From Bacteroidota bacterium (GTDB taxonomy: Bacteria; Bacteroidota; Bacteroidia; Chitinophagales; Chitinophagaceae), in assembly GCA_018268085.1 (NCBI GenBank), contig JAFDXE010000003.1, positions 62,001 to 126,000 of the forward strand: a DNA stretch of 64,000 bases, written 5' to 3'. The number at the start of each line of letters is the position of its first letter. The first letter of the stretch is position 1. This document shows positions 1-64,000 of the stretch, one piece after another. The notes beneath the pieces were generated by a model. The model saw only the letters and a program-made list of their open reading frames with translations, was not told the DNA's origin and did no database searches. The position numbers were made by a program, and so were the translations under genes.

Positions 1-179
1 AAATCAGTAAGAAAACGGAAACGCAATGTTTCATCATCAAATAAAAACTGTAATACTTTAAGGTTCAGATCTTTTGGTGCTGTAAACGTAAGCATGCCAT
101 AAGGTTCCTGCCAATCAGTAAGCTGATCGCCGAATTTTTCGGTTAGTTTTTGTTGGATGGTATCGTTAGATAGCTGCAT
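1..179 (-). CDS. nuoC: NADH-quinone oxidoreductase subunit C, N-terminal part
   Basis: Partial gene cut by the window edge; only the first 59 codons are visible, from the ATG at 177-179. The product begins MQLSNDTIQQKL and continues through a GDQLTDWQEPYGMLTF segment, which fits the N-terminus of the 30-kDa subunit of complex I. This subunit sits in the peripheral arm on the cytoplasmic side and helps join the Fe-S chain to the membrane arm. The identification leans on position: it follows nuoA and nuoB on the same strand in the usual nuoA-B-C order, 130 nt after nuoB. A fused nuoCD cannot be excluded because the rest is outside the window. Confidence 0.75.
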   Translation of the reverse strand, partial: MQLSNDTIQQKLTEKFGDQLTDWQEPYGMLTFTAPKDLNLKVLQFLFDDETLRFRFLTD

Positions 180-195
180 TGTAAAGTCAAAAGGT

Positions 196-237
196 AAAAG
201 TCAAAAGTCAAAAATCAAAAGTCAAAAATCAAAAGCT
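196..237. repeat. Heptamer tandem repeat, unit AAAAGTC/AAAAATC
   Basis: Six consecutive 7-bp units (AAAAGTC or AAAAATC, the last one degraded) fill the nuoB-nuoC gap. A second tract of the same period and roughly complementary sequence lies at 276-310, so the two could pair as a long imperfect hairpin within the nuo transcript. Confidence 0.8.
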
Positions 238-275
238 ATCAGATATTAGAAAAGCTTTACTGGTATTGAACTGTG

Positions 276-310
276 GAATTTTTACTTTTTACTTTTGAAT
301 TTTTAATTTT
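276..310. repeat. Heptamer tandem repeat, unit TACTTTT/GAATTTT
   Basis: Five 7-bp units (GAATTTT, TACTTTT, TACTTTT, GAATTTT, TAATTTT) run up to the stop codon of nuoB. They are approximately the reverse complement of the tract at 196-237. Confidence 0.75.
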
Positions 311-873
311 TATTGTATTCCGTAACTACCCAGCAGATCCTTATACTGGTCACTGTGTCTTCTCCTCAATCCTTCAACATTCACCAGTTCCTGTATTTTC
401 ATGAATCCGTCGAGGATTGCTTCTGGTCTTGGCGGACATCCCGGTACATACACATCTACCGGTATTACCTGGTCGATTCCCTGTAACACAGAGTATGTAT
501 CGAAAATTCCTCCGCTGCTGGCACAGGCACCAACGGCCATCACCCAGCGGGGTTCTGCCATTTGAATATATACCTGCTTTAATACCGGGCCCATTTTCTT
601 TGCAATGGTTCCCATTACCATCAGTAGATCGCACTGGCGGGGAGAAAAGCCCACACGTTCAGAACCGAATCTTGCCAGATCGTAGTGACTGGCCATGGTG
701 GCCATGAATTCAATTCCGCAGCAACTGGTGGCAAAAGGCAAAGGCCAGATAGAATTTTTACGGGCAAGGCTCACTACTTTTTCAAAATTGGTAGCCATAA
801 AACCTTCTCCCATATATCCTTCCGGAATACCTTCGAATTTTACGGTGTTATTAAACTGTACCGGACGAGACAT
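310..873 (-). CDS. nuoB: NADH-quinone oxidoreductase subunit B (N2 cluster subunit)
   Basis: The 187-residue product is the complex I subunit that carries the terminal 4Fe-4S cluster N2, which hands electrons to quinone at the membrane interface. All four cluster ligands are visible: the adjacent pair Cys51-Cys52 in the SCCGIEFM motif, Cys117 in VGACASSGG, and Cys146 in VPGCPPRPEA. The PRQCDLLMVMG segment typical of NuoB is also present. Length is normal for the family. It lies 103 nt downstream of nuoA and upstream of nuoC on the same strand, consistent with one nuo operon. Identification is secure. Confidence 0.97.
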   Translation of the reverse strand: MSRPVQFNNTVKFEGIPEGYMGEGFMATNFEKVVSLARKNSIWPLPFATSCCGIEFMATMASHYDLARFGSERVGFSPRQCDLLMVMGTIAKKMGPVLKQVYIQMAEPRWVMAVGACASSGGIFDTYSVLQGIDQVIPVDVYVPGCPPRPEAILDGFMKIQELVNVEGLRRRHSDQYKDLLGSYGIQ

Positions 874-976
874 AGTTGATTAGCTGATTGATGAAGTGCT
901 GATTTGACAATGCATAACAGAATTTCTGATTAAAATGTTCATGCCTTCATTGTCGAACCGGCTAATTTTTATTTGT

Positions 977-1366
977 TTATTCTTCCCACTTCAACGCACC
1001 TTTTTTAAAGATGTAGATGAAGCCGGCTAAAAACAAACCTACAAATAACAATACTGCCATAAATCCTTCCCAACCGAGGTCTCTGAAATTAACAGCGTAG
1101 GGATAGAAGAAGATCACTTCCACATCAAACAACACAAATAAAATGGCGACCAGGAAATACTTGATGGCCATTGGCTGGCGGGCATTTCCACGGATCTCGA
1201 TACCACTCTCAAAATTCTGAAGTTTGTCGGCTGTTTTTCTTTTTGGTCCCAACAGATCAGACCCAAGGATCATTGTAGCAATAAGGCCCAAGGAGAAGAT
1301 CACCTGCAACACAATCGGCAGATAATTTTCGGCGCTGTTTACAATCTGGAGGAAATAAATCGGCAT
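977..1366 (-). CDS. nuoA: NADH-quinone oxidoreductase subunit A
   Basis: The product has 129 residues and three hydrophobic helices, at roughly 15-35, 68-90 and 100-121. It carries the NuoA hallmarks: an FESGIE loop after helix 1 and the FDVEVIFFYPYA stretch in helix 2. NuoA is a small membrane-arm subunit of respiratory complex I, next to the quinone cavity. It is the first gene of the nuo operon, with a TATTTTTG promoter element on the minus strand just upstream (1395-1402) and a terminator of the preceding unit behind it. The start ATG at 1366 gives the normal family length. Confidence 0.95.
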   Translation of the reverse strand: MPIYFLQIVNSAENYLPIVLQVIFSLGLIATMILGSDLLGPKRKTADKLQNFESGIEIRGNARQPMAIKYFLVAILFVLFDVEVIFFYPYAVNFRDLGWEGFMAVLLFVGLFLAGFIYIFKKGALKWEE

Positions 1367-1394
1367 TATTTATTGATGGTTATGAATTTGACCG

Positions 1395-1402
1395 CAAAAA
1401 TA
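1395..1402 (-). promoter_or_regulatory. -7 promoter element of the nuo operon
   Basis: On the minus strand this reads TATTTTTG, a full match to the Bacteroidota -7 consensus TAnnTTTG, 28 nt before the nuoA start codon. Confidence 0.6.
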
Positions 1403-1439
1403 AGACAGCAGCATTAATATACAATGATGAATATCAAAT

Positions 1440-1472
1440 AAAAAAGCCATTGAACAGGTCAACGGCTTTTTT
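1440..1472 (-). terminator. Rho-independent terminator of the tonB-TPR operon
   Basis: A hairpin with AAAAAGCC/GGCTTTTT outer arms and a TTGA/TCAA inner stem is followed on the minus strand by a T-run. It lies 20 nt past the stop of the TPR gene and insulates it from nuoA. Confidence 0.8.
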
Positions 1473-1491
1473 AACTTTTTTAGCGGTGTAC

Positions 1492-3192
1492 TTAATGGCT
1501 TCCGGCAGGTTTGGTTGTTTTTGTTCCCTGTGCCGGCCTTCTTGGCGCATTCGGATTATTTTCACTGATAAATTTCCTGTTATCTATCAATTGCTGATCG
1601 GCTGGGTCGAGCACCAATGCTTTATCAAGATAACTCAATGACATCGCCTGGTCTTTTTTCACATTATAATAATACTCAACAAAATATTTATACGCACCCA
1701 GCAGGTAATCTTTTACTTTAGATTTATCGGCTGTTTTCTCTCCTATTTCAATAGCTTTTTGATAAGGCTCAACTGCCAAACCCTGTGCGCCGGTTGAATC
1801 AATAGACGCATAAGATTTTCCAACCATATACAAACCAAACATATCATCCGGGAATTTCTCTGTGTATTTATTGAAGATATTAATAGATGAATCGTACTGA
1901 CCAGAACGGAAATAATCATAGCCGGCATAATAGAAGTCTGTTTTTGTAGGACTCTTTTTTACCGCCAGCACTTTCTGGAACCAGTCTGCCGCTTCCCTGT
2001 ATTTTTTCTGTGTTTCATACGCAGCGGCAATCATTTTCAGCGCATTTACTTTGTTGGATTCAATACTATCTACCGCTACCACTTCGTCAATCAATGCACC
2101 GGCTTTGGCTTCATTGCCCGGTATCTTCAGTAAATTGATCGCATATCTTGAACGGTCGCCATATCCAATTTTTTCCGGAACCTGCCTTTTAAAATATTCT
2201 TCAAAATTCTTAATGGCATTTGCGGAATCTTTCAGTTTATCAAACGCATAGGCTTTAATTCCAAATAAGTTCGGGTAAGGATTGGCTCCTTCCGATGCGA
2301 TACACTCATCTGCTTTTGCAATGGCATCATTAAACAATCCCTGTGCATACTTTATTTGTGCCCTGTAAAAACATGCTTTTGGATCATCATCACTATTAGC
2401 CAGCCATTTTTCCAGGTATTCTGCAGATCTTGGTACATCCGTTTCATAAAAATAATTATACAGGTTTTCATATACAGGTGCATAGGTTGCATCCTGTGCA
2501 ATGGCATCAGCATAATATTTCATGAAGATGGATTCCTGCCCACGTCCCTGCGACTGGTACAATTTACCCATCCTGTAATTCGCCCTAGCATATTTCGGAT
2601 CAACATTCAATGCATTCTGGTAAGAAGAAATGGCATTACCACCATCGCCGGCCTTCCGGTAAGCATCACCAAGATTCACCAGTACGTCGGGATCATTTCC
2701 TTTTTTCAGTTGAGTAGCCTGCTTTAATTTATCTACTGCATAACCTGCATCACCTGTTTTAGCATTCGGATTCCCGTTGGCATAACCAATTGCATTTAAT
2801 ACGGCGATATTTTTTCCCTGGCTTAAAGAAATGGCTGCTTCAAAATGGTTGCGGGCATCCTGTGCTTTTCCTTCCAGTAATTCTATATGGCCGATGCCTG
2901 CCATCAGCAAAGCACTGTTGGGCGCTAACGCAAGTATAGTCTGGTATAAAGATTTAGCTTCAATGAGATCTTTATTTGTTGCATCATCGGGCCTGATCAT
3001 CGCCTGGCCCAGTAAATATCCTGCTTCATCATTATTAGGCGTAGCTTTTAAAATCTTCTGAAATACATCTTTTGCACTCTTAAATCTTTCGTAGTACAAA
3101 AATTTCTTTCCTTCATCGATACTCTGTGCAAATAACCCGTTCGCAAAAAATATCCCGGCCACTAATATGATTCCAAACTTGAACTTCTTCAT
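1492..3192 (-). CDS. Secreted tetratricopeptide-repeat protein
   Basis: The start is set at the ATG at 3192, giving 566 residues with a clear signal peptide (MKKFKFGIILVAGIFFANGLFAQ is the first 23 residues); an upstream in-frame ATG would bury that signal. The mature part is a series of TPR-like helical pairs, for example LVNLGDAYRKAGD and YRMGKLYQSQG, ending in a Pro/Lys-rich tail. TPR arrays are protein-binding scaffolds; no catalytic motif is seen. It is the last gene of an operon with tonB, a small membrane protein and a PstS-like lipoprotein, so a role in periplasmic or outer-membrane assembly or transport is inferred, not shown. Confidence 0.85.
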   Translation of the reverse strand: MKKFKFGIILVAGIFFANGLFAQSIDEGKKFLYYERFKSAKDVFQKILKATPNNDEAGYLLGQAMIRPDDATNKDLIEAKSLYQTILALAPNSALLMAGIGHIELLEGKAQDARNHFEAAISLSQGKNIAVLNAIGYANGNPNAKTGDAGYAVDKLKQATQLKKGNDPDVLVNLGDAYRKAGDGGNAISSYQNALNVDPKYARANYRMGKLYQSQGRGQESIFMKYYADAIAQDATYAPVYENLYNYFYETDVPRSAEYLEKWLANSDDDPKACFYRAQIKYAQGLFNDAIAKADECIASEGANPYPNLFGIKAYAFDKLKDSANAIKNFEEYFKRQVPEKIGYGDRSRYAINLLKIPGNEAKAGALIDEVVAVDSIESNKVNALKMIAAAYETQKKYREAADWFQKVLAVKKSPTKTDFYYAGYDYFRSGQYDSSINIFNKYTEKFPDDMFGLYMVGKSYASIDSTGAQGLAVEPYQKAIEIGEKTADKSKVKDYLLGAYKYFVEYYYNVKKDQAMSLSYLDKALVLDPADQQLIDNRKFISENNPNAPRRPAQGTKTTKPAGSH

Positions 3193-3258
3193 TTTAATTA
3201 ATTTCTTTTTAGGATTTGCAATGTATATAAATATCCAAACAATCGAAAACAAGCATTG

Positions 3259-4200
3259 TTATTTTGAGGGAATTTTTTGATTGAGCTTTACATTTCGTAC
3301 CGAAAATCCCATTACTGGTCCGAGATAGGCCCGCTTAAAAATCAATTGTCCTCTTTCATATTTCAAAAAATCTATAAAGCCATTTCCCAGTCCCCGGTAA
3401 TTTTCTTTTATGATATAATACAAACCACGTACCAAGGGGTATCTGTGGGAAAGTATGCTTTCCTGCAATGGCTTTACATAGGGAGAATCGATGCATTGAC
3501 CACATTGAACATAACCGATCCGCAGTTTTTTTAACATACTTACCTGGGCGGTATCTTCAGGGTTGCCAATCCAACTGATCCCAACAAATCCAATGGCGTT
3601 GTTGTGTTCGGAGACATAGTTAAGTACATCTTTGCTGCTTTTGGTTGCCTTAACAACTGAAGTGTCAAATTTTTGTCCTTTTAAAATAGAATCGATCACA
3701 AAACGTACCGTACTGGTTGCATTCAACCCATCAAACACTATTTGCTGGTCGCGTTTAATTTTACCGGTGAGTTGTTGTTGCAGTTGTTGTAAACTGAACA
3801 GGCTGTCGTGATTATTAATATTTGTGATTACGGCAATGGCGTCGGAAGCGATATCATTCCAGGCCGGACTGTAATTCAAAGAATCCTGCAGATACCGTTC
3901 TTCATTTTCCTGCAGGCCCCTGGTTACAATTACCATCCTGCACAAACTGTCGCGGAAAAAATCCTTAAGACAGTCTGCTTCTGTTTTGTAATCCGCAATA
4001 ATATGTGCTTCGGGATAAGATGCTTCGTACACCCTGATCTGTTCTTCGATCACAGGCCGGAAAGATTCGTCTACACTAATATGTATGGTTCCTTTTACCG
4101 GGGTATCTTCTGCACCGGGTTGTTTTTTTTCATCTGCACAACCCTGGAATACGATATTCAGCAGTACAACAACTAAAAATAGAAATGTTTTGTTCATCAT
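3259..4200 (-). CDS. PstS-like substrate-binding lipoprotein
   Basis: The 313-residue product starts with a lipoprotein signal (lipobox-like VFQGC, Cys about residue 21), so it is probably anchored in the periplasm. The rest looks like the PBP-like fold used by phosphate-binding PstS proteins: IHISVDESFRP near the start, then ATSTVRFV and a C-terminal RGLYYIIKENYRGLGNGFIDFL. No phosphate ABC transporter genes are nearby; it follows tonB and a small membrane gene instead. Its ATG overlaps the upstream stop (ATGA), so translation is probably coupled. The ligand is unknown; phosphate is only one possibility. Confidence 0.8.
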   Translation of the reverse strand: MMNKTFLFLVVVLLNIVFQGCADEKKQPGAEDTPVKGTIHISVDESFRPVIEEQIRVYEASYPEAHIIADYKTEADCLKDFFRDSLCRMVIVTRGLQENEERYLQDSLNYSPAWNDIASDAIAVITNINNHDSLFSLQQLQQQLTGKIKRDQQIVFDGLNATSTVRFVIDSILKGQKFDTSVVKATKSSKDVLNYVSEHNNAIGFVGISWIGNPEDTAQVSMLKKLRIGYVQCGQCIDSPYVKPLQESILSHRYPLVRGLYYIIKENYRGLGNGFIDFLKYERGQLIFKRAYLGPVMGFSVRNVKLNQKIPSK

Positions 4201-4457
4201 CGTTCTCTCAGGTAATTTTTCTTATAACCTCTGTACACTCTGAATAAACCATAAACGATGCAAACGCCGCCAAATATTTTTGTGGTAGAATCGCCGAAGC
4301 GCATTACAAGGTCGGTATCAAACTTATTAATAAAGATCAGGAAGAAGCCCATGGCCAGCCATAAAATGCCCATACCAAAATCCATGATGCTTCTCATACG
4401 GATAAAGCCCTTATCCCTTTCCGTGAGTTCCTTTCTTTCAAATTCTTCCAGCGCCAT
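4197..4457 (-). CDS. Small two-helix membrane protein, unknown function
   Basis: An 86-residue protein with a charged N-terminus (FERKELTERDKGFIR) and two predicted membrane helices, about residues 26-45 and 60-77, ending in a basic tail (RGYKKNYLRER). No known domain was recognised. It sits between tonB (42 nt upstream) and the PstS-like gene, to which it is joined by an ATGA overlap. This tight packing suggests it works with one of its neighbours, perhaps in the TonB energy-transfer apparatus, but the sequence does not show how. Confidence 0.8.
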   Translation of the reverse strand: MALEEFERKELTERDKGFIRMRSIMDFGMGILWLAMGFFLIFINKFDTDLVMRFGDSTTKIFGGVCIVYGLFRVYRGYKKNYLRER

Positions 4458-4499
4458 TGACTATTTTTAATATGTATTAACGATGCTGCAATTTAATCA

Positions 4500-5318
4500 T
4501 TAATCTCCGGTAGGCGAAAACTTCACGGGAATCATATAAATCACGGATACAGATTCACCATTTGATTTTCCGGGTATCCAGTCGGGCATTTTTTTCAATA
4601 CACTCATTACCTCTTCGTTGAATGCTGCACCTCCGTCTTCCACTAACTGGAAACTTTTCAGTTTGCCATCATAGCCAACTACAAATCTTACTTTAACGGT
4701 TACTTCTTCGTCTGGCGACAAATCCCTGCTGATGTTTTTTTCAAGGTATCTCCGCAGTGCCTGTTCACCACCCGGAAATGAAGGCATGATGTCGGGATTT
4801 TTCATGGGCGTTTCTTTATCAATTACAGGTTTTGATGGCTCTTTACTGGCTGGTGGCCCTGCCAACGGTTGTGCATCTCCCGGATCAGCAGGTGGATTGA
4901 ACGGATCAGGAACCGGGCCATCTCCTATACCGGTGATGGGTTGTGCATGATCATCAAATACAATTCTTCCAGATGAGGCTGCAGCCGAATTGGAAACAAT
5001 CGTTGGTGTAAACACAGCAGGTGTTGCTGCAGGTTGCTTTATGGAAGGAACGGCAGGAATTTCCGGGGATTTTAATTCTTCCTGTACAATACTTGTATAC
5101 ACCGGTTCTTCAAAAGAAATAGTGGTAAGTACATCCGGATTGTTTTTATACAACACCAGGAACAAACACAGCAATGCCATGGAAATGAAAATAATGCTGA
5201 TGGCCTTGTACATGCGGTGCCCGTAATGACTGCGCAATTCGTAAGCGCCATAAGCCTTGTTCCGCTTTTCAAAAATAATGTCGAGTATGTTTGCAGTTAA
5301 AATTTTTTCAGCATTCAT
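4500..5318 (-). CDS. tonB: TonB-family energy transducer
   Basis: With the start at the ATG at 5318 (MNAEKILTANILDIIF) the protein has 272 residues; the longer reading frame would add an unlikely 13-residue lead. A single membrane helix lies at about 37-57. A Pro-rich periplasmic spacer follows (about 80-170). The C-terminal TonB domain (about 180-270) includes FPGGEQALRRYLEKN, VRFVVGYDGKLKSF and PVKF. TonB proteins carry energy from the inner-membrane ExbB/ExbD motor to outer-membrane receptors. No exbB or exbD is in this operon, so the motor must be encoded elsewhere. The KNKAYGAYELR-like segment before the helix is typical of Bacteroidota TonB. Confidence 0.88.
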   Translation of the reverse strand: MNAEKILTANILDIIFEKRNKAYGAYELRSHYGHRMYKAISIIFISMALLCLFLVLYKNNPDVLTTISFEEPVYTSIVQEELKSPEIPAVPSIKQPAATPAVFTPTIVSNSAAASSGRIVFDDHAQPITGIGDGPVPDPFNPPADPGDAQPLAGPPASKEPSKPVIDKETPMKNPDIMPSFPGGEQALRRYLEKNISRDLSPDEEVTVKVRFVVGYDGKLKSFQLVEDGGAAFNEEVMSVLKKMPDWIPGKSNGESVSVIYMIPVKFSPTGD

Positions 5319-5450
5319 AGTGAAAGTTTTTTTGGTGAAGAATGGATGCGGCCGCATTTATTAGATACATTTTCTATCTGAATCCATAAATCAATATATG
5401 AGCGGCAGGAACCGCTTTTCGAACGAGATGAATGCTGATGGCTAAGCACC

Positions 5451-5458
5451 TATCTTTG
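5451..5458 (+). promoter_or_regulatory. -7 element, tyrosine phosphatase/hisS operon
   Basis: TATCTTTG, a perfect TAnnTTTG match ending 4 nt before the ATG at 5463. With the usual promoter geometry, transcription would start at or next to the start codon (leaderless mRNA). Confidence 0.65.
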
Positions 5459-5462
5459 CGCC

Positions 5463-5945
5463 ATGAAAATGTTGATGGTATGCCTGGGCAATATTTGCAG
5501 GAGCCCGCTGGCAGAAGGTATCATGAGAGAAAAAATTTCCAGGCTGGGATTAAACTGGGAGGTCGATAGCGCCGGTACCAATGGATTTCATGTAGGAGAA
5601 AATCCTCACCCGCTAAGCCAGAAAGTAGCCAAATTAAACGGCATCGACATCAGCCGCCAGGTTGCAAGGAAATTTACAAAGCATGATTTCGAATCATTCG
5701 ACCGCATTTATGTAATGGCAGCCGATGTATTACAGGAGATGAAAAGTATCCTGGGCAACAACATCAGCAATGAGAAAATTGAATTCTTTTTAAACGACCT
5801 GTATCCTCAACAGCAAATGGATGTTCCCGATCCATGGTACGGTACCGAACCTGGTTATCATGAAGTATATGCATTGATAGAAAAAGGTTGCGATGCCATC
5901 ATTGAAAAATACATGGTTGCAAAAAATAAAACGGAAAAAGTATAA
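5463..5945 (+). CDS. Low-molecular-weight protein-tyrosine phosphatase
   Basis: The 160-residue product has the catalytic P-loop of the family right at the N-terminus: CLGNICRS, with nucleophile Cys7 and Arg13 (CX5R). The acid/base Asp123 lies in the DPWYG motif. These enzymes hydrolyse phosphotyrosine in cytoplasmic proteins; some act as arsenate reductases, but nothing here points to arsenic. Length is normal. Its stop codon overlaps the start of hisS by one base (TAATG), so the two are co-transcribed. The promoter box is 4 nt before the ATG. Confidence 0.93.
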   Translation: MKMLMVCLGNICRSPLAEGIMREKISRLGLNWEVDSAGTNGFHVGENPHPLSQKVAKLNGIDISRQVARKFTKHDFESFDRIYVMAADVLQEMKSILGNNISNEKIEFFLNDLYPQQQMDVPDPWYGTEPGYHEVYALIEKGCDAIIEKYMVAKNKTEKV

Positions 5946-7312
5946 TGTCTAAACCATCTATACCACAGGGCACAAGAGATTTTTCTGCAGAAGTTGTAAG
6001 AAAGAGAAATTATATTTTGTCTGCCATAAAGGAAGTATTTGAATTATACGGATTTCAACCGCTGGAAACGCCCGCCATGGAAAACCTGGAAACATTAATG
6101 GGTAAGTACGGTGAGGAAGGCGACAAACTGATTTTTAAAATTCTGAACAACGGCCTTAGCGATCCCAAAAATATTGAGAAAGCAAAAGAAGGATTTGAAA
6201 AAATACTGGAAGGAAAAAATACGGCTGCCATCACGGAAAGAGCACTTAAATATGACCTTACCATTCCATTTGCAAGATATGTTGCCATGAATTTTGGCCA
6301 GCTCAGCTTTCCCTATAAAAGATACCAGGTGCAACCGGTTTGGCGTGCCGACCGGCCACAGAAAGGCCGCTATCGTGAATTCACCCAATGTGATGCTGAT
6401 GTGGTAGGCAGCACTCCTTTACTCAATGAAGTAGAACTCGCCAATATTTACCATGCTGTATTTGTACAACTGGGATTAACAGCGTACGAACTGAAAATTA
6501 ACAGCAGGAAAATACTGGCCGCACTCGCTGATCTATGCGGCGGCGCTGATAAGTTAACCGACATCACAGTTGCCATCGACAAACTGGATAAGATAGGGAT
6601 CGATAAAGTTAAAGATGAACTATCGCAAAGAGGCCTGCAATCTTCACAAATACATACCATTGAAAAATATTTACAGATCAGCGGCAGCAATGAAGAAAAA
6701 TTAGCAGCAGCGCAGCAACTTTTCGGCAGCAACGAACAGGCAAAAAAAGGAATGGAAGAATTACAATATGTGCTGTCGTTTGCAAAAAATACAAACCTTG
6801 ATATCGACTTCACCCTTGCCAGAGGACTGAATTATTATACCGGGATTATTTTTGAAGTAAAAGCACCTGCATCAGTAAAAATGGGGAGCATTGGCGGCGG
6901 AGGAAGATATGATGATCTTACAGGTTTGTTTGGCGTACCCGGTATTCCCGGCGTAGGAATCAGTTTTGGTGTAGACAGGATCTATGACGTATTGGAAGAA
7001 CTGAATTTATTTCCGGCTGATTTGCAGGTGGCAACCAAAGCACTGTTCTTTAATATGGGTGAAAAAGAATCAAGCGTGGCTTTTGAATGCGTTCAACAAT
7101 TACGTTTGCACAAAATTTCATGCGAACTGTTTCATGAACCGGTAAAAATGGATAAGCAATTCAAATATGCCGAGAAAAAAAACATTCCGTTTGCAGTAAT
7201 CATTGGCAGCAAGGAAACAGAAAGCAAAACCGCCGTAGTAAAAAATCTGAAAACCGGCGAACAACAACCGGTACAGTTTAGCGAACTGACAACATTTTTT
7301 TTGCAATCATAG
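5945..7312 (+). CDS. hisS: Histidyl-tRNA synthetase
   Basis: A class II aminoacyl-tRNA synthetase of 455 residues that charges tRNA-His in the cytoplasm. The N-terminal GTRDF and the motif 2 region (PVWRADRPQKGRYREFTQCDAD) are visible. So are the histidine-binding ARGLNYYTG motif and the motif 3 glycine-rich segment GGGGRYDDL followed by GVPGIPGVGISFGVDR. The last 100 residues form the anticodon-binding domain. Length is at the upper end of the usual range. It is translationally coupled to the phosphatase gene upstream. Confidence 0.96.
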   Translation: MSKPSIPQGTRDFSAEVVRKRNYILSAIKEVFELYGFQPLETPAMENLETLMGKYGEEGDKLIFKILNNGLSDPKNIEKAKEGFEKILEGKNTAAITERALKYDLTIPFARYVAMNFGQLSFPYKRYQVQPVWRADRPQKGRYREFTQCDADVVGSTPLLNEVELANIYHAVFVQLGLTAYELKINSRKILAALADLCGGADKLTDITVAIDKLDKIGIDKVKDELSQRGLQSSQIHTIEKYLQISGSNEEKLAAAQQLFGSNEQAKKGMEELQYVLSFAKNTNLDIDFTLARGLNYYTGIIFEVKAPASVKMGSIGGGGRYDDLTGLFGVPGIPGVGISFGVDRIYDVLEELNLFPADLQVATKALFFNMGEKESSVAFECVQQLRLHKISCELFHEPVKMDKQFKYAEKKNIPFAVIIGSKETESKTAVVKNLKTGEQQPVQFSELTTFFLQS

Positions 7313-7356
7313 ATGGTTACCTATTCAATTATTTAGTATTAATTAAAAACAAGTAT

Positions 7357-8976
7357 ATGCAAACAAGATTTCGTTTATCTGTTGTTCTTTTTATTGCAGC
7401 GGTAGCTGTTTTTTCTTCCTGCAGTAAAAAAAACAATAAAGAAGGCCGCTACATTCCGGGCACTGCCACAGCGGTGTTTATGCTGAATGGAGAATCCGTA
7501 TCCAATAAATTATCCTGGAATGAAATGAAGGAGAACGGTATATTAAATAAAGTTGATAGTTCCATGGAGGATTATGCAAAAGCAGCTTTTGAAAATCCGG
7601 AGAATACAGGTATCGACCTGAAGAAAAACCTGGTTTTATTTTTTGAAAACGATAGCCTGGGTGGTTATGTAGTTTTGGAAGGAAGCATTAAAGACGCCGC
7701 CAAATTCAAAGCGTTTAATTCAAAAGCATTTAAAGGTGCTGCTGAAACAGAAAAGAATGACATACATATCATAAACACGCCAAAAGTTACGAGCACCTGG
7801 GATAAAGAAAAATTTGTGGTGCTGATCGATATGCCAAAATCAAACAGGAATTTTGGAAATCCAGACGGTGCAAGGCCAACAGGAAAAAGAGATAATGTTC
7901 AGACTGCCACCGGCATTTATGAATTATCTGAAAGCAAGAGCATGGGTTACAATGAAAAATTTACTGAACTCGTAGGCAAAGCAGGCGACATTCATTTCTT
8001 CGTTAACAGCGCTGCTATTTATGAAGACAACCCGGCTTCTTCTATGCTGGGTATGACAAAAATGGGCGACCTCTATAAGGATGCTGCATTTACCGGCATA
8101 GCCAATTTTGATAATGGTAAGATCAACATCGACATGAAATCTTATGTAGGCAAGCAACTTTCAGACCTGTACAAAAAATACAGCGATGTAAAAGTGAATA
8201 CCGATATGATCAAACGTATCCCATCAAAAGACATCGCCGCTTTGTTTGCAATGAATGTGAAACCGGAAGGAATTAAAGAGTTTATCACAACATTGGGTTT
8301 AGACGGGCTGGTAAATTTATCAATTGCCAAACTCGGACTTACATTGGATGATTGCGTGAAAGCACTAAAAGGAGATTTTGTTATGGCTGTATCAGATATT
8401 AAAAAAGACAGCCTGGGATCACCGGAAGTAAATGCAATTTTTTCTGCTTCTGTTGCTGATAAGGGTTCTTTTAATAAACTTACCGAGCTGATCAACAACA
8501 TGAAAAAACAGAATACAGATGCTGAAAAATATTTTTATTATACCCTCAACAACGATTATTTCACAGCGGGAAATAAAGAAACAGTTGATAAATATATGAG
8601 CGGTGGCAGCAACAACAACTACAGTTTTCTCGATAAAGCTTCCGGCTCCTCATTCATATTTTATGTAAACCTGCAAACGGTTATGAATGCGATGAAACCT
8701 GCAAACAACAAAGACAGTTTAGACATGGCCAGTTACGACCTTGCTGCTAAAACATGGGAAAACATCCTGATGACAGGCGGTGGATTCAAAGACGGCGGTA
8801 CAAACATGCATGCAGAAATAAACTTCATGGATAAAAATACCAACAGCCTTAAACAACTGAACAGTTTCATGGGCAGTTGGAAAAAAATTGATGACGAAAA
8901 AAGACTGGCTCGGGATAAATGGATGAATGATGTTATGGCAGCCGATAGTATTGCAATGACCATCCCAACAAAATAA
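7357..8976 (+). CDS. DUF4836-family lipoprotein
   Basis: The 539-residue product opens with a lipoprotein signal (lipobox-like VFSSC, Cys about residue 22) followed by a Lys/Asn linker. The next stretch, YIPGTATAVFMLNGESVSNKLSW, and the overall size fit the DUF4836 family found in Bacteroidota; its function is unknown. It should be exported to the periplasm and perhaps exposed on the cell surface. It stands alone between hisS and a terminator. A distant relative of similar design, with its own neighbours, occurs at 46623-48722. No active-site residues can be proposed. Confidence 0.8.
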   Translation: MQTRFRLSVVLFIAAVAVFSSCSKKNNKEGRYIPGTATAVFMLNGESVSNKLSWNEMKENGILNKVDSSMEDYAKAAFENPENTGIDLKKNLVLFFENDSLGGYVVLEGSIKDAAKFKAFNSKAFKGAAETEKNDIHIINTPKVTSTWDKEKFVVLIDMPKSNRNFGNPDGARPTGKRDNVQTATGIYELSESKSMGYNEKFTELVGKAGDIHFFVNSAAIYEDNPASSMLGMTKMGDLYKDAAFTGIANFDNGKINIDMKSYVGKQLSDLYKKYSDVKVNTDMIKRIPSKDIAALFAMNVKPEGIKEFITTLGLDGLVNLSIAKLGLTLDDCVKALKGDFVMAVSDIKKDSLGSPEVNAIFSASVADKGSFNKLTELINNMKKQNTDAEKYFYYTLNNDYFTAGNKETVDKYMSGGSNNNYSFLDKASGSSFIFYVNLQTVMNAMKPANNKDSLDMASYDLAAKTWENILMTGGGFKDGGTNMHAEINFMDKNTNSLKQLNSFMGSWKKIDDEKRLARDKWMNDVMAADSIAMTIPTK

Positions 8977-8997
8977 TTTTAACCTTCAACCATTTTA

Positions 8998-9036
8998 TAA
9001 GCCGTCATAAAAAAAACTGTGACGGCTTTACATTTT
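8998..9036 (+). terminator. Terminator after the DUF4836 gene
   Basis: Perfect 9-bp arms AAGCCGTCA (8999-9007) and TGACGGCTT (9020-9028), followed by TACATTTT. It ends only a few bases before the ATG of the next gene at 9041, so it may also act on expression of the ABC pair. Confidence 0.75.
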
Positions 9037-9040
9037 CCTC

Positions 9041-9682
9041 ATGGCGATACAAACAAAACAACTCGTTCCCCGTTTCCTGGAAAAGGAGAAAGTTGAACGT
9101 TCCGGGATCTGGAACAAAGAATTTGTTTGCAATAAAGGAGAAAAAATTCAGATCATCGCTCCAAGCGGTAGTGGTAAAACTTCTTTGATACATTTTTTGT
9201 ATGGGTTGAGAAATGATTATGATGGAACCATCACGATCAATAACACAAATATCCAATCATTGTCTGCAGAGGCATTCGCAAGCATCCGCAGCAACCAGGT
9301 AAGCATCATTTTTCAGGACCTGCGCTTATTTGCTGACCATACCGTTTGGCAGAACATCGAAATTAAAAGATCACTGAATCCTTTTCATTCAGCAGAAACA
9401 ATAAAAACGATGGCCGAAAGGCTGGGCATCAGCAACAAATTACAAAAACAAGTTCGCCTATGCAGTTATGGCGAGCAACAACGCATCGCCATTATCAGGG
9501 CACTGCAGCAGCCGTTCGATTTTATTTTAATGGATGAACCGTATAGTCACCTCGATGAAAACAACCGCAAAATTGCAACAGCACTTATCGAAGAAGAAGC
9601 AGCCAAAAGAAATGCAGGCATACTACTGGCAGATTTAAAAAGGGTAGAATATTTTAATGCAGACAGGATTGTTCAGCTCTAG
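9041..9682 (+). CDS. ABC transporter ATP-binding protein (LolD/FtsE-like)
   Basis: A 213-residue cytoplasmic ATPase with APSGSGKT as Walker A (residues 40-47), FILMDEP as Walker B, and SHLDE as the D-loop. Two motifs are atypical. Walker A begins with Ala instead of Gly, and the signature reads CSYGEQQR instead of LSGGQQQR. Size and order resemble the LolD/MacB/FtsE group, which act with FtsX-type permeases on lipoproteins or the cell envelope rather than on imported solutes. The permease partner starts 8 nt after its stop. No promoter fits between the terminator at 8998-9036 and the start codon. Confidence 0.85.
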   Translation: MAIQTKQLVPRFLEKEKVERSGIWNKEFVCNKGEKIQIIAPSGSGKTSLIHFLYGLRNDYDGTITINNTNIQSLSAEAFASIRSNQVSIIFQDLRLFADHTVWQNIEIKRSLNPFHSAETIKTMAERLGISNKLQKQVRLCSYGEQQRIAIIRALQQPFDFILMDEPYSHLDENNRKIATALIEEEAAKRNAGILLADLKRVEYFNADRIVQL

Positions 9683-9690
9683 AAAAACTT

Positions 9691-10875
9691 ATGGCAAACT
9701 CATTTAAAACGATAGCGCCTTTTTTAAATACAACGCAGCATAAAGCGTCTAAGCTTTTCAGTTACTTCGGGCTGGGTATCGGTGTATTCCTGTTACTGGC
9801 ATCGGTACAGGTGTATCTTAATATCAACCAACTGCTGAAAGACAAAAATCCACGGAAAAATGGTTATGATTTTATTTCTATAACGAAGCGGATCACGAAC
9901 GAGAATATGGGTAAAGACAATCGGTTTACGGTTGCCGATATCGCAGATTTAAAAAAACAACCCTTTATTGCTGATGCCGCTCCGTTACTGAGCAACCAGT
10001 TCAGGGCCAAAGCAAGTGCAGGAACCATTATCCCTTTCAGCACCGACCTGTTCCTGGAATCGGTGAAAGACGATTTTATTGATTCTGTTCCGGCTTCCTT
10101 CACCTGGCAGCCCGGTCAAACAGAAGTGCCTATAATTTTTTCCGCAGATTTTTTAGAAATGTACAATGTATTTGCACCGGCTCAGGATTTACCGCAGTTA
10201 TCATCCTCAACCATCAGTGCAGTAAAAGTTACATTGGAGTGCTATGGCCCAAGCGGACTGCAACTGTATAAAGCCAATATTGTTGCCTTGAGCGACCGTA
10301 TCAATTCGGTACTTGTTCCCGAAAGTTTTTTACAATGGGCCAACAGGCAATACGGAAATATTGAAAATCCTCCAGCGGCGAGAGTGTATATTAAAACAAC
10401 CGATGCCAACAATCCCGATCTGCTTAATTACCTGGAACAAAAAGACTATCGGGTTAATAAAGACAAAACAAAATTCGGAAGGATCAAACAGATCCTGCAA
10501 CTTGTTGTGAGTGGCCTTGGTGGTTTTGCAATTCTGGTGATCGTGCTGGCGCTGATGTTGTTTTCGTTTTACCTGCAACTAATGATCGCAAGGAGTAAAG
10601 ACAATCTCCGCTTACTCATAATGCTTGGTTATTCGCCCGGATGGTTAAGTAAAACGGTAGCCAGGAAATGGATTGGCGCCTATACTGCCGTTATCGTTTG
10701 TGCGTTACTGTTAACTGCTGCATTCCAGTACCTGGTACAGCATTTTTCAATCAATGGGCAGGATCATTTATCTCCCTATATTCATATCAGCATTGTGGCG
10801 ATAGCCTTGCTGTTATGGTTGTTGTGTATAATAGTGAATTACCGCTTGGTGAGGAAACTGGTATTTCGGTTGTAA
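9691..10875 (+). CDS. FtsX-like ABC transporter permease
   Basis: The 394-residue product has one N-terminal membrane helix (about 24-42), a large extracytoplasmic domain, and three C-terminal helices (about 268-295, 323-345 and 358-380). That is the layout of MacB/FtsX/LolCE-type permeases, which couple ATP hydrolysis in the cytoplasm to mechanical work in the periplasm. Sequence similarity to a named member was not recognised, so the substrate is open. It pairs with the ATPase gene 8 nt upstream. Confidence 0.78.
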   Translation: MANSFKTIAPFLNTTQHKASKLFSYFGLGIGVFLLLASVQVYLNINQLLKDKNPRKNGYDFISITKRITNENMGKDNRFTVADIADLKKQPFIADAAPLLSNQFRAKASAGTIIPFSTDLFLESVKDDFIDSVPASFTWQPGQTEVPIIFSADFLEMYNVFAPAQDLPQLSSSTISAVKVTLECYGPSGLQLYKANIVALSDRINSVLVPESFLQWANRQYGNIENPPAARVYIKTTDANNPDLLNYLEQKDYRVNKDKTKFGRIKQILQLVVSGLGGFAILVIVLALMLFSFYLQLMIARSKDNLRLLIMLGYSPGWLSKTVARKWIGAYTAVIVCALLLTAAFQYLVQHFSINGQDHLSPYIHISIVAIALLLWLLCIIVNYRLVRKLVFRL

Positions 10876-10943
10876 TAACGAATGAAAAATAAAGAATAAG
10901 CAGGTGTACTTTTTATAAACAGCGTCTTGATGCAGCGATCTTT

Positions 10944-10977
10944 AACCTCACCCAAACCTCTCCAAAGCAGAGGAAGT
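10944..10977. repeat. Dispersed intergenic hairpin repeat, copy A
   Basis: The reverse complement reads CTTCCTCTGCTTTGGAGAGG then TTTGGGTGAGGTT. Related copies lie at 16216-16252 and 63791-63823. All three follow the end of a gene. The CCTCT/AGAGG part can fold into a stem. Confidence 0.6.
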
Positions 10978-11061
10978 ATCATTCGTTTCCAGCGTATCAT
11001 TCACTCACTAATCAAAATTCGTGTATCTGCCGCATTCGGGTACACTTAATGCAACATTCAC

Positions 11062-12258
11062 CTACACCGCCTCATACACTACCGCTGCTCCCTGCCCCAC
11101 TCCTATACACATGGTTGCCAACCCGTATTTACTTCCTTTTCTTTTTTTCATTTCATGCAGCAAAGTAGTAGAAATGCGCACGCCGCTGCAACCCAGTGGA
11201 TGGCCCAATGCTATCGCACCACCATTTACATTTACTTTTTCAAGATCCAGCCCAAGGTCATAAATACAGGCAATACTTTGCGACGCAAAAGCTTCGTTCA
11301 ATTCTATCAGGTCAAGATCTGCAACCGTGATTCCTGCACGGGCAAGTGCTTTTTTTGTTGCCGGTACAGGGCCAATTCCCATGATCGCCGGATCAACACC
11401 GGCAACTGCCATGCTTTTAACTTTCGCCATAGGTTGAAGCCCGTATTTTTTTACTGCTGTTTCACTCGCCAGCAACATTGCCGCAGCACCATCATTTATA
11501 CCGCTGCTGTTTCCTGCCGTTACAGTGCCATCTTTTATAAATGCCGGTTTCAATTGAGATAATTTTTCCATCGACGATAAACGTGGATGTTCATCATTTT
11601 CAAAATCAAACATTTCTTTTCCTACAGCAATTTGCAGCGGTACAATTTCATCTCTCCATTTATCTTCTTTTAATGCGGCTGCATATTTCTTCTGGCTCTC
11701 CAATGCAAATTCATCCTGTGCATGCCGGCTGATGTTCCACCGCTTTGCCACGTTTTCAGCCGTTTCACCCATGGTAAAAGGATGATACAATGCAGACAAT
11801 TTGTTATTGATAAAACGCCAGCCCATGGTAGTGTCAAATATCTGCGCATTCCGATCAAATGCCGATGTACTTTTCGGCATCACGAAAGGCGCCCTGCTCA
11901 TACTTTCTACGCCGCAGGCAATGATCATTTCTGCATCTCCACAGGCAATCGCCCTGGCCCCGTCCATAACAGATTGCAATCCGCTGGCGCAAAGCCTGTT
12001 CACCGTACTGCCAGCAACCGTAACCGGTAGTCCGGCCAGCAGCGCCGCCATTCTTGCCACATTGCGGTTATCCTCACCACTCTGGTTAGCCGCACCTGCA
12101 ATTACGTCTTCTATAGCGTTTACATCTATATTCGGATTTAAGATAAGCAGTGCTTTAATTACATGTGCCAGTAAGTCATCGGGCCTGATACCGGAAAGTG
12201 CTCCACCATATTTTCCAATAGGCGTTCTTACTGCGTCTACAACATATACTGATTCCAT
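11062..12258 (-). CDS. pcaF: Acetyl-CoA C-acyltransferase, PcaF/PaaJ-type thiolase
   Basis: A thiolase of 398 residues when started at the ATG at 12258 ([15 protein letters not shown]); the longer frame adds 30 residues from a repeat-rich region and is rejected. The catalytic triad is visible: Cys90 in NRLCASG, His353 in GHPLG, Cys384 in CIGVGQG. Several segments match the 3-oxoadipyl-CoA/PaaJ subgroup closely, including [20 protein letters not shown] and LMGLGPVP-like [13 protein letters not shown]. It would cleave a 3-oxoacyl-CoA, in beta-ketoadipate or phenylacetate breakdown or in fatty acid beta-oxidation. No other aromatic-degradation genes are nearby, so the physiological substrate is uncertain. 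Confidence 0.88.
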
Positions 12259-12303
12259 GTGCTGAATTTTTTTATTCCCGGCAGTTGTACAGGTCTTTGC
12301 ATC

Positions 12304-12345
12304 GTTGCGCCTGCCTGTCGGCAGACAAGTCGCACACTTGTACGG
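12304..12345. repeat. Hairpin repeat with CCTGTCGGCAGACA core
   Basis: Upstream of the thiolase start. The 14-mer CCTGTCGGCAGACA (12314-12327) recurs at 24755-24768. A second short hairpin (CAAG..CTTG arms, 12326-12340) follows it. This looks like a remnant of a dispersed non-coding repeat. Confidence 0.5.
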
Positions 12346-12402
12346 CAAAACCGGGGTGATCGGGTACGCAAGTTAGGGAGAAATGAGGGATTAGATACCT
12401 TG

Positions 12403-12444
12403 GAGCTGTGAGCTGTGAGCTTTGAGCTGGGAGCGGGGAGCGGG
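12403..12444. repeat. Heptamer tandem repeat, unit GAGCTGT
   Basis: Six 7-bp units (GAGCTGT, GAGCTGT, GAGCTTT, GAGCTGG, GAGCGGG, GAGCGGG) end 11 bp before the rlmN -7 box, covering the region where the -33 element would lie. Two related units occur at 26932-26946. Confidence 0.8.
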
Positions 12445-12454
12445 CATAATCAAT

Positions 12455-12462
12455 TATCTTTG
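12455..12462 (+). promoter_or_regulatory. -7 element of rlmN
   Basis: TATCTTTG, ending 4 nt before the ATG at 12467; it predicts a leaderless transcript. Confidence 0.65.
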
Positions 12463-12466
12463 CAGT

Positions 12467-13519
12467 ATGTCAGAAGCAAAGCATATACGGGAGTACAGTT
12501 TACAGGAATTAAAAGAATATTTTGAATCTATTGGTGACAAAAAATTCAGGGCCATGCAGGCTTATGAATGGCTTTGGAAAAAGAATGCCCGCAGCTTCAA
12601 TGATATGAGTAACCTTTCGCTGGATCTCCGGAAAAAGCTGGCCGATGAATTCGACATGCAGGCTATTTCCGTAGATGCCACCCAGCACAGCAGCGACGGC
12701 ACCCTGAAATCCCGGTTTAAAACATACGATGGTCATCTGATCGAAGGCGTTTTAATTCCTACTGAGAACAGGAATACTGCCTGCGTTTCCTCACAGATCG
12801 GCTGCAGTTTAACCTGTAAGTTTTGCGCTACCGGCAGAATGGAACGGAAACGCAACCTGCGCTTCGATGAAATTTACGACCAGGTGGCCATCCTCAACGA
12901 ACAAAGTGAAAGCGTGTACAATAAAAAACTCACCAACATTGTGTACATGGGAATGGGTGAACCATTGCTGAATTATAAAAATGTGCTCAAATCAATTGAT
13001 CGCATAACCGCCAGCGATAGTATGGCCATGAGCCCGAAAAGAATTACCGTTTCTACCGCAGGGGTAGCTAAAATGATCAAACAACTGGGTGACGACCAGG
13101 TACGGTTCAACCTTGCTTTATCCTTACATGCTCCTACAGATAAAAAGCGGAACGAGATCATGCCCATCAATGAAACCAATACCATCGACCTGTTGATTGA
13201 AGCTTTGAATTATTTCTACGACAAAACAAAAAATGACATTACGCTCGAATACATTCTGTTCAGGGGCAAAAATGATTCTTTGCAGGATGCGGATGACCTA
13301 ATAAAAATTTACCGCCAGATACCTACTCATCTTATCAATGTTATAGAATACAATCCCATCGGCGGTGTAGATTTTGAGAAACCAACAGAAGAAGGTACAC
13401 AGCTATTTACCGATCATCTCGCCAAACACCGTGTAAATGTTCGGGTGCGCCGTAGCCGCGGAAAAGATATCGATGCTGCCTGCGGCCAACTCGCCAACAA
13501 AGACAAATCAACGGCTTAA
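12467..13519 (+). CDS. rlmN: Dual-specificity 23S rRNA/tRNA adenine-C2 methyltransferase
   Basis: A radical-SAM enzyme of 350 residues that methylates C2 of A2503 in 23S rRNA and A37 in some tRNAs. The CX3CX2C cluster motif is at Cys113, Cys117 and Cys120 (CSLTCKFC), followed by the SAM-binding YMGMGEPLLNY segment. The methyl-transferring cysteine lies near the C-terminus in DIDAACGQL. The start at 12467 (MSEAKHIREYSL) is chosen over an upstream frame because the -7 box lies 4 nt before it. The earlier codons fall inside the heptamer repeat tract. Confidence 0.95.
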   Translation: MSEAKHIREYSLQELKEYFESIGDKKFRAMQAYEWLWKKNARSFNDMSNLSLDLRKKLADEFDMQAISVDATQHSSDGTLKSRFKTYDGHLIEGVLIPTENRNTACVSSQIGCSLTCKFCATGRMERKRNLRFDEIYDQVAILNEQSESVYNKKLTNIVYMGMGEPLLNYKNVLKSIDRITASDSMAMSPKRITVSTAGVAKMIKQLGDDQVRFNLALSLHAPTDKKRNEIMPINETNTIDLLIEALNYFYDKTKNDITLEYILFRGKNDSLQDADDLIKIYRQIPTHLINVIEYNPIGGVDFEKPTEEGTQLFTDHLAKHRVNVRVRRSRGKDIDAACGQLANKDKSTA

Positions 13520-13620
13520 ATTAAACGGAAACAACGTTTACATTGTAGTTTTATTAACAACAGCAGTTAAACGAAGTCCATCATTTTATGTCTATACCTA
13601 CAACTAAAAAACATACAACT

Positions 13621-14286
13621 ATGAAAAGGATAATTTTATCGATCCTGGTAATACTCGGCATCAGCTTTTCTTCCTTTGCGCAGGATTCCACCGCTGTAAA
13701 AAAACAGGAATTAAGGAAGATGAAGGGAAATTTAAAAGAGGGTAAACAGGCACGCAAAGAGAAAATGAAGGATTTAAATCTTTCCGAAGATCAAAAAAAA
13801 GAAATTATGGCCAACCGGGAAGAGATGCGAGCGAAAACAAATGCCATCAGGAATGACCAATCGCTCAGTGAAGAAGAAAAAAATAAAAAGATAGAAGCGC
13901 TGCGCAAGGAACAAAGAGAAAAAAGAAAAGAAGTACTTACTGCGGATCAGAAACAAAAACTGGCAGAAAATAAAGTTCAGCAAAAAGCAGATAAAAAGGC
14001 AAAAGCAGAACAAAGATTGGCCGATATGAAAGTAAAATTATCGCTTACCGACGACCAGGTGAATAAGTTAAGATCACAGGAGCAGGCTACCCATGCGAAA
14101 ATGCGGGCCATTGAAAAAGACCAAACACTGGCACCTGCAGCCAAAAAAGAAAAAATGCGTGAATTACGAACCCATGCGGAAGAGGAGCGCAAAAAAATCC
14201 TTTCTGCAGAACAAATGAAGAAATGGGAGGAAATGAGAAAGAATGAACCGATGCCAGGCCCAAAACGCCATCCGAAAGCAGCTTAA
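13621..14286 (+). CDS. Secreted coiled-coil protein with two internal repeats
   Basis: The start at 13621 gives 221 residues with a signal peptide (MKRIILSILVILGISFSSFAQ at the N-terminus). The rest is extremely charged and helical. It holds two copies of a unit of about 65 residues: LNLSEDQKKEIMANREEM... ending LTADQKQKL, and LSLTDDQVNKLRSQEQAT... ending LSAEQMKKW. The Leu-Thr/Ser-x-(D/E)-Q spacing recalls the LTxxQ motif of the Spy/CpxP periplasmic chaperone family, so a chaperone-like role is possible but unproven. It is a single gene followed by its own terminator. Confidence 0.8.
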   Translation: MKRIILSILVILGISFSSFAQDSTAVKKQELRKMKGNLKEGKQARKEKMKDLNLSEDQKKEIMANREEMRAKTNAIRNDQSLSEEEKNKKIEALRKEQREKRKEVLTADQKQKLAENKVQQKADKKAKAEQRLADMKVKLSLTDDQVNKLRSQEQATHAKMRAIEKDQTLAPAAKKEKMRELRTHAEEERKKILSAEQMKKWEEMRKNEPMPGPKRHPKAA

Positions 14287-14307
14287 AAATCCTCAGGTTA
14301 TTAATAT

Positions 14308-14340
14308 AAGGCCATCAATATTATTGGTGGCCTTCTTATT
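14308..14340 (+). terminator. Terminator after the coiled-coil gene
   Basis: Stem AAGGCCATCAAT / ATTGGTGGCCTT (one mismatch) followed by CTTATTTGTT. Confidence 0.75.
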
Positions 14341-14356
14341 TGTTCGCCACATAAGC

Positions 14357-14364
14357 TATCTTTG
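14357..14364 (+). promoter_or_regulatory. -7 element of the pseudouridine synthase operon
   Basis: TATCTTTG, 40 nt before the ATG at 14405; this gene has a short leader, unlike the leaderless ones. Confidence 0.6.
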
Positions 14365-14404
14365 AACCTCATTACTGTTGAAAAACAGCATAAACTTCAA
14401 ACAC

Positions 14405-15394
14405 ATGAGCCAGCAAGGTTTCCGGAAATTTATCAATCCCAAAAAAAACAGCGTAGTAAAAGAAGAAATCCGGCAGGAAAAGAAAAAAGCACGCAAAGAA
14501 AAAAATGCCTACTTCGAAAAATTAAAAGAAGAGAAGTTCCAGGCACGTATGGCGAAGAAGGGTAAACCTCAAACAACTACAACCACAAATAAAATCGCTC
14601 AAATATCAGCTCCTGCAAAAAAGAATGCGGTTGTTGAAAAATCAGCAAATAAGGTAACCAGTGGTACGGTAATGCCGCTGAATAAATATTTAGCGCACTG
14701 TGGCGTTTGCTCCCGCAGGGATGCGGTAGCATTGATCGCAGAAGGCAAAGTAAAAATAAACGGCAAAGTAGCCACCGAGCCGGGGTATAAAGTGCAGCCA
14801 TCTGATGAAATCATGTTTAACAACAAGAAGCTCTTTATCACTAAAAACCTTGTATACATTTTATTGAATAAACCCAAAGATTATATCACAACTACTGATG
14901 ATCCGCAGGGACGAAAAACGGTGTTGCAGTTGATTGAAAAAGCAACTAACGAGCGTGTGTACCCGATTGGCAGGCTCGATAGAAATACCTCCGGCGTATT
15001 GCTATTAACTAACGATGGCGATCTTACTCAAAAACTTTCTCACCCCAGCTATGAAGTGAAGAAAATTTATGAAGTTAAACTGGATAAGGTTTTAACTAAG
15101 GGAGATTTTGAAAAGATCATAAACGGATTGGTTTTAGAAGATGGCCCGGTGAAGGTAGATAGCCTTGCTTATGCCGATTCAAAAGACCGTTCTGTAATTG
15201 GAATAGAAATTCATAGCGGACGCAATCGTATTGTTCGCAGAATATTCGAACACCTCGGTTACGATGTTAAAGGGCTCGATAGAGTAATGTATGCAGGACT
15301 CACTAAAAAAAATGTAGAACGCAGCAAATGGCGTTACCTCAGCGAAAAAGAAATCCGGCTGCTCAAGTATCTCAACGCATCTAAAAGAAAATAA
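14405..15394 (+). CDS. rluB: RsuA/RluB-family pseudouridine synthase with basic N-terminal extension
   Basis: The 329-residue product converts a uridine in rRNA to pseudouridine, probably in the 23S rRNA as RluB does. A Lys-rich N-terminal extension (about 1-85, e.g. EEIRQEKKKARKEKNAYFEK) precedes an S4 RNA-binding domain (MPLNKYLAHCGVCSRRDA, about 86-145). The catalytic domain carries the GRLDRNTSGVLLLTNDG motif with the nucleophilic Asp, and the C-terminal HSGRNRIVRRIFEHLGY. The start at ATG 14405 is preferred to a TTG 27 nt upstream. Assignment to RluB rather than RsuA/RluF is moderate. A second pseudouridine synthase gene follows 3 nt later. Confidence 0.85.
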   Translation: MSQQGFRKFINPKKNSVVKEEIRQEKKKARKEKNAYFEKLKEEKFQARMAKKGKPQTTTTTNKIAQISAPAKKNAVVEKSANKVTSGTVMPLNKYLAHCGVCSRRDAVALIAEGKVKINGKVATEPGYKVQPSDEIMFNNKKLFITKNLVYILLNKPKDYITTTDDPQGRKTVLQLIEKATNERVYPIGRLDRNTSGVLLLTNDGDLTQKLSHPSYEVKKIYEVKLDKVLTKGDFEKIINGLVLEDGPVKVDSLAYADSKDRSVIGIEIHSGRNRIVRRIFEHLGYDVKGLDRVMYAGLTKKNVERSKWRYLSEKEIRLLKYLNASKRK

Positions 15395-15397
15395 TCC

Positions 15398-16114
15398 TTG
15401 GCAAAAAATTCACTCCACATTGTTTTTGAAAACGATGATTTCGTTGCCGTGAACAAACCGGCAGGGCTACTTACTATACCCGACAGGGAGCAATCAGAAA
15501 AATCGCTGAAAGAAATCCTTCTCGAAAAATACGGAAGCATTTTTACCGTACACCGGCTCGATAAAGACACCAGCGGTCTGGTACTGTTTGCAAAAAACGA
15601 AACCACACATAAATATCTCTCCAAACTTTTTGAAGATAGAAAAGTAGAAAAATTCTACCTGGGAATTGTGCTCGGTTGTCCTGCCAATCTAAAAGCTGAG
15701 ATAGATGCACCAATTGCAGAACATCCAACAAACAAAGGATTCATGGTTGTTCACCGCAACGGAAAGCCATCCCGTACGGGTTATGAAGTATTAATAGCCG
15801 ACCCCCGGTATTCACTGGTTAATTTTCAATTGCATACGGGCCGTACACACCAGATACGGGTGCATTCAAAAAATATAGGACATCCGCTGGCCTGCGATAC
15901 CTTATATGGAGACGGGAAACCTGTGTTGCTTTCTACGATTAAAAAGAAATTTAAGCTTAGTAAAAATGAAGAAGAAGAAAGACCGATGATCAACAGGCTT
16001 GCACTTCATTCCTACAAACTTATTTTCACCGACCAGCACAATCAGCACCTTGAATTAACGGCGGAAATGCCGAAGGAGTTCAGGGCATTGATGCAACAAC
16101 TGGGCAAGAAGTGA
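15398..16114 (+). CDS. RluA-family pseudouridine synthase
   Basis: The 238-residue product belongs to the RluA family of RNA pseudouridine synthases. It has AVNKPAGLLTIPD at the start of the fold, the catalytic HRLDKDTSGLVLFAK motif, and the LHTGRTHQIRVH substrate segment. There is no S4 domain, so it resembles the short RluA/TruC type. The target uridine cannot be told from sequence. It starts with TTG at 15398, 3 nt after the upstream stop; no ATG gives a complete N-terminus, so the rare start codon is probably real. It forms an operon with the RluB-like gene. Its stop codon lies in a heptamer repeat tract. Confidence 0.88.
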   Translation: MAKNSLHIVFENDDFVAVNKPAGLLTIPDREQSEKSLKEILLEKYGSIFTVHRLDKDTSGLVLFAKNETTHKYLSKLFEDRKVEKFYLGIVLGCPANLKAEIDAPIAEHPTNKGFMVVHRNGKPSRTGYEVLIADPRYSLVNFQLHTGRTHQIRVHSKNIGHPLACDTLYGDGKPVLLSTIKKKFKLSKNEEEERPMINRLALHSYKLIFTDQHNQHLELTAEMPKEFRALMQQLGKK

Positions 16115-16166
16115 ATGGTGAATTATGAATGCTGAATAATGAATGCTGAATTATGAATATGAGTTG
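16111..16166. repeat. Heptamer tandem repeat, unit TGAATNN
   Basis: Eight 7-bp units (GTGAATG, GTGAATT, ATGAATG, CTGAATA, ATGAATG, CTGAATT, ATGAATA, TGAGTTG) begin at the stop codon of the RluA-type gene. The same unit recurs at 55911-55945 and 63693-63734. Confidence 0.85.
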
Positions 16167-16215
16167 TATATCGATATTGTTTTTACATTAAACGAAGCTG
16201 CTCATTTACAGGATT

Positions 16216-16252
16216 ATCCTCCTCCGCTTTCTGAGAGGATCGGGGTGAGGTG
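16216..16252. repeat. Dispersed intergenic hairpin repeat, copy B
   Basis: TCCTCCTCCGCTTTCTGAG then AGGATCGGGGTGAGGT; related to copies at 10944-10977 (opposite strand) and 63791-63823. Confidence 0.6.
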
Positions 16253-16262
16253 CTGATAAATG

Positions 16263-16898
16263 CTACACATTCGGTTGTGGTGTAAACCTTAAATACGGTT
16301 TTACAATTTTTACTCCTTTCGGAAATTTCTTAATGGCATCTTCAGTACTCACTGCAGGCACAACAATCACATCTTCCCCCTGTTTCCAGTCGGCCGGAGT
16401 AGCTACACTGTATTGAGCAGTGAGTTGCAATGAATCGATTACCCTCAGCACCTCATGAAAATTTCTTCCGGTACTTGCCGGATAGGTAAGTGATAATTTT
16501 AATTTTTTATCGGGACCGATGATGAACAATGAACGAACGGTAAAAGTTTCTGATGCATTCGGATGAATCATATCATACAGTGTAGCAACTTTTTTATCTT
16601 CATCTGCAATGATCGGAAAGTCTACTGTACAATGTTGCGTTTCATTAATATCCTTTTGCCAGCCAACATGTTTATCCAGCGGATCTACACTTACTGCCAA
16701 TACTTTTACATTACGTTTATCGAATTCATGCTTTAATAAAGCTGTTCTTCCCAGTTCTGTGGTACAAACAGGTGTATAATCAGCAGGATGTGAAAACAAA
16801 ATTCCCCACCCATCGCCGAGATATTCATAGAAATTAATTTCACCGATGGTAGTGCTGGCCGTGAAGTTGGGAACAATGTTGCCTAAACGTAAACTCAT
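16263..16898 (-). CDS. 1-Cys peroxiredoxin (Prx6 type)
   Basis: The start at ATG 16898 (MSLRLGNIVPNF) gives 211 residues. The peroxidatic Cys45 lies in HPADYTPVCTTELG, the Prx6-subfamily form of the motif. The only other cysteine (in TQHCTVDFP) is not placed like a 2-Cys resolving residue. The C-terminal extension (about residues 165-211) is typical of Prx6. It should reduce peroxides in the cytoplasm using an external thiol. It is divergently transcribed from an Rrf2 regulator, with a palindromic operator in the 77-bp gap directly behind its TATATTTG promoter box, so peroxide or redox control by that regulator is likely. Confidence 0.93.
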   Translation of the reverse strand: MSLRLGNIVPNFTASTTIGEINFYEYLGDGWGILFSHPADYTPVCTTELGRTALLKHEFDKRNVKVLAVSVDPLDKHVGWQKDINETQHCTVDFPIIADEDKKVATLYDMIHPNASETFTVRSLFIIGPDKKLKLSLTYPASTGRNFHEVLRVIDSLQLTAQYSVATPADWKQGEDVIVVPAVSTEDAIKKFPKGVKIVKPYLRFTPQPNV

Positions 16899-16916
16899 AC
16901 AATTAATTTTAGGATG

Positions 16917-16924
16917 CAAATATA
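16917..16924 (-). promoter_or_regulatory. -7 element of the peroxiredoxin gene
   Basis: On the minus strand TATATTTG, a full TAnnTTTG match, 18 nt before the start codon and directly next to the operator at 16925-16949. Confidence 0.65.
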
Positions 16925-16949
16925 ATACTCTACTTAATAAGTAGACTAT
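16925..16949. promoter_or_regulatory. Palindromic operator between peroxiredoxin and Rrf2 regulator
   Basis: A 25-bp near-perfect inverted repeat with core TCTACTTAATAAGTAGA (16929-16945) and outer ATA/TAT arms. By my count it matches 21 of 25 positions of the E. coli IscR type 1 site consensus, and two of the mismatches are symmetric. It occupies the -33 region of both divergent promoters, so a bound repressor would block both. Confidence 0.7.
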
Positions 16950-16962
16950 TAAAGAATCATAT

Positions 16963-16970
16963 TATTTTTG
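16963..16970 (+). promoter_or_regulatory. -7 element of the Rrf2 gene
   Basis: TATTTTTG, ending 5 nt before the ATG at 16976. Confidence 0.6.
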
Positions 16971-16975
16971 TGTAT

Positions 16976-17386
16976 ATGATAGCCAATAAAACAAAATATG
17001 GATTGAAAGCCCTCGGTTACCTGGCCGCCAGGTACGGTGAAGGCCCCGTGTTGATCTCACAGATTGCCTCCGCAAAAAAGATTCCTGTAAAATTTCTTGA
17101 ATCAATCCTTTTGTTATTAAAAACCTGCGATGTGCTAGACAGCAAAAAAGGAAAAGGTGGAGGTTACTTTCTGGCTCGACATCCAAAAAAAATTTCACTG
17201 GCTGCTGTAATGCGGATACTGGAAGGCCCGATTGCCCTGCTCCCCTGTGTAAGCCTTAATTTTTATGAAAAGTGCGCAGATTGCAACGAGCAAAAATGTG
17301 CGTTAAACAAAGTGATGGTTATTACCCGTGATGCAACATTGAAAGTGCTTGAAAAAAAAACAGTGAATGATCTTATCGAAGACTGA
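16976..17386 (+). CDS. Rrf2-family transcriptional regulator, probable Fe-S sensor
   Basis: A 136-residue winged-helix regulator. The N-terminal MIANKTKYGLKALGYLA, the recognition region IPVKFLESILLLLK and the wing GKGGGYFLARHP are standard for the Rrf2 family (IscR, NsrR, CymR). Four cysteines cluster in the dimer region: Cys91, Cys100, Cys103 and Cys108, where Rrf2 sensors hold a 2Fe-2S or 4Fe-4S cluster. The spacing (C-x8-C-x2-C-x4-C) differs from IscR. The start at ATG 16976 follows the -7 box by 5 nt; a GTG six bases earlier is less likely. It probably represses itself and the divergent peroxiredoxin through the operator at 16925-16949. Confidence 0.9.
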   Translation: MIANKTKYGLKALGYLAARYGEGPVLISQIASAKKIPVKFLESILLLLKTCDVLDSKKGKGGGYFLARHPKKISLAAVMRILEGPIALLPCVSLNFYEKCADCNEQKCALNKVMVITRDATLKVLEKKTVNDLIED

Positions 17387-18532
17387 TCAACCGGATGAAG
17401 CTCTTTTGACGGATGATTTTCCAAATTTATTTTTCACCCCGTCTATTGCTTTATACAGATCCGACTTCCGTTCTGTATCTTCAAACAAATTCGTTTGTAT
17501 TGCATTGTTTGTTAGTTCGCTCAATCTTACCCCCAGTAACCGTACGGCTGTTCCCTTCCGGTATAATTTCTGAAAGAGATCTTTTACAACAGGAATAATT
17601 TCATCATCTGCTGAAGTGTATGGAATGGTTGTTTGACGGGAAGTGGTTTCAAAATCGGGATACCTGATTTTAACGGCAACACAGCCGGCCACTTTTTCAT
17701 CCTGCCGTAATTCGAAACAAATTTTTTCAGTTAGTCTTACCAGTTCTTTTTTTAAAAAATTAAGATCAGTTTTATTTTCATCAAATGTATTTTCGGATGA
17801 AACGGATTTTGCTTCATGATACGCAATTACCTCACGGTGATGAATACCCTGGCTTTTTAACCAGAGGTCTGCGCCCCATTTCCCTAATTTTTCTTCAAGC
17901 TCCCCTGCACCGGCTTCTGCGAGTTGACCAATTGTTTTAATGCCCATTGATTGCAATACAAGATTGGTTTGTGTACCTACTCCCGGGATTTCTGCAACGG
18001 CAAGCGGCGCTAAAAATTCTTTCTCTTTTCCAAACGGGATCTGGAGATACCCATTCGGCTTCGCCTGGTTGGTGGCCATTTTTGCCATCATCTTGTTAGC
18101 GGCTAATCCGAATGAAATGGGCAACTTTGTTTCATCCATTATCTGCCTGCGCAAATCTACCGTCCATTGTAAGGGTTTAAAGAACTTATCCATTCCCGTT
18201 AGATCGAGATAAAATTCATCAATGGAAGCTTTTTCAAACAATGGTGCTTTGGAAGCGATGATCTGCGTAACCCAGCGGGAATATTTACTGTAGTCGTGAT
18301 AACTGCCTTTTATGAATATTGCATGTGGACAAAGCTGTTTTGCTTTTGCAGAAGGCATCGCAGAGTGGATTCCAAATTTCCTGGCTTCATAGCTACAGGC
18401 AGCAACTACTCCTCTTTCTGCTCCGCCAACAATTACAGGTTTACCTTTCAATGAAGGATCATTCAACACTTCTACCGAAACAAAAAATGAATCGAGATCA
18501 AAATGCGCTATGATGCGTTGCGGGACATTCAC
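17387..18532 (-). CDS. dinB: DNA polymerase IV (Y-family translesion polymerase)
   Basis: The product extends lesion-blocked primers without proofreading. The N-terminal HFDLDSFFVSVE and the SIDEFYLDLTG motif supply the metal-binding acidic residues. Then come the helix-hairpin-helix region IPGVGTQTNLVLQSMGI and the little-finger domain with LLGVRLS. The start is placed at a GTG (18532; 381 residues) because TACCTTTA, a near-perfect -7 box, ends 4 nt before it; the longer TTG start would overlap that promoter. No beta-clamp motif was recognised at the C-terminus. It ends immediately next to the convergent Rrf2 gene. Confidence 0.92.
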   Translation of the reverse strand: MNVPQRIIAHFDLDSFFVSVEVLNDPSLKGKPVIVGGAERGVVAACSYEARKFGIHSAMPSAKAKQLCPHAIFIKGSYHDYSKYSRWVTQIIASKAPLFEKASIDEFYLDLTGMDKFFKPLQWTVDLRRQIMDETKLPISFGLAANKMMAKMATNQAKPNGYLQIPFGKEKEFLAPLAVAEIPGVGTQTNLVLQSMGIKTIGQLAEAGAGELEEKLGKWGADLWLKSQGIHHREVIAYHEAKSVSSENTFDENKTDLNFLKKELVRLTEKICFELRQDEKVAGCVAVKIRYPDFETTSRQTTIPYTSADDEIIPVVKDLFQKLYRKGTAVRLLGVRLSELTNNAIQTNLFEDTERKSDLYKAIDGVKNKFGKSSVKRASSG

Positions 18533-18536
18533 CGTG

Positions 18537-18544
18537 TAAAGGTA
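18537..18544 (-). promoter_or_regulatory. -7 element of dinB
   Basis: On the minus strand TACCTTTA (7 of 8 to TAnnTTTG), 4 nt before the GTG start. Confidence 0.45.
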
Positions 18545-18582
18545 CAAACTGAATCACAGTTACGATGTGATGAAAGTAAACA

Positions 18583-19098
18583 CTAACTATATATATCCAG
18601 CAGACCTTCCGGTAATTCCACAAACACTTTTTTATTTTTCTTATCCATTTTAATAAGGTTGTGTTCGTGAACAGGAATGAGCGCTTCCTTACCTTTGTAG
18701 AGAATTGTGCAGAGCACTTGGTGTGGTTGTTCGATCACTTCAATGATCTCACCTAAATTATTTTCTCCATCCATTAATGAATAACCGAGTAATGAAATGG
18801 GAGCTGATTGTGCTGCGAATTTTTTAAAATCTGTTTCTTCCATCCAGGCTTCCCTGGGTGTTAATTTTCTGGCTGTTTCTTTTGTATCTACGCCTTCGAG
18901 TTTGATATAAATTTCTTCGTCGCTTTTGATACTTGTTTTCTGAATAAAATAAGGAAGCAGGTTGTCTTTGCTCACTTCAATATAAATTGTTTCCAATCCT
19001 TTGAGTGAAGTTTTTTTTCCAAGACTGTGTTGCAAAACAAGTTCGCCACTTAAACCGTGACTCGCAGCTAATTTTCCAATTTTAAAATACTGGGGCAT
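18583..19098 (-). CDS. rimM: Ribosome maturation factor RimM
   Basis: The 171-residue product has the two RimM parts. The N-terminal beta-barrel (MPQYFKIGKLAASHGLSGELVL, with the TARKLTPREAWM segment near residue 85) precedes a PRC-barrel (LLGYSLMDGENNLGEIIEVIEQPHQVLCTI ... ALIPVHEHNLI). RimM binds S19 and helps 30S head assembly. Its usual neighbours are rpsP upstream and trmD downstream. Here rpsP lies 5.9 kb upstream on the same strand, and dinB follows instead of trmD. It starts 57 nt after a mini-gene of unknown function, so it may now be transcribed with the isocitrate dehydrogenase unit. Confidence 0.92.
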   Translation of the reverse strand: MPQYFKIGKLAASHGLSGELVLQHSLGKKTSLKGLETIYIEVSKDNLLPYFIQKTSIKSDEEIYIKLEGVDTKETARKLTPREAWMEETDFKKFAAQSAPISLLGYSLMDGENNLGEIIEVIEQPHQVLCTILYKGKEALIPVHEHNLIKMDKKNKKVFVELPEGLLDIYS

Positions 19099-19155
19099 GT
19101 TGCAAGATACAAAATCGATGCGATGGTTGCAGATGATCGTTGCTTAATAAATAAA

Positions 19156-19446
19156 TCAAACAGGAATGACATGGGTTAGCCTGATATCGATTTCAGCCTT
19201 CACATCAAGATGCATTTCTTTTTCTTTTGCCATAAGTAATATCGACTGCAATTTTTCCATTTCATTTTTCAACTGCGGTATTCTTTTTTGAGCAGTTTCA
19301 TCATCTTTTCCAAAGCGTTCCTGTGCGCTCCAGTTTTTTATGTGATGAAAATTGATTTTAAAAGAGAACATCTTCAATAAAATTTCTCTCGCTTCATCAT
19401 AAGTAAAGCTCCCTTCCATTAAGGTTAATTTTTTAGTATTCTTCAT
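19156..19446 (-). CDS. Mini-protein B, paralogue of the 80-aa protein upstream
   Basis: A 96-residue charged protein of unknown function. It begins MKNTKKLTLMEGSF and continues with a helical segment AREILLKMFSFKINFH, then a Lys/Glu-rich helix (RIPQLKNEMEKLQSILLM) and a short C-terminal strand (AEIDIRL). The whole can be aligned with the 80-residue protein encoded at 19614-19856, so the two arose by duplication. The pattern (strand, helix, charged hairpin of two helices, strand) suggests a small alpha/beta or coiled-coil fold. It overlaps the end of the mini-membrane gene by 14 nt. No catalytic motif is visible. Confidence 0.75.
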   Translation of the reverse strand: MKNTKKLTLMEGSFTYDEAREILLKMFSFKINFHHIKNWSAQERFGKDDETAQKRIPQLKNEMEKLQSILLMAKEKEMHLDVKAEIDIRLTHVIPV

Positions 19447-19612
19447 TGTTCATTTTATTTTGTGTTGAAATAAATTTTGATGCACACACTCCTGATATGA
19501 TTCCAAGCGATGCAAATAACTGGCTCTTTGTTTCATCTGTACTTACAAAAGTCAATACCAGGAATGCGCTCATCAATATTAAAAACAATACTCCATTGTT
19601 TGAGTCGTTCAT
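19433..19612 (-). CDS. Mini-membrane protein between the two paralogous mini-genes
   Basis: A 59-residue protein from the ATG at 19612 (MNDSNNGVLFLILMS); a TTG nine bases upstream is less likely. Two hydrophobic segments at about 7-24 and 32-48 (e.g. LFASLGIISGVCASKF) predict a helical hairpin in the inner membrane with a short polar tail. It starts 1 nt after the stop of mini-protein A and overlaps the start of mini-protein B, so all three are translated from one message. Its function is unknown; the arrangement suggests it may recruit the two soluble mini-proteins to the membrane, which is speculation. Confidence 0.7.
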   Translation of the reverse strand: MNDSNNGVLFLILMSAFLVLTFVSTDETKSQLFASLGIISGVCASKFISTQNKMNNEEY

Positions 19613-19613
19613 T

Positions 19614-19856
19614 TTATTCAATGTTTATTATGCTTTCTATTGTTACATTCTTGTCTGCCGACTGAATGCCTTCCCTGCATTCAAAAAGTTCGTTGTGGAG
19701 TCGCTTGATTTTCGATTCTCTCCATTTAATATCTTCTTCACTACTATCACTATTAATTTTATTTTCGTGATACTTTATTTTAATGTTCATCAATTGTGTA
19801 ATTAAATCGAGCGCATCTTTGGAATTAAACGCTCCCTGTATAAGTTGTATTTTCAT
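19614..19856 (-). CDS. Mini-protein A, unknown function
   Basis: An 80-residue protein starting MKIQLIQGAFNSKDALDL, with a helix (ALDLITQLMNIKIKYH), a charged helix (EEDIKWRESKIKRLHNEL) and a C-terminal strand (TIESIINIE). It is a clear paralogue of the 96-residue protein at 19156-19446: the Q/E-G-A/S-F turn and the helix after it are conserved. It begins only 12 nt after the isocitrate dehydrogenase stop, so it is probably in the same transcript. I do not recognise a named family. Confidence 0.75.
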   Translation of the reverse strand: MKIQLIQGAFNSKDALDLITQLMNIKIKYHENKINSDSSEEDIKWRESKIKRLHNELFECREGIQSADKNVTIESIINIE

Positions 19857-19868
19857 GTTTGATAATTT

Positions 19869-21305
19869 TTATTGTCCCTGGCCTAATGAGTAAACAGCTT
19901 TTCCGTTTATAGCATACAGATTTTCCGTTTTTATTGTGTCTATATTTTCATTAACCGCATTGGCTAAGAGGATAATAATATCTTTTTTGTCGAACGCAGT
20001 TTGCCCTTCCGGTTTAAACCTGCATCTCCAGTGATCTGTACAAAATGTTTCTTTAAATCCATCAGGCCATACTTTTATTCCCCGATTGGTAATCATGGTT
20101 AGTTTGCTGCCATTTGTTTCTATGGATTTAATTTTTGCAGCCAGTTCAGCCGGGTCTGTTCCATTCCAGTGAACAAATACATCCACTCCTTCTAAAGTTT
20201 TATGTGCAGCTGGTTTGCGTTTATATTTTGGAAGATTTAATGCTGCATTGCTGGCATAAGAAACAGGTTTCAATGTAGATGGTTTATTGCCGAGATTTGC
20301 AATGACTGCCTTGGCAAATTCTTTTGTACCTACACATAGCTTACTCGTTTTTGCGTTAAAAATATCGTAGGTATGAAAGCCATCTTCCAGCGTTTTGAGC
20401 CATGCATTTTGTACTTTTTCGGCTACTTCAGTTTGTCCGATGTGATTCAACATCATAATTGCACCCTGTAACAAACCCGAAGGATTGGCAGCATTTTGTC
20501 CGGCTCTTCTTGGTGCTGAACCATGTATAGCTTCAAACATGGCGCATTCTTCTCCGATATTAGCTGAACCGGCTAACCCAACTGAACCCGTGATTTGTGC
20601 AGCAACATCACTTAATACATCCCCGTATAAATTCGGCATTACAATTACATCAAAAGCTTCCGGCGTGTCTGCCAGTTTTGCGGCTCCAATGTCTATAATC
20701 CAATGTTCATTTTCAATTTCAGGATATTCTTTTGCAATTTCATCAAACACCTGGTGAAAAAGACCATCCGTTTGTTTCATGATATTATCCTTAGTGAAAC
20801 AGGTTACTTTTTTCCTGCTTTGTTGTTTCGCATACTCAAAAGCATAACGTACAATTTTTTCACAGCCCGGCCGGCTGATTAATTTAAGGCATTGCACTAC
20901 CTCGTCTGTTTGCTGGTGTTCGATACCGGCATATAAATCTTCTTCATTTTCACGAATGATAACAATATCCATAACAGGATGCTTTGTATTTACAAAGGGA
21001 TGCAAACTCCTGCATGGCCGGACATTGGAATACAGTCCTAAAAATTTGCGTGTAGTAACATTGAGGCTTTTGTACCCTCCGCCCTGTGGTGTAGTAATGG
21101 GTGCTTTCAGGAAAATTTTATTTCGCCTGATCGTTTCCCATGATTCGGGTGAAATACCTGAAGTGTTTCCGGCGAGATACACTTTTTCGCCCACTTCAAT
21201 TTCGTCGATCTCAATTTTTGCTCCTGCTGCAAGGATGATGTCGAGTGTTGCGTCCATTATTTCCGGACCGATTCCATCTCCTTTTGCTACTGTAATTTTT
21301 GTCAT
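19869..21305 (-). CDS. icd: Isocitrate dehydrogenase with C-terminal extension
   Basis: A beta-decarboxylating dehydrogenase of 478 residues that oxidises isocitrate to 2-oxoglutarate in the TCA cycle. Seen motifs: GDGIGPEIM at the N-terminus, the substrate segment SLNVTTRKFLGLYSNVRP, the metal and catalytic region NLYGDVLSDVAAQITGSVGLAGS, and the cofactor loop HGSAPRRAGQNAANPSG. A C-terminal domain of about 140 residues makes it longer than E. coli Icd and similar to Thermus-type IDH. The cofactor (NAD or NADP) is not decided. The start at 21305 (MTKITVAKGDG) is chosen because the additional upstream 27 codons are not family-like. It is divergent from a LysR gene and followed by three mini-genes. 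Confidence 0.88.
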   Translation of the reverse strand: MTKITVAKGDGIGPEIMDATLDIILAAGAKIEIDEIEVGEKVYLAGNTSGISPESWETIRRNKIFLKAPITTPQGGGYKSLNVTTRKFLGLYSNVRPCRSLHPFVNTKHPVMDIVIIRENEEDLYAGIEHQQTDEVVQCLKLISRPGCEKIVRYAFEYAKQQSRKKVTCFTKDNIMKQTDGLFHQVFDEIAKEYPEIENEHWIIDIGAAKLADTPEAFDVIVMPNLYGDVLSDVAAQITGSVGLAGSANIGEECAMFEAIHGSAPRRAGQNAANPSGLLQGAIMMLNHIGQTEVAEKVQNAWLKTLEDGFHTYDIFNAKTSKLCVGTKEFAKAVIANLGNKPSTLKPVSYASNAALNLPKYKRKPAAHKTLEGVDVFVHWNGTDPAELAAKIKSIETNGSKLTMITNRGIKVWPDGFKETFCTDHWRCRFKPEGQTAFDKKDIIILLANAVNENIDTIKTENLYAINGKAVYSLGQGQ

Positions 21306-21397
21306 GATTAGATAGATTTTTTTTGACAGTGCAAATCTGGGTGTTCCTGCCGAATAAATTTTATTTATATTAGCAATATTATCCATTAATTATTTTT

Positions 21398-22321
21398 ATG
21401 AATTATACATTAAACCAGCTTCAGATATTTTTAAAAATTGTGCAGACGCAGAGCGTAACGAAAGCTTCAGAAGAACTGCATCTTACACAGCCGGCCGTAT
21501 CTATCCAGCTAAAAAATTTCCAGGACCAGTTTGATATACCTTTAACCGAAGTGGTGGGAAGAAAAATTTATATCACCGATTTCGGTCATGAAATTGCTGA
21601 AGCAGCAGAAAATATTTTAAACCAGGTTCATGCGATCAATTTCAAAACATTGGCTTATAAAGGTCAGTTAACAGGAAGACTAAAAATTTCCGTTGTATCA
21701 ACCGGAAAATATGTAATGCCTTATTTTCTTGCAAATTTTATGGAGCAACATTCAGGGATAGCTTTATCTATGGATGTTACCAATAAAAATAAAGTAATCG
21801 AGAGCCTGGAAAACAATGAAGTAGATTTTGCGCTAGTTTCCATATTACCCAAGAACTTACATGTAGAAAAACTGGATCTGTTGCAAAACAAACTTTACTT
21901 AGTTGGCAGTTCGGAAAAAAGAATCAGTAAGCCAAGCAATATCAAACAATTTTTCACAGAGCTTCCACTGATATTCCGTGAAAAAGGCTCGGGCACCAGG
22001 CAAACAATGGAAAAATTCATAGAGCGCAGCCATATTAAAGTTTTAAAAAAAATGGAATTAACCTCCAATGAAGCTGTTAAACAAGCGCTGCTTGCCGGAC
22101 TGGGATATTCAATTATGCCGTTAATAGGAATCAGAAATGAATTACGTAACAACCAGCTAAAAATTATCCCGGTTAAAGGACTGCCTATTAAAACAACCTG
22201 GAGTTTAATATGGTTAAAAGGCAAGAATCATGCACCTGTTGCAAAATCATTTCTCGATTATTTGAAGAAGGAAAAAAATGGAATCGTGGAGCAGAAATTT
22301 AACTGGTATGAGCAGTATTGA
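21398..22321 (+). CDS. LysR-family transcriptional regulator
   Basis: The 307-residue product has the N-terminal winged helix-turn-helix of LysR regulators (LNQLQIFLKIVQTQSVTKASEELHLTQPAVS is the start of it) and a C-terminal periplasmic-binding-like effector domain. In that domain, SVVSTGKYVMPYFL begins the first lobe and LAGLGYSIMPL lies near the end. It resembles the CbbR/CysB-like general layout; the effector cannot be named. It is divergently oriented from isocitrate dehydrogenase with 92 bp between the start codons. By the usual LysR habit it may control that gene and itself. Confidence 0.9.
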   Translation: MNYTLNQLQIFLKIVQTQSVTKASEELHLTQPAVSIQLKNFQDQFDIPLTEVVGRKIYITDFGHEIAEAAENILNQVHAINFKTLAYKGQLTGRLKISVVSTGKYVMPYFLANFMEQHSGIALSMDVTNKNKVIESLENNEVDFALVSILPKNLHVEKLDLLQNKLYLVGSSEKRISKPSNIKQFFTELPLIFREKGSGTRQTMEKFIERSHIKVLKKMELTSNEAVKQALLAGLGYSIMPLIGIRNELRNNQLKIIPVKGLPIKTTWSLIWLKGKNHAPVAKSFLDYLKKEKNGIVEQKFNWYEQY

Positions 22322-22362
22322 TATCGATCTTTCTGTGAAGTAAATAATAATTGTAAAACTGT

Positions 22363-22503
22363 TTAATGTTTTCGTTGCTGACATTTTTTACTGCAATACT
22401 TTACTTCGTTCCATACTTTCTCCCATTTTTTACGCCAGGTAAAAGGACGGTTGCATACAACACAAATTTTAGAAGGGAGATCCTGCTTCTTTATTTGTTT
22501 CAT
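22363..22503 (-). CDS. DUF2256 zinc-ribbon mini-protein
   Basis: A 46-residue gene below common length cut-offs. It reads MKQIKKQDLPSKICVVCNRP at the N-terminus, then FTWRKKWEKVWNEVKYCSKKC. The cysteines Cys14-x2-Cys17 and Cys37-x3-Cys41 can bind zinc, and the FTWRKKWEK core is characteristic of DUF2256. Family function is unknown, but members often lie beside photolyase/cryptochrome genes, as here. Its ATG overlaps the stop of the DUF2071 gene (ATGA), strongly supporting translation. It is the last gene of the photolyase-type cluster. Confidence 0.88.
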   Translation of the reverse strand: MKQIKKQDLPSKICVVCNRPFTWRKKWEKVWNEVKYCSKKCQQRKH

Positions 22504-23219
22504 CGTTTGATCTTATTTATTTTCCAATCGATACTTACCTGCGACCCAATGGCATTGTAAACCGAGTGCGGCTGTTGTTGATTTAAAAAAGCAAATGAAT
22601 GTCCATACATGGATTCAAAATTACAATCTATTTCCACACTGATATTTTCATTGGTTTGCCAGGAATAATGATTCACTTTATATTCCCAGGTTTGCTGATC
22701 ATCAATCTTAGTAAATCCATAATAATGTTCATAAATAAAGGATGCGTGTGATCCCGGTAATATCGGCAAAGCTTTTTCCTGAAAATTTGCATTTATAAAA
22801 TTATGCTTATGCCTGTTCGTCCATTGATAGGATAGTTTTTTAATTCCATTCTCCACAACATTGCTGCTTTTCATTTTTGCATAAGTGTAATGCTCCCTGT
22901 ACAATGTATTGGCTAAAACAGCAACTATTTTATAAGGAACTGTTTCATTGACAAACACCACGCCTATTCTGATTTCATTTCCAATTGTTCGCTTTACATA
23001 GAAGCGCAGGTTTACTTCATCAAAAGAACCAAAGAAAGGAATAGGGATTCCGAAGATGGAACTATGCAAAAATTTAAACCCTACCAGGCTAACAAAGTAC
23101 TTTCCTTCAAAATCATCCAGTTCCGTTGCATAGGGCATGTATGGGATCAACACATTGGCAGGCACTTCATAATTCACCATTACAATATCCTGCCAGTATG
23201 CTTTTAAAAATGTTTTCAT
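22500..23219 (-). CDS. DUF2071 (YqjF-like) protein
   Basis: The 239-residue product begins MKTFLKAYWQDIVMVNYEVP and contains VLIPYMPYATELDDFEGKYFVSLVGF and FDEVNLRFYVK segments. These match the DUF2071/YqjF family, whose fold resembles acetoacetate decarboxylase; no enzymatic activity is established for it. It lies third in a four-gene minus-strand cluster with a photolyase-type FAD protein, and overlaps the following DUF2256 gene by 4 nt. DUF2071 and related proteins of unknown function recur next to photolyases, so an accessory role in light-dependent repair or signalling is inferred. Confidence 0.85.
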   Translation of the reverse strand: MKTFLKAYWQDIVMVNYEVPANVLIPYMPYATELDDFEGKYFVSLVGFKFLHSSIFGIPIPFFGSFDEVNLRFYVKRTIGNEIRIGVVFVNETVPYKIVAVLANTLYREHYTYAKMKSSNVVENGIKKLSYQWTNRHKHNFINANFQEKALPILPGSHASFIYEHYYGFTKIDDQQTWEYKVNHYSWQTNENISVEIDCNFESMYGHSFAFLNQQQPHSVYNAIGSQVSIDWKINKIKR

Positions 23220-23298
23220 GTTAATATTGTTCCTTATTCTTCTGATCGATTTTTAGTCGTATATACATTTACGTTAGCTGTCAGCCAGAAGTTTGATT

Positions 23299-24402
23299 TT
23301 AAGTTAATGCGAACGATCCAGGATATTTTTCACATTGCTTCCAGTAAGCTGAAAACGAAGGATAATATCCCTTTATCTGTTCAAACATCCATTCACGATT
23401 GTGTTTAATTCCTTTATAATGTTTTGTTGATGGATGCTCTTTATAGTGGATCTGCGCATGAACTGTGCCATCAAATACTTCATCAAATTCAGCAAAAACA
23501 ACCTGTATATTGTCTATATTTTCTGACAATGACATGATGAATTGAACCGTGCGATCACTCACCGGGTATTGCTGAAAAAACTTCGGCTCCAGTAACAGAA
23601 TTCTGTTTGCTTTTACGTGCATATCCCATACCGGATCCAGGTTGTAAAAATTATAAATATAAATGGGTAAGGAAGCATCAAGAGAAATGCGTTTGGTTTC
23701 AGGCAAATGCGTTTGTAAAGAAAGTACTGTCGTGTTTTGTAATGGTTCAGGCGCAATCGCATTGCTCAATGCTTCATAAGACATATCCAGGAAAGTATTG
23801 CGCTGATTGCTGTTACAATACTTATTGATGTTCTCCTGGTTAGCGATATATTTTTTACTGCTGAATGAACCCGCTACCCATTGCCAGCTCAATGCATTAC
23901 TGGCCCAGTCGGCATCCAGTAAATGATAATACATCCAGCGTGCAGGATGAAGCCAATGACATTGTGCCATATTGCAACAAAGAGCCGCCACATACATACG
24001 AACATGATTGTGCATATATCCTGTGTTGTATAATGCTGTTATGGCCTGATCGATTGCGTCAATGCCAGAGGTTGCAGCCACCATGTTTACAGGAATACCA
24101 TAACTGATGACTGGATGCTGTTGTTGTTTCAGATCTGTATTGATATCATCTCCCTTTGCCAGCCATACTTGCTGAAAATAATCTCTCCATGCCAGTTCCT
24201 TTAATAAATTTTCTGCCTGTTGTATGGTATAGCCGTTTTTCAAAACTGCCTGTGCCACCTGCCTGGTAGTAATAACGCCTCTTGAAATGTACGGAGAGAG
24301 TTTAGTTACAGCGCCACCGATATAATTTCTTGTTGTTGCATAACGAATGGGATCAATTGCATCGATCATCGCAAGTATTTCATTATAGTCTGTTGTAAAC
24401 AT
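23299..24402 (-). CDS. Photolyase/cryptochrome-type FAD-binding protein with domains in swapped order
   Basis: The 367-residue product starts directly with the photolyase FAD-binding domain. It shows RNYIGGAVTKLSPYISRG, then KELAWRDYFQQVWL, then the FAD-cradle signature TGYMHNHVRMYVAALCCN and DADWASNALSWQWVAGS. The usual N-terminal antenna domain is absent. Instead about 140 residues with a Rossmann-like pattern (RILLLEPKFF, SDRTVQFIMSLSENI, IQVVFAEFDEVF) follow the FAD domain. It should bind FAD and may repair UV lesions or act as a light sensor; activity is not shown by sequence. Its ATG overlaps the stop of the TIGR03643 gene by one base. Confidence 0.87.
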   Translation of the reverse strand: MFTTDYNEILAMIDAIDPIRYATTRNYIGGAVTKLSPYISRGVITTRQVAQAVLKNGYTIQQAENLLKELAWRDYFQQVWLAKGDDINTDLKQQQHPVISYGIPVNMVAATSGIDAIDQAITALYNTGYMHNHVRMYVAALCCNMAQCHWLHPARWMYYHLLDADWASNALSWQWVAGSFSSKKYIANQENINKYCNSNQRNTFLDMSYEALSNAIAPEPLQNTTVLSLQTHLPETKRISLDASLPIYIYNFYNLDPVWDMHVKANRILLLEPKFFQQYPVSDRTVQFIMSLSENIDNIQVVFAEFDEVFDGTVHAQIHYKEHPSTKHYKGIKHNREWMFEQIKGYYPSFSAYWKQCEKYPGSFALT

Positions 24403-24695
24403 CAGCGCTTGGAAATTTTATTATGGCTGATACTGCGTTGCATTTTACTTTTAAAACGTGTGATGGCTTCACTCCTTTTCTTTTCATGTTTGCTGCTTAC
24501 TTTCTGGTTCACTCTTTTTCTCCAGCGTTTAAAACTGCTTTGCTTTAGTTCTCTGCGCATCAGGGCAATTACTTCCTGTTCCTTTAAGCCAAATTGAAAC
24601 AGGATGGCTTCAAATGGCGTACGGTCTTCCCAGGCCATTTCAATGATGCGGTCTTTTTCTATTGCAGAAAATACTGATGCTGAATCGGGGTGCAT
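24402..24695 (-). CDS. TIGR03643/DUF2805 family small protein
   Basis: A 97-residue basic protein with the family core IEMAWEDRTPFEAILFQFGLKEQEVIALMRRELK, here split over residues about 19-52, followed by SFKRWRKRV and a Lys/Arg-rich tail. The core looks like a helix-turn-helix. The family has no known function but is repeatedly found beside photolyase-like genes. It is first in the four-gene cluster and is coupled to the FAD protein by a TGATG overlap. DNA binding, perhaps to damaged DNA or as a regulator, is a reasonable guess. Confidence 0.88.
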   Translation of the reverse strand: MHPDSASVFSAIEKDRIIEMAWEDRTPFEAILFQFGLKEQEVIALMRRELKQSSFKRWRKRVNQKVSSKHEKKRSEAITRFKSKMQRSISHNKISKR

Positions 24696-24736
24696 GTGTA
24701 ATTAGTAAACAGCTGAAAAGCTTATTGGTTCAGTGG

Positions 24737-24857
24737 TTTTTCACCGCGGACCTTCCTGTCGGCAGACAGGGACGCGGAGGCGCTGATTTTACTTTGTGTT
24801 TCTTCGTGCCTTTATGTCTTCGTGGCAAGATTTCACCGCAAAGAAACAGAGTCGCAG
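24737..24857. repeat. Degenerate intergenic repeat with CCTGTCGGCAGACAGG hairpin
   Basis: The region contains TTTTTCACCGCGGA, a perfect hairpin CCTGTC-GGCA-GACAGG (24755-24770) and the series CTTCGTGCCTTTATGTCTTCG leading to a second TTTCACCGCAAAG. Such CTTTGTGTCTTTGTG-type stretches are common non-coding debris in many bacterial genomes. The hairpin core is shared with 12314-12327. Confidence 0.55.
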
Positions 24858-24919
24858 CTCTTAGTTGTATAAGAATGAAGGCAATCACTCCTTGCAACAC
24901 TGTGGTTAACCTACCCCCA

Positions 24920-24953
24920 TAAAAAAAGTCTTCCGGTTAACCGAAAGACTTTA
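24920..24953 (-). terminator. Terminator after rpsP
   Basis: Arms AAAGTCTT/AAGACTTT with an inner CGGTTAACCG palindrome, followed on the minus strand by seven Ts. Confidence 0.85.
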
Positions 24954-24974
24954 ATGAATTGACTGGAACAGAGA

Positions 24975-25439
24975 TTATTCTTCTGTTTTGGTTTCTTCAG
25001 ATGCAATAGGGGCATCAACTTTTTCTGCAACTTTCTTTACTACCGGGGCATCACGGCGATCGTTACGTGCTTTTTTATGAGCACTCTGACGTTTTGTAAT
25101 GCTTGCATCATGTTCGGAACTCCATTTGGTGAATTTCTCCATTGCTGTAGCTTCATCAAACAGTCCCAGGCCAACACCACGTAATAAATGTTTCAGGTAC
25201 AACACTCCTTTGAAAGAAAGGATACGGCGTACAGTATCGGTGGGTTGAGCACCTTTCTGTAACCAATCCAATGCTTTCTGACGATCGATCTGGATGGTAG
25301 CCGGAACGGTCAGCGGATTGTAAGAACCTAATTTCTGAATAAATTTTCCATCACGTGGGCTGCGGGCGTCCGCAATTACGATGAAATAGAATGGTCTCTT
25401 TTTTGAACCATGTCGTTGCAATCTCATTTTAACAGCCAT
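24975..25439 (-). CDS. rpsP: 30S ribosomal protein S16
   Basis: The N-terminal 80 residues are standard S16: [19 protein letters not shown], then [19 protein letters not shown] and the [10 protein letters not shown] segment. The 154-residue total is longer than the usual 80-90 because of a Lys/Ala/Glu-rich C-terminal tail, which is common in Bacteroidota. S16 is a primary 30S assembly protein. It follows ffh on the same strand, as in the classical ffh-rpsP-rimM order, and has its own promoter and terminator; rimM has been separated from it by 5.9 kb. Confidence 0.96.
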
Positions 25440-25526
25440 AAAAAATAGACATTTTTTTGGTTGTGAATAATAGGGTTTATCTCCTTTAAAAAGGACTGCG
25501 AATATATACAGCCTGTACTAATAATC

Positions 25527-25534
25527 CAAATTTA
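25527..25534 (-). promoter_or_regulatory. -7 element of rpsP
   Basis: On the minus strand TAAATTTG; predicts a leader of about 80 nt that contains a small TCCTTT/AAAGGA hairpin (25482-25495) before the start codon. Confidence 0.55.
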
Positions 25535-25563
25535 ATCCAATAAAATTATTGAGTACTAAAGCA

Positions 25564-26889
25564 TTAACGCCTGCCCATTCCCGGCATCATTCTTCCCATC
25601 GGCATTTTATTCATCATTTTCATCATGTCTTTCATCTGCTCAAACTGCTTTAAAAACTGGTTTAACTCGGCAATATCTTTACCACTTCCTTTTGCAATAC
25701 GCTGCTTCCTGCCGGGGTTGATAATATCCGGATTCCTTCTTTCTTCCAGGGTCATCGAATTAATCATCGCTTCAATTCCTTTAAATGCATCATCATTAAT
25801 ATCGAGATCTTTAATCTGCTTACCAACACCGGGTATCATCGCCATCAGGTCTTTCAGGTTACCCATTTTCTTAATCTGTTGCAACTGGGTTTTAAAATCT
25901 TCAAAATCGAACTGGTTTTTACGGATCTTTTTTTCCAGTTTCGCCGCTTCTGCTGCATCAAATTGTTCCTGGGCTTTTTCTACCAGGCTCACAATATCAC
26001 CCATTCCCAGGATACGCTGTGCCATCCTTTCCGGATAAAACACATCCAACGTTTCCATTTTTTCACCACTGCTGCTGAACTTAATGGGTTTGTTTACTGT
26101 GTATTTTATAGATAAAGCCGCACCACCTCTTGTATCACCATCGAGTTTGGTTAAAACCACTCCGCTAAAATCGAGGCGTTCATTAAATGCGGCTGCAGTA
26201 TTCACCGCATCCTGCCCCGTCATACTATCAACCACAAATAAAATCTCCTGCGGGTTAACTGCTGCTTTAATATTGGCAACTTCAGTCATCATCGCTTCGT
26301 CTACAGCTAAACGTCCGGCCGTATCAATGATGATCACATTCTTATTTTTTGCTTTTGCTTCTTTGATGGCATTTTGTGCAATCAAAACCGCATCTTTATT
26401 TTCTCTCTCACTATACACATCCACACCAATCTGCCCTCCCAATACTTCCAACTGGTCTATCGCCGCCGGCCGGTATATATCACCTGCAACAAGTAAGGGC
26501 GATTTACCTTTTTTTGTTTTCAGGTAATTGGCCAGTTTACCACTAAAAGTAGTTTTACCACTACCCTGCAGGCCTGCAATTAATATAATGGCCGGACTAC
26601 CGGTAATATTGAATTCACTTTCTTTTCCACCCATGAGTTCCGTCAGTTCATCCTGCACAATTTTAACCATCAACTGGCCGGGGCTAACGGCGGTTAACAC
26701 TTTCTCTCCGAGTGCTTTGTCTTTTATCTTATCTGTAAACTCTTTTGCAATTTTGTAATTCACATCCGCATCCACTAATGCACGGCGTATATCCTTTACC
26801 GTGTTAGCAATATTAAGATCGGTGATTCTTCCCTGGCCTTTTATATTTTTAAATGCCGATTCTAATTTTTCACTGAGATTCTGGAACAT
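25564..26889 (-). CDS. ffh: Signal recognition particle protein Ffh
   Basis: A GTPase of 441 residues that binds 4.5S RNA and delivers ribosomes making membrane proteins to FtsY. The N domain begins MFQNLSEKLESAFKNIKGQG. The G domain shows GLQGSGKTT, DTAGRLAVDE and TKLDGDTRGG. The Met-rich M domain carries the SGKDIAELNQFLKQFEQMK stretch and ends in MPMGRMMPGMGRR. Length is normal. It sits between sucA and rpsP on the same strand. Confidence 0.97.
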   Translation of the reverse strand: MFQNLSEKLESAFKNIKGQGRITDLNIANTVKDIRRALVDADVNYKIAKEFTDKIKDKALGEKVLTAVSPGQLMVKIVQDELTELMGGKESEFNITGSPAIILIAGLQGSGKTTFSGKLANYLKTKKGKSPLLVAGDIYRPAAIDQLEVLGGQIGVDVYSERENKDAVLIAQNAIKEAKAKNKNVIIIDTAGRLAVDEAMMTEVANIKAAVNPQEILFVVDSMTGQDAVNTAAAFNERLDFSGVVLTKLDGDTRGGAALSIKYTVNKPIKFSSSGEKMETLDVFYPERMAQRILGMGDIVSLVEKAQEQFDAAEAAKLEKKIRKNQFDFEDFKTQLQQIKKMGNLKDLMAMIPGVGKQIKDLDINDDAFKGIEAMINSMTLEERRNPDIINPGRKQRIAKGSGKDIAELNQFLKQFEQMKDMMKMMNKMPMGRMMPGMGRR

Positions 26890-26931
26890 ATCTTTTATAG
26901 TAATTTTTGTAAATTGATTGTCTTTTTTTAC

Positions 26932-26946
26932 TGTGAGCCGTGAGCT
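26932..26946. repeat. Two GAGC-type heptamers at the sucA stop
   Basis: GTGAGCC GTGAGCT overlaps the end of sucA; the same unit as the tract at 12403-12444. Confidence 0.4.
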
Positions 26947-29690
26947 TATATTCCGAACGCTGCCTCAATTAACTCAGCCTGCTCCTTCGCATGCACCTTA
27001 GCATAACCCGTAGCAGTAGACGCACTTGCCTGCCTGCTAATAATGTAAAAATTAATATTTTTTAAGTTCATACGTAAGAAAGTTGCTGCGCCCATATTCT
27101 GTGGTTCTTCCTGTACCCAATACCAGATGGCTTTACTATACTTTTTATATAAAGCATCCAATTGGTTTTGTGGTAAAGGATAGATCTGTTCCAACCTGAT
27201 AATAGCAACATCCGTACGATTATCTTTTTGTTTCCTTTCCATTAAATCGAAATAAATTTTACCGGTACACAGCATTACCTTTTTTATTGTAACCGGGTCG
27301 GCAACCGTTGCATCATCTATCACTTCTTTAAATCCGCCGGAGGTAAACTCGGTAATTTCACTATACGTTCCGGGAAGACGAAGATTTGCTTTTGGCGAAA
27401 ACTGTATCAGTGGTTTTCGGAACGGCCAGGCCAGTTGCCTGCGTAATGCGTGAAAGAAATTGGCTGCAGTTGTAATATTGGTAACCACCATATTCAACTC
27501 TGCACATTGTTGCAGGAATCTTTCCATACGGGCGCTGCTGTGTTCGGGACCTTGTCCTTCGTAACCATGCGGCAACAACATAACGATACCGTTCATACGC
27601 TGCCATTTGGTTTCAGCTCCGGCGATGAACTGATCAATAATGGTTTGTGCACCATTCACAAAATCACCGAACTGAGCTTCCCATAATACCAGCGCATTTG
27701 GATTAGCCATTGCATAACCATATTCAAATCCTAAAACGGCATATTCGCTTAGTAAGGAATTAAAAATTCTGAAGGGCGCCTGGTTCTCTGAAAAATGATC
27801 CAGCCTGTTGTATTCGGCATTGTTGGTTTCGTCATATATCACTGCATGGCGGTGACTAAATGTTCCTCTCTTAACATCCTGCCCACTCATCCGAACATCT
27901 TTACCTTCTGTGAGTAAACTCGAGTAAGCCAGTAGTTCCGCTGTAGCCCAATCTATTTTATGCTGATCGTTAAATAATTTTACTTTATCCTGCAACAGCT
28001 TTTCCACTTTTTTTAATGGTTTGAAACCTGCAGGCCACTTCATCAGTGCATCAAACAAGTTATTCAATTCTGTTTCATTAATTGCGGTAACAGGAGAACT
28101 GTTGAAATCATCGGCTTTTGCCCTGCGTAAACTCTGCCACCAGGTTTCCTGTTTCTGGTAAGTATAGGGAAGCGGGTTTTGTTTAATTTCATCTAACCGG
28201 TTTTGTAACTCTGCCAGGAATTGTTGTTCCATTTCTTTCGCCAGCGCTTTAGCATCCGGCTCTCCATTTTCAATCAGGAACTGTGTATATACTTCTCTCG
28301 GGTTAAGGTGCTTGTCAATTAGCGCATATAATTGTGGCTGTGTAAATTTCGGCTCATCGCCTTCGTTATGTCCGTGCCTGCGGTAACATACCATGTCAAT
28401 AAAAATATCACTATTGAATTCCTGCCGGTAACGGGTTGCAATTTCTGCTACTTTCACAACAGCTTCCGCATCATCGCCATTTACGTGAAATACAGGTGCC
28501 TGCACCATTGAAGCAACAGAAGTACAATAATCCGCACTGCGGGCATCGTCGAAATCTGTTGTAAATCCTATCTGGTTGTTGATGACAAAGTGAATGGTTC
28601 CACCGGTATAATATCCTTTCAGCTTACTCATCTGTAAAACTTCATACACGATTCCCTGTCCTGCAACCGATGCATCCCCGTGAATAAGTACCGGTAAAAT
28701 TTTATCATAATCGCTATTGTATAACACGTCTGCCTTGCTACGGGCAAAACCAATTACCAACGGATCTACTGCTTCCAGGTGAGATGGATTGGGGGATAAT
28801 TTCAGGTGGATTTTCTTTCCTGATGCCGTGTGTACATCACTACTGTAGCCCTGGTGATATTTCACATCCCCTGAGCCCATGGTGGTATCGGGGGTTGCGG
28901 TTCCTTCAAATTCTGTAAATATCTGTTCGTATGTTTTACCGAGAATGTTCGCCAATACATTCAGCCTGCCCCTGTGAGCCATTCCTATAATTACCTCTTC
29001 CACACTATTGGAAGCAGCGGTATTTAAAATAGCATCGAGTGCAGCAATGGTTGTTTCACCACCTTCAAGGCTAAATCTTTTCTGGCCGATGTATTTGGTG
29101 TGAAGAAATTTCTCAAAGATTACTCCTTCATTGAGTTTTTGCAGAATCCTTCTTTTCTGATCAATTACAACCGGCTTTGGCAGTGTATTTTCAATTTCAT
29201 TGATCAGCCAGTCAACCTTTTTTTGATTTTTTATATAGGTAAACTCAACACCCACATGGTTTGTATAAGCCGCCTGAAGGTGACTGATCACATTTCTGAG
29301 CGTTGTTTTACTAATATTAGCGAACCTGGATGCTTCGAATTCAGTATCCAGGTCGGCGTCTGATAAACCGAAATTTTCCAGCTCCAGGTTAGCATGCCTG
29401 TTTTTCCGCTCCCGAATTGGATTGGTACGTGAAATAAGGTGCCCCTTTTTCCGGTAGGCCAGGATCAGTTTGTACACAGCAAATTCTTTTTCTAATTGCT
29501 GGGCCGCAACAGAAGCCGTGCCCGCAGGCTTTACAGCTTTTGCCGGAAGGGTATCAGAAACTGCAAAATCGTATCCTTCAAAAAACTTACGTAATTCAGA
29601 ATCAATACTTTCAGGATCTTTTACAAAATCCCTGTACAGGTTTTCTATGTAGCCCGGATGAGCGTTGGTGATAAACTGAAAATCCTTCAT
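26946..29690 (-). CDS. sucA: 2-oxoglutarate dehydrogenase E1 component
   Basis: A thiamine-diphosphate enzyme of 914 residues that decarboxylates 2-oxoglutarate and passes succinyl to the E2 subunit in the TCA cycle. Visible are FHTKYIGQKRFSLEGGE, GMAHRGRLNVLANILGK, SPNPSHLEAVDPLV, the diphosphate-binding HGDASVAGQGIVYE and MVCYRRHGHNEGDEP, and the C-terminal LLPHGYEGQGPEHSSAR. Length is normal. The E2 gene (sucB) is not within this window downstream; the next gene is ffh. Isocitrate dehydrogenase, the preceding TCA step, is encoded 6 kb away on the same strand. Confidence 0.97.
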   Translation of the reverse strand: MKDFQFITNAHPGYIENLYRDFVKDPESIDSELRKFFEGYDFAVSDTLPAKAVKPAGTASVAAQQLEKEFAVYKLILAYRKKGHLISRTNPIRERKNRHANLELENFGLSDADLDTEFEASRFANISKTTLRNVISHLQAAYTNHVGVEFTYIKNQKKVDWLINEIENTLPKPVVIDQKRRILQKLNEGVIFEKFLHTKYIGQKRFSLEGGETTIAALDAILNTAASNSVEEVIIGMAHRGRLNVLANILGKTYEQIFTEFEGTATPDTTMGSGDVKYHQGYSSDVHTASGKKIHLKLSPNPSHLEAVDPLVIGFARSKADVLYNSDYDKILPVLIHGDASVAGQGIVYEVLQMSKLKGYYTGGTIHFVINNQIGFTTDFDDARSADYCTSVASMVQAPVFHVNGDDAEAVVKVAEIATRYRQEFNSDIFIDMVCYRRHGHNEGDEPKFTQPQLYALIDKHLNPREVYTQFLIENGEPDAKALAKEMEQQFLAELQNRLDEIKQNPLPYTYQKQETWWQSLRRAKADDFNSSPVTAINETELNNLFDALMKWPAGFKPLKKVEKLLQDKVKLFNDQHKIDWATAELLAYSSLLTEGKDVRMSGQDVKRGTFSHRHAVIYDETNNAEYNRLDHFSENQAPFRIFNSLLSEYAVLGFEYGYAMANPNALVLWEAQFGDFVNGAQTIIDQFIAGAETKWQRMNGIVMLLPHGYEGQGPEHSSARMERFLQQCAELNMVVTNITTAANFFHALRRQLAWPFRKPLIQFSPKANLRLPGTYSEITEFTSGGFKEVIDDATVADPVTIKKVMLCTGKIYFDLMERKQKDNRTDVAIIRLEQIYPLPQNQLDALYKKYSKAIWYWVQEEPQNMGAATFLRMNLKNINFYIISRQASASTATGYAKVHAKEQAELIEAAFGI

Positions 29691-29827
29691 TATTTATATT
29701 TATGGAAGTGAAAACGGGATGCAAATATCGGCTTTTATGCCAAGGAAAAATTATGGTTTGGTTGTTTTTACATGGCTGAACCCGTAAAAAAATCTAAAAA
29801 AATAGCTCTTTATCAAAAGTGATTCCC

Positions 29828-29835
29828 TATCTTTG
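29828..29835 (+). promoter_or_regulatory. -7 element of rpsT
   Basis: TATCTTTG, 20 nt before the rpsT start codon. Confidence 0.65.
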
Positions 29836-29855
29836 CAACCCTTAAAAAAGAATAA

Positions 29856-30113
29856 ATGGCAAATCATTCAGCAACGAAGAAAGACGTACGTCAGAGTGCT
29901 AAGCGTAACGAACGTAACCGTTATTATGGTAAAACAACCCGTAACGCTATCCGTGATATCAGGGCTTTGGAAGATAAAACAACTGCTGTAGGCAAACTAC
30001 CGGAAGTAGCTTCTATGATCGATAAGCTGGCTAAACGTGGTACCATTCACAAGAATAAAGCAGCGAACCTGAAGAGGAAACTTGCTTTAAAAGTGAATGC
30101 ACTGGGTAAATAA
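29856..30113 (+). CDS. rpsT: 30S ribosomal protein S20
   Basis: The 85-residue very basic protein begins MANHSATKKDVRQSAKRNERN and ends with NLKRKLALKVNALGK. It has the all-helical pattern and the HKNKAANLKRKL motif of S20, which binds 16S rRNA in the body of the 30S subunit. It is a single-gene unit with a clear promoter upstream and a terminator just downstream, divergent from sucA. Confidence 0.95.
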   Translation: MANHSATKKDVRQSAKRNERNRYYGKTTRNAIRDIRALEDKTTAVGKLPEVASMIDKLAKRGTIHKNKAANLKRKLALKVNALGK

Positions 30114-30137
30114 TCAAGAGTGTACTTACAGATATTG

Positions 30138-30170
30138 AAAGCCTGCTTTAACAGCGGGCTTTTTTGTTTT
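30138..30170 (+). terminator. Terminator after rpsT
   Basis: AAAGCCTGC / GCGGGCTTT stem followed by TTTTTGTTTTT. Confidence 0.85.
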
Positions 30171-30233
30171 TGGCTAATAGCAGAATGAAAATGAATCCTG
30201 TTTAATTAATTTCAAAAATTAAAAAAAAATACA

Positions 30234-31958
30234 ATGAAACTGATAGTTTCTATTATCTCCGTTTTACTGTGTTTCCTGCATTCTTCCGGGCAGCAAACTG
30301 CATTTGAAAAAAGCGGTGGTAAGAAAACAGCCACTTATGCTGAAGTGGTTGAATGGTATAAGCAATTGGATAAGTCTTCACCCCGAATCCTGGTAAAAGA
30401 AACCGGCACTACCGATGCCGGCTACCCGCTGCAGCTTGTGTTGGTAAGTAATGATGGCAAATTCAATCCTACCGTATGGCACCGGCAAAAAAAAGTAGTC
30501 ATCCTCATCAATAATGGCATTCATCCGGGTGAACCAGATGGTATTGATGCCAGTATGATGCTGGTTCGGGATATAAAAACGGGAAAAATAAAATTACCAG
30601 ATAATGTGACTCTTGGTATTATCCCGGTATATAATATTGGCGGATGCCTGAATCGAAATTCCAGTACCAGGGTAAACCAGAACGGACCGGAGGAATACGG
30701 CTTCAGGGGCAATTCACAAAACCTTGATCTGAACAGAGACTTTACCAAATGCGACAGTAAGGAAGCAAAAACCTTTGCGCAAATTTTTCATTATTTAAAC
30801 CCGGATATATTTTTAGATACGCACGTTAGCGATGGAGCCGATTACCAGCATACCATGACGTTGATTACAACACAATACGATAAACTGGGAACCATCGCCG
30901 GCAACTGGTTAAAAAAACAATTTGAGCCGGCTGTATATAATGAAATGTCAGCGAAAGGCTGGGACCTGATCCCTTATGTAGATTTCAGCAACAATGAATT
31001 CTTTACAAAAGGGATGACCATGTTTTATGAAACGCCCCGTTATTCTTCGGGTTATGCGGCATTATTCAACACGTTTTCATTCATATCGGAAACGCATATG
31101 CTGAAAACTTTTTCGCAACGCGTTAAATCAACCTACGACCTGGAATTATCTTTCATAAATACAGCTTCAAAAAAAGCCGGTGAATTGATTGCTACGAGAG
31201 AAAATGCGAGAGAATCAGCTATGCACCAAACCATGTTTCCGCTCAAATGGCAGGTGGATACAACCTATTTTTCTGAAATTACATTTAAAGGTTATGAAGC
31301 GGACTCATCAATGAGTGAAGCTACCGGATTGCAAAAAATGTTTTACAATCACGCTAAGCCATACACGAAAAAAATTAAGTTTTATTACACTTATGTCCCT
31401 TCAATACAGGTTCAAAAACCGCTTGCTTATATAATTCCTCAAGGCTGGCAGGCTGTAGTTGATTTACTGGAATTAAATGGTGTGGCTATAAAGCGTATTT
31501 CTTCAGATACTGATATCACCGTAACAACTTATCATATTGATGAATATAAATCCTATGACAAACCGTATGAAAAGCATCATAAAAATTATGCTGTGAAAAT
31601 ATCTGCCGACCGGCAGCAAATCCATTTTTTAAAAGGAGATTGCCTGGTAGAAATGAACCAGCCCGTTAACCGTTACATTATTGAAATGCTGGAACCCAAT
31701 GGCGATGATAGTTTTTTTGCGTGGAATTTCTTTGACGCTATTTTACAACAGAAAGAAGGTTACAGCGATTACAGGTGGGAAGATGTAGCAACAGAAATAC
31801 TCAGCAAAGACCTCGCCTTAAAACAAAAACTGGATAATAAAAAAAAGGCAGATCCAAAGTTTGCTGCTGATGCATCAGCCATCCTTGATTTTATTTATAA
31901 AAATTCTTCCTGGTATGAGAAAGCCCATTTAAGGTATCCGGTATTTAGGATTGATTGA
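30234..31958 (+). CDS. Secreted M14-family zinc carboxypeptidase-like protein
   Basis: The 574-residue product has a signal peptide (first about 19 residues, ending HSSGQ). Its M14 catalytic domain has the zinc ligands His97 and Glu100 in NGIHPGEPDG and a third ligand His197 in FLDTHVSDG. A candidate general-base Glu lies in SFISETHML. M14 enzymes remove C-terminal amino acids or trim peptidoglycan stem peptides; this one is likely periplasmic or secreted. The second half (about 330-574) matches no domain I recognise and may be a beta-sandwich plus helical tail. It is a single gene. Confidence 0.88.
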   Translation: MKLIVSIISVLLCFLHSSGQQTAFEKSGGKKTATYAEVVEWYKQLDKSSPRILVKETGTTDAGYPLQLVLVSNDGKFNPTVWHRQKKVVILINNGIHPGEPDGIDASMMLVRDIKTGKIKLPDNVTLGIIPVYNIGGCLNRNSSTRVNQNGPEEYGFRGNSQNLDLNRDFTKCDSKEAKTFAQIFHYLNPDIFLDTHVSDGADYQHTMTLITTQYDKLGTIAGNWLKKQFEPAVYNEMSAKGWDLIPYVDFSNNEFFTKGMTMFYETPRYSSGYAALFNTFSFISETHMLKTFSQRVKSTYDLELSFINTASKKAGELIATRENARESAMHQTMFPLKWQVDTTYFSEITFKGYEADSSMSEATGLQKMFYNHAKPYTKKIKFYYTYVPSIQVQKPLAYIIPQGWQAVVDLLELNGVAIKRISSDTDITVTTYHIDEYKSYDKPYEKHHKNYAVKISADRQQIHFLKGDCLVEMNQPVNRYIIEMLEPNGDDSFFAWNFFDAILQQKEGYSDYRWEDVATEILSKDLALKQKLDNKKKADPKFAADASAILDFIYKNSSWYEKAHLRYPVFRID

Positions 31959-31974
31959 TATTATTTGTACTATA

Positions 31975-32886
31975 TTAGTTCGGGTTTCCCGGTTTTAATG
32001 CGTCCAGGCTCATTAAGAATTTTATAATCGCTTCATTGATCTCGGCATTTTTGTTCTTTTCAAAGTTGCCATGTTGTCCACCCTTTACTACCAAAAACTC
32101 ATTCTTAACCCCTAATTGCAACAACTTATTATGAAGATCGATTGAATGCCGGTAAGGAACAACAGGATCAGAATCTCCATGTACAATAAATATTGGCGGG
32201 CTCGATTTTTTTAAATTGCTAACAGGAGAAACAGCTTTTGCAAAGGCAATATCAGTTTTTTTTGTTCCAAGCCAGGTAGTGGCAGATTTACTCTGAATAT
32301 TTGTTCCGTATGCCCAATCCCACACATCAGTAATACCATATTTATCTATTATAGCTGCTACTTTACAATGGTTGATTACATTATTCTCTCCATCAAAAAT
32401 GTGATCATTTTCCAGCAGACCAACCATTAATGCCAGATGCGCACCCGCTGAACTTCCCATCACTACAATTTTATTGGTATCAATATTTAATTCCCTGGCA
32501 TTTTTTATTAAGTAAAATAAAGCACTTCTCGAATCCTGTATAGCCGCGGGCGCAGTGGCCTGTTTACTTACCCGGTATTCAATATTTGCCACGGCAAATC
32601 CGGCGTTAAAGTAAGTTTCAAAATCAATCTGTGATTCTTTTGCTCCATGATTCCAGCCGCCACCATGTATATTGATAATTATCGGAGTTGGCTTATCTGT
32701 TCGTGGCGGAAGATATATATCTATCAAGCCCTCCCAATCATTCAACTTTGTATATACTTTATTTAAATAAGCTGAATATCCAATTGGATATTTAACAGGT
32801 ATGTTTTTACTGGAATGCCTGACCTGATCAGAAGTAATTTGGCCTGATAAAATCAGGGCAACCCAAAATATGGGTATCACTTTCAT
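31975..32886 (-). CDS. Secreted alpha/beta hydrolase (esterase-lipase type)
   Basis: The 303-residue product has a hydrophobic signal-like start (MKVIPIFWVALILSGQ). Its alpha/beta-hydrolase domain carries the oxyanion motif HGGGW (74-78), the nucleophile elbow GSSAG (Ser146), the acid region VHGDSDPVVP and the catalytic His in KGGQHGNF. This fits the BD-FAE/esterase group that removes acyl groups from carbohydrates or small esters. The substrate is unknown. It converges with the M14 peptidase gene with only 16 nt between, and stands alone. Confidence 0.86.
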   Translation of the reverse strand: MKVIPIFWVALILSGQITSDQVRHSSKNIPVKYPIGYSAYLNKVYTKLNDWEGLIDIYLPPRTDKPTPIIINIHGGGWNHGAKESQIDFETYFNAGFAVANIEYRVSKQATAPAAIQDSRSALFYLIKNARELNIDTNKIVVMGSSAGAHLALMVGLLENDHIFDGENNVINHCKVAAIIDKYGITDVWDWAYGTNIQSKSATTWLGTKKTDIAFAKAVSPVSNLKKSSPPIFIVHGDSDPVVPYRHSIDLHNKLLQLGVKNEFLVVKGGQHGNFEKNKNAEINEAIIKFLMSLDALKPGNPN

Positions 32887-33535
32887 GTAGTAGGTTTTAA
32901 TTGGTTAATTAATTCAAAGTCTTGCCTTATCAGGCAGTAATAAATACCAGGTACTTGGTTTTAGCCATTAATTGGGAGGAGAATTTTAGCCGCTTTAGTT
33001 ACATTCCTGTTATTTAAGAGGATCAAAATCCAGGGCTTTTTACTCATAAGCTGAGATTAGAAAGTTGGATATGATAAATATAATAAATTAAATATGAAAT
33101 ATATTTAATTTATTCTGACTTTTGTGTTTACCAGTTCGCCTTATCATAACTTATTAATTTTTAAAGGCTATATCCAAAAAAAAGCAGAAGAATAGTTATC
33201 AAATGATCAAGTAGTGTTACATCCATATACCTAATGCTGTAATGTAGCTATCAGGAGATGGATAAAGGAGCTGTTTGTTTGGGGAAACAAAAAAGGTAAA
33301 TAACTGATAGTCCGTTTTGTAACTTTTATTTCATCCAACATAAATTGGATACCCTTTAACCTGTATCTGTACCTTCATTTAAGGATCCTGTGACCAGAAT
33401 GAAGAGATTAATTTTATTGCCTTTTCACTAATAAAAAGCCTTTGAGATTTCGTGGATTTCTCGGCAATTTCCCCTACCTTCGCTGCCCGTTCAAAAAAAC
33501 GGATAAACAAATTTTTTTACAAAAAAAACAGGTAA
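32887..33535. other. Long non-coding gap before rpsF
   Basis: 649 bp with no convincing gene. It holds an AT-only inverted repeat at 33082-33114 (14-bp arms, 5-nt loop), the rpsF promoter (TACCTTCG, 33475-33482) and a small CCGTT/AACGG hairpin (33487-33502) at the expected 5' end of the rpsF message. The remaining sequence shows only stop-rich, AT-rich DNA. Confidence 0.6.
33082..33114. repeat. AT-only perfect inverted repeat
   Basis: Arms AATAAATTAAATAT (33082-33095) and ATATTTAATTTATT (33101-33114) are perfect complements around GAAAT. It is not followed by a U-run typical of a terminator and not close to any start codon. Confidence 0.75.
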
Positions 33536-33892
33536 ATGAGCAACTACGAATTGATGGTGATTTTTACTCCTGTGCTTTCTGAGGATGAATACAAAGCAGC
33601 TCAGAAAAAATTCGAGAGCCTCGTTAAAGAAAACGGTGGCGAAGTTTTGCACAGCAAACCATGGGGACTAAAATCACTGGCGTATCCGGTAGCCAAAAAG
33701 ACTACAGGTCTGTATTGGGTAATGGAATATTCTGCGCCAACCAGCTTCAATGAAAAGTTGAAAATTCAACTTTTGCGTGACGAATCAGTAATGCGTCACA
33801 TGTTCACTGTACTCGATAAATACGCCGTTGAGTACAATGCAAAAAAGAGAAGTGGTGTACAACATTCTGTAACTGAAAAAGCGGAGGCATAA
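33536..33892 (+). CDS. rpsF: 30S ribosomal protein S6
   Basis: The 118-residue product begins [19 protein letters not shown] and contains [31 protein letters not shown] in its core (here over two strands), typical of S6. S6 binds S18 and the central domain of 16S rRNA. It heads the rpsF-rpsR-rplI operon; no ssb gene is present between, as is normal in this phylum. The leader is about 50 nt with a small hairpin that could be an autoregulatory site for S6:S18. Confidence 0.95.
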
Positions 33893-33894
33893 TC

Positions 33895-34161
33895 ATGGCA
33901 AAAGCAAATGAAATAAAGTACCTCACAGCGATCAAAGCTGATAAGCGTCCTAAAAAATACTGCCGCTTTAAGAAGATGGGCATCCGTTATGTAGATTACA
34001 AAGACGGAGAATTCCTGAAGAAATTCCTGAATGAACAAGGTAAATTGTTACCTCGTCGTATCACTGGAAATTCTCTTAAATTCCAGCGCAAAGTAAGTGA
34101 GGCAGTAAAGAAAGCCCGTCAAATGGCCATTCTTCCTTACGTAACAGATCTTTTGAAATAA
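33895..34161 (+). CDS. rpsR: 30S ribosomal protein S18
   Basis: The 88-residue basic protein contains the S18 core: [17 protein letters not shown], then [15 protein letters not shown] and the [11 protein letters not shown] end. It pairs with S6 in the 30S platform. It starts 2 nt after the rpsF stop and is followed by an 85-nt gap with a palindrome before rplI. Confidence 0.95.
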
Positions 34162-34184
34162 AATTGTAAACCACCCTAATCCCG

Positions 34185-34202
34185 TTCCGATAGCTATTGG
34201 AA
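34185..34202. repeat. Palindrome between rpsR and rplI
   Basis: TTCCGATAGCTATTGGAA, an almost perfect palindrome (one G:T-type mismatch), of the CCGATAGCTATCGG kind seen as dispersed repeats in Bacteroidota. Confidence 0.55.
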
Positions 34203-34246
34203 GCAGGAGAAAGTCCTTCATTGAGATTGGGTAAAAATGCAAAATC

Positions 34247-34693
34247 ATGCAGGTAATATTAATACAGGATGTAAATAACCTCGGCGGTGTAAACGAATTG
34301 GTAACGGTAAAAAACGGTTATGGCCGTAACTACCTCATCCCACGCAAGTTTGCTGTTGAGGCCAGCCCTTCCAACATTAAAATGATGGAAGAAAAGAAAA
34401 AACAACAGGCTAAGAAAGAAGCTAAGCTATTGGCTGAAATCAATAATGTTATTTCTGTTCTTAAAGATGGCATCCTGAAAATTGGTGCTAAAACCGGAAC
34501 AAGCGGTAAAATTTTCGGTAGTGTAACTTCTGTTCAGATTGCTCGTGCAATTAAAGAACAAAAAGGTTATGAAATCGACCGCCGTCGTATCAGCATCATC
34601 GACGATGTAAAAGAACTTGGAACTTTCAAAGCTAAAATCGATTTTGGTAACGGTAACGAAACCGAAGTAGAATTTGAAGTTGTAGCTGAATAA
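34247..34693 (+). CDS. rplI: 50S ribosomal protein L9
   Basis: The 148-residue product has the N-terminal L9 domain (MQVILIQDVNNLGGVNELVTVK, with NGYGRNYLIPRKFA), a long connecting helix and the C-terminal RNA-binding domain (GKIFGSVTSVQIARAI, DRRRISI). L9 binds domain V of 23S rRNA and affects frame maintenance. Last gene of the rpsF operon, followed by a strong terminator. Confidence 0.95.
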   Translation: MQVILIQDVNNLGGVNELVTVKNGYGRNYLIPRKFAVEASPSNIKMMEEKKKQQAKKEAKLLAEINNVISVLKDGILKIGAKTGTSGKIFGSVTSVQIARAIKEQKGYEIDRRRISIIDDVKELGTFKAKIDFGNGNETEVEFEVVAE

Positions 34694-34711
34694 TTAAAAA
34701 TGCATCTACAT

Positions 34712-34748
34712 AAAAAAAGAGGCTGTCGGTTGATAGCCTCTTTTTTAT
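34712..34748. terminator. Bidirectional terminator, rplI and DUF3857 gene
   Basis: AAAAAAAGAGGCT / AGCCTCTTTTTT stem between two convergent genes; both strands show a T-run. Confidence 0.85.
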
Positions 34749-34767
34749 TATTTATGCCTGGTTCAAT

Positions 34768-36921
34768 TTACTTGTTTTTCTCCAATAATAATTTTTGCTG
34801 GGTGAAATCATACACTGCATCTGTTAGCTCAAGCATTTTTGTCCAGTTGGCAACCGGCTGATAATTCTTATTCATGATCCGCTTCACTGAGAATTCTACC
34901 TTATCGCCGGAAATACTGGCGGAACCACTGAATTCCCCAACATCATTTTTCACCTGCTTATTAAAGTTCTCAATACCTTTTACGGTAAATCCGGGAGGAA
35001 TAGAAAGTGAATAGCTGTATTGTACTGTTCTTGCAAATTGCAGGTGAATATCCAACGTTCTTTTGCGTTCGTCTTCATCCAGTTTTGTAGCATCTCCAAT
35101 AAACCTTCCCGCTTCAATGATATAGTTATTTCCTGCTTTCTTAACCCAATTGTCCATCGTAAAAGTTGAAGCGTAATTAAAAGCATCAGCAGTGAGTCCT
35201 TCAATCTTATAAGCAATAAGTTCTTTTGGTTCCTGGTTAAACCATTCTTCAATTTCGGATTTAAATTCCTTTTGCTGATTTTCTATATTTTTTGAGTCTT
35301 CGTTTTTTGGAGAAATGGTTTCGCCGTTTTTCATTGTTGAACGCAATGCTTCCTTATAGGCTTCAATTGTTTCAAGATCGGCCATAGTACCTTCAATATA
35401 ATTCCCGGTAAGTTTTGTTTTACGATTCACTTGCAAGAGTTGCAGGTTTGACGGCTGTAATGATATTTCCATCTGCTCACTGATAACGTTATCTGCAGCA
35501 GTGCTTACCGGTAATTTGTATTGAACGTCTTTCCAACCCTGTTTGATGGAAAAGCCTTCCGCAGTTTCGCCTTCCAGCCAGAACGGAATTTTATTATTAA
35601 AAAAAACAGCCCTGCTGAAAACAATCCAAATGTCTTTCTCGCCTTTGATATGCAAAATAGGCTCGAGTGGATTGCCTCCGATGAGTATATTGTTTTTACT
35701 AGGACCATAGCGAGGCGTAACAAACAAAAATTCATGCGGAAGATCGCTGCGGTCGAGTGCTATACTGAAATTAAAAACCGACATGCCATCAATGTTATTT
35801 TGTAATTCGCTGATGTTATCTGCAGAAACCGCAGCCTGCAACAACATCATGTTGTACAATACTTTTACCAACGAATCTTCTCCTGTTCTTCTTAATTCTT
35901 TCTTACCGCCAAAAAATGATTTCGCTCTTTCCCAATATACAGGAGCCGGTCCCACCAGGTATGAGTTAAAAGCCCGTACATACTGGGTTTTCAATTTTGA
36001 AAAAAAGGTTTCCCAACCTTCCGCCTCATGCACTTCACCCCGATCAAAATCTGATGCCTTGTCTTCCCCTTTGCCGGATAGTACTTTGTATTCAATGCTT
36101 ACGTAGGGTAATTGCCGCATAGGGATAACCCATTTTGAATCTGTAGCTTTCGTTAAGTTTTTAAGTTCGAGATCTACCACCGGCCCGTTATCATTTTTAG
36201 AAATTTTCGGTTTGGGCGCACCGTTGGCACTCACATAAATTGCACCGGCCCGTTCATCGAGTTCCATGTGTAATTTGAAAGTAAGCACCGGATAATCTGT
36301 ATTGAGAAAATAAGTGTATGGTCCCTGGATGTCGTTGCCCATTTCAGTAACCACTTCTTCTCTAACATAATAGTCGAGAATGTCTCCTACCTGCAAACCA
36401 CTGATAGCCAGTTTTCCTTTTTTCTTTTTGTCTTCATTAACCGTTAACACTTCTTCATCCCCATTAACGATCATTTCTTCCCCATTGGGTTTAATCACTT
36501 TTGCCCCTACAAATGTGTATTGCTGGTTGTACATTTTCGGCCCCCACCCTAACCTGGTATTTCTTACCAGTTGCTTTTCATATTCTATATAAGAAAATTC
36601 ATTTAGAGCTGCCTTATCATTTATTTTAACCCGTAAATGCACCGAGTTATCATAAGTGAGTTTATCAGATACCTGTCCGCCCCAGAATGAACGTTTCTTT
36701 TTAGCGGTATTAACCATACTTACCGTTTTGGCTATAATTACTGCACTTTCGTTTTTATATTCATCAGATACCTGTGTTATGGCAAATTCAGGCGACTTTG
36801 TTCCCCAAATTTCGGCAGCTATCTCCTTGGAATGTTCCCGGTAATCTTTGTCGTTTTTTACCTGGGCATGCAGCAACAGAACTCCACAGCAATACAATGA
36901 AATAAAGAAGATTTTTTTCAT
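34768..36921 (-). CDS. DUF3857-type transglutaminase-like secreted protein
   Basis: Starting at ATG 36921 (MKKIFFISLYCC) the product has 717 residues and a signal peptide ending near LLLHAQ. The N-terminal half is DUF3857-like (e.g. VHLRVKINDKAALNEFSYIEYEKQL is a stretch of its beta-sandwich). The middle shows a degenerate transglutaminase-like region (LYNMMLLQAAVSADN, DLPHEFLFVTPRYG). No Cys-His-Asp triad could be located, so it may be catalytically inactive. Such proteins are envelope components of unknown role. The gene converges with rplI and is not in an operon. Confidence 0.82.
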   Translation of the reverse strand: MKKIFFISLYCCGVLLLHAQVKNDKDYREHSKEIAAEIWGTKSPEFAITQVSDEYKNESAVIIAKTVSMVNTAKKKRSFWGGQVSDKLTYDNSVHLRVKINDKAALNEFSYIEYEKQLVRNTRLGWGPKMYNQQYTFVGAKVIKPNGEEMIVNGDEEVLTVNEDKKKKGKLAISGLQVGDILDYYVREEVVTEMGNDIQGPYTYFLNTDYPVLTFKLHMELDERAGAIYVSANGAPKPKISKNDNGPVVDLELKNLTKATDSKWVIPMRQLPYVSIEYKVLSGKGEDKASDFDRGEVHEAEGWETFFSKLKTQYVRAFNSYLVGPAPVYWERAKSFFGGKKELRRTGEDSLVKVLYNMMLLQAAVSADNISELQNNIDGMSVFNFSIALDRSDLPHEFLFVTPRYGPSKNNILIGGNPLEPILHIKGEKDIWIVFSRAVFFNNKIPFWLEGETAEGFSIKQGWKDVQYKLPVSTAADNVISEQMEISLQPSNLQLLQVNRKTKLTGNYIEGTMADLETIEAYKEALRSTMKNGETISPKNEDSKNIENQQKEFKSEIEEWFNQEPKELIAYKIEGLTADAFNYASTFTMDNWVKKAGNNYIIEAGRFIGDATKLDEDERKRTLDIHLQFARTVQYSYSLSIPPGFTVKGIENFNKQVKNDVGEFSGSASISGDKVEFSVKRIMNKNYQPVANWTKMLELTDAVYDFTQQKLLLEKNK

Positions 36922-37377
36922 GAAAATCAATATTATGTTCCAAAAGTTGAATTGAAAGACCTAAAACTGTTGTGGGTACGAACTAAATTTAAACCTGTTA
37001 CCGGATTTGCCAGTGAATAAATAAGCCGAAGCAGCAGTTTGGAGAGGCAAGATATTAAATATTCGGGGGCCAATGGCCGGTTTTGGTTCAGTTTAGACAA
37101 AGAATTCCGGGCTTTCCTCTGCCGCCCGTGATTGTTATGATACCTGAAGCCCGATGGGGCAACAATTACAGGAATTTTCACCGGGAAGATAATTGATGAT
37201 TATTTTTCATAAAAACTACGTCTTTTAATTAGAATTTCCTATCTTTAACAGGTACTTAATGGTTTTAGTTTTTTTGCTATTGGCTGAAGTAGCTTTTTTT
37301 CGAAGTCCGACTCAGTTTATTGTAACTACTAAATCATTTTTCTTAATCAATTATTTTTTTTTAAAACAGTTTTTACA
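36922..37377. other. Divergent regulatory region and long leader of the RRM gene
   Basis: 456 bp without a convincing gene. The right part holds a near-consensus promoter box (TATCTTTA, 37240-37247) and a leader of about 126 nt. In the leader, a weak hairpin GCTAT/GTAGC (37276-37293) is followed by seven Ts. The left part shows only a GGCC-AAT-GGCC mini-hairpin near 37069. A minus-strand open frame here has no family resemblance and was rejected. Confidence 0.55.
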
Positions 37378-37791
37378 ATGAACATCTATGTAGGTAATCT
37401 TAGCTGGTCGATGACTGACGAAGATTTGAGCAACCTTTTCACGCAGTATGGTACAGTTACCAGCGGAAAAATTCTTAAGGACAAAATGAATGGCCGCAGC
37501 AAAGGCTTTGGATTTGTTGAAATGGAAGACGAAGAAGCGGCACGTACAGCAATTGCAAACCTTAACGAAACTGAAGTTATGGGACGCAAGCTGATCGTTA
37601 ACGAATCACAACCTCGCCAGGAAGGTGAAGGTGGTGGTTACAAAAAACGCAGCGGTGGCGGTGGTTACGGCGGCGGACGTAGCGGTGGTGGAAGCCGTGG
37701 CGGATATGGTGGTGGTGGAAACCGCGGCGGTGGCGGCGGTTACGGTGGTGGAAATCGCGGCGGTGGCGGCGGTTACAACAGGGATTATTAA
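37378..37791 (+). CDS. RRM-domain RNA-binding protein with glycine-rich tail
   Basis: The 137-residue product has one RNA-recognition motif (about 1-80) with RNP2 IYVGNL at 3-8 and RNP1 KGFGFVEM in the third strand. A Gly/Arg/Tyr-rich tail with GGYGGG and NRGGGGGY repeats follows. The plan is like eukaryotic and cyanobacterial glycine-rich RNA-binding proteins. It probably binds single-stranded RNA and may act as an RNA chaperone, for example in cold. The repeat-rich tail resembles phase-separating sequences. A long U-rich leader precedes it and a strong terminator follows. Confidence 0.93.
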   Translation: MNIYVGNLSWSMTDEDLSNLFTQYGTVTSGKILKDKMNGRSKGFGFVEMEDEEAARTAIANLNETEVMGRKLIVNESQPRQEGEGGGYKKRSGGGGYGGGRSGGGSRGGYGGGGNRGGGGGYGGGNRGGGGGYNRDY

Positions 37792-37805
37792 TATCATTGC
37801 CTAAT

Positions 37806-37846
37806 AAAAAAAAAGTCCTTCACTGAAAAGTGGAGGATTTTTTTTG
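37806..37846. terminator. Bidirectional terminator, RRM gene and GH3 gene
   Basis: AGTCCTTCACT-GAAA-AGTGGAGGATT stem flanked by an A-run and a T-run, between two convergent genes. Confidence 0.85.
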
Positions 37847-37867
37847 GTTAAACCCGAATGAAAAAGT

Positions 37868-40030
37868 TTAATCGATATTTATTTTAACAGGTACATCCAA
37901 CCGTATATCCTGCGAACTGGCTCCAATCATAATATCATATTGACCTTTATATAATTCCCAACGATGCGCTTCATCGTTCCATTTCTGCAATTCACTTAAT
38001 GGAATTCCGAATCGAATGGTTTGTGCTTCTCCTCTCTTTATAAAAATTCTTTCAAAAGATTTTAGTTCCTTAACCGGCATTCGTTCAATGTTCGGATAAC
38101 CTATATAAACCTGCACCACTTCATCTGCATCCATATTACCTGTGTTGTTTATGATCACTGAAAAAAATAAGCTGTCTTTCTCAGCATTGATGATGTATGG
38201 TTTTTGCACCCATTGATATAAAAACCGGGTATAACTCAATCCATATCCAAATGGATATTTTACTTTTCCATTGAAATAACGGTAAGTCCTACCCGCCATA
38301 CTATAATTATCATAAGCAGGCAAATCGCTAAGTGAATGATAAAAGGTTACCGGCAGTCTTCCCGAAGGAGAAATATTACCAAACAATATATCTGCCAATG
38401 CAGTTCCACCCTGTTCGCCGGCATACCACGCAAAAAGAATAGCATCTGCATACGGTTCAATCTGATCAATATTAACAGCACCGCCGCCTGTAATAACAAC
38501 AATCACCGGTTTACCATTTTTTTTCAGCAACTGTAGTAACTTAATATGTGCAGCCGGTATATTCAAACTTATTTTATCACCATTGTTAGGTGCCAGGAAC
38601 GCATCTCCGTCTTCACCTTCAAGCGCAGGTGTAAGTCCGATTACAACAACCGTAACGTCACTTTCACCAGCCATCCATACGCCGCCAATATGATTTGTAT
38701 CGGAATAATCAACTGCCTGCTCATATTGAACAGCAATAGCTGGTCCTGCCGCCTCGCTAATTCCTTCTGCATACGTTATCATTGCCGGAGAGATACCATG
38801 ATAATTTGCAAGCAAGGCATCCAGGGAAGCTGCGTTTGGCCCCAAGACTGCTAAGGAGTGAATTTTATTTTTATCCAGGGGCAACACTGCATTGTCATTT
38901 TTCATTAAAACGATGGATTGCTGCGCCGCCTTCTTTGCTATATCAATAGCTTTTTGAGTATGAATACTTTCTTCGCCAATACTACTATATGGATTCCGGT
39001 TTTTGTTGTTATACAATCCAAGATGAAAAGAAGTTCGTAACAAAGGGATCAAAGCGGAATCAATATCTTCTGTTGTAAGCATTTTCTGCTTATAGGCATT
39101 CACAATATCATCCTGCAACAAATTGGAGCAATCGAGGTTGATGCCCGCTTTTACTGCTGCGGCTGCTACTTCAACACTATTGTTCATAACCTTATGCCGT
39201 TTCCAGATATCTTCCAGTGCCCAGCAATCCGTAACAATGTGTCCTTTGAATTTCCATTCTTCCCGGAGTATTTTTTTGAGCAGCGTGTTATTGGTACAGC
39301 AGGGCTCGTTATTTATACGATTATAAGCACACATTACCGATTCCACTCCTGCATCCACAAGTTTTTTAAAAGCATACAAATAAGTTTCCCTCAAATCTTT
39401 TTCATCAACTACGGCATTAAAACTATGCCTTTGCCCTTCAGGCCCGCTATGAACAGCAAAATGTTTTGCACAGGCTGCAGTTTTCAGGTAGGCGTTATCG
39501 TTACCCTGCATTCCCTTTACAAAAGCGGTTCCTATAGCTGCAGTGAGGTATGGATCCTCTCCATAGGTCTCCTGCCCCCTTCCCCACCTGGGGTCACGAA
39601 GAATATTTATGTTTGGCGACCAGAATGTTAATCCCATATATTGCTGGTTATAACCGTTAGCAGCCTGCAGGTTAAATTTTGCCCGTGCTTCTGTAGAAAT
39701 AATATCTGCCACTTCTCTTACCAGCTTATCGTTAAATGTTGCGGCCAATGCAATTGCCTGCGGAAATACAGTGGCTTTGCCTGCCCTTGCCACTCCATGC
39801 AATCCTTCATTCCACCAGTTGTATGCAGCAATTCCCAACCTGGGAACTGCCTTGCTCCTGAATCCCAGTAAAGAAATTTTTTCTGTTGTTGTAAGCCGGG
39901 TTAACAGGTCATTTATTCTTTGGTCGATAGAAAAATCACTGTTTCTGAATACCGGAATGGTATCCTGAGCTTCTCCATGAATGCACCAGAAGCAGGTTAC
40001 AATTAAAATCAGCATTGACTTTTTCAACAT
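37868..40030 (-). CDS. Glycoside hydrolase family 3 (beta-glucosidase/beta-xylosidase)
   Basis: The start at ATG 40030 gives 720 residues with a signal peptide (MLKKSMLILIVTCFWC onward to about 22). The TIM-barrel domain shows DPRWGRGQETYGEDP (145-159), KHF (189-191) and the nucleophile Asp268 in FKGHIVTDCW. The second alpha/beta domain and a C-terminal fibronectin-III-like domain (PVTFYHSLSDLPAYDNYSM onward) are present. The ending is close to beta-xylosidases and plant-type GH3 enzymes. It should release terminal beta-linked sugars in the periplasm. It is the last of four minus-strand genes with psuK, psuG and a fucosidase. Confidence 0.92.
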   Translation of the reverse strand: MLKKSMLILIVTCFWCIHGEAQDTIPVFRNSDFSIDQRINDLLTRLTTTEKISLLGFRSKAVPRLGIAAYNWWNEGLHGVARAGKATVFPQAIALAATFNDKLVREVADIISTEARAKFNLQAANGYNQQYMGLTFWSPNINILRDPRWGRGQETYGEDPYLTAAIGTAFVKGMQGNDNAYLKTAACAKHFAVHSGPEGQRHSFNAVVDEKDLRETYLYAFKKLVDAGVESVMCAYNRINNEPCCTNNTLLKKILREEWKFKGHIVTDCWALEDIWKRHKVMNNSVEVAAAAVKAGINLDCSNLLQDDIVNAYKQKMLTTEDIDSALIPLLRTSFHLGLYNNKNRNPYSSIGEESIHTQKAIDIAKKAAQQSIVLMKNDNAVLPLDKNKIHSLAVLGPNAASLDALLANYHGISPAMITYAEGISEAAGPAIAVQYEQAVDYSDTNHIGGVWMAGESDVTVVVIGLTPALEGEDGDAFLAPNNGDKISLNIPAAHIKLLQLLKKNGKPVIVVITGGGAVNIDQIEPYADAILFAWYAGEQGGTALADILFGNISPSGRLPVTFYHSLSDLPAYDNYSMAGRTYRYFNGKVKYPFGYGLSYTRFLYQWVQKPYIINAEKDSLFFSVIINNTGNMDADEVVQVYIGYPNIERMPVKELKSFERIFIKRGEAQTIRFGIPLSELQKWNDEAHRWELYKGQYDIMIGASSQDIRLDVPVKINID

Positions 40031-40070
40031 AGCAGATGATCTGTGTATATACAATTATACGAATAGCAGT

Positions 40071-41489
40071 TTAATTGGTTGCCGTAAATTCAAAGGCAAC
40101 CGCAGGTAAGTTTCCGGGAAGAGCGGCCCCGATAAAAACAATTGTTTCGTTGCCTTCCTGTTTCCACCGGACATATTCACCTGTTTGCAAACATTTCATT
40201 TTAGTTCCTTTTGCAGGCGGATTGTTTTTCCAACTGATGGTATCAGCTAACAATTCATGCTCGCCTATACAGCGAATTGCATATAATTGTTTACCGTTCT
40301 TCGATTGTGTAAACCAGGTATTACCATCATTATAATTTTTGGTGATGGTTGTATTGTAAATAGCTTCACCATTCTTATTCAACCACTGGCCTACCTGTTT
40401 CATCCGGGAAACAGCTTCGTTTGTTAGTGTTCCATCTGGTTTAGGTCCCACGCCTAATAAAAGGTTACCTCCTTTGGCTGTTACCTCAATCAATCTGTGA
40501 ATTACCTTACCAGCAGTTTTGTAAGTATCGTTGGGAACGTAGCCCCAGTTGTTTGCCAGTGTCATACAACTTTCCCATGGATAGTTTAGTTGTTCTTTCG
40601 GAATGCTTTGTTCCGGTGTTTGGTAATTTTCATACGGCCCGTGAACTGTTCTGTCTACAATGAGCAAACCGGGTTGTGCCTGCCTGGCCATGGTAGCGAT
40701 GGCAGGTACATCAATATCCTGGCTCCATTCGGGAATACGCATGCCCCAGGCTTTTACTTCATTGGTAACGGTTTCGGTTGGCCGCACCCAGCCCCCATCG
40801 AGCCAAAGGATATCAATCGATCCATAGTTGTGCATTAATTCTTCTACCTGCCGATAGGTAAATGATTTGAATGCATTCCATCTCCAGGGAAATTTGCGTA
40901 TGTCGTAATTATTATTCCGATCGGCAGTTGCATATCTTGGCCACCAGTAATTTTCGGAGTGCCAGTCGGGTTTCGAAAAATAGGCGCCGATCATAAATCC
41001 CTTTTTACGAAATGCTTCAAATACATATTTTGCAATATCGCCCTTCGAATTGTTTTTGAATGGACCATTGGTAATCTTAAAGTCCGTTTGCTTTGTATCA
41101 AACATATTAAACCCGTCGTGATGTTTGGTTGTAAATATCACATACCGCATTCCTGCCTGATTCGCTGCTTCAGCCCATTGATCGGGGTCAAAATGAATTG
41201 GATTAAATTCCTTTTCCAAACCCCAATACCATTTTTTATACTCTTCATAAGCGATGGAACTGTCTCTGTCGATCCAATCTTCTGAACAAAGGTTCCAGGA
41301 TTCCACAACACCAGCCTGTGCGTACAAACCAAAATGAATGATCAAACCGAATTTCTGATCCCGCCAGGTATCCAGTTTATTTTTAACAGCAGTATCTTCA
41401 GGCCATTGATAGGTATCCTGGGCAATGCAAGATGTAATGCAGGCATAAACGGTAGTTACCACCAACAGGAATAATCTTATGCTTTTCAT
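40071..41489 (-). CDS. Glycoside hydrolase family 29 alpha-L-fucosidase
   Basis: The 472-residue product has a signal peptide (about 23 residues, ending CIAQD). The GH29 barrel includes KFGLIIHFGLYAQAG, YVIFTTKHHDGFNMF, and the nucleophile Asp231 in SIDILWLDGGW. No separate carbohydrate-binding module was recognised beyond a small C-terminal beta domain. It probably cleaves terminal alpha-L-fucose outside the cytoplasm. It lies 22 nt downstream of psuG and 40 nt upstream of the GH3 gene, so one transcript is likely. Confidence 0.92.
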   Translation of the reverse strand: MKSIRLFLLVVTTVYACITSCIAQDTYQWPEDTAVKNKLDTWRDQKFGLIIHFGLYAQAGVVESWNLCSEDWIDRDSSIAYEEYKKWYWGLEKEFNPIHFDPDQWAEAANQAGMRYVIFTTKHHDGFNMFDTKQTDFKITNGPFKNNSKGDIAKYVFEAFRKKGFMIGAYFSKPDWHSENYWWPRYATADRNNNYDIRKFPWRWNAFKSFTYRQVEELMHNYGSIDILWLDGGWVRPTETVTNEVKAWGMRIPEWSQDIDVPAIATMARQAQPGLLIVDRTVHGPYENYQTPEQSIPKEQLNYPWESCMTLANNWGYVPNDTYKTAGKVIHRLIEVTAKGGNLLLGVGPKPDGTLTNEAVSRMKQVGQWLNKNGEAIYNTTITKNYNDGNTWFTQSKNGKQLYAIRCIGEHELLADTISWKNNPPAKGTKMKCLQTGEYVRWKQEGNETIVFIGAALPGNLPAVAFEFTATN

Positions 41490-41511
41490 GAACAGTTTAA
41501 ATGATGTTTAT

Positions 41512-42432
41512 TCAAAGAGAATCAGACGAAAGACTTACAGCAATCTTAGCTGCCAGTTTTGCATTGTTCAATACCAGTGCAATATTCGCTTCCAGGCTTT
41601 CCCCTTTTGTATGATCTGCAATATGTTTTAGGAGGAAAGGTGTAATCTCTTTTCCACAAATATGCATTTTCTCCGCATCGGCTAATGCCTGTTGAATGTA
41701 TTGTTCAATTGTTTCCGCTGAAACTTCGTAACCGGCAGGAACCGGGTTGGCAACCAGTACCGAACCTTTTAATCCCATACTCCATTTAATATTCAGCATT
41801 GCTGCTATTTCCGCTGCACTGTCTAACTGTAATGGTGAATCGAAACTGCTTTTACCGGAGTAGAAACTCGGGAATTCCTTTTGTCCGAATGCAACAACCG
41901 GAATTCCTTTTGTTTCGAGATATTCAAGGGTTAAGCCAATATCAAGAATGGATTTTACACCTGCAGAAACAATGGCAACATCTGTTTGCGCCATTTCTGT
42001 GAGATCAGCCGAAATATCCATAGATGCTGTTGCGCCCCTATGAACGCCACCAATTCCTCCGGTAGCAAATATTTTTATTCCGGCCATAGATGCAATACGC
42101 ATGGTTGCAGCAACCGTTGTGGCTCCGGGAATTTTTTTACTCATCACATAAGGCATATCCCTGATGCTCACTTTCCACACATTTTTTTCCTTACCAAAAA
42201 AATCAAGTTCATTTTTATCCAGGCCAACAAGGCATTTCCCGTCTTTTATTGCAATGGTTGCAGGGATAGCGCCTTCCTTCCTTACGGCATCTCCCACACG
42301 TAAGGCGGTTTCCACGTTTTTCGGCCATGGCATACCGTGAGAGATGATTGTAGATTCCAGTGCAACAACAGGTTTACCTTCGCTGATAGCCTCTCTCACT
42401 TCAGTTTGTACTTTCAAAAAGTTAATATTCAT
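41512..42432 (-). CDS. psuG: Pseudouridine-5'-phosphate glycosidase
   Basis: The 306-residue product breaks the C-C bond of pseudouridine 5'-phosphate to give uracil and ribose 5-phosphate. The family signatures are easily seen: ALESTIISHGMPWPKN near the N-terminus, KIFATGGIGGVHRGA, and GIPVVAFGQKEFPSFYS with NPVPAGYEV. Length equals E. coli PsuG. Its start overlaps the kinase gene psuK by 11 nt, matching the function pair: PsuK makes the phosphate that PsuG cleaves, in the cytoplasm. Confidence 0.95.
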   Translation of the reverse strand: MNINFLKVQTEVREAISEGKPVVALESTIISHGMPWPKNVETALRVGDAVRKEGAIPATIAIKDGKCLVGLDKNELDFFGKEKNVWKVSIRDMPYVMSKKIPGATTVAATMRIASMAGIKIFATGGIGGVHRGATASMDISADLTEMAQTDVAIVSAGVKSILDIGLTLEYLETKGIPVVAFGQKEFPSFYSGKSSFDSPLQLDSAAEIAAMLNIKWSMGLKGSVLVANPVPAGYEVSAETIEQYIQQALADAEKMHICGKEITPFLLKHIADHTKGESLEANIALVLNNAKLAAKIAVSLSSDSL

Positions 42433-43351
42433 CCGGGAAATAGTTTTTTACAGATTTATATAATTGATCTTTCGACATATTCGCATCAACAGCACCTTCC
42501 ACCTGTATCACAGCGGCAGCCATTGCATGAGCCGCTTTGAGGCAGTAAGCATCAGTATAACCTTCAAAATATGCAGCCAGCCAGGCGGCCAATGCTGCGT
42601 CACCTGCACCGGTAATGTCTTTAACAGGAACGGGAACTGCCGGTAAGGAATAAACGCCGTTTTGTGAAATAATTTCCGAACCTTTTCCGCCCCTGCGTAA
42701 CCATATTTTTTTTATGCCTTTTAACAGCAATCGTTCAATTACTTCGGCTTCCGTGAGTGAATCTTCAAAAAGAGATACCAACTCCTCTTCATTCGGCGTA
42801 ATCATATATACAGCATCCAGTGCAATATGTTGAAGTTTTTTTGCTTTAAGTACCGACACCGGTTCAATAAATAATAGTTTGTCATTATGCCGGCAAAAAT
42901 CATTCAGCCATTCCAGCACTTCTGCAGAAAGATTTGTGTCTGCAACAATCATCGTTGCGTCAGATAATAAATTTTCTCTTTGTTGAAGCAGGGAAATCGT
43001 CATGCAGGATTCAGCCGGGTTCACACAGGCAGCAGTAAATAAAGTTCCATCGGGATTTAGTATTGCTACGTATTTTCCTGTAGCAGTTGCAGTAGTAAAG
43101 GATGTACCTAAATCTATACCTGCCTTGCGGCAATCTTCCCGGAGCCATTGCCCGTCTGCATCATCAGCAGTAATAGTGATAAATGATGCCGGAATATTCA
43201 ACAATGCCAGGTGCTGAACAATATTTCTCATCACGCCGCCGGCTGATCTTTTTACAGTTGCCGGATTAGACGTAGCAGGAACTGTTTGCTCCATACAATA
43301 GAACAACTCATCTACCAGCATGGCTCCTATACAAACAATTTTGTGTTTCAC
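42422..43351 (-). CDS. psuK: Pseudouridine kinase (PfkB family)
   Basis: A 309-residue sugar kinase of the PfkB family with the glycine-rich AGGVMRNIVQHLALL segment near the N-terminus and the ATP/anion-hole motif DITGAGDAALAAWLA near the C-terminus. Its identity as pseudouridine kinase comes mainly from overlap with psuG and from segments such as VIVADTNLSAEVLEWL, shared with E. coli PsuK. It would phosphorylate pseudouridine at O5'. The start codon is GTG (MKHKIVCIGAML), the only choice that keeps the first beta-strand. First gene of the four-gene unit. Confidence 0.87.
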   Translation of the reverse strand: MKHKIVCIGAMLVDELFYCMEQTVPATSNPATVKRSAGGVMRNIVQHLALLNIPASFITITADDADGQWLREDCRKAGIDLGTSFTTATATGKYVAILNPDGTLFTAACVNPAESCMTISLLQQRENLLSDATMIVADTNLSAEVLEWLNDFCRHNDKLLFIEPVSVLKAKKLQHIALDAVYMITPNEEELVSLFEDSLTEAEVIERLLLKGIKKIWLRRGGKGSEIISQNGVYSLPAVPVPVKDITGAGDAALAAWLAAYFEGYTDAYCLKAAHAMAAAVIQVEGAVDANMSKDQLYKSVKNYFPDEY

Positions 43352-43446
43352 AAATGAAGTTTACAATTATGAATAATTAAATATAATTAACTGTATTCAA
43401 TCGGGCACCAGTATTGTGCAATTAGTGCCATAAATCCTCCATCAAA

Positions 43447-43502
43447 AAAAAACCCTCCCGGAAAACCAGGAGGGAAAACCATGACTACCTTTTAGGTAGT
43501 CG
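43447..43502 (-). terminator. Double-hairpin terminator after the 109-aa gene
   Basis: Two hairpins side by side: GACTACC/GGTAGTC (43483-43501) and CCCTCC/GGAGGG (43453-43474). On the minus strand the second is followed by eight or nine Ts. Confidence 0.8.
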
Positions 43503-43524
43503 CCAAAAACAACCGTTTTTACAA

Positions 43525-43854
43525 TCAGGTTAATACTAGATCCATTGTAACTAGCAGGTCGGATACACGAAAAATAAACAGGTCGTTGTAGTGGTAAAAA
43601 TGCCATTCCTGTTTTTCCCGTTTATTGCCTGTGTCTTTTATCAGTATTTCCATCTCGTTGATGATGGAAGTATTTACAGGGTCAGGAGGAAAATGTGGAA
43701 AATCTTCTATCAGCGTATTCCTGAACTGATCAAGTTCCTGGTACATTTTCTTAAGTGTTACCAGCGATCCGGTATTTCTGAAAACCATTGTATGGTAATT
43801 GCTTTCGTATTGATGTAATGCTGTTTTTATTTTATCAATTGTTGATAATTCCAT
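43525..43854 (-). CDS. Small soluble protein of unknown function
   Basis: A 109-residue protein starting MELSTIDKIKTALHQYESNY; it has no signal peptide or membrane helix. Predicted mostly helical up to about residue 75, then a strand-rich end (EWHFYHYNDLFIFRVSDLL). No family recognised. It lies downstream of a K+/H+ antiporter gene (37-nt gap, same strand) and upstream of a double-hairpin terminator, so it is probably the last gene of that transcript and might modulate the antiporter. Confidence 0.72.
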   Translation of the reverse strand: MELSTIDKIKTALHQYESNYHTMVFRNTGSLVTLKKMYQELDQFRNTLIEDFPHFPPDPVNTSIINEMEILIKDTGNKREKQEWHFYHYNDLFIFRVSDLLVTMDLVLT

Positions 43855-43891
43855 ATCCGGGATTTAAGTTGAAAAAAGACAGGGAGATTGT

Positions 43892-45358
43892 TTATTGCGG
43901 TTCGGTCATTTCATTCCGGAATTGCTCCATTGAAATTTTATCTTCTGCCAGTACATACAACACATCATGCACATGAATTTTTGTTGAACCATTCGGTGCG
44001 ATAAATAAATTGTCTCTTTTAATTGCAGTGATATTAATGGTTGGCGGAATGCCCAGGTCAACAATTTTTTTATCAATTGCACGCGAACCTTCTGGCATGG
44101 TAACTTCCTGCATTTCAGTTTTAATTTTATCCGTTGCTTCAAAGTCAGTGCCTATTCGTCTCTTGGCTTTTACCGGTATGGTTACATGAAGCAACCTGGC
44201 TACTAATGAAAGTGTGGTTCCCTGCAACAATACAGATGTAATTGAAATAAAAAATACCAGGTTGAAAATTGTTTCAGCTCCTTTAATTCCTGCAAGCAAC
44301 GGATAAGTGGCAAACACGATCGGCACACTTCCTCTAAGTCCTACCCACGAAATAAATAATTTACTGCGCAGGTTGGTTTTAAAAACAGCTAAGGAGAAGA
44401 ATACGCCCAGTGGCCTGGCAACAAACATCAGGAATGCCGATATCAGCAAGCCGGTACCAATTAGCGGTAAAATATGCGATGGAAAAACGAGCAATCCTAA
44501 TGTAAGAAACAGGATGATCTGCATCAGCCATGCCTGCCCGTCATAAAATTTAATAAGGCTTCTTTTATGAATCATGTTACTGTTGCCCATGATAATAGCA
44601 CAGAGATAGATGGCCAGGAATCCGTTACCGCCAATAGCGTGCGTAAATGAATACGTGAAAATTGCCAGTCCTAACGTTAGTACCGTGTACAAGCCTTCTG
44701 TTTCCAGCTTAATATTATTTATCAGCCACACACTTGCCTTTCCCATTGCATACCCTACCAATGCACCCAGTAAAAATTCCTTACAAAAAGATACAATAAG
44801 CACACCTACATTCACTTCTCCTGTTACTACAATGCTGGTAAGCGTAATCGTTAGGAAATAAGCCATCGGATCATTGCTTCCGCTTTCCAGTTCCAGTATC
44901 GGGCGCAGGAAACCTTTTAAAGCAATTCCTTTGTTACGCAAAATAGAAAAAACGGCTGCAGCATCAGTTGCAGATACAATTGATCCCAGCAACAATCCTT
45001 CTGCAATGGTGAATCCAAAGACATAGTGAACAAATAATCCCAGCGTTAAAGCAGTTATAAGTACGCCAACGGTAGATAATAAAATACCTCTCCATAAAAC
45101 CGGCCGGATGGTTTTCCAGTGTGTATCCAATCCTCCTGAGAAAAGAATAAAGTTCAACGCCGTAACGCCAATTAACTGGGCCAGTGCTGCATCATTAAAT
45201 TGAATTTTGCCAATGCCTTCTGAACCAGCCAATACACCAACAATTAAAAAGAATATCAATGTTGGTACGCCAAGTTTGTTGGTGGTTTTCCCGGCAATAA
45301 CACTTATCAATAACAAAAGAGATCCGATCAACAGAATATTTTCCAGTCCGATAAACAT
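43892..45358 (-). CDS. nhaP2: K+/H+ (or Na+/H+) antiporter with C-terminal TrkA-C domain
   Basis: With ATG 45358 (MFIGLENILLIGSLL) the product has 488 residues. About 390 residues form the CPA1-type antiporter core of 12-13 helices, including GVPTLIFFLIVGVLAGSEGIG, the LFSGGLDTHW motif and SATDAAAVFSILRNKG with ELESGSNDPMAYFLT, where the ion-binding aspartates sit. The last part is a TrkA-C/RCK_C domain (VDLGIPPTINITAIKRDN and following) that binds a regulator. This matches the NhaP2/CvrA group, which exports K+ in exchange for protons at the inner membrane. Confidence 0.88.
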   Translation of the reverse strand: MFIGLENILLIGSLLLLISVIAGKTTNKLGVPTLIFFLIVGVLAGSEGIGKIQFNDAALAQLIGVTALNFILFSGGLDTHWKTIRPVLWRGILLSTVGVLITALTLGLFVHYVFGFTIAEGLLLGSIVSATDAAAVFSILRNKGIALKGFLRPILELESGSNDPMAYFLTITLTSIVVTGEVNVGVLIVSFCKEFLLGALVGYAMGKASVWLINNIKLETEGLYTVLTLGLAIFTYSFTHAIGGNGFLAIYLCAIIMGNSNMIHKRSLIKFYDGQAWLMQIILFLTLGLLVFPSHILPLIGTGLLISAFLMFVARPLGVFFSLAVFKTNLRSKLFISWVGLRGSVPIVFATYPLLAGIKGAETIFNLVFFISITSVLLQGTTLSLVARLLHVTIPVKAKRRIGTDFEATDKIKTEMQEVTMPEGSRAIDKKIVDLGIPPTINITAIKRDNLFIAPNGSTKIHVHDVLYVLAEDKISMEQFRNEMTEPQ

Positions 45359-45497
45359 AGATAACACGATTAAATGATGACAGCACACAACATCAAACAA
45401 CATTCCGGGACGTGTACCCGGTAAACAAGTGCAATCAGAAAATTGGGTTCATGGTTATTTAACCAGGAACAATGTGTGAAAACAAAAGAAAAAAATA

Positions 45498-45860
45498 TTA
45501 CCAGAGCGTATGTGTATGGTAATTGTGAAAGAGGGAGTGATTTCCAAAAAGTTCATAGGTAATATGCCTTGTTATACTTATTTGGAAGCTTAAAATATCG
45601 GATGTTTTAATTTTATCGGGGTGAAGCGAACCGGAGATCGGGTAACCTGAATTCGTTTTGGAAAAAGAACTGGCACCTGCTGTAGCAATATCCATCTCAA
45701 AGGCATCAATCTCATCGTCCTGTAATTCCGTAGCATTGCCTTTCTTGATTGTGTTGGAAGAATTTCCTGCATTGATAAAATGCGCTGACGAAGATCCGGT
45801 TCCGGCAAATACACCGGAACAAAGGAACAACATCAATACTATAACTGCGCATTTTTTCAC
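45498..45860 (-). CDS. Small secreted protein of unknown function
   Basis: A 120-residue protein with a signal peptide (MKKCAVIVLMLFLCSGVFAG), a Ser/Asn-rich middle, and a His/Tyr-rich end (LFGNHSLFHNYHTHTLW). No family recognised. It starts with GTG; a perfect promoter box TAAATTTG on the minus strand ends 5 nt before that codon, which supports the gene and this start. Divergent from the lipoprotein operon at 45961. Confidence 0.6.
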   Translation of the reverse strand: MKKCAVIVLMLFLCSGVFAGTGSSSAHFINAGNSSNTIKKGNATELQDDEIDAFEMDIATAGASSFSKTNSGYPISGSLHPDKIKTSDILSFQISITRHITYELFGNHSLFHNYHTHTLW

Positions 45861-45865
45861 CGTTG

Positions 45866-45873
45866 CAAATTTA
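45866..45873 (-). promoter_or_regulatory. -7 element of the 120-aa secreted protein gene
   Basis: TAAATTTG on the minus strand, 5 nt before the GTG start. Confidence 0.5.
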
Positions 45874-45948
45874 CAAAAATGGAGTAAGATTTGGTCTCAA
45901 CCCTGCTAAATATCATCGTAAATATTAATATTGCACAGAATTTTCTTC

Positions 45949-45956
45949 TAATTTTG
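45949..45956 (+). promoter_or_regulatory. -7 element of the lipoprotein/DUF4836-like operon
   Basis: TAATTTTG, 4 nt before the ATG at 45961; predicts a leaderless first gene. Confidence 0.6.
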
Positions 45957-45960
45957 AACA

Positions 45961-46623
45961 ATGAGAAAGTTGCTGATTCCGGCCCTGTTGTTATGCATGC
46001 TGAGTTTACAAAGCTGCTTCGACGTTATTGAGCAGATTGTATTAAAAAACGACGGAACCGGAAGTTTACAGGTAGTACTTAATATGAGCAGGAGCAAAAC
46101 AAGGCTGAATTCCGTTATGAAAATGAAAACGGTGAATGGCCATAAGGTACCTTCGCAACAGGAAATCAGGAAAGAAGCCGCTTCGCTTGAAAATGATATT
46201 AAATCAGTTCCGGGTATTTCCAATTTTGCCATCGCCATCGATTTCGAAAATTTTATAGCCAAATTAAATTGTGATTTTAAGTCGCTGAACAATGTGAACG
46301 AAGGCATATACAAAATAGCCGCTACATCAAAAAAACAAATCAGCAGGGAAAAATCATTTGACTTTGATCCTGTTTCAAAACTTTTCAGCAGGTTAAATAA
46401 ATTCTTTGTAAAAGACGACTATGAAAAATTAAGTGCGGCCGACAAAGAAATATTTGCCACTGCCAGCTATACCAGCATTTTCAGGTTTGAAACAACTGTA
46501 GATAAAGTATCTAACAATGCCAGCAGAATTTCATCGGATAAAAAAGCAGTGATGCTGAAATTGCCGGCGCTCGACATTATTACTAACAAACAATCTATTG
46601 AAAATAAAATACAACTTAAATAA
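45961..46623 (+). CDS. Lipoprotein, first gene of DUF4836-like operon
   Basis: The 220-residue product has a lipoprotein signal (MRKLLIPALLLCMLSLQSC; Cys19). The mature part begins with a strand-rich unit (VLKNDGTGSLQVVLNMSRSK) that resembles the start of bacterial lipoproteins with a beta-sandwich. The remainder is unassigned. Its stop overlaps the start of the next gene by one base (TAATG), so it is coupled to the 699-residue protein. It probably forms an envelope complex with its two downstream neighbours. Confidence 0.8.
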   Translation: MRKLLIPALLLCMLSLQSCFDVIEQIVLKNDGTGSLQVVLNMSRSKTRLNSVMKMKTVNGHKVPSQQEIRKEAASLENDIKSVPGISNFAIAIDFENFIAKLNCDFKSLNNVNEGIYKIAATSKKQISREKSFDFDPVSKLFSRLNKFFVKDDYEKLSAADKEIFATASYTSIFRFETTVDKVSNNASRISSDKKAVMLKLPALDIITNKQSIENKIQLK

Positions 46624-48722
46624 TGAACAAGATCATCGTACTCCTGGTTGCAGCCGTTTTTAGTTTACAGTATTCATTTTCACAAAACCTGCTGGAAAAA
46701 ATACCTGATAATGCCGCGATGGTAATTAAATATTCCGGCGAAAACTTTTCAAAAAACCTTACCGTTAAAAAAATGGAGAGTTATCCGTTTGTGAAAGAAA
46801 ACCTGTTTAAAATATTACAGGTAGATTCACTCACGAGCCTCGAAAATACAGGTGTGAATTTTGAAAAAGATATCTACCAGTATTTGCAATATTCAGATTC
46901 AACCTTATGTTTTGTAAGCCTGATTCCATTAAAGGATACTTCGTTGTTTCTTAAATTACTGGAAGCAAGGCATCCTGCTGAATTGAAGCCGGAAAAGAAA
47001 AACGGGTTTTCTTTTGTAACCCTTGCCGATAACAATTATGTTGGATGGAATAACGAATATGCCATGCTGATCTACAGTCATTATTCAAACCCCAACAGGT
47101 ATAATTATAATTACTATTCCGACACTACAGTAGCCGTTGATACCGCATTTACAATGGTTGATTCGGCGGTGAATATTCCGGTAGATACGATTGCCAGCAT
47201 TATTGAAGAAGATAAAGTAACAGAAGAACCTAAAAATGCTACGTCTCCAAAATCAAAAGGCAAAGGCATCAATAAAAAGAAAACTTCAGGTAGTAAAAAG
47301 AATGCGCAAAAAGAAACCAAAAAACCACCGGTTGTTGATGAAGAAGTAGTAATTGAAGAAGTAAAACCCGACGAAGAGGAATCTACCACTACTTTTACTC
47401 CCTATTTCGATAGTGCGCAGCAGGCTAAGCAGGAAGCATGGTACAAAGAGCAGGACAAGATCACTGCCGCACGTCAGAAAAAAGTGTCTATTGATCTTTT
47501 GAACACCAGCTATACCGGCACAACCCATTCAATTGGTGAAACGGAAACCTATAAAAAAATAATTGACCCTGCTGCACACATGAGCGGTTGGTTTAATTAT
47601 GAAGATGTAATGAAACAATACTGGGGCTTTTTATATTCCGGTATTTTTTCAGGTATGCGTTACCGTAGTTTGGGTTCCTATAGTTTGATGGACAATGCTC
47701 CATCCGGAAATGGGATTGGCCTGCACTCCTCAATGAATGTATATTTTGAAAAAAACAAAATGCGTATTGATCAGAAGACTATTTCCTCAGGCGATATGCA
47801 GGGTTTCGAAAAAGACCTGTATAAAAGCAAACAAAACAAATCCATTGCAAAATTGGTTAACCCCGACAATATCGGCTATTTCTCTGCTTCAATCAATACG
47901 GAAGCAATGGCAAAATTCTATTACAAATGGCTGAAGTCGTATCTGGGAAGCCAGTCGTATATTGGTAAATATGCAGACCTGGTAAACCTGTATGTTGATT
48001 TACTGGAGATCGTTATTGATGAAAAAGCAATAGCTGAACTCATGCCTGGTAATTATCTTTTTGTATTGCATGGTTTGAAAATGAAAAATGTGAGTTATAC
48101 CGATTTTACGTACGATGAGAATTTTAAATCTACCGAGGTTACCAAAACCAAACAGGAACTCTCTCCTGATTTTACTTTTGCAATGGAAACAAAAAACGAA
48201 GCGTTTATGAATCGTATTGCAAATATCCCTTTGAAGTATGCCGAGGATGCAAAATATAATTACAAAGACAAAGGCGGATATTTTGAATTGGTGTTCGACT
48301 CCGGTAAAAATGTTTTAGACAAAATATACTTTGTTGTGAAAGAAGGAAAAGTGGTAGTTACCACCAGTAAGGAAGTTGTTGATATGGTTTTACAGAACAG
48401 CGGTTATGAAGTTGATGGCGTTACCAGGAAATCTATTTTGAAGAATAATTATTCATTTAAGATCAATACAAAAAGACTGATACAACAGTTAGGACCTGAA
48501 TTAAACAGTGGCACCAGCAAACAAATCAGCAATTACCTGATGGAAAACGTAGGAGATCTTATTATGGAAAGCAGTTTGAAAAACGGCATGATACAGGGTA
48601 CAACCACCATGGCCATCAATGGCAATCACGCCAATAGTTTTGAGTTCTTCTTTAACATGATGGATGCGATCAATAATATTATTAAAAAAGACAAAGAGGA
48701 ATCCGAACAAAAATTTAACTGA
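46623..48722 (+). CDS. DUF4836-like secreted protein with Lys-rich insert
   Basis: A 699-residue protein with a signal peptide (MNKIIVLLVAAVFSLQYSFSQ). The start of the mature part (LLEKIPDNAAMVIKYSGENF) and the general plan recall the DUF4836 protein at 7357-8976, though this one is not a lipoprotein. Between about 185 and 265 lies a low-complexity stretch with Lys-rich (KSKGKGINKKKTSGSKKNA) and Glu-rich (VVDEEVVIEEVKPDEEEST) blocks, likely unstructured. Function unknown. Middle gene of an operon with one-base overlaps on both sides. Confidence 0.8.
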   Translation: MNKIIVLLVAAVFSLQYSFSQNLLEKIPDNAAMVIKYSGENFSKNLTVKKMESYPFVKENLFKILQVDSLTSLENTGVNFEKDIYQYLQYSDSTLCFVSLIPLKDTSLFLKLLEARHPAELKPEKKNGFSFVTLADNNYVGWNNEYAMLIYSHYSNPNRYNYNYYSDTTVAVDTAFTMVDSAVNIPVDTIASIIEEDKVTEEPKNATSPKSKGKGINKKKTSGSKKNAQKETKKPPVVDEEVVIEEVKPDEEESTTTFTPYFDSAQQAKQEAWYKEQDKITAARQKKVSIDLLNTSYTGTTHSIGETETYKKIIDPAAHMSGWFNYEDVMKQYWGFLYSGIFSGMRYRSLGSYSLMDNAPSGNGIGLHSSMNVYFEKNKMRIDQKTISSGDMQGFEKDLYKSKQNKSIAKLVNPDNIGYFSASINTEAMAKFYYKWLKSYLGSQSYIGKYADLVNLYVDLLEIVIDEKAIAELMPGNYLFVLHGLKMKNVSYTDFTYDENFKSTEVTKTKQELSPDFTFAMETKNEAFMNRIANIPLKYAEDAKYNYKDKGGYFELVFDSGKNVLDKIYFVVKEGKVVVTTSKEVVDMVLQNSGYEVDGVTRKSILKNNYSFKINTKRLIQQLGPELNSGTSKQISNYLMENVGDLIMESSLKNGMIQGTTTMAINGNHANSFEFFFNMMDAINNIIKKDKEESEQKFN

Positions 48723-50059
48723 TGTTGAAAAAAAAATGGTTATTGCTTATCCTGGCAATACTGTTAATAGCAGGTTACATCCGATTTTTTCACAAGACCT
48801 GGACGGAAACCGGTGTACCATCCTCTGCCGATCGCATCATTGCAATAGATGTTAAAAGGATTACCAATACCCTCATCTGGAATTACATCACCTCGCCATC
48901 GCAATGGAAAAAAATCTCATTCTCTTCCGGTAAAAAAACGGGATGGAGGGAAATGTTTACCCTTCCCGATTATGTATTTATTTTCCATGTAACCGGGCAA
49001 CCCGATAATGAGTGGTACAGTTGTTTGCGCATTCGGGACAGTGCAGGTTTCCGGGAGGGGTTAACGCAATATCATTTCTATGAGCAATCACCCCAGGTGT
49101 ATGTTTCCGACAGCCTGGGTATTTGTATTTACCAATCGGGTAATAAGGTTTTACTCGGCACTGCTTCATCGGTAAATGATGGTAACTACCTTAAAGTTGC
49201 CGGCGAATTATTTGTTCAGAAGAAACACATAACCAGGAAGCAACTCTTTAAGAATGTTGAAGCAAGCAGTCATTTGTCGTTGGTTGTTAGAAAAAACAGT
49301 GTACTAACAGACGATGCCCTGGTGATGTTGAATTTCGACAACAGGAATATCTATATTGAAGGCATTTTTTCGCCTGCAGCAAGTATTCGTGCAACAGAAC
49401 AAAACATCGGTTACAATGAAAATGCGTTGCTTTCATTCGGATGTTCGGACGTACTCACCAGTGTGCATCATTTGCTGGATACAACGGCAAGAGCAAAAAT
49501 ATCCAAAGCACTTAACTACAATACAGATTCAGTATTGCTTCCGGGGAACCGTAGCTACACACTCACACTGGCCACGATACGTTCGAAAACAGATTCTGCG
49601 GTAAGATTTGATTATGATGAGAACTTTAACCCGGTGCCAAAAACAGTGGTGAATATAGTAAAGGAACCGGTATACAGTGTATTGATCCGGGGAGAAAATG
49701 CCGGCAGAATTTTTAATTACTGGGATAGAAACGGGCAAATAGAAAAGTCGGGCGACAGTAGCATTTTCCTTCCCATGCCATTGGTAAAATCATATTGTAA
49801 GATAGGTTTACCTTCTGATCTGATCGTAGCATCAGAGGGCTTTGCTCAACCGAAAACGCAAAAAATGATAACCTGTATCGCATATTTAAGGCTGTTATTT
49901 GCTTCGGTACCGGGAGATGTGGCTAAATTATTTCCTCCCGTTCTGGGTAGAATGGCCAATGAATGTGAAGTTGCCGAATTGATACTCCGGAAGAAAAAAT
50001 CAAAAGTAGTACTGGAAGGTAAAGTAAGCATAAAGGAAAACGGGCTTTTTAAGTTTTAA
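48722..50059 (+). CDS. Membrane-anchored protein of unknown function, third gene of the DUF4836-like operon
   Basis: The 445-residue product begins with a membrane anchor or uncleaved signal (LLLILAILLIAGYIRFF, residues 7-23) and has a large extracytoplasmic part of mixed strands and helices. Segments such as DRIIAIDVKRITNTLIWNYI resemble in style the DUF4836-like neighbour, suggesting distant homology, but I could not align it fully. Its ATG overlaps the upstream stop (TGATG). No catalytic motif seen. Confidence 0.75.
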   Translation: MLKKKWLLLILAILLIAGYIRFFHKTWTETGVPSSADRIIAIDVKRITNTLIWNYITSPSQWKKISFSSGKKTGWREMFTLPDYVFIFHVTGQPDNEWYSCLRIRDSAGFREGLTQYHFYEQSPQVYVSDSLGICIYQSGNKVLLGTASSVNDGNYLKVAGELFVQKKHITRKQLFKNVEASSHLSLVVRKNSVLTDDALVMLNFDNRNIYIEGIFSPAASIRATEQNIGYNENALLSFGCSDVLTSVHHLLDTTARAKISKALNYNTDSVLLPGNRSYTLTLATIRSKTDSAVRFDYDENFNPVPKTVVNIVKEPVYSVLIRGENAGRIFNYWDRNGQIEKSGDSSIFLPMPLVKSYCKIGLPSDLIVASEGFAQPKTQKMITCIAYLRLLFASVPGDVAKLFPPVLGRMANECEVAELILRKKKSKVVLEGKVSIKENGLFKF

Positions 50060-50210
50060 TACCGGCAACACAAAACGGGTAAAATAAGTGATTTCCTTTT
50101 GTAAAAAAATGCTTTACAAACAATGGGGAAAACCGGTGATTTCCCAATGAAAAAGTTTGTCAAATAGGCGCTAAAAAAACATTTGAATTGTATAAATAAC
50201 TATATTAGCA

Positions 50211-50226
50211 GTGATAATATTATCAC
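50211..50226. promoter_or_regulatory. Perfect 16-bp palindrome before the SWIB gene
   Basis: GTGATAATATTATCAC, centred about 32 bp before the ATG at 50251 and just after a TATATTAG box (50200-50207). It may be an operator at the transcription start or a leader stem. Confidence 0.6.
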
Positions 50227-50250
50227 CCATTATTTTCTAAAACAAAAAAC

Positions 50251-50625
50251 ATGGCAACAAAAAAGAAAGCGGCTAAAAAAGCAGCACCAAAAAAAGCAGC
50301 TAAGAAAGCAGCTCCAAAAAAAGCAGCACCTAAAAAAGCAGCTCCAAAAAAAGCAGTTAAAAAGAAATCAGCACGTAAACCTAACGCAGCATTCATGGTT
50401 GCATTAACACCAAGTGCAGATTTAGCAGCAGTAATTGGTAACAAACCAGTTCCTCGTACTGAAGCTGTTAAAAAAATATGGGTTTATATCAAAGCCAACA
50501 AACTCCAGGACGCAAAGAACAAACGTATGATCAATGCTGATGCTAAACTGAAACCAGTATTTGGTGGAAAAGCACAGGTATCAATGTTTGATATGGCTAA
50601 GCACTTATCTAAAAACCTGAAGTAA
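50251..50625 (+). CDS. SWIB/MDM2-domain protein with histone H1-like lysine tail
   Basis: The 124-residue product has an N-terminal tail of about 45 residues made of KKA/APKKA repeats, like the tails of histone H1 and bacterial histone-like Hc proteins. A SWIB domain follows (about 46-124: NAAFMVALTPSADLAAVIG, AVKKIWVYIKANKLQD, INADAKLKPVFGG). SWIB domains mediate protein contacts in eukaryotic chromatin remodelling; bacterial versions occur in chlamydiae and Bacteroidota, with unknown role. The basic tail should bind DNA. A single gene with a palindrome upstream and a terminator after. Confidence 0.93.
   Translation: MATKKKAAKKAAPKKAAKKAAPKKAAPKKAAPKKAVKKKSARKPNAAFMVALTPSADLAAVIGNKPVPRTEAVKKIWVYIKANKLQDAKNKRMINADAKLKPVFGGKAQVSMFDMAKHLSKNLK
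50274..50360. repeat. Internal tandem repeats coding APKKA
   Basis: Short repeats of about 15 bp built from GCACC/GCTCC-AAAAAAAGCA units encode the lysine-rich tail; they are prone to length change by slippage. Confidence 0.7.
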
Positions 50626-50647
50626 AAAATTATTTTGGTTTAATCAG

Positions 50648-50676
50648 AAGCACCCGATGTGGTGCTTTTTTTATTT
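50648..50676 (+). terminator. Terminator after the SWIB gene
   Basis: AAGCACC/GGTGCTT stem followed by TTTTTTATTTT. Confidence 0.85.
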
Positions 50677-50765
50677 TAGGGTATCCAATAACGTTAGTAA
50701 TGGCATTGTTCGCCTTAATAAAAACAAGAACAGGTTTATACCTTAAAATAAGTTAACTTAATTGT

Positions 50766-51884
50766 ATGAAAACTATTCTCCTTATCCTGCAACTATTTAT
50801 CTTTTGCCCCGTGCATTCCATCGCTGCAGACACTACCTGGCTTAATAATAAATGGCAACCCTGTTCCAAAGAAAACGCAGCTTATTTCAGCATCAACAAA
50901 GGAAAACAGCAACAATTGTATTACAATAACAGTAATGCTTTGTTGATGAAAGGAAGTTTTTCGGATGAACGGTTACTGTATAAAGAAGGCACTTTCACCT
51001 GGTACTTTCCTGATGGCAAGCTGAAGGATTCTATCACTTATGTACATAATTCCCCGAGATACCTGGCCCATTTTCACAGCAATGGACAAATGAAAACACT
51101 GTTACTTTATAATGATTCTAACCGGGCCGTTTTTGTAAACTCCTGGAACCAGGATGGAAGCGTTTCGTTTATCGACACATTTTACCACGACAGAAAACAC
51201 AATGAATGCAATAAAGACACGGCATGGCTGAAAGGTATTATTGAAAGAGAAACGGATAGCTGCTGGCATTTGCGTTTCTATTATATAACGAACAACAGGC
51301 TTTATATCAATTCGTATTATAAACAAAGATTGTGTACAACAAGAATAAAAGATTTTGAAAAATACAACGAAGAAGGAAAACTTACGGATTCAAGCTTGTA
51401 TTCATTGAATGGAAGGAGGCAGGAAGTATGGCTGTTTCATCATAACTGTTTGATCAGTGCCTATAAAAAATATGACTCGTTGGGTAAGTTATCCGGCACA
51501 ACAGTTTGGGATGAATATGGTAATGAACAATTCATTGATCCTGCTATTGTGTATCCATCACAACCGGAAGGATTCAGGGCCTGGAAAAATAAAGTTATGA
51601 TGCAGATCAATAATGATAGCAGCATCAATTGGTCGAAACGTTCTCAATACTACGGACGTGTGAGTATTAAATTAGCCATTGATAGTTCAGGCAATTTATT
51701 ATCGGCTTATACCCGTAACCCGTCTCCTTACCCGGATCTGAATAGTCTGATATTATTTGTTTGCCGGCAATATGATAAATGGAAACCGGGAACAGTGAAA
51801 GGAGTCAGATCGTCTTTTATTATCAATTGCAATTTTTATTTTACAGGCGGAAAAATTACCGGTTACCAGCAAACGTATTTGTAA
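50766..51884 (+). CDS. Secreted protein with MORN-like repeats and TonB-like C-terminus
   Basis: The 372-residue product has a signal peptide (MKTILLILQLFIFCPVHSIA, cut near 21). The middle has several MORN_2-type repeats (KEGTFTWYFPDGKLKDSITY, HFHSNGQMKTLLLY, YNEEGKLTDSSLY). The end (YYGRVSIKLAIDSSGNLLSA, with YDKWKPGTVKGV) has the residue pattern of a TonB C-terminal domain but lies on a protein without a membrane helix before it. Probably periplasmic; it might bind outer-membrane partners as TonB does. Single gene with a terminator. Confidence 0.8.
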   Translation: MKTILLILQLFIFCPVHSIAADTTWLNNKWQPCSKENAAYFSINKGKQQQLYYNNSNALLMKGSFSDERLLYKEGTFTWYFPDGKLKDSITYVHNSPRYLAHFHSNGQMKTLLLYNDSNRAVFVNSWNQDGSVSFIDTFYHDRKHNECNKDTAWLKGIIERETDSCWHLRFYYITNNRLYINSYYKQRLCTTRIKDFEKYNEEGKLTDSSLYSLNGRRQEVWLFHHNCLISAYKKYDSLGKLSGTTVWDEYGNEQFIDPAIVYPSQPEGFRAWKNKVMMQINNDSSINWSKRSQYYGRVSIKLAIDSSGNLLSAYTRNPSPYPDLNSLILFVCRQYDKWKPGTVKGVRSSFIINCNFYFTGGKITGYQQTYL

Positions 51885-51905
51885 TGCATTGAAATGTTAT
51901 GGTGT

Positions 51906-51938
51906 AAAATCCTGTTCGAAAGAGCAGGATTTTTATTT
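51906..51938 (+). terminator. Terminator after the MORN/TonB-like gene
   Basis: AAATCCTG/CAGGATTT stem followed by TTATTT. Confidence 0.75.
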
Positions 51939-52008
51939 GAAATAAGATTTATTGCCTGTTTGCATTACATACTGACGCAGCGTAGCGAAAAGTAAACCAT
52001 TAAAAAAA

Positions 52009-52923
52009 TCAGGACAATACTTCCGGTGCAGGTGGATCTGATGGTCTTGATTTATCAGCAGGTAACGGAACAAATTCTTTATTATCGTTTGGAGGCAAGA
52101 TAATCCTACCCTCTTTCCAGTCTGATTTTGCCTGTTCAATTCTTTCCTTACGGGATGAAACAAAATTCCACCAGATAAATCTATCGCCAAGGGGCTCTCC
52201 TCCCAATAACATCAAAGTTGTTTTTTCTTTTGCAAGGATAACTGGCATTTCGCTTTTATCAAACACAATCATTTGTCCTTCGGTGTACCTTACCCCGGTA
52301 ATTTCCAGCATTCCTTTTACAATGTACACCGCACGTTCTTCGTATTGTGCAGGCAGGGTGAACTTTGCATTTTTATCCAGTACCACATGCAGGTAAAATA
52401 AAGGCGATTTAATTTTCACATCATTCCTTAAACCAAATGCATCTCCTGCTATCAGGCGCATCCACACTCCTTTGTCGGTAAATACAGGAAGCTGATGTGC
52501 AGCGTAATTATCAAAAGCAGGATCAGACTCTTCATCTTTTTCAGGTAATGCCACCCAGGTTTGAATCATTTCCAGTTCGCCACCAGCCAATGCAGCAGGA
52601 TCTTCAAATCGCTCCGAATGGGCAATGCCTCTCCCTGCTGTCATCCAGTTTACTTCACCCGGTTGAATAATTTGTTCAACGCCTAAACTATCGCGGTGGG
52701 TAACTTTTCCGCCGAACAAATAGCTCACGGTTGAAAGCCCGATATGCGGATGCGGCAACACGTCCATTGCTTTTAAGGATGCAGGTGCTTGTTTTACCGG
52801 TCCGGCATGATCCATAAATATAAAAGGGCCAACCATCCTTCTTTGCCTGAACGGAAGTATGCGACGCACTTCAAGTGTTTCTGCAATGGATGCTTTGCGG
52901 GCTTCAATGATAAGTTGTGGCAT
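52009..52923 (-). CDS. Pirin-family protein
   Basis: The 304-residue product is a bicupin of the pirin family: VGPFIFMDHAGP, the metal-binding PHPHIGLSTVSYLFGG with a second His in VTHRDSLG, then PGEVNWMTAGRGIAHSER. Bacterial pirins bind a metal in the N-terminal cupin and some act as quercetinases; others affect metabolism by contacting enzymes. Which applies here is unknown. It is cytoplasmic and a single gene, with a TAGTTTTG box 19 nt upstream. Length is normal. Confidence 0.92.
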   Translation of the reverse strand: MPQLIIEARKASIAETLEVRRILPFRQRRMVGPFIFMDHAGPVKQAPASLKAMDVLPHPHIGLSTVSYLFGGKVTHRDSLGVEQIIQPGEVNWMTAGRGIAHSERFEDPAALAGGELEMIQTWVALPEKDEESDPAFDNYAAHQLPVFTDKGVWMRLIAGDAFGLRNDVKIKSPLFYLHVVLDKNAKFTLPAQYEERAVYIVKGMLEITGVRYTEGQMIVFDKSEMPVILAKEKTTLMLLGGEPLGDRFIWWNFVSSRKERIEQAKSDWKEGRIILPPNDNKEFVPLPADKSRPSDPPAPEVLS

Positions 52924-52942
52924 AACGATGTTTTAGGAATAA

Positions 52943-52950
52943 CAAAACTA
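52943..52950 (-). promoter_or_regulatory. -7 element of the pirin gene
   Basis: TAGTTTTG on the minus strand, 19 nt before the ATG. Confidence 0.5.
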
Positions 52951-52985
52951 TTACATTCTGATTCACCTGCAATGTTGCTCATCTT

Positions 52986-53495
52986 TCATTTCACTGCATC
53001 GCGGTAGGGTAAAGAAATTTTCGTGTACAATTTAATCAATGCTTCATAGTTTTTATCTTTTGGCAACGAACGATCCCATTTCTTAATGATATGCTGCAAT
53101 AATAATTTATCACCCCTTAAAAATGCAACTGTTCCTTTTGCATAAAAATACCAGGCCTTACCTTCTTTCCCTCCAAACCATTTTGTAAATACGGTGTACG
53201 TTTTTTTACAATAGTGTTTAGCACGTGTGTAGTCGTTTGCACAGGCAAACATTTGCCCGGCATGCCAATACAAGGATTGTTTGTTTACTTTTCTACCGGG
53301 GCAACGAAGATATCCGAGAATGTGTGTTGCGGCAAGATTAAATGAATCTGCTTTAGCCTCTTTTCTCCAGCAGCAGGTATCACTATTAAATTCAAGTTCG
53401 GTATAGTTACAAAAATTGTGGTACTGACAGTAACCCGTATCCGAAACGAGTGACAAAATTATTAATAAAGCAATTATTTTTATTTCCCTGCTCAC
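52986..53495 (-). CDS. Small secreted protein, TPR-like, unknown function
   Basis: A 169-residue protein with a signal-like start (IKIIALLIILSLVSDTGYCQ) and six or more cysteines (NFCNYTELEFNSDTCCWRK and others). The helices HAGQMFACANDYTRAKHYCKKTY and WYFYAKGTVAFLRGDKLLL have a TPR-like rhythm. It starts with GTG. No family recognised. Single gene downstream-adjacent to nothing else on its strand except pirin, with 62 nt between. Confidence 0.7.
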   Translation of the reverse strand: MSREIKIIALLIILSLVSDTGYCQYHNFCNYTELEFNSDTCCWRKEAKADSFNLAATHILGYLRCPGRKVNKQSLYWHAGQMFACANDYTRAKHYCKKTYTVFTKWFGGKEGKAWYFYAKGTVAFLRGDKLLLQHIIKKWDRSLPKDKNYEALIKLYTKISLPYRDAVK

Positions 53496-53663
53496 TGCGG
53501 AATTATACGGTCAGTTGTGGAATTTTTTACAATATACTTTTTTATTTTTCATATATAAGTTACTACGTCTCCTGTTTTAACTCAATTATTATAAAGATGA
53601 AACAACAACGGCATATCATTTGAATTTTCACTGGTATTATTTCAACACCTTAAAACTTTTTTT

Positions 53664-53822
53664 ATGAGCAATATAACTTATTTGTTTGCAGCATTGTTTA
53701 TTATAGGGTGGGCCGTTGGATTTTTTGTATTGGGCTTAGGCAGTTATGTTCACATGATACTTGTGTTTGCATTAGTGTTGCTACTGGCGAGAATTGTATC
53801 GGGTAAACATTCAACTGAATAA
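53664..53822 (+). CDS. lmo0937-family (DUF5670) mini-membrane protein
   Basis: A 52-residue gene below common length limits. It begins MSNITYLFAALFIIGWAVGF and consists of two membrane helices (about 4-24 and 28-45) with a G-x-G turn at residues 24-26 and a short polar end. This matches the widespread lmo0937/DUF5670 family of tiny membrane proteins, often stress-induced, function unknown. A terminator follows 20 nt later, which supports it as an independent gene. Confidence 0.85.
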   Translation: MSNITYLFAALFIIGWAVGFFVLGLGSYVHMILVFALVLLLARIVSGKHSTE

Positions 53823-53841
53823 CCCCTGTTTAAACAATAGC

Positions 53842-53875
53842 AAAGCCTTTCGTGAAAGCGAAGGGCTTTTTCTTT
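53842..53875 (+). terminator. Terminator after the mini-membrane gene
   Basis: AAAGCCTTTCG / CGAAGGGCTTT stem followed by TTCTTT. Confidence 0.8.
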
Positions 53876-53998
53876 ACAATAATGTGTTGCTGATAAAAAT
53901 ATTTGCTGCCGTTCATTATAAAAATACCCAATCAATATATCGGCGCTGATGTAACTCAATACTACAAATTATGTATGTGATGAGAAAAGGCAGCACGC

Positions 53999-54006
53999 TA
54001 CTTTCG
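53999..54006 (+). promoter_or_regulatory. Possible -7 element of the 214-aa lipoprotein gene
   Basis: TACTTTCG, 7 of 8 to TAnnTTTG, 17 nt before the ATG at 54024. Confidence 0.35.
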
Positions 54007-54023
54007 GTATAAAATTAAACTAA

Positions 54024-54668
54024 ATGAAAAATTCACTTCTCCGTACGCTTATGATTGGTTGTTTTGTAATGCTATCTATCCAGGCCTGTAAAAAGAGTAA
54101 AGACGATAACACAAACAATACCGATAATTCAAATGTATTTCCTACTGTAATCAGCAATATTGCTCCGCAATCAATGATAGATTCGCTGAGGAATCTCGGA
54201 GCGAATGTTTATGCAGGCAGTACGCCACCTGCTGTTGAGGGTATTTATTTTATGACACCAGACAGTTGTGTATATGACAATTCTCCTGCTGCCAGTGCCG
54301 GTTCAATATATTCTGATTATAAGTTCAGGTTTTCTAACCAGGACAATAGCAATTTCACTGTTAATGTAGAACAGAAAGCCATTCCCGCCAATGTATTAAG
54401 TGCTACACCTGCAAAAACCTATATATCCGGCAATGGAAATAATTTTACCATTTTTGTATTGAGGACTTTAACGCCTTCCGGTATTACCGTAGAACAATTT
54501 AATGTATTAAGCGGCACTGTAACATCAGGCGGAATACAAAATTTCCAGAACACACTGTATATGAGAAGTAAGGGAGATGATCCGAATAACCTTGTTGTTG
54601 CTGCAGGAACAGTTAGAAGATTTGTTACCGGCGGAAGCGGCCTGGCGGCCAGCGTATCAGATTTCTAA
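54024..54668 (+). CDS. Lipoprotein of unknown function
   Basis: The 214-residue product has a lipoprotein signal (lipobox LSIQAC, Cys22), then a Lys/Asp/Asn-rich linker (KKSKDDNTNNTDNSN). The globular part is rich in beta strands, with segments like VEGIYFMTPDSCVYD, YKFRFSNQDNSNFTVNVEQ and NNFTIFVLRTLTPSG. It resembles in style small surface lipoproteins of Bacteroidota; no named family was recognised. Convergent with atpH, sharing its terminator. Confidence 0.78.
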   Translation: MKNSLLRTLMIGCFVMLSIQACKKSKDDNTNNTDNSNVFPTVISNIAPQSMIDSLRNLGANVYAGSTPPAVEGIYFMTPDSCVYDNSPAASAGSIYSDYKFRFSNQDNSNFTVNVEQKAIPANVLSATPAKTYISGNGNNFTIFVLRTLTPSGITVEQFNVLSGTVTSGGIQNFQNTLYMRSKGDDPNNLVVAAGTVRRFVTGGSGLAASVSDF

Positions 54669-54718
54669 CCAGAAATAGTTCAGCTTATTAAAATATTTTT
54701 TGGGGATATGTTTTAAAT

Positions 54719-54755
54719 AAAAAAACGCCTTACGATCAATGTAAGGCGTTTTGCA
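54719..54755. terminator. Bidirectional terminator, lipoprotein gene and atpH
   Basis: AAAACGCCTTAC/GTAAGGCGTTTT perfect 12-bp stem; the minus strand continues in a T-run, so it ends the atpBEFH transcript. Confidence 0.88.
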
Positions 54756-54772
54756 TAAATATCGTAAACGTA

Positions 54773-55336
54773 TCAACGAAGTTTCTGAATGTATTCATTG
54801 CTCTTGAACTGCTTTTTCACATCATTCAAATCACGCAGAACAGTAGCATCTACCAGGATATTTCCCATTTCTAATTTAAAACCGCCAATCAGGCTGTCTT
54901 CAACAACAGTTTCCAGTTCAATATTTTTTACGGGAGTGTTGGTGCGAATCTTATCCAGGATCATTTGCTGCATATCGTTACTCATCGGGATAGCTGTTGT
55001 AAGCTTTACCTGGTGAATGTCTTTTAATTCGTTGTACTGCTCAATAAAAGAAACAGCAATTTGCGGCAAAACACTTTCCCTGGTTTTGCGCACCAGTAAC
55101 TGAATAAAAGAAGTGGTAAGCTTGCTTACTCTTCCATTGATGATAGAATCAATAATGCTTTGCTTTTTATCCGCATTTATTACCGGGCTAATCAACACCT
55201 GTGCAAAATCAGGATTTGCTTTGCAAACGGCACGCAAAAATTTCATATCGGCATACACAGTTTCCAATTGATTCTGTTCCACTGCCAAATCGAGTAAACT
55301 TTTTCCGTAACGGGCTGCTAAACGTGGGTTGTTCAT
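54773..55336 (-). CDS. atpH: ATP synthase subunit delta
   Basis: The 187-residue product begins MNNPRLAARYGKSLLDLAVEQ (a 20-residue helix typical of delta/OSCP) and ends in the beta domain with VEDSLIGGFKLEMGNILVD. Delta joins the top of F1 to the peripheral stalk. It is the last gene of the minus-strand atpB-E-F-H group, followed by a strong terminator; the alpha and gamma genes that usually come next are not here. Confidence 0.93.
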   Translation of the reverse strand: MNNPRLAARYGKSLLDLAVEQNQLETVYADMKFLRAVCKANPDFAQVLISPVINADKKQSIIDSIINGRVSKLTTSFIQLLVRKTRESVLPQIAVSFIEQYNELKDIHQVKLTTAIPMSNDMQQMILDKIRTNTPVKNIELETVVEDSLIGGFKLEMGNILVDATVLRDLNDVKKQFKSNEYIQKLR

Positions 55337-55415
55337 TTGTATCAGTTATTAGTTTTGAGTTGATAGTTACAAATGTTTTTTTATTTAAACGCTGTAACTA
55401 ATACCCTTCAACTTA

Positions 55416-55910
55416 TTAATTCAGTTTAATCTCTTCCGCCAGTTGTTTAATATAATTTTCCTGTTCAGATTTATTGCCGAGTTCTTTTCTCAATACTTTT
55501 TCACTCACTTCAATCACCATTTTACCCACTGAGTTTTTGATATCAGTTAATGCAGCCATTTTCTGATTTTGTATAGATGCATTTGCATCAGCAATGATCT
55601 TTGCCGCCTGCACTTTGGCTTCTTCCTTTGCATCATTGATCATTTTATCCCTGATATCTTTTGCTTCTCTCAGCATCACAGCCCTTTCTTCTCTTGCAGC
55701 AACAAGCAACGCTTCATTCTCGCTTTTCAATTGCGACATTTCCAGTTTTACTTTTTCAGCAGTGGCAATGGAATTGGCAATATTGGTTTCACGGTCGTTC
55801 AAACCTTTCAGAATGGGCTTCCATGCAAATTTTTTAAGGATAAACAACACAACAAGGAAAGCAAGTACAGTCCAAACGATCAATCCTAAATGCGGTAATA
55901 AAAGATCCAT
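55416..55910 (-). CDS. atpF: ATP synthase subunit b
   Basis: The 164-residue product has one N-terminal membrane helix (LGLIVWTVLAFLVVLFIL, about 7-25) followed by a long charged coiled coil. It forms the peripheral stalk holding F1 to subunit a. Segments KPILKGLNDRETNIANSI and EAKVQAAKIIADANASI are typical. It lies between atpE and atpH, with 79 nt to atpH; the upstream gap contains a heptamer repeat tract. Confidence 0.94.
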   Translation of the reverse strand: MDLLLPHLGLIVWTVLAFLVVLFILKKFAWKPILKGLNDRETNIANSIATAEKVKLEMSQLKSENEALLVAAREERAVMLREAKDIRDKMINDAKEEAKVQAAKIIADANASIQNQKMAALTDIKNSVGKMVIEVSEKVLRKELGNKSEQENYIKQLAEEIKLN

Positions 55911-55945
55911 GTGAATTTTGAATTATAAATTATGAATGATGAATT
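55911..55945. repeat. Heptamer tandem repeat, unit TGAATTN
   Basis: Five units (GTGAATT, TTGAATT, ATAAATT, ATGAATG, ATGAATT) directly upstream of the atpF start, in the atpE-atpF gap. Confidence 0.75.
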
Positions 55946-56030
55946 GCTTTTACATCAGCAACTCTTTTCTTTTAAAAGTATTACTGCATCCTCCGTCCTG
56001 TACTTCGGATGCAGTAATGAGTTTGTGCAA

Positions 56031-57426
<1,396 letters not shown>

Positions 57427-57440
57427 CCTCAATTTTGGCG

Positions 57441-57448
57441 CAAAGATA
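57441..57448 (-). promoter_or_regulatory. -7 element of the atp operon
   Basis: TATCTTTG on the minus strand, 14 nt before the atpB ATG, with a GAGG just before the start codon. Confidence 0.65.
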
Positions 57449-57494
57449 AGGTCGCAATGCCTAATTGAGAAATTTGAAGAAGAGAAATTGAAAT

Positions 57495-57542
57495 AATTAG
57501 CTAATTAGCCAATTGACAAATTAGCTAATCGACTAATTGTTC
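57495..57542. repeat. Octamer tandem repeat, unit AATTAGCT
   Basis: Six 8-bp units (AATTAGCT, AATTAGCC, AATTGACA, AATTAGCT, AATCGACT, AATTGTTC). The tract overlaps the stop codon of the ABC exporter gene and encodes its last residues. Confidence 0.75.
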
Positions 57543-59327
57543 CTGGAATTGCATTTTATGCAACTGGTAATAAAAACCCTGCTTCCGGATCAGTTCATCG
57601 TGGGAACCCATTTCCTTGATTTCGCCTTTGTCTAACACAAGAATTGTATGCGCTTTTCGAATGGTGCTCAGCCGGTGTGCAATAACAATAGATGTTCTGC
57701 CGGCAATGAGCTTATCTATGGCTTGTTGCAACAATGCTTCGCTTTCAGAATCTATGGAGGAAGTGGCTTCATCCAAAATCAAAACAGATGGATCGTACAG
57801 CAATGCCCTTACAAACGACAGTAACTGCCGCTGCCCCATTGATAAAGTAGCGCCCCTTTCCATCACATTATAATCGTAACCTCCCGGTAAACGTTCAATA
57901 AAATCATGTATGCCGATCATTTTTGCAGCCCTTATTACTTCTTCTTTTTTTATAGCAGGATTGCGCAGGGTTACATTGTCCATTACCGAACCACTGAATA
58001 AGAACACGTCCTGCAACACAACGCCAATCCTGCTGCGAAGGAAACCAAGTTCATAATCTTCTATATTAACCTCATCAATTTCAATGGCGCCTTTTTGAAT
58101 ATGATACAATCGATTGATCAGGCTGATGATGGAGGTTTTGCCACTGCCGGTATGCCCAACGATGGCAATTGTTTTACCCTGGCCAATTTGAAATGAAATA
58201 TCTTTTAATACATATTGTTCATCTGTATAAGCAAACCAAACGTTTTTAAATTCAATATTTCCTTTTAGTGTTGCAGGAGCAATTTTTCCTGCATTCATTG
58301 TAACGTCGGTATTGTCCAACACCTTAAAAACCCTTTCACTGGCGATCATTCCCATTTGTAATACATTGAATTTATCGGCGATTACCCGCAATGGCCGAAA
58401 CAGGAGATTGAGGCATAATATAAACGCTGTAATAATACCCGCAACATTTGCAGCTTTTTCAGGAGCGATGGCCAAAGATTCTTTTGCGGCCCACCACACC
58501 AGCAAGCCGATGGAAAATGCGGAGATCAATTCTACAATCGGGAAAAAAACAGAATAGGCAAAGATGGCTTTGATGTTTGCATTCCGATGCTCCCTGTTTA
58601 TTTTTCTGAACTTATCAAATTCTCTATCTTCTGCTGCAAAGGCCTGTACCAGCGACATGCCCGTAATGTGTTCCTGCACAAATGCATTTAAAGAGGCAAC
58701 TGCATTACGTACACGTATAAACGATTTGTTTACACTTTCCTTAAAATAATAAGTTGCGATGATGAGCACCGGAAATGGTGCAAGGCATACAAGTGTAAGT
58801 CTCCAGTCGGCCTGGAACATATACACTAAAATGGCAATGATCGATAGCAGGTCGGCAATGATGGGAATCAGCCCTTCACTAAAAATATCATTTACCGATT
58901 CAATATCATTGATCGTTCTTGTAGTAAGCGTACCGATGGGTGTTTTATCAAACTGAGATAAATTCAGGTTAAGTATTTTCTGGTAGGTTGATATGCGAAG
59001 ATCTTTAACAACACTTTGCCCTAGTGATGCCGTGGTAAATGTAAAATAAAACCTTGCAATGGATTCTATTAACAGTAAAGCAATTTGTATGATGGTGATT
59101 TCAATAATAAAGCCCCCTGCTCCTTTAATAAACAAGGCGGCTGTTTGTTCTTTTATTCCGTGATTGATGGTTATTTGTATTAACCATGGACGCAACGGCG
59201 ACATCAATGCCAGCAATACAGATAATACGATGGATATGTAAAATTTCTTTTTATACGGAGCTGCAAACCTGAATACCCGCCGCAATAATGAAACATCAAA
59301 AATTTTCTTAGAAGAAGCATCCGCCAT
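57525..59327 (-). CDS. ABC exporter, MsbA-like (fused permease-ATPase)
   Basis: A 600-residue half-transporter: six membrane helices in the first about 330 residues, then an ATPase with Walker A GHTGSGKTS, signature LSMGQRQLLSF, Walker B VLILDEATSSID and the switch IAHRLST. The layout and the N-terminal RVFRFAAPYKKKFYISIVLS fit the MsbA/lipid- or drug-exporting group; it works as a homodimer in the inner membrane. The substrate is unknown. A TAACTTTG box ends 4 nt before its ATG. Single gene. Confidence 0.93.
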   Translation of the reverse strand: MADASSKKIFDVSLLRRVFRFAAPYKKKFYISIVLSVLLALMSPLRPWLIQITINHGIKEQTAALFIKGAGGFIIEITIIQIALLLIESIARFYFTFTTASLGQSVVKDLRISTYQKILNLNLSQFDKTPIGTLTTRTINDIESVNDIFSEGLIPIIADLLSIIAILVYMFQADWRLTLVCLAPFPVLIIATYYFKESVNKSFIRVRNAVASLNAFVQEHITGMSLVQAFAAEDREFDKFRKINREHRNANIKAIFAYSVFFPIVELISAFSIGLLVWWAAKESLAIAPEKAANVAGIITAFILCLNLLFRPLRVIADKFNVLQMGMIASERVFKVLDNTDVTMNAGKIAPATLKGNIEFKNVWFAYTDEQYVLKDISFQIGQGKTIAIVGHTGSGKTSIISLINRLYHIQKGAIEIDEVNIEDYELGFLRSRIGVVLQDVFLFSGSVMDNVTLRNPAIKKEEVIRAAKMIGIHDFIERLPGGYDYNVMERGATLSMGQRQLLSFVRALLYDPSVLILDEATSSIDSESEALLQQAIDKLIAGRTSIVIAHRLSTIRKAHTILVLDKGEIKEMGSHDELIRKQGFYYQLHKMQFQEQLVD

Positions 59328-59331
59328 TTGG

Positions 59332-59339
59332 CAAAGTTA
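59332..59339 (-). promoter_or_regulatory. -7 element of the ABC exporter gene
   Basis: TAACTTTG on the minus strand, 4 nt before the ATG at 59327; predicts a leaderless mRNA. Confidence 0.6.
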
Positions 59340-59444
59340 GGTGAAGAAGTGAATTGCTGATTTGCGGATGTGGTAATTAATAAATTAGCGAATGAAGCCC
59401 GGTGTGCATATTCATTATCAGCAAAACATTTCATGCACTCGCAG

Positions 59445-61652
59445 CTATTCCATCTTTTTATTATAGGCCTTTATAAAAATCGCCGCAAGGTTTTTATACG
59501 GTGGTATGTAATCATCCCAGCTATCTCTTTTTTCGCGACTGGGATCTTTTGAGAAAGATTTGGTAAGTGTGTTCCACATATCTTTCCATACAATTTTATT
59601 TCCCGAGATCATTGATTGATTGAGGTAATTCTGTATGGGTTGCGTGATGGACCCGGTACCTATTTCTTTGGTTGAAATGATATTTGCATCCGGGCAAATT
59701 TCCAGGATCGTATTCAGGTTTTTATAGCCTCCACAGGAACCCAGTACCACAATTTTTGCATCTCCTGGCATACGATCAATGGTGCCCGGCAGCCAATAAC
59801 TATGTCCGCGATGAATCACCACCGTAGGTTTCATATCGTTCGATTCAAGATATTTATTGAGATGAACCTGTGCACTGTCATCTAAGTTTTTGTCATTCTC
59901 CAGTGGCCTGTTTGCAAAGATCCACACATTGCCTTTTACAGAACGGATCTCATACCATTCCTTCTTCTGGGTTACTTTCCATTCCCGTGAAGCAAATGAA
60001 TTAATAAACGCAGGGAAATGTTGTTTACCATCATCATCTCCGTAAAAAAATACCTGCTGGATAATTCTGCCGCTGTCATCTGCCAGGTCTGAGTTTTTCA
60101 ATTCATAAATAGATGGGATGCCGAGCGTTTCCGTAAGATTTACTTTATTGGCACTGTCTGCCGAAAGAAAAATCTGTTTTAATAATCCATAGATCACGGC
60201 GCCCCTGTTATTGTTATTAGCAATACTCTGTTCTTCATTACGGATTACGTTATTCAGAATATTTACCTGTAATTTTTTATCATTGATGCTGCTGTATGAA
60301 TCGGCAACATCGGTAGCATCTTCGAGGTCGGTGCCTTTATCGAGGTTGTTTACAAATGCACGCATGAGTGTTTCTGAATTAGCAGCAGGCATGCTCCTTA
60401 AAAAGGTATCGAGTTTATTGTAATTCGCAGTCAACTTAATAAACTTCTTAAAATAATCGAAGTTTACTTTCATCAGCAATGAATCACCTCTTGGGTTGCC
60501 GCCCATTTTCTGCAGCATCCGGTTAAAGCTATGTTTAAAACTGGATGTAAAAATATCGTTCTCGCCCATCACCATCATGTAATACAATTCTTCCGGTGAT
60601 AACGGATCTATGGCACGCATACGGATGGCGAGATTGCTTTGTTCATGCAGGTCGTTAATGGGCCGGATAAAATGTTCCAGCGCTTTACCTTTCAGCGTTT
60701 CACGCAAACCGTTAGCACCAAACATAGCAACAGGCGTATCGCGTTTAATGGAAGTAAGACGGGTATAATAATCTATCTCCGTACGTACCAGTAATTTAAA
60801 ATAGCCAACGCTGTCGTAGCCTTTGGGACCGTCAACATATTTTTTAATGCTGTCAATGGGTTGCTTCCCGGAAAGGATATCATCAAGAAAAGGAAAGTAA
60901 AAAAGTGCATCCGGTGTCTGGCTGAGTTTGGCTACTGCCATTACCATACTGTCTGTATTGCGGTGGATCAATATTCCTTCAGGAGAATTATTGGATTGCG
61001 CATACGTATATAACTGTACCGGGTTGCGCCGGGCAGCCAATGCTATGAGTGTGTCGGCAAAAGGTTCGTCTACATATGGCCGTATGGTTTGTAAAATTTT
61101 ATCCGGGTTAACGATGCAGTATTTTTTATACATGATCTTTTTTGAATCGGCATATCCCGGGTTATCAAAAAATATCTCGGTAAGAATACTGGCAATTGGA
61201 TAAGGCGCTGCATCAATAATGGGAGTCATAGTACCTCCTGCAGCCTGGTTCCTGATAATGGTTTCAAAATTATCTTCCAGTAAAGGAAAATCCAGCGGGC
61301 TTATTTCTTTCTTTTTCCAGGCGATTCGAAAATCTTTCAGTACGTTTTCAATATAACTGAGGTAACGTATTTTTTCATTGTTGTTGCTGATGCTGTCATT
61401 TGTTTCCACCCATTCCTGGAGTGCATCTATTTTCCTGAAAAGCACATCTGTTAACCGAAGATTTATTTCTTCATTAGTGCCAAGACGAAAATAGTTGTCC
61501 TCTTTTCCGTCTGCTTTATCGCATTGCTGTTGCTGTTTGTCGATCTTATCATGAAAATATCTTCTTTGCAGCGGAATCAGCACTGTATCTGCAGATGCAA
61601 AAACGGCGGTATAACAACTAATAAAAAGGGAAAGTAAAAAGATATATCTCAT
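59445..61652 (-). CDS. Large secreted protein with caspase-like (clan CD) C-terminal signature
   Basis: From the ATG at 61652 the product has 735 residues with a signal peptide (MRYIFLLSLFISCYTAVFAS). About 550 residues of mostly helical sequence with no recognised domain follow. Near the C-terminus two hydrophobic strands carry a His and a Cys in the clan CD arrangement: PTVVIHRGHSYW (His614/His617) and, 23 residues after His617, KIVVLGSCGGY (Cys640). This pattern is the mark of caspases, separases, gingipains and CHAT proteases. If real, it is a periplasmic or surface cysteine peptidase. I recognise no family for the whole protein. An upstream in-frame ATG was rejected since it hides the signal peptide. 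Confidence 0.75.
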   Translation of the reverse strand: MRYIFLLSLFISCYTAVFASADTVLIPLQRRYFHDKIDKQQQQCDKADGKEDNYFRLGTNEEINLRLTDVLFRKIDALQEWVETNDSISNNNEKIRYLSYIENVLKDFRIAWKKKEISPLDFPLLEDNFETIIRNQAAGGTMTPIIDAAPYPIASILTEIFFDNPGYADSKKIMYKKYCIVNPDKILQTIRPYVDEPFADTLIALAARRNPVQLYTYAQSNNSPEGILIHRNTDSMVMAVAKLSQTPDALFYFPFLDDILSGKQPIDSIKKYVDGPKGYDSVGYFKLLVRTEIDYYTRLTSIKRDTPVAMFGANGLRETLKGKALEHFIRPINDLHEQSNLAIRMRAIDPLSPEELYYMMVMGENDIFTSSFKHSFNRMLQKMGGNPRGDSLLMKVNFDYFKKFIKLTANYNKLDTFLRSMPAANSETLMRAFVNNLDKGTDLEDATDVADSYSSINDKKLQVNILNNVIRNEEQSIANNNNRGAVIYGLLKQIFLSADSANKVNLTETLGIPSIYELKNSDLADDSGRIIQQVFFYGDDDGKQHFPAFINSFASREWKVTQKKEWYEIRSVKGNVWIFANRPLENDKNLDDSAQVHLNKYLESNDMKPTVVIHRGHSYWLPGTIDRMPGDAKIVVLGSCGGYKNLNTILEICPDANIISTKEIGTGSITQPIQNYLNQSMISGNKIVWKDMWNTLTKSFSKDPSREKRDSWDDYIPPYKNLAAIFIKAYNKKME

Positions 61653-61799
61653 ATATGGTCTCCGGTTGCAAATATGCTGCAATTTTACGGTATTGGGCAC
61701 TATATAGAGATAGAATTATTGATCCCGGCGCTGCTTTGCGTTAACAATTTGATAATACGATAACTTGTTTTTAACGCATGGATGCTAGCGGCTAAATAT

Positions 61800-61807
61800 T
61801 AATTTTG
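61800..61807 (+). promoter_or_regulatory. -7 element of the response regulator gene
   Basis: TAATTTTG, 4 nt before the ATG at 61812. Confidence 0.6.
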
Positions 61808-61811
61808 CTGC

Positions 61812-62492
61812 ATGAATACCGGCAAAAAAATTTTAATTGCAGATGATGAACCGGATATCCTTGAAATCATCCAGTTTAACCTGAAATCTGAAGGTTACGA
61901 GGTAGAAACCGCAAAAAACGGCGATGAAGCGTTTGAAAAAGCAAAAAAATTTCTACCCGACCTCATTATACTGGATATCATGATGCCCGGGAAAAATGGA
62001 ATTGAAGTTTGTAACCTGCTCAGGATATTACCCGCTTTTAAAGACACGCTCATTATTTTCCTTACGGCGATGAGCGATGAAAACACAGAGATCAAAGGGC
62101 TGGAATCGGGTGCAGATGATTACCTCACCAAACCCATAAGCCCGAAAGTGCTTATCAGTAAAGTAAATGCTTTATTCCGCCGCCTGAATACCGCTAAACA
62201 GGATAAAAAAATAGTTCAGATCGGTGAACTGGTGATCGACAGGGAAAAATACAATGTACGTTTCAGGAATGAAGACATAGTACTGGCACGCAAAGAATTT
62301 GAATTGCTTTCACTCCTGGCTTCCAAACCCGGAAAAGTTTTTCTTCGCAATGAAATATTAAACCAGATCTGGGGAACAGAAGTAATCGTTGGCGATCGTA
62401 CCATCGATGTACACATCCGTAAGATCAGGCAAAAGCTCGGGCTGGATTGTATTACTACCGTAAAGGGGGTGGGGTATAAATTTGAGCTATAA
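61812..62492 (+). CDS. OmpR/PhoB-type response regulator
   Basis: The 226-residue product has a receiver domain (1-120) with acidic pocket Asp11-Asp12, phosphoacceptor Asp55 (LIILDIMMPG), Thr85 and Lys107. A winged-helix DNA-binding domain follows (about 130-226: LARKEFELLSLLASKPGKVF, TIDVHIRKIRQKLG, TVKGVGYKF). It is a transcription factor switched by phosphorylation. Its partner kinase gene starts 133 nt downstream. The pair resembles PhoB-PhoR, although no phosphate genes are adjacent. Confidence 0.94.
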   Translation: MNTGKKILIADDEPDILEIIQFNLKSEGYEVETAKNGDEAFEKAKKFLPDLIILDIMMPGKNGIEVCNLLRILPAFKDTLIIFLTAMSDENTEIKGLESGADDYLTKPISPKVLISKVNALFRRLNTAKQDKKIVQIGELVIDREKYNVRFRNEDIVLARKEFELLSLLASKPGKVFLRNEILNQIWGTEVIVGDRTIDVHIRKIRQKLGLDCITTVKGVGYKFEL

Positions 62493-62625
62493 GCTAAATT
62501 TGCCATTCAGGATTCCAAGCATTGCCTGCCTGCATTCAGCTTTCACTTGCGTTTGACAGTTAAAAACTTGAAACTTACAACTATCTTGCAACCGATACCC
62601 AGGGTAATCACGCATTGCATCAATC

Positions 62626-63675
62626 ATGCTATCTCATAAAAATCTATCACCACAGCAACTGGCTGCGCTAACATCACTGATACTTACCATACCGGTAACA
62701 TTAGCCATATTGTTTTTTGAACCGGTTTGGTGGGTTGTGCTGTCGTTTTTTATCGTAATGTTCATTGGTTGCTTCAGTATTATTTTAATCACGCTTCAAA
62801 CATTTATTTACCGTAAAATAAAACTCATTTACAAACTCATCTATCAAACCAAGGCGAGCAAAAGGGAGGAATTTTATTATAAGAATATTTTACCCCAGAA
62901 AGGAATTGATGAAGTGAGAGAAGACGTAGAAGCATGGGCACAGCAACGAAAAATAGAAATTGAAATATTGCAGCAAAATGAAAAGTTCAGGAAAGAATTT
63001 TTACAGAACCTCAGCCATGAATTAAAAACGCCCATATTTTCTATACAGGGTTATGTAGATACTTTATTGAATGGCGCATTGCATAACGACGAAGTGAACA
63101 CGAAATTTTTGCAGAATACGGCACGCAATATAGACAGGCTGGTAAACCTCGTAGATGACCTGGATGCTATTTCCAAACTGGAAAGCGGAGAACAGGAACT
63201 GCAACTTCAGCATTTTATCATCCAGGATTTACTGAAAGAAGTGTACGATACACTCGAACTTAAAAGCCAGGAGAAAGACATTAAATGCATAATTAAAAAG
63301 GGATGTGAATTACCATTGAATGTGTATGCAGATAAAGAAAAAATCCGCCAGGTTTTGATTAACCTCGTAGACAATGCCATAAAATATGGAAAGACAAACG
63401 GAACTATTGAGGCCAGTTTTTATAACGTAGACGGGAAAAATGTACTGGTTGAAATCAGTGACGACGGGGCAGGTATTGCCGAAGAACACTTACCAAGAAT
63501 TTTTGAAAGATTTTATCGTACAGATATGGCCCGCAGCCGTAGAGTGGGTGGCAGCGGACTCGGATTATCGATCTGTAAACACATCATCGAAGCACACGGA
63601 CAAACCATTCATGTAAGAAGTAAGGTGGATGTGGGAACTACGTTTGGGTTTTCGTTAAAGGCAAAGCAGGAATGA
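62626..63675 (+). CDS. Sensor histidine kinase, PhoR-like
   Basis: The 349-residue product has two N-terminal membrane helices (about 13-33 and 35-60) with almost no periplasmic loop. A dimerisation domain with the phosphorylated His131 (FLQNLSHELKTPIFSIQGY) follows, then an ATPase domain with N box LINLVDNAIKYG, G1 DDGAGI, and G2 GGSGLGLSICKHIIEAHG. No PAS or HAMP domain was recognised, so the sensing mode may be intramembrane or through partners. It pairs with the response regulator just upstream. Confidence 0.93.
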   Translation: MLSHKNLSPQQLAALTSLILTIPVTLAILFFEPVWWVVLSFFIVMFIGCFSIILITLQTFIYRKIKLIYKLIYQTKASKREEFYYKNILPQKGIDEVREDVEAWAQQRKIEIEILQQNEKFRKEFLQNLSHELKTPIFSIQGYVDTLLNGALHNDEVNTKFLQNTARNIDRLVNLVDDLDAISKLESGEQELQLQHFIIQDLLKEVYDTLELKSQEKDIKCIIKKGCELPLNVYADKEKIRQVLINLVDNAIKYGKTNGTIEASFYNVDGKNVLVEISDDGAGIAEEHLPRIFERFYRTDMARSRRVGGSGLGLSICKHIIEAHGQTIHVRSKVDVGTTFGFSLKAKQE

Positions 63676-63692
63676 ATATTGAATTACAAATG

Positions 63693-63734
63693 CTGAATTA
63701 TGAATTATGAATTGTGAATTGTGTTACATGAATT
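63693..63734. repeat. Heptamer tandem repeat, unit TGAATTA
   Basis: Six units (CTGAATT, ATGAATT, ATGAATT, GTGAATT, GTGTTAC, ATGAATT), just after the histidine kinase stop. Confidence 0.85.
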
Positions 63735-63790
63735 ACACAGATTCAAGAATTATTTTTAGAACTGAATAATAAAAATATAACCGAATTTTT

Positions 63791-63823
63791 CTCCCTCTAC
63801 TTTGGAATGGTTTGGGGTGAGGT
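63791..63823. repeat. Dispersed intergenic hairpin repeat, copy C
   Basis: CTCCCTCTACTTTGGAATGG then TTTGGGGTGAGGT; related to copies at 10944-10977 and 16216-16252. Confidence 0.6.
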
Positions 63824-63876
63824 AGATGAATCTGAATTGATGAGTTGATGCGTTGAAAATAGACATTCAGAATTAT

Positions 63877-63915
63877 AAAAAAGTCCGCTTTAACTTTCGC
63901 TAAAGCGGACTTTTA
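63877..63915 (-). terminator. Terminator of the OmpA-family gene
   Basis: Perfect 14-bp stem AAAAGTCCGCTTTA / TAAAGCGGACTTTT with a T-run on the minus strand, 18 nt past the partial gene at the window end. Confidence 0.88.
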
Positions 63916-63932
63916 TATTTTTAGTGGATATG

Positions 63933-64000
63933 TTACTTTTTCAGGATCTTAAATTCTACTCTCCTGTTTCGCTGGCGTCCTTCAGGAGATTTATTGGAAG
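63933..64000 (-). CDS. OmpA-family protein, C-terminal end
   Basis: Partial gene cut by the right edge. Only the last 21 codons and the stop are visible: SNKSPEGRQRNRRVEFKILKK (shown here as 20-plus residues only by parts: SNKSPEGRQRN, then RRVEFKILKK). The N-x-x-P-E-G-R-x-x-N-R-R-V-E motif is the hallmark of the peptidoglycan-binding OmpA C-terminal domain. The parent protein is probably an outer-membrane or periplasmic anchor. It is followed by a strong terminator. Confidence 0.8.
   Translation of the reverse strand, partial: SNKSPEGRQRNRRVEFKILKK

Follow-up and report, generated by a model that had tools for sequence, protein, structure and literature searches.

Probable caspase-type peptidases with a helical scaffold

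In the peptidases of clan CD, strand 3 carries the His residue and strand 4 the Cys residue at its C-terminal end, and for several families of this clan a dependence on Ca2+ is known (PMC4357240). A helical region ahead of a C-terminal caspase-type domain is the build of TPR-CHAT as well as of separase, and in both cases a partner switches the caspase-type domain on or off (PMC9729208). Here, TPR-CHAT harbors K670 in place of D2151, the Asp with which separase reads the P1-Arg of its substrate (PMC9729208).

The gene described here resembles this build. It lies at 59445..61652 on the minus strand of the window, which denotes the whole analysed stretch of 64,000 nucleotides, and encodes a protein of 735 amino acids from an apparently exported, caspase-like family without a name. 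We consider it probable that this protein belongs to a clan CD-like family which has not been described before, and that it acts as a cysteine endopeptidase after export, probably in the periplasm.

The likeness to separase (MEROPS C50) comprises the helical superhelix followed by a C-terminal domain, which is of clan CD in separase and probably so in the window protein, as well as the short distance between His and Cys, which is 26 residues in the human enzyme (H2003 and C2029; PMC9729208). In contrast, separase is a eukaryotic and intracellular protein and a sequence match to it was not found. A preliminary description of this DNA had called the short His-Cys spacing nearer to separase than to caspases, and this comparison is strengthened by the build of a helical scaffold plus C-terminal domain. 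TPR-CHAT/Csx29 of Craspase (type III-E CRISPR) likewise displays helical repeats ahead of a caspase-type domain at the C-terminus, in which the His precedes the Cys. However, this system is CRISPR-linked, an export signal is not expected for it and no significant sequence similarity is present. Furthermore, His and Cys are 42 residues apart in TPR-CHAT (H585 and C627) in comparison to 23 in the window protein.

DdvA of Myxococcus (PDB 8rw5, 8rot) carries a CHAT domain on a membrane signalling protein and belongs to the top group of structural matches. It contains a transmembrane anti-sigma part, whereas the window protein is predicted to be soluble and exported and is encoded beside a two-component system (TCS); sequence similarity between DdvA and the window protein was not found. 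Two families represented in Bacteroidota are also comparable. The clostripain family C11 includes iotapain (PDB 6nag, 6n9j), a secreted cysteine peptidase of Bacteroidota and the best match to the domain in the full-length structure comparison, but the C11 profile PF03415 misses the window family and the aligned chain of iotapain (350 residues) is without a long helical scaffold. The gingipain/PorU family C25 consists of exported clan CD peptidases of Bacteroidota. However, it scored no better than shuffled columns in hhalign, and the C25 protein of the window genome itself is a separate frame of 1712 amino acids on another contig.

The gene and the encoded protein

The open reading frame at 59445-61652 starts with ATG and contains both motifs on which the preliminary description had based its proposal of a clan CD peptidase, VVIHRGHSYW and KIVVLGSCGGY, exactly as quoted and with H617 and C640 spaced by 23 residues. 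A longer frame starting with GTG reaches 61700; if the ATG is used, a signal-peptide-like stretch becomes N-terminal (residues 1-21, ending in AVFASA and followed by DT; 61590..61652, minus strand). A simple hydrophobicity test revealed a signal-like N-terminus in 110 of 129 family members. The preliminary description had called the protein secreted. Since the C-terminal domain ends the protein and no sorting domain stands behind it, we prefer the reading that the protein is exported and probably located in the periplasm.

Residues 30-510 (60123..61565, minus strand) form an all-helical, superhelix-like region in the AlphaFold2 model, and in the full-length structure comparison partial matches of this region to TPR/HEAT-type proteins were obtained. 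It had been stated that the roughly 550 residues ahead of the motifs contain no recognisable domain. This is correct for Pfam, NCBIfam and the sequences of the PDB, but on the level of the model the superhelix-like arrangement is visible. The remaining part, residues 513-735 (59448..60116, minus strand), is an alpha/beta domain according to the AlphaFold2 model and the structure comparison.

Within this domain, four conserved elements are present, all on the minus strand. The first is YGDDDG (residues 537-542, 60027..60044) in the loop after the first strand. It is followed by the HRGHS motif (residues 614-618, 59799..59813) with H617 as candidate catalytic His, and by the GSCGG motif (residues 638-642, 59727..59741), in which conservation as well as the register of the profile alignments point to C640 as candidate nucleophile. 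Finally K662 (59667..59669), which stands immediately behind the next strand after C640, is a candidate substrate-pocket residue.

Conservation of the His and Cys motifs

An alignment of the C-terminal domain was built from 34 sequences, in which the others share 32-71% identity with the window protein. Of its 223 positions only 15 do not vary at all, and eight of these 15 fall inside the nine residues of HRGHS and GSCG, a conservation that exceeds chance by far. In a larger set of 131 distinct domains, H614, R615, G616, S618, G638, C640 and G641 are invariant (131/131), while H617 and S639 are each kept in 129. The spacing between H617 and C640 is 23 residues in 129 of 130 sequences. Here, the candidate catalytic His is preceded by a Gly (G616) and followed by a Ser (S618) at a position where Gly is usual.

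The predicted invariance was thereby observed for C640 but not entirely for H617, both exceptions being long paralogs. Homologues lacking His617, which the preliminary description had named as evidence against its proposal, do exist; however, they are only long duplicates, and every short copy retains H617. The window gene encodes the short form, and about 118 distinct sequences of this form all retain both H617 and C640.

Outside of both motifs, D539 is present in 130 and D541 in 128 of the 131 distinct domains, and the position of K662 is occupied by Lys or Arg in all of them. In the C-terminal part of the domain W693, Y715, P718 and N721 are conserved. By analogy, K662 is perhaps equivalent to K670 of TPR-CHAT and points away from a preference for Arg at P1, whereas D539 and D541 could favour a basic P1 residue or bind a metal. 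The YGDDDG loop as a whole is described here as a possible substrate-pocket or metal site. The family pattern YGDxDG also resembles the calcium-binding DxDG loop, and marginal EF-hand matches are present in 2 of 34 members.

Family libraries and profile comparison

Searches of Pfam, NCBIfam, PADLOC and the PDB sequences with the protein or with the alignment yielded no match of use, and a description of the family was not found in the literature. The CHAT profile PF12770 matched 0 of 34 members at E<=1, and the profiles Peptidase_C11 (PF03415), Peptidase_C14 (PF00656) and Peptidase_C25 (PF01364) do not match the family (34 members). The same was observed with Pfam for every clan CD family including separase (C50). 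Solely the PADLOC model "chat" gave a weak match in one of the 34 members (E 0.013), and a profile search of the window's own genome found no CHAT match. The search against clan CD peptidases that had been proposed as a check thus returned a significant match to none of the families compared. This family resembles clan CD peptidases, yet it is detected by no clan CD family profile tested.

For the profile-profile comparison with hhalign, nine families were taken from genomes of Bacteroidota or from the neighbours of the gene, namely CHAT, C25, C11, C14, FeoB, response regulator, histidine kinase, ABC and atpB. CHAT ranked top with a score of 23.3, and its alignment ends with C640 placed on the catalytic Cys of LSAC; a second CHAT alignment displays the same register. 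For C14, C640 is aligned to the catalytic Cys of DAC. Shuffled columns scored as high in 1 of 120 cases for CHAT, 3 of 120 for C14 and 63 of 120 for C25, and no match to the clan CD families compared is significant on its own.

Predicted structure and fold comparison

The AlphaFold2 models were computed with close relatives only (57-83% identity), of which 22 entered the full-length model. The full-length model (mean pLDDT 81, pTM 0.65) consists of helices from residue 30 to 510 and the subsequent alpha/beta domain, which was also modelled alone (mean pLDDT 82, pTM 0.84). In both models the C-terminal domain consists of alternating strands and helices, with the two motifs of His and Cys lying just behind successive strands: H614 is placed at or near a strand end with H617 just behind it, and C640 follows two to four residues past the next strand, where residues 640-642 have a pLDDT below 50 in the full-length model. 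As modelled, this setting agrees with the one described for clan CD.

In the comparison using the full-length model, the five best matches that cover the C-terminal domain are all clan CD proteins, with Z values of 8.0-9.0. Iotapain of family C11 was ranked best (Z 9.0, rmsd 4.0, 180 aligned residues, model residues 525-735), and its second entry reached Z 8.1. DdvA (Z 8.7, rmsd 10.3, model residues 421-719) and TPR-CHAT of Craspase (Z 8.4, rmsd 13.6) were aligned across two domains, at an rmsd of 10-14, and Csx29 was matched with Z 8.0 at an rmsd of 3.5 over 153 residues. DdvA is a CHAT protein, since hmmsearch with the CHAT profile detects it with E 1.6e-13 and ranks it above both Csx29 and TPR-CHAT. 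GTPases over the same domain reached a Z of at most 7.6; all of these Z values are within or just above 7-8, the range typical of the best chance matches. In addition, a viral C11 protease was found at rank 3 of a BFVD search, and Foldseek with the full model gave no match below E 0.1.

If the domain is used alone, GTPases of the Ras/Arf/FeoB type rank first (Foldseek E 4.6e-5; VIA Z up to 9.3 with 127-140 aligned residues), which would fit a degenerate small-GTPase-like domain of the Ras/Arf type. Such a domain is nevertheless very improbable: the P-loop GxxxxGK[ST] is absent, and the first strand is followed by YGDxDG without a conserved Lys. The GTPase alignments stop at about residue 689 and omit the part with the conserved W693, Y715, P718 and N721, whereas the iotapain alignment runs to residue 735. 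Furthermore, FeoB obtained the lowest hhalign score of the nine families. GTP is also not expected in the periplasm. Since GTPases fill the VIA matches listed for the domain alone, the absence of clan CD proteins there is no argument against clan CD.

The fold matches are hence not unique to clan CD, and this leaves room for another explanation, in which H614, H617 and C640 form a His/His/Cys cluster on an alpha/beta fold unrelated to clan CD, where it binds a metal or catalyses a different reaction. All three residues are near-invariant, H614 even more than H617. On the contrary, the motifs agree with clan CD in their order, setting and register, and conserved paralogs lack one of the three putative ligands; this explanation appears improbable to us.

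For the clan CD fold, which had been assigned from the two motifs only, the evidence is supportive, not decisive. The setting of the motifs, the five best full-length matches and the Cys register argue for it. The support is only partial, since domains of the Ras/Arf type reach almost equal scores, and the top scores if the domain is searched alone. Furthermore, no profile match is significant, a Ser follows the candidate His, and exceptions to H617 exist.

Proposed function

For the preferred reading of a clan CD-like endopeptidase, the following mechanism can be envisaged. The helical superhelix (residues 30-510) would hold and position the substrate, or bind a regulator or an inhibitor. In the caspase-type domain (residues 513-735), H617 located after one strand would activate C640 after the next one, which would then attack the peptide bond. 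The near-invariant motifs with their fixed spacing, the secondary structure as predicted, the distribution and the gene neighbourhood are observations, whereas we infer this dyad, the caspase-type fold, the peptide-bond cleavage, the location and a link to the neighbouring TCS.

If the protein is a caspase-type peptidase, clan CD would gain a family with an unusual His-Ser setting, and a separase-like build would be placed in the bacterial envelope. The more far-reaching picture of a new clan CD family, in which a separase-like enzyme of the periplasm uses an HRGHS/GSCG active site of its own, is near-universal in Chitinophagaceae, is tied to a TCS and in related families is produced as a coupled pair of an active copy and a long, inactive one, is a tentative one that we hold to be somewhat doubtful as a whole.

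Distribution and gene neighbourhood

The gene is present in the window genome and, within the same genus, in each of the 35 further genomes that were searched. In the sample of the phylum, all 14 of 14 Chitinophagaceae genomes carry it (the own genome included), and in the sample of the order it was found nearly everywhere in Chitinophagaceae, the exceptions being two genomes of 2.3 Mb from one genus. Seven further families of the order carry the gene as well (f4, f6, f9, f11, f18, f20 and f21). Named loci belong to Ferruginibacter sp., Chitinophaga pinensis and other Chitinophagaceae or Bacteroidota assemblies. In the rest of the Bacteroidota sample, the search with the full-length alignment yielded nothing at E<=0.001, and the best hit of the domain-only search was a fragment of 56 residues with stop codons (E 4.9e-4). 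In several draft assemblies (G005, G031, G033, L051 and L052) the gene is split into two frames, by either assembly errors or decay.

The near-universal presence suggests a core role in the envelope or in signalling. The libraries tested contain no annotation for this presumably exported protein, although it is conserved throughout a bacterial family.

The most constant neighbours are a divergent response regulator (Response_reg plus Trans_reg_C; 61812..62492, plus strand) and its histidine kinase (62626..63675, plus strand). Directly downstream on the same strand, an ABC exporter gene (57525..59327, minus strand) is a frequent neighbour. Within the genus, the divergent genes for the histidine kinase and the response regulator come first, followed by the gene itself, the ABC exporter and atpB-E-F-H. 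In other genera of Chitinophagaceae the divergent TCS pair is most constant, and the exporter and the atp genes are frequently retained, though not in every case. This neighbourhood suggests a shared regulation or a shared pathway with the TCS. Outside Chitinophagaceae, no common partner was observed in the gene neighbourhoods; in family f11 a similar TCS pair lies just upstream of tandem paralogs. Here, a DUF547 gene (L106:6188-6958) is located between the response regulator/histidine kinase pair and the paralogs.

Long paralogs and tandem pairs

The departures from H617 read HRGYS and HRGLS and occur in long copies of 935 and 1003 amino acids. H617L was found in long paralogs of three species of one genus (L304, L305 and L306), and H617Y in a long paralog from the genome of another family (L303). 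The recurrence of HRGLS in these three species shows that it does not stem from faulty sequencing. The long paralogs without H617 retain H614 and C640, and the copies of 935 and 1003 amino acids each adjoin an intact short copy with an overlap of a few bases. The loss of H617 in the long duplicates, while the short copies keep it, is the pattern expected of pseudoenzymes, and the long copy is probably the inactive partner of the intact short copy in these coupled pairs. Such pairs of an intact and a degenerate gene represent a natural test of how enzymes of this kind are controlled.

The same paralogs bear on the main rival of the peptidase reading, in comparison to which the metal site and the degenerate GTPase are weaker. 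Here, the caspase-type domain would bind or sense without cutting, as a pseudoenzyme, a scaffold or an envelope sensor, which perhaps feeds the TCS. A precedent is given by the pseudo-variants of orthocaspases, in which Tyr and Ser replace His and Cys (PMC6426788). The existence of conserved paralogs without H617 (H617L in the three species) and of DdvA, a top-group structural match that is a transmembrane anti-sigma factor with a CHAT domain, renders this possibility more plausible, and the divergent response regulator and kinase as most constant neighbours would also fit. However, the short form keeps both H617 and C640 in its about 118 distinct sequences, and the loss of H617 is confined to the long duplicates. 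For the window protein we regard a non-cutting function as unlikely and favour an active peptidase.

Tandem pairs composed of a long (about 935-1140 amino acids) and a short (about 700 amino acids) copy are frequent outside Chitinophagaceae, and their reading frames overlap or almost touch (L074:2430-7793, L075:3462-8268, L108:6209-11625 and L109:7071-12189).
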